From Halovenus sp. (GTDB lineage: Archaea; Halobacteriota; Halobacteria; Halobacteriales; Haloarculaceae): a stretch of 18,148 nt of DNA. The position numbers were made by a program, and so were the translations under genes. Within the stretch, counting starts at the first letter, position 1. Each line of letters begins with the position of its first letter. The notes beneath the pieces were generated by a model that was not told the DNA's origin, did no database searches, and was given only the letters and a program-made list of their open reading frames with translations. The stretch is from the NCBI GenBank assembly GCA_003551265.1, contig PUMG01000006.1:1-18148 (forward strand), written 5' to 3'. Positions 1-18,148 of this stretch are shown piece by piece.

Positions 1-120
1 CCAATCAACTCGCCCTGAAGTCGGGAACGCTGAACGGGAACGGCGATTTCACGCCTGCCTCTTCGTAGGCCAGACCGGGAGTTCACCGACAAACGCCGGC
101 CTTCAGGCCGGGGAAGTTGA
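1..120 (+). mobile_element. Right end of an IS200/IS605-type (IS1341-like) tnpB element, cut by the window edge
   Basis: The stretch ends in a perfect hairpin at 96-111 (CCGGCC, loop TTCA, GGCCGG) followed by GGGAAGTTGA. From memory, this resembles the right ends of haloarchaeal IS1341-type elements. The second reading frame encodes RPEVGNAERE, which resembles the C-terminal tail of haloarchaeal TnpB, and stays open through the hairpin. The third frame gives GDFTPASS and then a stop at 66-68. Both pieces resemble parts of TnpB tails, so a small frameshift near position 50 is possible. The element end abuts position 121, the first base of the complement of the next gene's stop codon. The tnpB body lies outside the window, so intactness cannot be judged. 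The assignment rests on motif recall without any alignment. Confidence 0.55.
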
Positions 121-136
121 TCACTCCTCACAGTCG
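1..136 (+). ncRNA. Possible 3' part of a TnpB guide RNA (reRNA/omegaRNA) reading out of the element
   Basis: In IS200/IS605 elements the TnpB guide RNA is transcribed from the 3' part of tnpB through the right-end hairpin, and its roughly 16-20 nt guide is the flanking host DNA. Sense-overlapping transcripts of IS1341-type tnpB genes are known in haloarchaea. Here the hairpin ends at 111 and the presumed element boundary is at 120/121, so the guide would start at about 121 and fall on the 3' end of the minus-strand regulator gene. The left part of the scaffold is outside the window. This is inferred from position and hairpin only. Confidence 0.25.
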
Positions 137-606
137 ACACACTCGACGGTGAGTGACTCCTGTTCGTATCGGCCGAGGACGTCACCCGAGCAGTACGGAC
201 AGGGTATCCCGATGTCGAACTTTGTCTGGTCGGCCATCTCTGTCGGTCGGTTGGCGAGGACTGTCTGATACAGGGCAATCGCGCTCGCCGTTGGAACGTA
301 CTGTGTGTCGACCTTCTCGACGTAGACGCCCCGGAGCTGTTGTAAGTGGTAGTTGAACTTGCCACTGTCTGCCACCCCGACCGCGTCCATCAACTCAGAG
401 TAGGACATCCCACGCTCGCGTTTCGTTTCGGCCATCGCGTCCGGGTCGAGCGCCGTCCACCGCTCGAAAAATGCCTCCAGAATCCCCAGTCGAAGTTCGT
501 GTGACAGCAACGAGAACGCGGTCATGTCGACCCTGCCGTCTGTCCCACTCATGTCGACCTCGCTGTCTGTCGTGGTCATGTCGACCTCGCTGTCTGTCGT
601 GGTCAT
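121..606 (-). CDS. ArsR-like winged-helix regulator with C-terminal zinc ribbon
   Basis: Likely DNA-binding transcriptional regulator. After a repetitive N-terminus, residues from about 28 on (MTAFSLLSHELRLGILEAF) match the start of a haloarchaeal winged-helix domain. The recognition region contains YSELMDAVGVADSGKFNYHL, and a GVYVEK wing follows. The C-terminus carries two CxxC pairs (CPYC and CVDC) forming a zinc-ribbon knuckle. Four in-frame ATGs (ending at 606, 579, 552 and 525) are created by a 27-bp tandem repeat. The first three are each preceded by an SD-like GAGGT about 4 nt upstream. The domain needs only the 134 residues from 525, so the true start is uncertain and the longest form is given. 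The gene is divergent from the M23 peptidase and its stop touches the transposon end. Its target is unknown. Confidence 0.75.
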   Translation of the reverse strand: MTTTDSEVDMTTTDSEVDMSGTDGRVDMTAFSLLSHELRLGILEAFFERWTALDPDAMAETKRERGMSYSELMDAVGVADSGKFNYHLQQLRGVYVEKVDTQYVPTASAIALYQTVLANRPTEMADQTKFDIGIPCPYCSGDVLGRYEQESLTVECVDCEE

Positions 607-629
607 GTTGACCTCGCTGTCCCAGTCAT
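526..629 (-). repeat. 27-bp tandem repeat, about four units, each with a start codon and SD-like motif
   Basis: Units lie at 526-552 (diverged), 553-579 and 580-606 (identical), and 607-629 (diverged, 4 nt shorter). On the minus strand each intact unit starts with ATG, encodes MTTTDSEVD and ends with GAGGTCGAC, so that GAGGT sits just before the next unit's ATG. The 4-nt loss in the outermost unit puts its ATG (627-629) out of frame. The intact units are a multiple of three, so gain or loss of a unit would keep the frame and only change N-terminal length and the number of start sites. Confidence 0.9.
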
Positions 630-690
630 GTTCGCGTGTTTGACTGACTGCACAATGAACGTCTCGACTGCTTGTGAAGCTCAGTTCTCA

Positions 691-699
691 AAATCTATA
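691..699 (+). promoter_or_regulatory. TATA-like element for the M23 peptidase gene
   Basis: AAATCTATA is centred about 32 nt upstream of the ATG at 727, in an otherwise GC-rich region. This spacing fits an archaeal TATA box with transcription starting at or within a few bases of the start codon. It supports 727 over the earlier in-frame ATGs at 628 and 655. No consensus BRE was recognised. Confidence 0.45.
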
Positions 700-726
700 C
701 GTGCGTCTCTGTCGAACGTTCTGTCG

Positions 727-2283
727 ATGCGAATAACGTCGTTTCACCTCGGCTTGCTCGGGTTGCTCGCGGTTCCCGGCTGGCTGTTCGAGTCACTCGC
801 GTTCATGCAGGTGTTCGGGCTGTTCTTCCTGTTCTTTCTCTGGCCGCTCGTCGCCCCGCTGTTCACCTGGGCGTTCGAGAGAGATGACAAGCCGCCGGAG
901 CCGATAGACTGGATTCACATGGGCGACTGGAGACTGTGGGTGAAAGCCTACGTCATGATCCCGCTGACGTTTCTCAATCCAGTGATCCTCACACAGGATG
1001 CGCTTCAAATGCTTGGGATGATTCCGGCGTACGTGCGCCACCGTGGTTCATTCCCGGCACCCGAAAGCTACGACCAGCGTGTCTCCTACCGGCTTCCGTT
1101 CGAGGGGACGTGGACAGTGGTCAACGGCGGCCACGAACGGACGGACTCACACTCGTGGTTTCCGGTGACTCAGCGCTACGCCTACGACTTCGTCATCACT
1201 GACGAGGACGGCCGGTCACGTCCGGAAGGAACGAGCGCAGTCGTCGAGAACTACTACTGCTACGACGAACCAGTCCTCGCACCAGCGGACGGAGTCGTTG
1301 TCGAGGCGTGGGATAGCGCAGCCGAGTCCAGACGTGCGGACGGTCTCTCTCATGTGGCAAAGCGAGACATCCGTGGCGGGTTCATCGTCATCCGGCACGC
1401 TCCCGGGGAGTTCTCCACTCTCGTTCACCTCGTGCCCGGAAGTCTGGCTGTCGAGGCTGGTGAGTACGTCGAGCACGGCCAGCAGGTCGGCCGGTGTGGC
1501 CACTCCGGCAACTCCAGCGAACCACACCTCCACTTTCAGGTGCAAGACCACCCACGGTTCGAACTGGCCGCCGGCCTTCCTGTTCGCTTCGACGACCTCG
1601 TCGTGGACTCACCGCTAGAGCGTGAGTATGACGAAGAGTGTGCGTCGACCGACGCCACGTCGGAGTCATCAACGAACGACTGTTCGGAGCGTTCATCCAA
1701 CCACAAACCGGACCTCTCACCCCTCGCGAAGGGGAAGAACGGCCACGGAGAGTTTCACTCCCGGACGTTCATTCGGCGCGGCCAGCGTGTGAAACACGCC
1801 GGTACAGAGACGAACGAAGCATCCGGAACGAACGAACCACCCGAGACAGGTCAGCCGAAGAAGTCGTCGACGGCTCTCTCGCCCGCACTCTCGCTGGGCC
1901 AGCGGTTCGCCTTCGGTCTCTGCGTCGCAGGCGTCGTTGCGTTCTTCGTCGGCATCGTCGCGTCCTGGGAGGTGATTGCTGCCCTCCTGGGTAGCAGCGT
2001 TGTTGCAGCAACAGCATTTCACTACTGGGTCAGGTTCCGACGAGAGGGGTACACGACGCGGGCAGGGTGGGCCGGGAGTGTGGTCGGTGTCAGTCTGGTT
2101 GCGGTCAGTGTCGCGCTCGCTGGCACGCTCGAATTCGGAGTCGGTGTCCAGTCACTGGGTGGGCTCTCGTTTATGTGTGGATTAGTGCTGTTCGTCGCCC
2201 TCGGCGAGTACGACCGCCTCCGATTGCGAACGTTGCTCGAAGCAAGCGAGGATGTCAATTCTCGACGAGTTCGACACCGGTGA
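727..2283 (+). CDS. Membrane-anchored M23-family (LytM/peptidase M23-like) metallopeptidase
   Basis: Predicted zinc endopeptidase domain of the M23 type between membrane segments (518 aa from the chosen start). Three hydrophobic stretches occur in the first 100 residues. The catalytic-like domain spans about 115-300: H142 and D154 in HSWFPVTQRYAYDF, then APADGVVVEAWD, GRCGHSGNS, and H267-L-H269 in EPHLHFQ, which matches the M23 HxH ligand motif. A Ser/Thr/Glu-rich linker of about 90 residues follows, and then about three or four C-terminal transmembrane segments. M23 enzymes classically cut peptidoglycan, which haloarchaea lack, so the substrate is unknown and could be a protein. The start at 727 was chosen from the TATA-like site and because hydrophobic sequence begins there; ATGs at 628 and 655 are possible. 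The 3' end overlaps the convergent kinase gene by 29 nt. Confidence 0.8.
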   Translation: MRITSFHLGLLGLLAVPGWLFESLAFMQVFGLFFLFFLWPLVAPLFTWAFERDDKPPEPIDWIHMGDWRLWVKAYVMIPLTFLNPVILTQDALQMLGMIPAYVRHRGSFPAPESYDQRVSYRLPFEGTWTVVNGGHERTDSHSWFPVTQRYAYDFVITDEDGRSRPEGTSAVVENYYCYDEPVLAPADGVVVEAWDSAAESRRADGLSHVAKRDIRGGFIVIRHAPGEFSTLVHLVPGSLAVEAGEYVEHGQQVGRCGHSGNSSEPHLHFQVQDHPRFELAAGLPVRFDDLVVDSPLEREYDEECASTDATSESSTNDCSERSSNHKPDLSPLAKGKNGHGEFHSRTFIRRGQRVKHAGTETNEASGTNEPPETGQPKKSSTALSPALSLGQRFAFGLCVAGVVAFFVGIVASWEVIAALLGSSVVAATAFHYWVRFRREGYTTRAGWAGSVVGVSLVAVSVALAGTLEFGVGVQSLGGLSFMCGLVLFVALGEYDRLRLRTLLEASEDVNSRRVRHR

Positions 2284-3691
2284 TTTCGAAGCGTGCGCCA
2301 CTCGCGTCACCCTCGACAAGGTCAACCTCCCAGTCGTGTGCACTGGCAACCTGTTTGACAATACTCAGTCCGAATCCAGTCCCGTCTTCCACAGACGAGT
2401 AGCCGCCTTCGAACACTCGCTCTCGGTCTTCTTCCGGGATGCCGGGACCGTCGTCGGTGACGTAGAACCCCTGTTCGTCCTGAAGCTCTCCTACTGTGAC
2501 GGTCACGTCAGTTCCGGCGTGTTCGACGGCGTTTCGGAACAGGTTCTCTACGAGCTGTCTGAGACGGCTGGGGTCCGCCTGAATCGTCAGTCCAGTCTCG
2601 ACGACTAGCGACGCCTCCGCTGTCTCGACGTTCCTCCAGCACTCTCCGATGAGTGTAGCGAGGTCGACCGGTTCGGTCTTCTGTACCTGTTTGCCCGCCC
2701 TGGCGAGGTCGAGCAACTCGTCGATGAGTTCGCTCATGCGCTCGTGAGCCTGCGCAACGGTGTCGAGATGCTCGCTGGTGCACTCCTCTCGGGCGAGTTC
2801 GACGTGACCCGCTGCGACGTTGAGCGGGTTCTGAAGGTCGTGGGAGGCGACGCTGACGAACTGGTCGAGCTGTTCGTTCTGGCGTTTTATCTCCTGTTCG
2901 CGCTCTTTGCGCTCGGTGATGTCCCGGATGTTCACCATCACGCCGTTGATGAGCGGGTCGTCGAGAAAGCTGCTCCCCCTGACTTCGAGCCAGCGAACCG
3001 ACCCGTCTTTGGCTATCGACTGGTACTCGACGGTCACCTCTTCGTCGGGATTCTCGACAGTTCTGAGAAAGCTGTTTACAGCGTCCTCGTGGTAGTCTGG
3101 GTGGATGTACTGGAAGGAGTTGGCTCCCACGACTTCCTCGGGTGTGTACCCCATGACACGCTCGATAGCGGGGGAGACGTAGCTGACTTGTCCATGACTG
3201 TCGACTATCAGAACGTAATCGGAGGAGTGTTCGAGGATGCGACTGTACCACTCTGAGCGTCGTTCGACCTCCCGTTCGGCCCGATACTGAGAGACCGCAT
3301 TCTGAATCCGATTCGCCAGCACTGTGTACTGGTCGGGGTTCGCCTCTTTCTGGATGTAGTCGGTGACGCCACGCGAGATGGCCTCGCTTGCTATTTCCTC
3401 ACTCCCTTTTCCGGTAAAAAGGATGAATGGTACCTCCGGTGAGACCTCTCGGACGGCGTCGAGAAAAGACAGCCCATCCATCCCCGGCATATCGTAATCG
3501 CTTACAATACAGTCGATGTTCTCTGTTTCGACCCTGTCGAGCGCACGCTGTGTGTCGTTCTCAGTGACGATATCGAACGCCTCCGACTCGCGCTCCAGAA
3601 ACGAATTAGTAAGTTCTGTGATACTGGGGTCGTCATCGAGATGGAGGATATGTATGGTGTCAGAAGACGAGCCAGTATCGGGTAGTACCAT
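2255..3691 (-). CDS. Response-regulator receiver / PAS / histidine kinase, cytosolic
   Basis: Single-protein signal transducer of 478 aa. Residues about 12-130 are a CheY-like receiver: acidic pocket D19-D21, phosphoacceptor D65 in SDYDMPGMDG, a conserved T in FILFTGKG, and K115 in YIQKE. Residues about 145-262 are a PAS domain ending in VNIRDITERK. Residues about 270-478 are a HisKA-HATPase module with H284 in SVASHDLQNP, N-box N387 in LFRNAVEHA, G1 DDGPGI (413-418) and G2 GTGFGLSI (437-444). No transmembrane segment is visible, so it probably senses intracellular cues or receives phosphate from another kinase. The start at 3691 (MVLPDTG) is 13 codons inside the longest reading frame and lies about 26 nt downstream of a strong TATA element. 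No cognate output regulator is adjacent. Confidence 0.9.
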   Translation of the reverse strand: MVLPDTGSSSDTIHILHLDDDPSITELTNSFLERESEAFDIVTENDTQRALDRVETENIDCIVSDYDMPGMDGLSFLDAVREVSPEVPFILFTGKGSEEIASEAISRGVTDYIQKEANPDQYTVLANRIQNAVSQYRAEREVERRSEWYSRILEHSSDYVLIVDSHGQVSYVSPAIERVMGYTPEEVVGANSFQYIHPDYHEDAVNSFLRTVENPDEEVTVEYQSIAKDGSVRWLEVRGSSFLDDPLINGVMVNIRDITERKEREQEIKRQNEQLDQFVSVASHDLQNPLNVAAGHVELAREECTSEHLDTVAQAHERMSELIDELLDLARAGKQVQKTEPVDLATLIGECWRNVETAEASLVVETGLTIQADPSRLRQLVENLFRNAVEHAGTDVTVTVGELQDEQGFYVTDDGPGIPEEDRERVFEGGYSSVEDGTGFGLSIVKQVASAHDWEVDLVEGDASGARFEITGVELVEN

Positions 3692-3712
3692 GTTTCTAAC
3701 CTGAACGAGAGC

Positions 3713-3722
3713 AATTATAAAT
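3713..3722 (-). promoter_or_regulatory. TATA box for the receiver-PAS-histidine kinase gene
   Basis: On the minus strand this reads ATTTATAATT, centred about 26 nt before the ATG at 3691. The strong AT-richness and exact spacing fit a leaderless archaeal transcript and decide the start codon. Confidence 0.65.
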
Positions 3723-3821
3723 ATTGGCAATCAGCCGAAGTCGACCGATAGCACTTTGTCTGGGAACACACTATCTCTGCGGTGTGTACAGCGACAGACC
3801 ACCGCGCTGTGACGAGGGCCA

Positions 3822-5192
3822 ATGACGCTCGACGCCGTCAAGCCGTACGACGACAGTCTCGTTTCGACAGTCGGAAGTCACGCGGTCGTCGTGGGTGCAG
3901 GAATGGCTGGACTGCTGACGGCACGGGTTCTCGCTGATGCGTTCGAGGCTGTGACACTAATCGAGCGTGACCCACTTTCACCAGAGCACGCAGTGCGTGA
4001 CGGTGTGCCACAGGGTCGTCACGCTCACGGGATGCTGGAGGCCGGGCGAGCCACCCTGGAGAGTCTCTTTCCAGGATACACACGAGCAGTCCGTGACGCC
4101 GGGGGCGTGATGGTCGACATGGCGACCGAATTCGACTACTACTACCGGGGTGAGAGTCTCGCTGATGGCTCCGATGAGCTCCCGACGCTCTGTGCGAGTC
4201 GCCCGCTTTTCGAGCAGATTGTTCGTCAGCGTGTTCTCTGTCTCGATGAGGTGAGTGTCCGCTCCGGATGTACGTTCACCGAGTATCTCATCGACGACGA
4301 CCGGACGACAGTTCGCGGTATCCGTCTCTCCGGTGAGGACGGCGACAGGGAAGAACTCACGGCGGACCTCGTCGTCGATGCGACGGGACGAGCATCCCGA
4401 ACACCCCGATGGCTCGAGCGTCAGGGATACCGTCCGCCCGAAGTTGAAGAGGTCACAATCGACCTCGCCTACAGCACTGTTCTCGTGGAGCGGTCACCTG
4501 AGCACTGCCGTGCCTGTCTCGTTGGTCCATCTCCGGAGTGTCCCCGTGGTGGTGCCTCGCTCCCTGCGGAGAACGACCAGCAGATACTGACGCTGTTCGG
4601 CATGAACGGCGACCACCCACCCACGACGTACCAGGAGTTTCTGGAGTTCGCTCGGTCGCTCCCTGCTCCCGAGTTCGAAGCGTTGCTCACAGAGAACGAA
4701 CTGGTTTCCGAGGAGATCCACCACTATCCCTTCCCGTCTAACCTGTGGCGTCACTACGAGCGACTCGACAGGTTTCCGGACGGACTACTCGTCACCGGAG
4801 ATGCGATTGCGAGTTTCAACCCCATCTACGGACAGGGTATGTCCGTCGCAGCGCTCGGTGCACTTCATCTCCACCACGCGCTTGCTGCCGGCACCCGAGA
4901 GAACCTCGCACCACGGTTTTTCCACCGGAGTGCGAACACTGTGAGTGACATCTGGCGTATGACCGTCAGTGCTGACTTCGAGTTCCCCCGAACTGAAGGA
5001 GAGAAACCCCGTGGCACCGATCTGGTCAACTGGTATCTCGACCGTCTCATGCACACTGCCTACACCGACGGGACCGTCGCCGATGTCTTCGCCCGCGTCC
5101 ACAGACTGGAGCAGTCACCGACAGCCCTCTTGCGCCCTTCGATTCTCTCCAGGGCACTCCTCCCACACGCGGTGTCTGAACGGCTCACTTGA
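3822..5192 (+). CDS. FAD-dependent oxidoreductase/monooxygenase-like protein
   Basis: Predicted flavoprotein of 456 aa with the p-hydroxybenzoate-hydroxylase/geranylgeranyl-reductase type fold. The N-terminal dinucleotide-binding motif is GAGMAG (25-30) with an acidic residue at E48 ending the second strand (LIERD). DATGR at 186-190 and the second FAD motif GDAIASFNPIYGQGM (326-340) are both clear. Such enzymes hydroxylate, epoxidise, halogenate or reduce hydrophobic substrates; the sequence does not reveal which. A GAGG sits 4 nt before the ATG. The gene converges on the terpene-synthase-like gene and their stop codons overlap over 8 nt, so it may act on an isoprenoid made by that neighbour. 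That link is inferred from synteny alone. Squalene epoxidase-like or halogenase-like activity are alternatives. Confidence 0.8.
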   Translation: MTLDAVKPYDDSLVSTVGSHAVVVGAGMAGLLTARVLADAFEAVTLIERDPLSPEHAVRDGVPQGRHAHGMLEAGRATLESLFPGYTRAVRDAGGVMVDMATEFDYYYRGESLADGSDELPTLCASRPLFEQIVRQRVLCLDEVSVRSGCTFTEYLIDDDRTTVRGIRLSGEDGDREELTADLVVDATGRASRTPRWLERQGYRPPEVEEVTIDLAYSTVLVERSPEHCRACLVGPSPECPRGGASLPAENDQQILTLFGMNGDHPPTTYQEFLEFARSLPAPEFEALLTENELVSEEIHHYPFPSNLWRHYERLDRFPDGLLVTGDAIASFNPIYGQGMSVAALGALHLHHALAAGTRENLAPRFFHRSANTVSDIWRMTVSADFEFPRTEGEKPRGTDLVNWYLDRLMHTAYTDGTVADVFARVHRLEQSPTALLRPSILSRALLPHAVSERLT

Positions 5193-6276
5193 GTCCGGTC
5201 GAAGCGAGGTGATACCGCAACACGTTCTCCATCCCTTCGATGAACGGTTCGAGGTCGACCGTCGACAGCTTGCGGTTGTACCACTGCAACTGGTGATAGT
5301 GCTGTTGCCAGCGCGCACGCAACGTCTGCTCGACACCCTGGTCTTTAATTCGCTCGACCAGTTCGTCTACCACTTCCTTCCCACCTTCACGCAACTGGTC
5401 GAGTTCTGCCCCGGTGATGACTCCGTTTTCGAGCGCATAGACGACCGGGCCGGAGCTATAGTCACCCTCGCGAAGCTCCCGTTCCCACGTACTCACCCAG
5501 TTGCCGATTCGAGCCATGAGCTGTGCCGTCCAGATTGCCTCGCGGAGCGTCGACAGGTCGTCACGGACCGCCAGAGGCGAGTGCATGAGGTCGATGTCTG
5601 CGTACGCGAACATCACCATGTTGTGTGATTCATACCGCAGCAGATCGGTCATCGTCACGAGGTCTGGGTGTTGAATCGCGAGCGCGCTGTACTCGATTGC
5701 GTTTATCGCCTGCTTGACGTCGAACCGAAGCAGGTCCGCGTACACCTCGTAATTCGGCGCACGCTGGAGACGGTCCACGAGAGTGTCCCACACCTGCTGT
5801 GCCACCTCGACGTACTCGGTGTCGACATCGTCTCTAGTGGTGTCCGGCGTCTGGTGTGCCGAGGGAATCTTCGCCAGTTCGACGAACGTCGCGTGGTCCT
5901 GGCGCTTTTCGAGCAGGTCGTCCAGCATCGTGATGAACAAAATAGTGATCGTCTTGTCGACTGGGACGGCATCGGTGAACTCCCGTTCGACACACGGGAG
6001 CGTGTTCTGTGGGGCGAGGCGATGAACCCACTGCCACATGAACACCGGCCGTGCGTCTTGCAGTTCGTGATACTCCTCCAGCAGTCGCTCGATGTCTGCT
6101 GGAAGGGGGTGTTCCTGAATCTCGGCTACAAACGCATCGACTGCTGACTGGTCGAGTCGGGAGGACCCGCCATTCGACAGCTCCGCGGTGAGCAGATTCG
6201 TGATGGTGCCGTCTAGCGACAGCTGCAGGTCGACCAACTGCTCGACGAGCAACGGTTGGTCGGACTCACGTTCCAT
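5185..6276 (-). CDS. Class I terpene-synthase-like protein
   Basis: A 363-aa, mostly helical protein with the hallmark motifs of class I terpene cyclases. These are DDxxE (D119, D120, E123 in MLDDLLEKRQD), a candidate pyrophosphate-sensor Arg R214 (LLRYESHN), an NSE-type motif N259/T263/E267 in NWVSTWERE followed by LREGD, and a C-terminal RY at 354-355. The DDxxE-to-NSE spacing is 140 residues, sensor-to-NSE 45 and NSE-to-RY 95. From memory, bacterial cyclases have about 140, 46 and 85-90. These residues would bind Mg2+ and the diphosphate of a prenyl substrate. Two differences from the textbook NSE are a Trp in place of the second residue and Thr in place of Ser. No second, class II DxDD motif is evident. 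The start at 6276 lies 28 nt from a TATA element; the reading frame continues 12 codons further upstream. The actual substrate and product are unknown. Confidence 0.65.
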   Translation of the reverse strand: MERESDQPLLVEQLVDLQLSLDGTITNLLTAELSNGGSSRLDQSAVDAFVAEIQEHPLPADIERLLEEYHELQDARPVFMWQWVHRLAPQNTLPCVEREFTDAVPVDKTITILFITMLDDLLEKRQDHATFVELAKIPSAHQTPDTTRDDVDTEYVEVAQQVWDTLVDRLQRAPNYEVYADLLRFDVKQAINAIEYSALAIQHPDLVTMTDLLRYESHNMVMFAYADIDLMHSPLAVRDDLSTLREAIWTAQLMARIGNWVSTWERELREGDYSSGPVVYALENGVITGAELDQLREGGKEVVDELVERIKDQGVEQTLRARWQQHYHQLQWYNRKLSTVDLEPFIEGMENVLRYHLASTGLK

Positions 6277-6299
6277 ACCTCTGGTAAGCCCGGCACATT

Positions 6300-6308
6300 G
6301 TATTAAAT
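6300..6308 (-). promoter_or_regulatory. TATA box for the terpene-synthase-like gene
   Basis: On the minus strand the core reads TTTAATA (6301-6307), centred 28 nt before the ATG at 6276. This fits leaderless transcription and supports the internal start. The 5+1+5 palindrome GTGACGGTCAC at 6315-6325 lies just upstream of this element, where a regulator could bind. Confidence 0.6.
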
Positions 6309-6403
6309 GCATGTGTGACGGTCACCCGAGCGTGGTTTCCTCCCCGACGGACTCCGTTGATCAAATTACGCCCGAGTGGATTGCTCACACCTCTCTCTTG
6401 CCG

Positions 6404-6414
6404 GTTTCTTTTTG
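6404..6414 (+). promoter_or_regulatory. T-rich TATA-like element for the Bax1-like gene
   Basis: A T-rich run (GTTTCTTTTTG) is centred about 30 nt before the GTG at 6439. It is the only AT-rich island at the expected distance and supports GTG 6439 as a leaderless start. The match to the archaeal TATA consensus is weak. Confidence 0.35.
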
Positions 6415-6438
6415 CCGAGCGAGCGCGCAGTCTCTGCT

Positions 6439-7968
6439 GTGCTCACGAAAGACCTCCTGCGAGTCTCCCGCCGTGGTGGGGGGTATCGACCCCAGTTCGT
6501 CGATGCGAGTCAGAAAACCCTCGCCGCGCGCGTCATCGGCTGTTATCAGGGTCACGTCGGTGAGCGCCGGGAGACGCTCAGGGATGCCCTGACGGCTATC
6601 GAGCGCGAGAGCGACGACTTCAAACTCGTCCGTGGGTTCGCCAAACTGATAGAGCGGGATGCAACCTGGGAGACCCGCTCGGAACTCGACCCGGAACGGA
6701 CCCGAAAAGCGGTGTTCGCTGCCAGTGAGACGGTCGGCGTCGTGACGACAGACGACCGAAACGAGGCGCTCAAAGCCGCCGCACACAGCCTCGGTTCCGA
6801 ACCCGAGGTGGTCGAACAGTCGCTGTACGCCGACCTCGACTCCCGCGAGATACTCGTCGACGTGAATCCGCGCTGGTCTCCCACGGAACTCCTCGCCCAG
6901 TACAACCTCTCGCTCGCTCAGACAGCGCTGTTCGATGCGACCGAGGTTCGCATCCGTTCGAACGACCCGAAAGTGGTCATCTCGTCGCTCAAACGCCTCC
7001 GACTGCTCTATGAGGTTCGACTCCTCCCGCCCCAGGAGCGTCGCACTATCGCCGAAGCCGACCGTGAAATCGTCGTCACCGGACCGGACGACCTCTTTCG
7101 GAACACCCGCCGGTACGGAACCCGATTTGCTCGCCTGCTCAGAACCGTTGCCAGCACCGCACAGTGGCGACTCGAAGCTACTATTGACGACCGTGGTACC
7201 GAGCGAGAACTCACGCTCACCCACGACGACGTCTCCGTTCCGGGTGTCGACCCGGTCGCAGAAGTGTCCTACGACAGCGGTGTCGAGGCGGAGTTCGCCC
7301 GCCGTTTCGAGGCGCTAGGTCTCGACTGGACACTCGTTCGCGAACCGGACGCTATCCCGGCGGGCGAACACGTCGTCATCCCTGATTTCGCCTTCGACTA
7401 CGACTTCAGCGACTTCCGCGTGTACTTCGAGATTATGGGCTTCTGGACGCCGGAGTACGTCGAGAAGAAACTCACGAGACTCGATGCCGTCGACGACGTC
7501 GAGATGCTGGTCGCTGTCGACGAGAGCCTCGGTGTCGGCGAGGAGATCGAAGCCCGCGACCACCGTGCAATCCCGTACTCGGGAAGCGTCCGCCTCAGAG
7601 ACATCCGCAACGCACTCCGTCGATACGAAACAGACCTCCAGGCGGACGCTGCCGAAACACTTCCCGACGAACTCTTTCCCGACGCAAACGTAACCACTCT
7701 CGAAATCATCGCGGCTGAGTACGGCGTCAGCACTGATACCCTCGAAGGTATATCTTTTCCTGCCCACGAGAGAATCGGTGGCTCGCTGGTTCGTCCGGCC
7801 GTCCTCGAACGCCTCGCCGACGACCTCTCGGTCGGGATGGGACTCGACGAGGTTGAGTCAGTACTCGGAGAGCACGGGATAGAAGAGACGAGTGCCGTTC
7901 TCGGTGAACTCGGCTACCGAATCGAGTGGGAGGGACTCGCTGGAGGCACGCTGAGAGAATCAAAGTGA
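6439..7968 (+). CDS. Bax1-like nuclease (DUF790 family), partner of archaeal XPB helicase
   Basis: About 509 aa. Start residues LTKDLLRVSRRGGGYRPQFV are the typical opening of archaeal DUF790/Bax1 proteins, which form a helicase-nuclease complex with XPB in nucleotide excision repair or related repair. The central part holds a PD-(D/E)xK-like nuclease core: P315-D316 in VIPDFAFDYDF, then E331 in YFEIMGFW and Lys residues 343-344. The start was taken as GTG 6439 because the 21 codons upstream of it to an ATG at 6376 do not look like family sequence and a T-rich promoter element lies at the right distance. In many archaea the XPB gene is adjacent. Here the upstream neighbour is the divergent terpene-synthase-like gene and the downstream one converges, so no XPB is next to it. 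Confidence 0.85.
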   Translation: MLTKDLLRVSRRGGGYRPQFVDASQKTLAARVIGCYQGHVGERRETLRDALTAIERESDDFKLVRGFAKLIERDATWETRSELDPERTRKAVFAASETVGVVTTDDRNEALKAAAHSLGSEPEVVEQSLYADLDSREILVDVNPRWSPTELLAQYNLSLAQTALFDATEVRIRSNDPKVVISSLKRLRLLYEVRLLPPQERRTIAEADREIVVTGPDDLFRNTRRYGTRFARLLRTVASTAQWRLEATIDDRGTERELTLTHDDVSVPGVDPVAEVSYDSGVEAEFARRFEALGLDWTLVREPDAIPAGEHVVIPDFAFDYDFSDFRVYFEIMGFWTPEYVEKKLTRLDAVDDVEMLVAVDESLGVGEEIEARDHRAIPYSGSVRLRDIRNALRRYETDLQADAAETLPDELFPDANVTTLEIIAAEYGVSTDTLEGISFPAHERIGGSLVRPAVLERLADDLSVGMGLDEVESVLGEHGIEETSAVLGELGYRIEWEGLAGGTLRESK

Positions 7969-8118
7969 TGTGGCCAGGCCGATGTGTGCGGGCAGTTACA
8001 TTTACCATTCTTCGGTCATTTTCGTCCGTATCTGGTGTCGGATCATCTCCACTCCTTTGCGGGTTTCGGTCTCTGCATCGGCGAGAGCACCGGAACCTGC
8101 CCACTGGTCATGTTCGAC
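7969..8118. other. Intergenic tail between convergent Bax1-like and HtpX-like genes
   Basis: This 150-nt stretch separates two convergent genes and contains no family-recognisable protein. On the minus strand the htpX-like frame continues open past its TAG for 38 codons to a TAA at 8002-8004. A short T-run (CATTTTCG) near 8017-8024 could end the plus-strand transcript, but it is weak. Confidence 0.4.
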
Positions 8119-9156
8119 CTACCGTTCCAGTTCCCCGGCGAGTTCCTGCAGGCGTTCGATTCGGTCTGCGGTCGGCGGGTGTGAGCCGGGGAACAGCTCC
8201 TGGCTCAGAATCGAATCGTCGTCGTCTTCGTCGTTGAACATCGGGAGGTTGAGAGACGCGATGTACAGCGCCTCTGCACCGCCGTCGAGGTCCCGGAGGT
8301 CGCGGTCTGGGAGCGACTCCATCCGCCGGTCAATCCGGTCGAGTGCGGAGGCGAGCGCCAGCGGTTTTCCTGTGACGGCGGCCGAACCGCGGTCAGCCGA
8401 GTACTCGCGGTACTGGGAGATGAGCCGAAAGAGCGCAAAGCTCGCAATCCAGAAGATGGCCGACACCGTGATGGTGACAGCGGCGGTCACCACGAAGAGA
8501 ACGATGATGACTGCGAGGGCTCTCCCGCTGTCCCGGCCGCCACCCGTGTGCATATACGAGAGCCCCTTGAGGAAGGTGGTGAGCACCTGGTAGGTGACGG
8601 AGGCGACGACGAACGTGAACGTCGGCAGGAGGTACGCTATCGACATTACGGTCGCGTCACGGTTGCGGATGTGTGCGAGTTCGTGGGCCAACACGGCGTC
8701 GAGTTCGTCGTCGTCGAGCGTCTCCCGCAGACCGGTGGTGACGGCGACCGTCGCATCCTCACGCGAGCGTCCCGTTGCGAACGCGTTCGGAGCGTCAGAG
8801 CGAATGAGCGCAACGTCGGGAGCAGGCATCTCGGCGACCGCGGCAAGTCGCTCGACTCGGCCGTACAACTCCGGGGCCTCCTCGCGGCCGACGACTCGTG
8901 CATCCGTCTCGGCGAGGGCCATGTCTCCACCTTTGTAGTACGCGAGCGCCAGACCAGCGACCGTCAGAGCGGCAATAATAACCGGGCTGAACGAGACGGT
9001 CCCGAACTCCCCTTCGGTCAGTGACTCGGCGAGCGGGAAAATGAGGTGATTGAACGCCGCCGCCATCGTGAATGTGAAGGCCATCGGCAACAGCGCGAGC
9101 AAGATGAGCGTGACCACCATCCGAACCTGCAGACTACGGTCTGGTTCCCACGCCAT
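8119..9156 (-). CDS. HtpX-like M48-family membrane zinc metalloprotease
   Basis: A 345-aa integral membrane protease. It has two N-terminal transmembrane segments (about 12-35 and 55-73) and an HExxH zinc site at H158-E159-LA-H162 (AHELAHIRNRD). Two further transmembrane segments (about 172-198 and 213-245) follow, then the third ligand E251 in REYSADR. This layout matches HtpX/Ste24-type proteases, which degrade misfolded membrane proteins. The C-terminus has the typical SHPPTADRIERLQ block and ends in a TAG stop. The start at 9156 (MAWEPDRS) was chosen because the 40 upstream in-frame codons are not protease-like. The gene lies 46 nt downstream of the DUF7122-like gene on the same strand, so co-transcription is possible. 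Confidence 0.85.
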   Translation of the reverse strand: MAWEPDRSLQVRMVVTLILLALLPMAFTFTMAAAFNHLIFPLAESLTEGEFGTVSFSPVIIAALTVAGLALAYYKGGDMALAETDARVVGREEAPELYGRVERLAAVAEMPAPDVALIRSDAPNAFATGRSREDATVAVTTGLRETLDDDELDAVLAHELAHIRNRDATVMSIAYLLPTFTFVVASVTYQVLTTFLKGLSYMHTGGGRDSGRALAVIIVLFVVTAAVTITVSAIFWIASFALFRLISQYREYSADRGSAAVTGKPLALASALDRIDRRMESLPDRDLRDLDGGAEALYIASLNLPMFNDEDDDDSILSQELFPGSHPPTADRIERLQELAGELER

Positions 9157-9202
9157 GACCGTGTGTTCGTCCCGATGGATACTTGAACAGAACGGAACTG
9201 TA

Positions 9203-9718
9203 TTACTCCCGGAGGTCGCGCTGGCGACCTTTCGGCACCATCGAGCGCAGTTCGCCGTGGACGTACAGCCCAACACCGAGTGGCTCCTGCTCGCCAGCCA
9301 GTTCGTGTGTCACGACGAGATACCCCCAGTCGCCGTCCCAGTCGAGTTCCTGGTCCTCGCCGGTGAAAAACCGACGTGCCTCGGTCTCTGTGAGTTCGAT
9401 ACAGTTCTTGCGTGCGTACGTGCCAAAGCGCTGGACAGCCGAGAGCGTCGGCTTCCAGTGTTCCTGACGGGTCCGCAAGAATGTGATTCCCAGACCCTCG
9501 ACGTCGACCGGGGAGTCGAGGTCGCCGTGAAACGCCCACACTTTCCCCGCGCCTCGTTCCCAGAAGCTGTAGGCTTCGAACACCTCGGGGTCGACACCGA
9601 AGCGCTCGTCCCACCACCTGAGCACCTCACGTCTCGTTGCTCGACCCTCGACGCACCGGTCGTCTGCCGTCGCTGGAAGCCTGTCGAAACGCGTCCCGAC
9701 GTTCGTCGTGTCGTTCAT
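9203..9718 (-). CDS. DUF7122-like (PUA-type) protein linked to the RNA methyltransferase
   Basis: A 171-aa protein with the conserved-looking block WWDERFGVDPEVFEAYSFWERGAG and the C-terminal block GVGLYVHGELRSMVPKGRQRDLRE. From memory, this is the small protein that accompanies NSUN-type methyltransferases in haloarchaea; a similar RNA-binding module is fused to the C-terminus of such enzymes in other lineages. Its ATG overlaps the NSUN stop (ATGA) and has a near-perfect Shine-Dalgarno 7 nt upstream, so the two are translated together and probably act as a complex on RNA. An RNA-binding role is inferred. The reading frame extends 36 codons further upstream inside the NSUN gene, but those residues are out-of-frame shadow. 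Confidence 0.75.
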   Translation of the reverse strand: MNDTTNVGTRFDRLPATADDRCVEGRATRREVLRWWDERFGVDPEVFEAYSFWERGAGKVWAFHGDLDSPVDVEGLGITFLRTRQEHWKPTLSAVQRFGTYARKNCIELTETEARRFFTGEDQELDWDGDWGYLVVTHELAGEQEPLGVGLYVHGELRSMVPKGRQRDLRE

Positions 9719-10623
9719 CCGCCGGTCACCTCCAGCTTTGCACAGAAGAACCCGCCCGTGTCGTTGTGGTGTGGGTAGATGCGTTTTGCCCGACGCATCG
9801 AGTCGTCGAAACGCTCTTCCTCCCACTCAGTCACTCCCGAGGTACATTCGAGTGGACAGTCGAACTCGACGAGTCGGCACGGCGACGATTCGAGGGCATG
9901 CTGAAGCACTGCTTCGTTCTCCTCGGGCGCGAACGTACACGTCGAGTAGACCACCGTCCCACCCTCGCGGGTCACCTCGATTGCCCGTCCAAGGATGCCT
10001 TTCTGCACACCCGAAATGCCCTGGACGTGGTCGAGCGTCCAGTTGTCGAGCGCGTCGGGGTTCTTCCGGACGGTCCCCTCACACGAACAGGGGACGTCGA
10101 CCAGCACCCGGTCGTAGGGGTCTCCGAACGGTTTCAGTGAGTGGTGTCTGGCGTCTTCGACGGTCACGGCGAGGTTCGTCACGCCGAGGCGTTCGGCGTT
10201 CGACCGCAGTGCCGAGAGCCGTCCGAGGTTGTTGTCCGTCGCCACCACCAGCCCCGAGTCGTCCATCAGCGCCGCCAGCTGAGATGTCTTGCTTCCGGGT
10301 GCGGCACAGGCGTCCCAGACACGCTCACCTGACTGTGGGTCGAGCACCACCGCCGGGAGTGCTGACACCTCCTCCTGGCCGTGAAGCCAGCCGTGGACGT
10401 ACGGCCAGTTCGTTCCCGGCTGGTCGTCGGGGAGGCGAAACACACCGGGATGCCAGTCGACAGCCTCAACCGCCATATCCGCCGTTTCCATCGCGCGTCG
10501 AGCGCGTTCGACCGTCGTCTTGATGGTGTTCACCCGGACCGCCGATGGGAGCGGCCGCTCACAGGCCGCTCGAAACGCCTCGAAATCGTCGATGAGCGGT
10601 TCGTAGCGCTCCAGTACGTTCAT
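9715..10623 (-). CDS. NSUN/RsmB-family RNA m5C methyltransferase
   Basis: A 302-aa SAM-dependent RNA cytosine-C5 methyltransferase of the NOL1/NOP2/Sun family. Motif I (SAM binding) is DACAAPGSKTSQ at 104-115. Motif IV is DVPCSCEGT with C179, and motif VI is YSTCTF with C229. The two-cysteine pair is the family's catalytic signature, with C229 as likely nucleophile and C179 assisting release. The protein ends soon after a family-typical terminal block (HHNDTGGFFCAKLE) with no PUA domain; that role is probably taken by the overlapping downstream gene. tRNA or rRNA could be the substrate. The gene is divergent from the M20 peptidase across 100 nt. Confidence 0.9.
   Translation of the reverse strand: MNVLERYEPLIDDFEAFRAACERPLPSAVRVNTIKTTVERARRAMETADMAVEAVDWHPGVFRLPDDQPGTNWPYVHGWLHGQEEVSALPAVVLDPQSGERVWDACAAPGSKTSQLAALMDDSGLVVATDNNLGRLSALRSNAERLGVTNLAVTVEDARHHSLKPFGDPYDRVLVDVPCSCEGTVRKNPDALDNWTLDHVQGISGVQKGILGRAIEVTREGGTVVYSTCTFAPEENEAVLQHALESSPCRLVEFDCPLECTSGVTEWEEERFDDSMRRAKRIYPHHNDTGGFFCAKLEVTGG
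9726..9733 (-). promoter_or_regulatory. Strong Shine-Dalgarno for the DUF7122-like gene
   Basis: GGAGGTGA on the minus strand lies 7 nt before the ATG at 9718, inside the end of the NSUN gene. It is fully complementary to the archaeal 16S 3' end (TCACCTCC), showing internal re-initiation within an operon, and it decides the start. Confidence 0.8.
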
Positions 10624-10691
10624 TACACCCGATTCGTCCCACCGGTGTTTGTGGGTTTCGGCTGGGGAGCGAACGCGCTCGAGAATCCCGA

Positions 10692-10699
10692 ACTGTTAT
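10692..10699 (+). promoter_or_regulatory. TATA-like element for the M20 peptidase gene
   Basis: CTGTTATT is centred about 28 nt before the ATG at 10724. The spacing fits a leaderless transcript and favours 10724 over the in-frame ATG at 10649. Confidence 0.45.
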
Positions 10700-10723
10700 T
10701 CTTGCCTGGTGGCATTTGTTGGC

Positions 10724-12094
10724 ATGGCCGAGAACGACCCATCGACAGACGCCGACGGTTCGACAACAGGCGCTCACGACCCACGGGTTTCGACGGACGT
10801 TCACGAACGTCCGGTCGAGTTGCTCCGCGACCTCGTTCGGTTCGAGACGGTCAACCCGCCGGGTAACGAAAAGCCCTGCATCGACTGGATTGGCGACCTG
10901 CTCGACGCCTACGGTATCGAGTACGAGACGTACGCACGCGACCCGGACAGACCGAACCTGCTTGCGAGGGTGCCCGGAGGCGACGCTTCGCCGCTGTTGC
11001 TCTACGGCCACGTCGACGTCGTTCCGGTGACTGACCAGGAGTGGACCCACAACCCTTTCGAGGCAGTCGTCGAGGATGGGTTCGTCTGGGGACGAGGGAC
11101 GCTCGACATGAAATCGGGGGTCGCGATGTTCCTCGCCACGTTTCTCCGCGTCGCCACCGAAGACGAACAGCCGCCGGGGGATGTCGTGTTTCTTGCAGTC
11201 TCGGACGAGGAGAGCGGCGGGGACGACGGACTGGGCTGGCTCGTCGACGAACATCCCGAGTTGTTCGAGGATATCGAGCACGCAATCGGCGAGTTCGGCG
11301 GCTTCAACCTCGACATCGCTGGCGTCGAGACGTATCCGATTCAGGTCAACGAGAAGCAGGTCTGCTGGCTCGAAGCCACGTTCCGGGGTAACAGCGGACA
11401 CGCCTCGTTCCCGACGAGCGACACGGCGATGGGAAAGATGGCGAGGTTCGTCGACGCGGTCGACAGCCAGCGGCTCCCGGTCCACGTGACGCCTCCGGCC
11501 GAGCGGATGTTCGAGGCGCTTGCGTCGGCTGTTCCCGAAGCACAGGCCGAACAGTTCCGTGGACTGCTCGACCCCGAGCGAACCGACGAGGTGCTCGACG
11601 CGATGGGCGAGGATGGCCGTCTGTTCGACGCCCTCGTACACAACACGGCCAACCCGACGATAGTGGAGGGTGGCGACAAGGAGAACGTCATCCCCGAAGC
11701 CGTGACTGTCTTTCTCGACTGTCGGTTGCTCCCGGGTCAGGAACCCGACGACGTGATGGCTGAACTCCGTGAGGTGACCGGTATGGAACCCGAGTTCGAA
11801 CTCGTCCGTTTCGACCCCGGACCACCGTCTGCAGACCTCGATTACTTCGAGGAACTCGGTCAGATTCTGGAGAGCGAAACCGGCGCAACCCCCGTCCCAC
11901 TGTTGATGCCCGGCGCGACCGATGGCCGTCACCTCGCACGGGTAGATATCCAGAGCTACGGCTTCATCCCGATGCAACTCGGAGATCTGCCGTTTCTCGA
12001 CCTCGTCCACAGCGGCGACGAACGCATCCCCGTAGAGGCTGTCGAGTGGGGAACAGAGCGCGTCTACGACGCCGTTCGTGAGTACGGTGAGTGA
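10724..12094 (+). CDS. M20-family metallopeptidase/deacylase (ArgE/DapE/Acy1-like)
   Basis: A 456-aa dinuclear-zinc hydrolase. The metal and catalytic residues are all visible: H96 and D98 in LLYGHVDVVP, D128 in GRGTLDMKSG, E162 (general base) and E163 in SDEESGG, and H429 in LVHSGDE. A dimerisation-type insert (FRGNSGHASFP) follows the first catalytic part. The family includes acetylornithine deacetylase, succinyl-diaminopimelate desuccinylase and aminoacylases. Neighbours are not amino-acid biosynthesis genes, so the substrate cannot be named. An acidic N-terminal tail of about 25 residues precedes the domain. The gene converges with ftsZ1, with only 6 nt between the stop codons. Confidence 0.85.
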   Translation: MAENDPSTDADGSTTGAHDPRVSTDVHERPVELLRDLVRFETVNPPGNEKPCIDWIGDLLDAYGIEYETYARDPDRPNLLARVPGGDASPLLLYGHVDVVPVTDQEWTHNPFEAVVEDGFVWGRGTLDMKSGVAMFLATFLRVATEDEQPPGDVVFLAVSDEESGGDDGLGWLVDEHPELFEDIEHAIGEFGGFNLDIAGVETYPIQVNEKQVCWLEATFRGNSGHASFPTSDTAMGKMARFVDAVDSQRLPVHVTPPAERMFEALASAVPEAQAEQFRGLLDPERTDEVLDAMGEDGRLFDALVHNTANPTIVEGGDKENVIPEAVTVFLDCRLLPGQEPDDVMAELREVTGMEPEFELVRFDPGPPSADLDYFEELGQILESETGATPVPLLMPGATDGRHLARVDIQSYGFIPMQLGDLPFLDLVHSGDERIPVEAVEWGTERVYDAVREYGE

Positions 12095-12106
12095 GCAGTC
12101 TCACTC
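12089..12106. terminator. Hairpin spanning the convergent stops of the M20 and ftsZ1 genes
   Basis: A perfect 7-bp inverted repeat (GAGTGAG, loop CAGT, CTCACTC) covers both stop codons. It is symmetric and could stop or mark the 3' ends of both transcripts. There is no T-run beside it, so a terminator role is uncertain, and the symmetry partly reflects two TGA stops facing each other. Confidence 0.3.
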
Positions 12107-13252
12107 GACGTAGTCGATGTCGTCACCGAGTTGCTGGGCGGCGCGCTCTTCTTCGGCCTCGCTCTTGCCGTATATCTGGGGGCTTTCGACGCCCGTTACG
12201 ACGATCATCGTCTCCATGCGGCCCTCGAACTCCTGATTGACTGACGCCCCCCAGATGATGCGAGCGTCGGGGTCGATCCGGTCGTAGATTTCCTCGACGA
12301 CGCCTTCGGCTTCCTCGATACTCATGTCCGGTCCACCAACGACGTTGACCAGCGCGGAGTTCGCACCGTCGAACTCCACGTCCAGAAGCGGGGAACGGAG
12401 CGCCGAGCGGATGGAGTCCTGTGCTTTGTTCTCGCTGTCGGATTCGCCGAGACCGATCATGGCGACGCCACCGTTTTCCATGATGGTGCGGACGTCGGCG
12501 AAGTCGACGTTCACGAGACCGGGCTTGGTGATGAGTTCGGTCATCCCCTTCACCGAGCGCATCAGCACGCGGTCGCAGATTTTGAACGCATCCTGGAGCG
12601 GCATCGAGGGCGCATAATCGAGCAGGCGGTCGTTCGGCACGACGATGACCGTATCAGACACCGACCGGAGACGCTCCAGACCCGCGTCGGCGTTCGCACG
12701 TCGGCGCTCACCCTCCGCAGTGAACGGAATCGTCACGATGGAAATCGTTAGCGCCCCAGCGTCCTGTGCGGCCTGTGCAACGACGGGTGCAGAACCAGTC
12801 CCGGTTCCACCGCCGAGTCCAGCCGTGACGAACACCATATCCGAGCCATCGATGGACTGCTGGATATCCTCGATGTTCTCCTGTGCGGCCTCCTCGCCGA
12901 TTTTCGGCACCGATCCGGCCCCTCTGCCGCCCGTTCGCTTCTTTCCGATGAGTATCTTCGTGTCCGATTCGACCTCGTCGGCGAGGTGCTGGGCGTCGGT
13001 GTTCGCAGCGACGAGTTTCGCACCGTGAATCCCCTCTTCGGTCATCCGTGTGACTGTGTTACCGCCTGCACCACCACAGCCGACAACGGTGATTTTCGTT
13101 TCGAGATCTTCGACCACCGCGGCGAGCTCCTCGTCGGTCATCTGCCCCGACGTCGCTGGCTCGTCCGTCCCGGTGCCGTCTCGCGATTCCTGTCGAACCG
13201 CCTCCCGTTCCTCCTCGGCCTCCTCGATTGCGTCGTCGATAATCGAGTCCAT
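12101..13252 (-). CDS. ftsZ1: Cell-division protein FtsZ1
   Basis: Tubulin-family GTPase of 383 aa that polymerises into the division ring. It has an acidic N-terminal extension, the nucleotide-binding start [14 protein letters not shown] (about 54-67), the tubulin signature GGGTGTG (147-153), and the T7 loop NVDFAD with D250 and D253 for GTP hydrolysis. The opening [14 protein letters not shown] and the C-terminal IDYVE are typical of the haloarchaeal FtsZ1 paralogue, which assembles first and stabilises the ring; FtsZ2 would be elsewhere. It is transcribed alone: DtdA upstream on the same strand is 139 nt away with a T-run between them, and M20 converges downstream. Confidence 0.95.
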
Positions 13253-13253
13253 T

Positions 13254-13289
13254 ATTTAAATACCAATTGATGCGGGAGTACTAATTACT
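13254..13289 (-). promoter_or_regulatory. AT-rich promoter region of ftsZ1
   Basis: Two AT-rich elements precede the ATG at 13252 on the minus strand. AGTAATTAGTA is centred about 32 nt upstream, the distance of a TATA box for a nearly leaderless mRNA. A second one, TATTTAAATA, ends only a couple of bases before the ATG and is too close to serve this start as a TATA box. Confidence 0.45.
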
Positions 13290-13326
13290 TTTCCCTCGTG
13301 CACGCCACACGTCTGACGATTATTTC

Positions 13327-13336
13327 TGAAAAAATT
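13327..13336 (-). terminator. Poly-T run downstream of dtdA
   Basis: On the minus strand the sequence reads AATTTTTTCA about 57-63 nt after the dtdA stop, a typical archaeal intrinsic termination signal. A 6-bp inverted repeat (ATTATT 13319-13324 and AATAAT 13342-13347) flanks it. It would separate dtdA from ftsZ1 transcription. Confidence 0.4.
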
Positions 13337-13391
13337 GTACGAATAATGGTTGCCAGTCCGAGCGAGCGCTGAGGGCTATCTCCACTGGAAG

Positions 13392-14759
13392 TCATGGGGG
13401 TAATTCGAACCGTCGGGTCTGTTCGTCGTGGACCACCTCGGGAGGAATCGTTTCACCGTCGACCTCGACGGTCTCGCCTGCAGCGAGTCGGCCGAAAGCA
13501 GGGCCTTCCGGAATGCCGAGCGTGCTCGCTTTCTCGGGGTTGAACACCTGCTGTCGTGCGACGACGACATCCTTCTCTCGATGGACACGGTCGTATCTGG
13601 TTTCGAGCACCGGTACCAGTGCGTCGATGACAGCATCGTGGTCAGATTCGGATTCCAGAACGACGGGTCCCGTGGGTCGCGTTCCTCCCTGGTCAGTTCC
13701 GAACGCGAGCGTCGTCGTTTCGAGCGCCTCGTACGTCGTTTCGCGGTCGATGGCCCGGGTCTCCTCCAGCAACTCTTTCGGCAGGTCGCGGATACGATAC
13801 TGCTCCGGTGAGCCACCTTCTCGTGCAGGGATTCCGAACCGCAGTCCCTCACCGACAGTCATCACGTCTGATTCGACCCGGTCGACGAAGTCGAGAGCGA
13901 CGCCGTCTGTCTCCCGGACCCAGCGTTCGCCGACAGCGCGATACCCCAGGCGCTCGATGAGCGTTCTGACTGCAGGCCGGTCCCCATCGACGAGTGCGCA
14001 GGTCGCCCCGCTTTTATCGAACGCCTGTTCGAACACCGTCTCACCTGCTGTCGAGTCGAGGTCGCCGAGTGCGTCGAGTCCCCAGTCAGCGAGTATGTGT
14101 CCCACGGCCCAGTCCGTCTCCCGGACGACGCGCTCGAACCGCGGTGCGTAGTGACCGCCACCGATGCCGACGAGCTGGCGACGGATGTGGTGGTTCCCTT
14201 CAGGTGGTCGGTGGGGGACTACCTCTCGAAGGTCGAGAATCGCTCGCGCCACTGCCCGCGCCGCTTCGGGGTCGGCCCACTGCGGTTCGTCGCTGCCGAC
14301 CTCGACGAACATCGACGGTGCGCCCACATCGGAGGGACCGTGGTGTGTACACTCCATGCCCACGTCGTAGCCCGCTGGTGCGTACACTTCGAGCGCGTCG
14401 AGAACGGTCACAAACGCGTTCGGACAGGCTTCAGCCAGTTCGTTCGCCCTCCCGCCGTGGTCCGCCGGGCCGACGTTGCCGGTGTGATGTGCCGTCAACA
14501 GCGGTCCCGTCTCACCGGAGTGGCGCGAGGCGAAGACGACGAAATCAGGGTCACAGAAGGCGTCTGCTGGTCGGTCGAGCTCGAGATGGAGGGCGTCGAA
14601 CTCTCGCATCTGTGCGCCTGCGGTCTCGTACACTGTTCCACCGCCCTCACCGTCGGGTCGGCTCTCGTCTTCGAACACCTCCCAGTCAGTGAGTTCCAGC
14701 AGGTGCTCACCGATGTGGACAGAGGCGCTGTCTGCGCGGGAGACGACAATACCGAGCAT
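13392..14759 (-). CDS. dtdA: D-aminoacyl-tRNA deacylase DtdA (DTD2)
   Basis: Hydrolyses D-aminoacyl-tRNA and thus keeps D-amino acids out of proteins. The 455-aa protein begins MLGIVVSRADSASVHIGEHL, the family-typical start. The family motifs SRHSGETGPLLTAHHTGN (about 78-95), ECTHHGPSD (136-144) and GGGHYAPRF (200-208) are intact. Residues beyond about 270 form the extra C-terminal domain seen in haloarchaeal members; the shorter archaeal enzymes lack it. The start at 14759 was chosen from this N-terminal match, and the 44 codons upstream belong to the shadow of oppF. The gene follows oppF by 37 nt on the same strand, so read-through from the transporter operon is possible. Confidence 0.92.
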   Translation of the reverse strand: MLGIVVSRADSASVHIGEHLLELTDWEVFEDESRPDGEGGGTVYETAGAQMREFDALHLELDRPADAFCDPDFVVFASRHSGETGPLLTAHHTGNVGPADHGGRANELAEACPNAFVTVLDALEVYAPAGYDVGMECTHHGPSDVGAPSMFVEVGSDEPQWADPEAARAVARAILDLREVVPHRPPEGNHHIRRQLVGIGGGHYAPRFERVVRETDWAVGHILADWGLDALGDLDSTAGETVFEQAFDKSGATCALVDGDRPAVRTLIERLGYRAVGERWVRETDGVALDFVDRVESDVMTVGEGLRFGIPAREGGSPEQYRIRDLPKELLEETRAIDRETTYEALETTTLAFGTDQGGTRPTGPVVLESESDHDAVIDALVPVLETRYDRVHREKDVVVARQQVFNPEKASTLGIPEGPAFGRLAAGETVEVDGETIPPEVVHDEQTRRFELPP

Positions 14760-14796
14760 CTGCTCTACTCTCCAGACAGCACGGTGAAAACGGTTA

Positions 14797-16137
14797 TCAA
14801 TTCGCGTCCGTGCGTTCCTCTTTCGCTTGCCGGGTTCGAGTTCCGTCGAGTGCTTCGCCTGGCTTCTCGGGGTCGTACCGATGACAGGCAACGGTGTGTG
14901 ACGTGTACTCGTCGGTCAGCGATGGCGACTCCTGTTCACAGACCGTTGCAGTCACTGCTCGTACCTGCTCGCGTGCACCAGCGAGGTCGTTGCGTGCCAG
15001 TGCCGCACCGGCGTCTGCGACAGCATCCTCAACCCGCTCGGGGAGCGTCTCGGGCAGTGCGAACGCAGTCCGTAGTCGTGATTCGAACTCACCGTCACCG
15101 CTCTGCCAGTCCCGTCCTCCATCCGCGAGCGCCCGAGCAAGCGCTTCGGTGTCGGACCAGTCGTCTTCGAGATACAGCCGGAGTTCCATCAACCGTCGCC
15201 ACGTCTCCGAAGAGGATTCCCACTCTTCGGGCGGGATAATCGCTCGACATCGCGGGTGGAACCGACAGCCGGATGGGATGTCTGCTGCGTCGGGAAGGTC
15301 GTCCGTCAGCGTCTGCTCGCCAGTGGCTGTGGCCGGTGTGTGTGCGTCGAGGCTGGGAACCGAAGACAGGAGTGCCCGGGTGTAGGGGTGGTGGGGAGTT
15401 TCGAGCACCGACTGAGTCGGTCCACACTCGACGAGCTTTCCGAGGTACATCACACCGATTCGGTCACAGAAGCGTCTGACAACGTCGACATCGTGACTTA
15501 TCAGCAAGACTGTCAGGTCGAACTCCGTCTGCAGGTCCCCGAGCAGTTCTAGCACGTCGGCTTTCGTCCGACCGTCGAGTGCGCTCACCGGTTCGTCGGC
15601 GAGTATCACGTCCGGGTTCACCACGAGCGCCCGGGCAAGTGCGATACGCTGTTTCTGTCCGCCGGAGAACTCGTGCGGATAGCTGGCCCGGTCGTCGCCG
15701 TCGAGACCCACGCGTTCGAGGGCGTCTGTGACGATGCGTTGCCGCCGGGTACTGTCGACCATTCCGTGGACGCGCAGGGGTTCTTCGAGAGCTTCGCCCA
15801 CGGTCAGCCGGGGGTTGAACGCGGAATCCGGGTCCTGCAGGACGAGCTGGACCCGACGTCGGTACTCCCGGAGTTCCGACCGGCTGTAGTCGAGTACATC
15901 CTCGTCGTGAAACCGTATCTCGCCAGCAGTCGGCTCTTCGAGTCGGAGCAGCGACAGCGCAGTCGTCGACTTCCCACAGCCGGATTCACCGACGAGTCCG
16001 AACGCCTCACCAGCGTGTAACTCGAAGCTCACCCCGTCGACGGCCCTAACCCGGCCGACCTCTCGACGGAGTAATCCCTCTGTGATTGGGTACTGTTTTT
16101 CGAGATTCCTGACAGAGAGTATTACCTCCTCAGTCAT
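14797..16137 (-). CDS. Dipeptide/oligopeptide ABC transporter ATP-binding protein (OppF/DppF type)
   Basis: Second ATPase of a peptide-type ABC importer, 446 aa. Walker A is GESGCGKST (50-58), the Q-loop is LVLQDPDSAFNPR (98-110), the signature is FSGGQKQR (157-164), Walker B is VILADEP (177-183) and the H-loop is ISHD. The C-terminal Opp/HPY region carries Cys residues C291 and C297 (CRFHPRC) and C400 and C418 (ACH). About 95 acidic residues are inserted between the first and second pairs, making the protein longer than typical bacterial OppF. The four Cys may hold an iron-sulfur cluster, as known in related importers. ATG 16137 has a perfect SD 5 nt upstream and is preferred over GTG 16146. 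It overlaps oppD by 8 nt. Confidence 0.9.
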   Translation of the reverse strand: MTEEVILSVRNLEKQYPITEGLLRREVGRVRAVDGVSFELHAGEAFGLVGESGCGKSTTALSLLRLEEPTAGEIRFHDEDVLDYSRSELREYRRRVQLVLQDPDSAFNPRLTVGEALEEPLRVHGMVDSTRRQRIVTDALERVGLDGDDRASYPHEFSGGQKQRIALARALVVNPDVILADEPVSALDGRTKADVLELLGDLQTEFDLTVLLISHDVDVVRRFCDRIGVMYLGKLVECGPTQSVLETPHHPYTRALLSSVPSLDAHTPATATGEQTLTDDLPDAADIPSGCRFHPRCRAIIPPEEWESSSETWRRLMELRLYLEDDWSDTEALARALADGGRDWQSGDGEFESRLRTAFALPETLPERVEDAVADAGAALARNDLAGAREQVRAVTATVCEQESPSLTDEYTSHTVACHRYDPEKPGEALDGTRTRQAKEERTDAN

Positions 16138-17170
16138 CTCTCTCACCTCCAGTCGACGTGTCGATGTCGAACTCGCTCGTCGATTTCACCTCGGCCATCA
16201 CTGTCGAGTCGTCGTAGTCGTCACCGTGATAGACACACGCAGCGTGGTGTGTTTCTCGGTCCTCGACCGGTTCGAACGCTGGCCGCGTGTGTTTGCAGGC
16301 GTCGACAACGTGTGGACACTCCTGGTGGAACCGACAGCCTTCGACCGGTATCCCCTCACGAGAACGCGGCCTGTTCCGTCTTCCTCTTTCGCCCGCGAAG
16401 CTCCGAAACAGCTCCTGTGTGTACGGGTGAGATGGCCGTTCGAGAACGTCCGTGGCAGGTCCTCGTTCGACTGCCGTGCCGCCGTAGAGGACGACAATTC
16501 GGTCGGCGAGGGCGGCGACGACGCGGAGGTCGTGTGTGACCAGCAACAGCGACAGGTCGTGCGTCGAGCGCAACTCCGCGAGCAGGTCGACGATACGCGC
16601 CTGAATCATCACGTCCAGTGCCGAGGTTGGCTCGTCGGCGATGAGCAGGTCGGGTTCGGCTGCCAGCGCAATCGCAATCGCGACCCGCTGGCACATCCCG
16701 TCCGACAACTCGTGTGGATACTCGTCGACGCGTTCGCTCGCCCGGGAGAGACCAACCGTCTGGAGCAGGTCGATTGCGCGTTCACGGGCAGCCTCGTTCG
16801 ACACGTCCCGGTGGAACGTTATCGCCTCGGCTATCTGGTCACCGACCGTGTAAACCGGGTCGAGTGCGTTCTGGGCGTTCTGGAAGAGATACGCGAGCGA
16901 GTCGCCACGAATCGCCCGAAGCTCTCGCTCACTCGCCGAGAGCAACTCGGTGTCGCCGAATCTCACGTCACCGGATATCTCCGCGGGTGGTCCGACTAGC
17001 CCGGTAATCGAGTCACAGGCGATGGTCTTGCCGCTCCCACTCTCGCCGACGAGACACACTGTCTCTCCACCGCCGACAGTGAAACTCAGACCATCGACCG
17101 CCCGGACGACGCCGTTTTCCGTCTGCAGGTGTGTTCGGAGTCCGTCGACGGTGAGAACCGGGTCGGTCAC
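16130..17170 (-). CDS. Dipeptide/oligopeptide ABC transporter ATP-binding protein (OppD/DppD type)
   Basis: First ATPase of the importer, 346 aa. Walker A is GESGSGKTI, the Q-loop is FQNAQNALDPVYTVG, Walker B is LLIADEP and the H-loop is VTHD. The ABC signature reads LSDGMCQRV instead of the usual LSGGM(R/K)QRV. The C-terminal Opp region CRFHQEC...DACKH...AACVYH has four Cys, a likely metal or Fe-S site. Start is GTG 17170, sharing 4 nt (GTGA) with the permease stop, with GAGGTGG 6 nt upstream. An Asp- and Thr-rich tail of about 35 residues follows. It is co-transcribed with the permease and OppF. Confidence 0.9.
   Translation of the reverse strand: MTDPVLTVDGLRTHLQTENGVVRAVDGLSFTVGGGETVCLVGESGSGKTIACDSITGLVGPPAEISGDVRFGDTELLSASERELRAIRGDSLAYLFQNAQNALDPVYTVGDQIAEAITFHRDVSNEAARERAIDLLQTVGLSRASERVDEYPHELSDGMCQRVAIAIALAAEPDLLIADEPTSALDVMIQARIVDLLAELRSTHDLSLLLVTHDLRVVAALADRIVVLYGGTAVERGPATDVLERPSHPYTQELFRSFAGERGRRNRPRSREGIPVEGCRFHQECPHVVDACKHTRPAFEPVEDRETHHAACVYHGDDYDDSTVMAEVKSTSEFDIDTSTGGERDD
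16143..16150 (-). promoter_or_regulatory. Perfect Shine-Dalgarno for oppF
   Basis: GGAGGTGA on the minus strand lies 5 nt before ATG 16137, inside the last codons of oppD. It chooses the ATG over GTG 16146, which overlaps the SD itself. Confidence 0.8.
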
Positions 17171-18148
17171 TGTTGCCCACCTCGCGGGTCGAGGACGTCA
17201 CGCAGTCCGTCACCGGCGACCTTACAGGCGACGACGGTCACCGCCAGCGCAATCGCAGGGAACGCCGACGCCCACCACACCTCCAGCGGAGGTGGGCCCT
17301 GTAATCCCTCTGCGATGGTTGCCCCCCAGGACCACTCCATCGGGTGGAACCCGAGAAACGCCAGCCCTGCCTCGGTGAGTATGACGATGGCGAGCAGGTG
17401 AAACGTCGCCGGAAGGACTGAGTTTGTCACGTTCGGAAGGATGTGACGCCGGATAACGTGCCAGCGCGACGACCCCATCGCCCGCGCCGAGACCACGTAC
17501 CCCTCCTCCCGACGCTGGAGGGTTTCACTCCGCACGATGCGTGCAATCCCGCCCCAGGCGAGGAGCCCGAACGCGACCAGAAACACGAACATCGAGTTCA
17601 GCACGAACATATACGCGATGAGGTAGACGAACATGGCGGGGAGGCTGAGCTGGACGTCGACGTACGCCATCAGAAGGTCGTCGACGACGCCGCCGTAGTA
17701 GCCAGCGACGACACCGACCGTGGTGGCCAGAGGAACGATGATACCTATCGTCACGAGAAAGATGTACACCGAGGGCTGTGCTCCGGCGGCGAGGAGTTCC
17801 GACATCGTGTACCCGTATCGGTGGGTTCCCAGCGGATACTCCCAGGAGCCGTGGCAGATAGCGTCGTATGGACTGTCGCCAGTCACTTCGCCTGTGCAGT
17901 CGCGGCGGGTGACAGCGTAGTGGACAGTCTCCCAGACCGGTGGCTGGTACCTGTCGAGAGTCAGCTCGGGCCGAAATCCACGAACCAGCAACGCGAACCC
18001 GACGCCGACGAGAGCGATGAGATATCCCAGACTCAACACCGTCGCCCAACGGCCACGGAGGCGACCGAGATAGCGTCTGGTACGCCCCGGTCTGAGAACG
18101 AGGGGAACGACGAGATACGTCACGATGGTAACGACCGACGCCAGCACG
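17167..18148 (-). CDS. Peptide-type ABC transporter permease (OppC/DppC type), probably 5'-truncated by the window edge
   Basis: Inner-membrane permease subunit. A transmembrane segment (LSLGYLIALVGVGFALLV) precedes an extracytoplasmic loop with two Cys and the OppC-like PLGTHRYG motif. About five transmembrane segments follow, with the cytoplasmic coupling helix ARAMGSSRWHVIRRHILPN that docks on the ATPases. The first visible codon is a GTG at the very edge. A further hydrophobic stretch (VVTIVTYLVVPLVL) precedes the usual first segment, so the gene most likely begins outside the window. The partner permease (OppB) and binding protein would be expected further upstream. It ends with a 4-nt overlap into oppD. 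Confidence 0.85.
   Translation of the reverse strand, partial: VLASVVTIVTYLVVPLVLRPGRTRRYLGRLRGRWATVLSLGYLIALVGVGFALLVRGFRPELTLDRYQPPVWETVHYAVTRRDCTGEVTGDSPYDAICHGSWEYPLGTHRYGYTMSELLAAGAQPSVYIFLVTIGIIVPLATTVGVVAGYYGGVVDDLLMAYVDVQLSLPAMFVYLIAYMFVLNSMFVFLVAFGLLAWGGIARIVRSETLQRREEGYVVSARAMGSSRWHVIRRHILPNVTNSVLPATFHLLAIVILTEAGLAFLGFHPMEWSWGATIAEGLQGPPPLEVWWASAFPAIALAVTVVACKVAGDGLRDVLDPRGGQQ
17177..17184 (-). promoter_or_regulatory. Shine-Dalgarno for oppD
   Basis: CGAGGTGG on the minus strand lies 6 nt before the GTG at 17170, within the permease gene's last codons. It supports a GTG start and translational coupling. Confidence 0.65.

Follow-up and report, generated by a model that had tools for sequence, protein, structure and literature searches.

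Results

Organization of the locus

The window, i.e. the whole stretch of DNA analysed here, spans 18,148 nucleotides of Halovenus sp. (assembly GCA_003551265.1, contig PUMG01000006.1). Its features are reported in Table 1, where motif coordinates are derived from the open reading frame (ORF) of the synthase gene. The original prediction, which proposed a 363-aa terpene cyclase, gave no strand for this ORF; it is borne out as the minus-strand translation from 6276, and frame 1 of the plus strand contains internal stops. An alternative upstream ATG at 6312 would yield a protein of 375 aa. At 59.2%, the GC content of the gene differs little from the window mean of 61.5%. The FAD gene is convergent with the synthase gene, the two 3' ends overlapping by 8 bp; the kinase gene adjoins the FAD gene, is divergent from it, and is next but one to the synthase gene, not adjacent to it. 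The neighbour on the other side is apparently not related to the synthase.

Table 1. Genes and motifs of the synthase locus, in window coordinates
Feature	Position	Strand	Basis or remarks
Class I terpene synthase-like gene, 363 aa	5185..6276	-	ORF, profile, motifs, predicted fold
DDLLE, aspartate-rich metal motif, residues 119-123	5908..5922	-	C-terminal end of predicted helix 103-123
NWVSTWERE, residues 259-267, NSE metal triad N259/T263/E267	5476..5502	-	Within predicted helix 235-269
R256, three residues ahead of N259, proposed diphosphate-binding Arg	5509..5511	-	Conservation; putative role
R214, originally proposed pyrophosphate sensor, not conserved	5635..5637	-	Arg in 34/82 rows
FAD-dependent mono-oxygenase resembling polyene epoxidases	3822..5192	+	PF01494, 4.5e-11; MonCI, Lsd18/LasC relatives
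Receiver-PAS-HisKA-HATPase hybrid histidine kinase	2255..3730	-	Start uncertain: 3730 or 3691
Neighbour matching DUF790/Bax1-type nucleases	6376-7968	divergent from synthase	Under NCBIfam cut-offs

Profiles and predicted fold

The profile search suggested by the original prediction returned a single match to PF19086, which extends over residues 112-286 and spans both metal motifs; the score is borderline (E 1.1e-4, 22.4 bits against a curated cut-off of 23.7), and is the same 22.4 bits for the 375-aa form. A six-frame search of the genome gave 25.1 bits, above the cut-off. In order to evaluate the family as a whole, the window protein was aligned with its best 29 other genome matches (38-63% identical to it), picked without regard to the motifs. 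PF19086 is found at E <= 0.01 in 22 of these 30 members, with a best value of 8.7e-7, and no other Pfam family matches a member at this threshold. No NCBIfam profile matched the synthase, and phmmer found no solved relative of it in the PDB. The family profile produced a weak PDB match to Sat1646 (E 0.024), titled a pimarane-type diterpene synthase in entry 7e4o; the profile of the Patescibacteria-type set described below gave an unconvincing one (perosamine synthetase, E 1). The predicted model is the alpha-helical class I terpenoid fold, as had been proposed, and not another fold. The protein was also considered as a trans-isoprenyl diphosphate synthase; this was rejected, DDLLE being its sole DDxxD/E, with no second DDxxD and no PF00348 match at E <= 0.01 in any of the 30 members.

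The compared bacterial class I terpene synthases (Sat1646, 7e4n; T-muurolol synthase, 9hqm; hydropyrene synthase, 8b4m) resemble the window protein in the predicted alpha fold and in the DDxxD/E and NSE motifs, whereas identity is 10-17% among the Foldseek and VIA matches listed. Plant isoprene, 5-epi-aristolochene and bornyl diphosphate synthases have far longer chains (about 490-780 residues) and 9-13% identity.

Compared with canonical members of PF19086 (Terpene_syn_C_2), the family scores are borderline. Such canonical copies are present in another haloarchaeon of the same family as the window organism (G183, locus L121, 5653-11355; loci and genomes are designated by L and G numbers), where two synthases of 478 and 463 aa reach 169.5 and 164.1 bits; the one scanned has an SRPBCC-like N-terminus. 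Each adjoins a 312-aa protein read as a polyprenyl synthase (PF00348 in the one scanned), and the two pairs face apart.

Conservation of the motifs

DDLLE, N259/T263/E267 and REGD (residues 269-272) were found in the window protein where they had been predicted, with the proposed spacings of 140, 45 and 95 residues. R214 and the RY at 354-355 are present as well, but do not appear to be family features, and the description of a "complete motif set" was too strong. An Arg is found at the R214 position in 34 and at the R354 position in 11 of 82 rows, a set whose wrong ORF (L094) and fragment (L072_18200) do not alter these counts; in the Patescibacteria-type set (16 rows, re-fetched copies counted) it is found once at each position (L135 and L105, respectively). 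The assignments of R214 as pyrophosphate sensor and of R354 as part of the RY motif were accordingly set aside.

Residues D119, D120, E123, N219, R256, N259, T263, R266, E267, E270 and D272 are invariant in the 30 aligned sequences. Among 104 rows (96 distinct sequences, since re-fetched copies of some loci are included), DDxxD/E is intact in 101, and both NSE and R256 in all 104. The locus scan was based on the pattern IGNW[VLI][ST]TW, and residues 257-264 are conserved there by construction; the 30-sequence alignment is free of this constraint. Rows L099, L104 and L118, all haloarchaeal, have ND instead of DD at positions 119-120; the first two come from a single genome. Like the window protein, Sat1646 (7e4n) carries, in the profile alignment, an Arg three residues ahead of the NSE Asn, and bornyl diphosphate synthase uses an Arg placed like R256 for pyrophosphate. 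On these grounds, together with its presence in every row, R256, and not R214, is read as the putative diphosphate ligand.

The predicted fold, the borderline Pfam membership and the invariant metal motifs make a putative class I terpene synthase the well supported reading of the window protein, although its motif set is not complete by conservation.

Distribution of the family

A protein search of the class of the window organism, taken as Halobacteria judging by its relatives, found family matches in 119 of 391 genomes and in 39 of 86 genera. Scanning one genome per species with the motif pattern identified at least 79 named loci, mostly from haloarchaea; those listed beyond this group include single bins of Methanohalobium, Thermoplasmata and Anaerolineae, as well as a set of bins that are either Patescibacteria or unclassified. 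Loci L111-L125 and L139-L143 were picked by frame length, kinship or interest, not randomly.

A tree of 81 rows contains a haloarchaeal group of 64 rows (SH-aLRT 98) and a Patescibacteria-type group of 11 (99). In it, the window protein groups with those of SHRA6 and of a Haloarculaceae bin (95), the next being Halobellus (100). This tree was obtained by a quick method, with no bootstrap, and several bacterial rows lie on long branches; it includes the wrong ORF of L094 (end branch 10), omitted from a second tree of 80 rows, while the fragment L072_18200 was left out of both. The family is rare in the phylum of L107, since only 5 of 379 genomes match at 1e-8 and three of them (G417, G419 and G484) are sources of the query alignment. 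Locus L098, labelled 'Lysobacteraceae', is probably mis-binned, as it shares two downstream gene clusters, in our reading mraZ and rsmH, with Patescibacteria L100, L107 and L110.

Signalling genes in haloarchaeal loci

A Pfam scan covered 124 of the 127 listed immediate neighbours of haloarchaeal copies: PAS was found in 29, BAT and HTH_10 in 20, HalOD1 in 18 and HATPase_c in 8. As controls, 124 genes of these loci were used, out of 145 drawn from a pool of 832; none of the five families was among their best 25 of 229, with counts from 5 to 2, and a list of this length may miss a signalling family that has one or two members.

Signalling genes were also scored by local domain profiles (HK, PAS, receiver, BAT or HalOD1), built from few fetched proteins. 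A signalling gene lies next door to 48 of 83 haloarchaeal copies, to 30 of 61 under 80% identity and to 18 of 44 under 65%, the latter two sets being purged of re-fetched locus copies. The next-gene background, taken from the same loci, is 13/287 (binomial probability 2e-13, presuming independence). No signalling gene occurs within three genes in 23 of the 44 non-redundant loci. A signalling domain is adjacent or fused in 52 rows of the 80-row tree, where this state requires at least 11 gains or losses; the link is thus recurrent, yet often absent. It is clear above background and not universal.

Fusions of a receiver to the synthase were found in SHRA6 and in a Halodesulfurarchaeum bin (L055); of these two lineages, the former is represented by one genome, which is the source of L003, L032 and L122. 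Both full receivers carry LLDR and KP, which we take to be the phospho-acceptor and lysine motifs. A third candidate, L073, starts at a contig end with an apparent receiver tail. The Pfam scan found no receiver domain in the window protein itself; it is these relatives that resemble archaeal response regulators with enzymatic outputs. Long open frames were considered as further fusions and discarded, as among 14 loci (L111-L125 without L121) gene calls kept the long form only in L122.

In several loci (L060, L068 and L092, all from Natrinema, and L112, L114, L116 and L117) the divergent next gene is not a regulator, and encodes a metallo-beta-lactamase-fold hydrolase, assigned by Pfam for L060 and by a local profile for the other six; that it acts as a lactonase on the synthase product is conceivable. 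L078 (8724-9980) belongs to a deep-branching archaeal bin; here the synthase shares 4 bp with the gene of a FIST sensory-domain protein. Neither the large Halobellus neighbour, a T2SSE-type ATPase, nor the 566-aa neighbour in L043, a methylmalonyl-CoA mutase (one scanned in each case), has a clear link to the synthase.

Tailoring-type genes

The closest solved relatives of the window FAD protein are the flavin epoxidases MonCI (5e-48) and Lsd18/LasC (2.2e-45), which points to a putative epoxidation. The known MonCI and Lsd18/LasC enzymes act on polyether polyketides; unlike them, the FAD gene of the window stands beside a terpene synthase. Relatives of it lie near family members in L032, L049 and L123, but such a partner is uncommon: the 105 loci contain 6 of these genes, with one genome counted twice. 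Kinases with the architecture of the window kinase lie near family members in L115, L122 and L123, and, by local profiles only, in L033.

SHRA6 combines the receiver-HalX-synthase fusion with an FAD enzyme, a receiver-PAS-HisKA-HATPase kinase and a gene resembling epoxide hydrolases (best solved relative 6e-60). FAD enzyme, kinase and synthase occur together in G086 (L123), and synthase, receiver-PAS kinase and P450 in G030 (L115). In Natrinema ejinorense (L049) the synthase is surrounded by two FAD relatives, a SnoaL-like gene and genes matching P450 and hydrolase profiles, with no signalling gene within three genes. Three polyprenyl synthase matches in the window genome may account for substrate supply.

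Patescibacteria-type loci

A histidine kinase is adjacent to the synthase in 12 of 12 Patescibacteria-type loci (11 clade members and L134), and is next door by profile in 10. In L098 it is in pieces, starting 2 bp downstream of the synthase; in L101 it is broken by the contig end, yet HisKA_7TM and part of HisKA were found. Ten kinases, excluding those of L097, L098 and L110, were scanned with Pfam, and HisKA_7TM was identified in eight (L095, L100, L101, L102, L105, L108, L109 and the upstream kinase of L134), the L105 match being below the curated cut-off; in the same scan it was absent from the L107 kinase and from the nearer L134 kinase.

A polyprenyl synthase lies at most four genes away in 9 of the 12 loci. 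In L109 and L134 an isopentenyl diphosphate isomerase (IDI), above the curated cut-off, is located between prenyl synthase and terpene synthase; L134 reads, on one strand, kinase, prenyl diphosphate synthase, IDI, synthase, kinase. G442 comes from the same phylum sample; here kinases flank the synthase, and the same 20 kb also carries genes for HMG-CoA reductase, isopentenyl phosphate kinase and diphosphomevalonate decarboxylase. Among nine Patescibacteria-type genomes searched, an IspH match was found in four (one a fragment) and HMG-CoA reductase in one. Given these isoprenoid-gene neighbours, an isoprenoid would be the natural reading for the substrate of the whole family.

In L097 (4393-5232) and L098 (195-1028) a SAM methyltransferase, matching generic families only, stands directly ahead of the synthase. 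These proteins were considered as prenyl diphosphate C-methylases, and the assignment was dropped, as they score below every curated cut-off among the best 25 families for each.

Discussion

The original reading was confined to the enzyme, and left out the kinase, the epoxidase-like enzyme, the receiver fusions and the Patescibacteria-type operons. This genomic context is the more unusual part of the finding. The family differs from bacterial class I synthases in its signalling context and its RIGNWxxTWxRE signature, as well as in the lack of conservation of the sensor Arg and RY.

What was observed by computation, namely the predicted fold, the motifs, the neighbours and the fusions, is best explained, with a probability that we put at roughly 0.65, by an active terpene synthase whose product is tailored by the FAD enzyme, in a pathway wired to a phosphorelay. 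D119/D120/E123 and N259/T263/E267 would hold Mg2+, while R256 and other invariant basic residues would help to ionise a prenyl diphosphate, presumably FPP or GGPP, to a terpene hydrocarbon or alcohol. In the window genome, the MonCI/Lsd18-like flavin enzyme encoded next to the synthase would probably convert the product to an epoxide. The wiring would be provided, in the window, by the receiver-PAS histidine kinase two genes away, and, in relatives, by receiver fusion, by Bat/HalOD1-type regulators next to the synthase or by operons that include histidine kinases. As for direction, we favour a kinase that controls the synthase, rather than one that senses its product.

The loci could also encode an ordinary synthase of specialised metabolism, having signalling genes as chance neighbours in regulator-rich genomes. 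The 23 of 44 loci devoid of a close signalling gene, as well as P450, FAD and hydrolase neighbours resembling a plain biosynthetic cluster, are in keeping with this, but chance hardly fits the next-gene frequency (18/44 against 13/287), the existence of receiver fusions or the kinase adjacent in every Patescibacteria-type locus, and we regard this explanation as doubtful. Rather unlikely, in our view, is a non-cyclising enzyme of the class I fold, be it a prenyl transferase or a synthase of isoprene or of a linear prenyl alcohol, as the presence of prenyl-chain synthases in these loci speaks for longer substrates. The regulatory setting, i.e. receiver fusions and regulator neighbours, and the ND motif of three rows would suit a catalytically dead fold, acting as a lipid- or prenyl-diphosphate-binding regulator; the near-complete retention of DDxxD/E (101/104) and the full retention of NSE (104/104; 96 distinct sequences) make this very improbable.

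A different role for the kinases would follow if the terpenoid were a signal ligand, synthase and adjacent sensor kinase forming an autoinducer-like, send-and-receive pair. Synthase, prenyl diphosphate synthase and kinase, the last with HisKA_7TM in 8 of 10 scanned, do occur together in Patescibacteria-type loci, and the one-strand arrangement of L134 fits this. The fusions, by contrast, suggest control of the enzyme and not sensing of its product, and the sensor parts vary by lineage (7TM, GAF, PAS), so that we hold a signal ligand to be unlikely. More speculative still would be a terpenoid communication system common to haloarchaea and ultra-small Patescibacteria, where an operon makes a terpene from IPP/DMAPP, the adjacent membrane histidine kinase reads it, and in some archaea the synthase is the phosphorylated output of a receiver.

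To our knowledge, cyclised terpenes are hardly known from archaea. Among the titles of open-licence papers listed, none describes an archaeal class I terpene synthase or a receiver-terpene synthase fusion, and an earlier description is possible. Passages of a study of Halomicroarcula mention two 'terpene' clusters per genome, the enzymes being unspecified there, and cite one earlier report (PMC8600319); the main text of a census of archaeal response regulators contains 'terpen' 0 times (PMC5847659).

A putative class I clade present in 119 of 391 genomes, often beside two-component or Bat/HalOD1 genes and sometimes with an epoxidase-like enzyme, makes the occurrence and the role of archaeal terpenes testable in named species, such as Haloarcula japonica, H. 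vallismortis, Haloferax marinum and Natrinema ejinorense. A receiver-terpene synthase fusion would place terpene synthesis directly under phosphorelay control. In the small Patescibacteria-type genomes, the combination of synthase and prenyl-diphosphate genes points to a dedicated metabolite, in cells with few such products.
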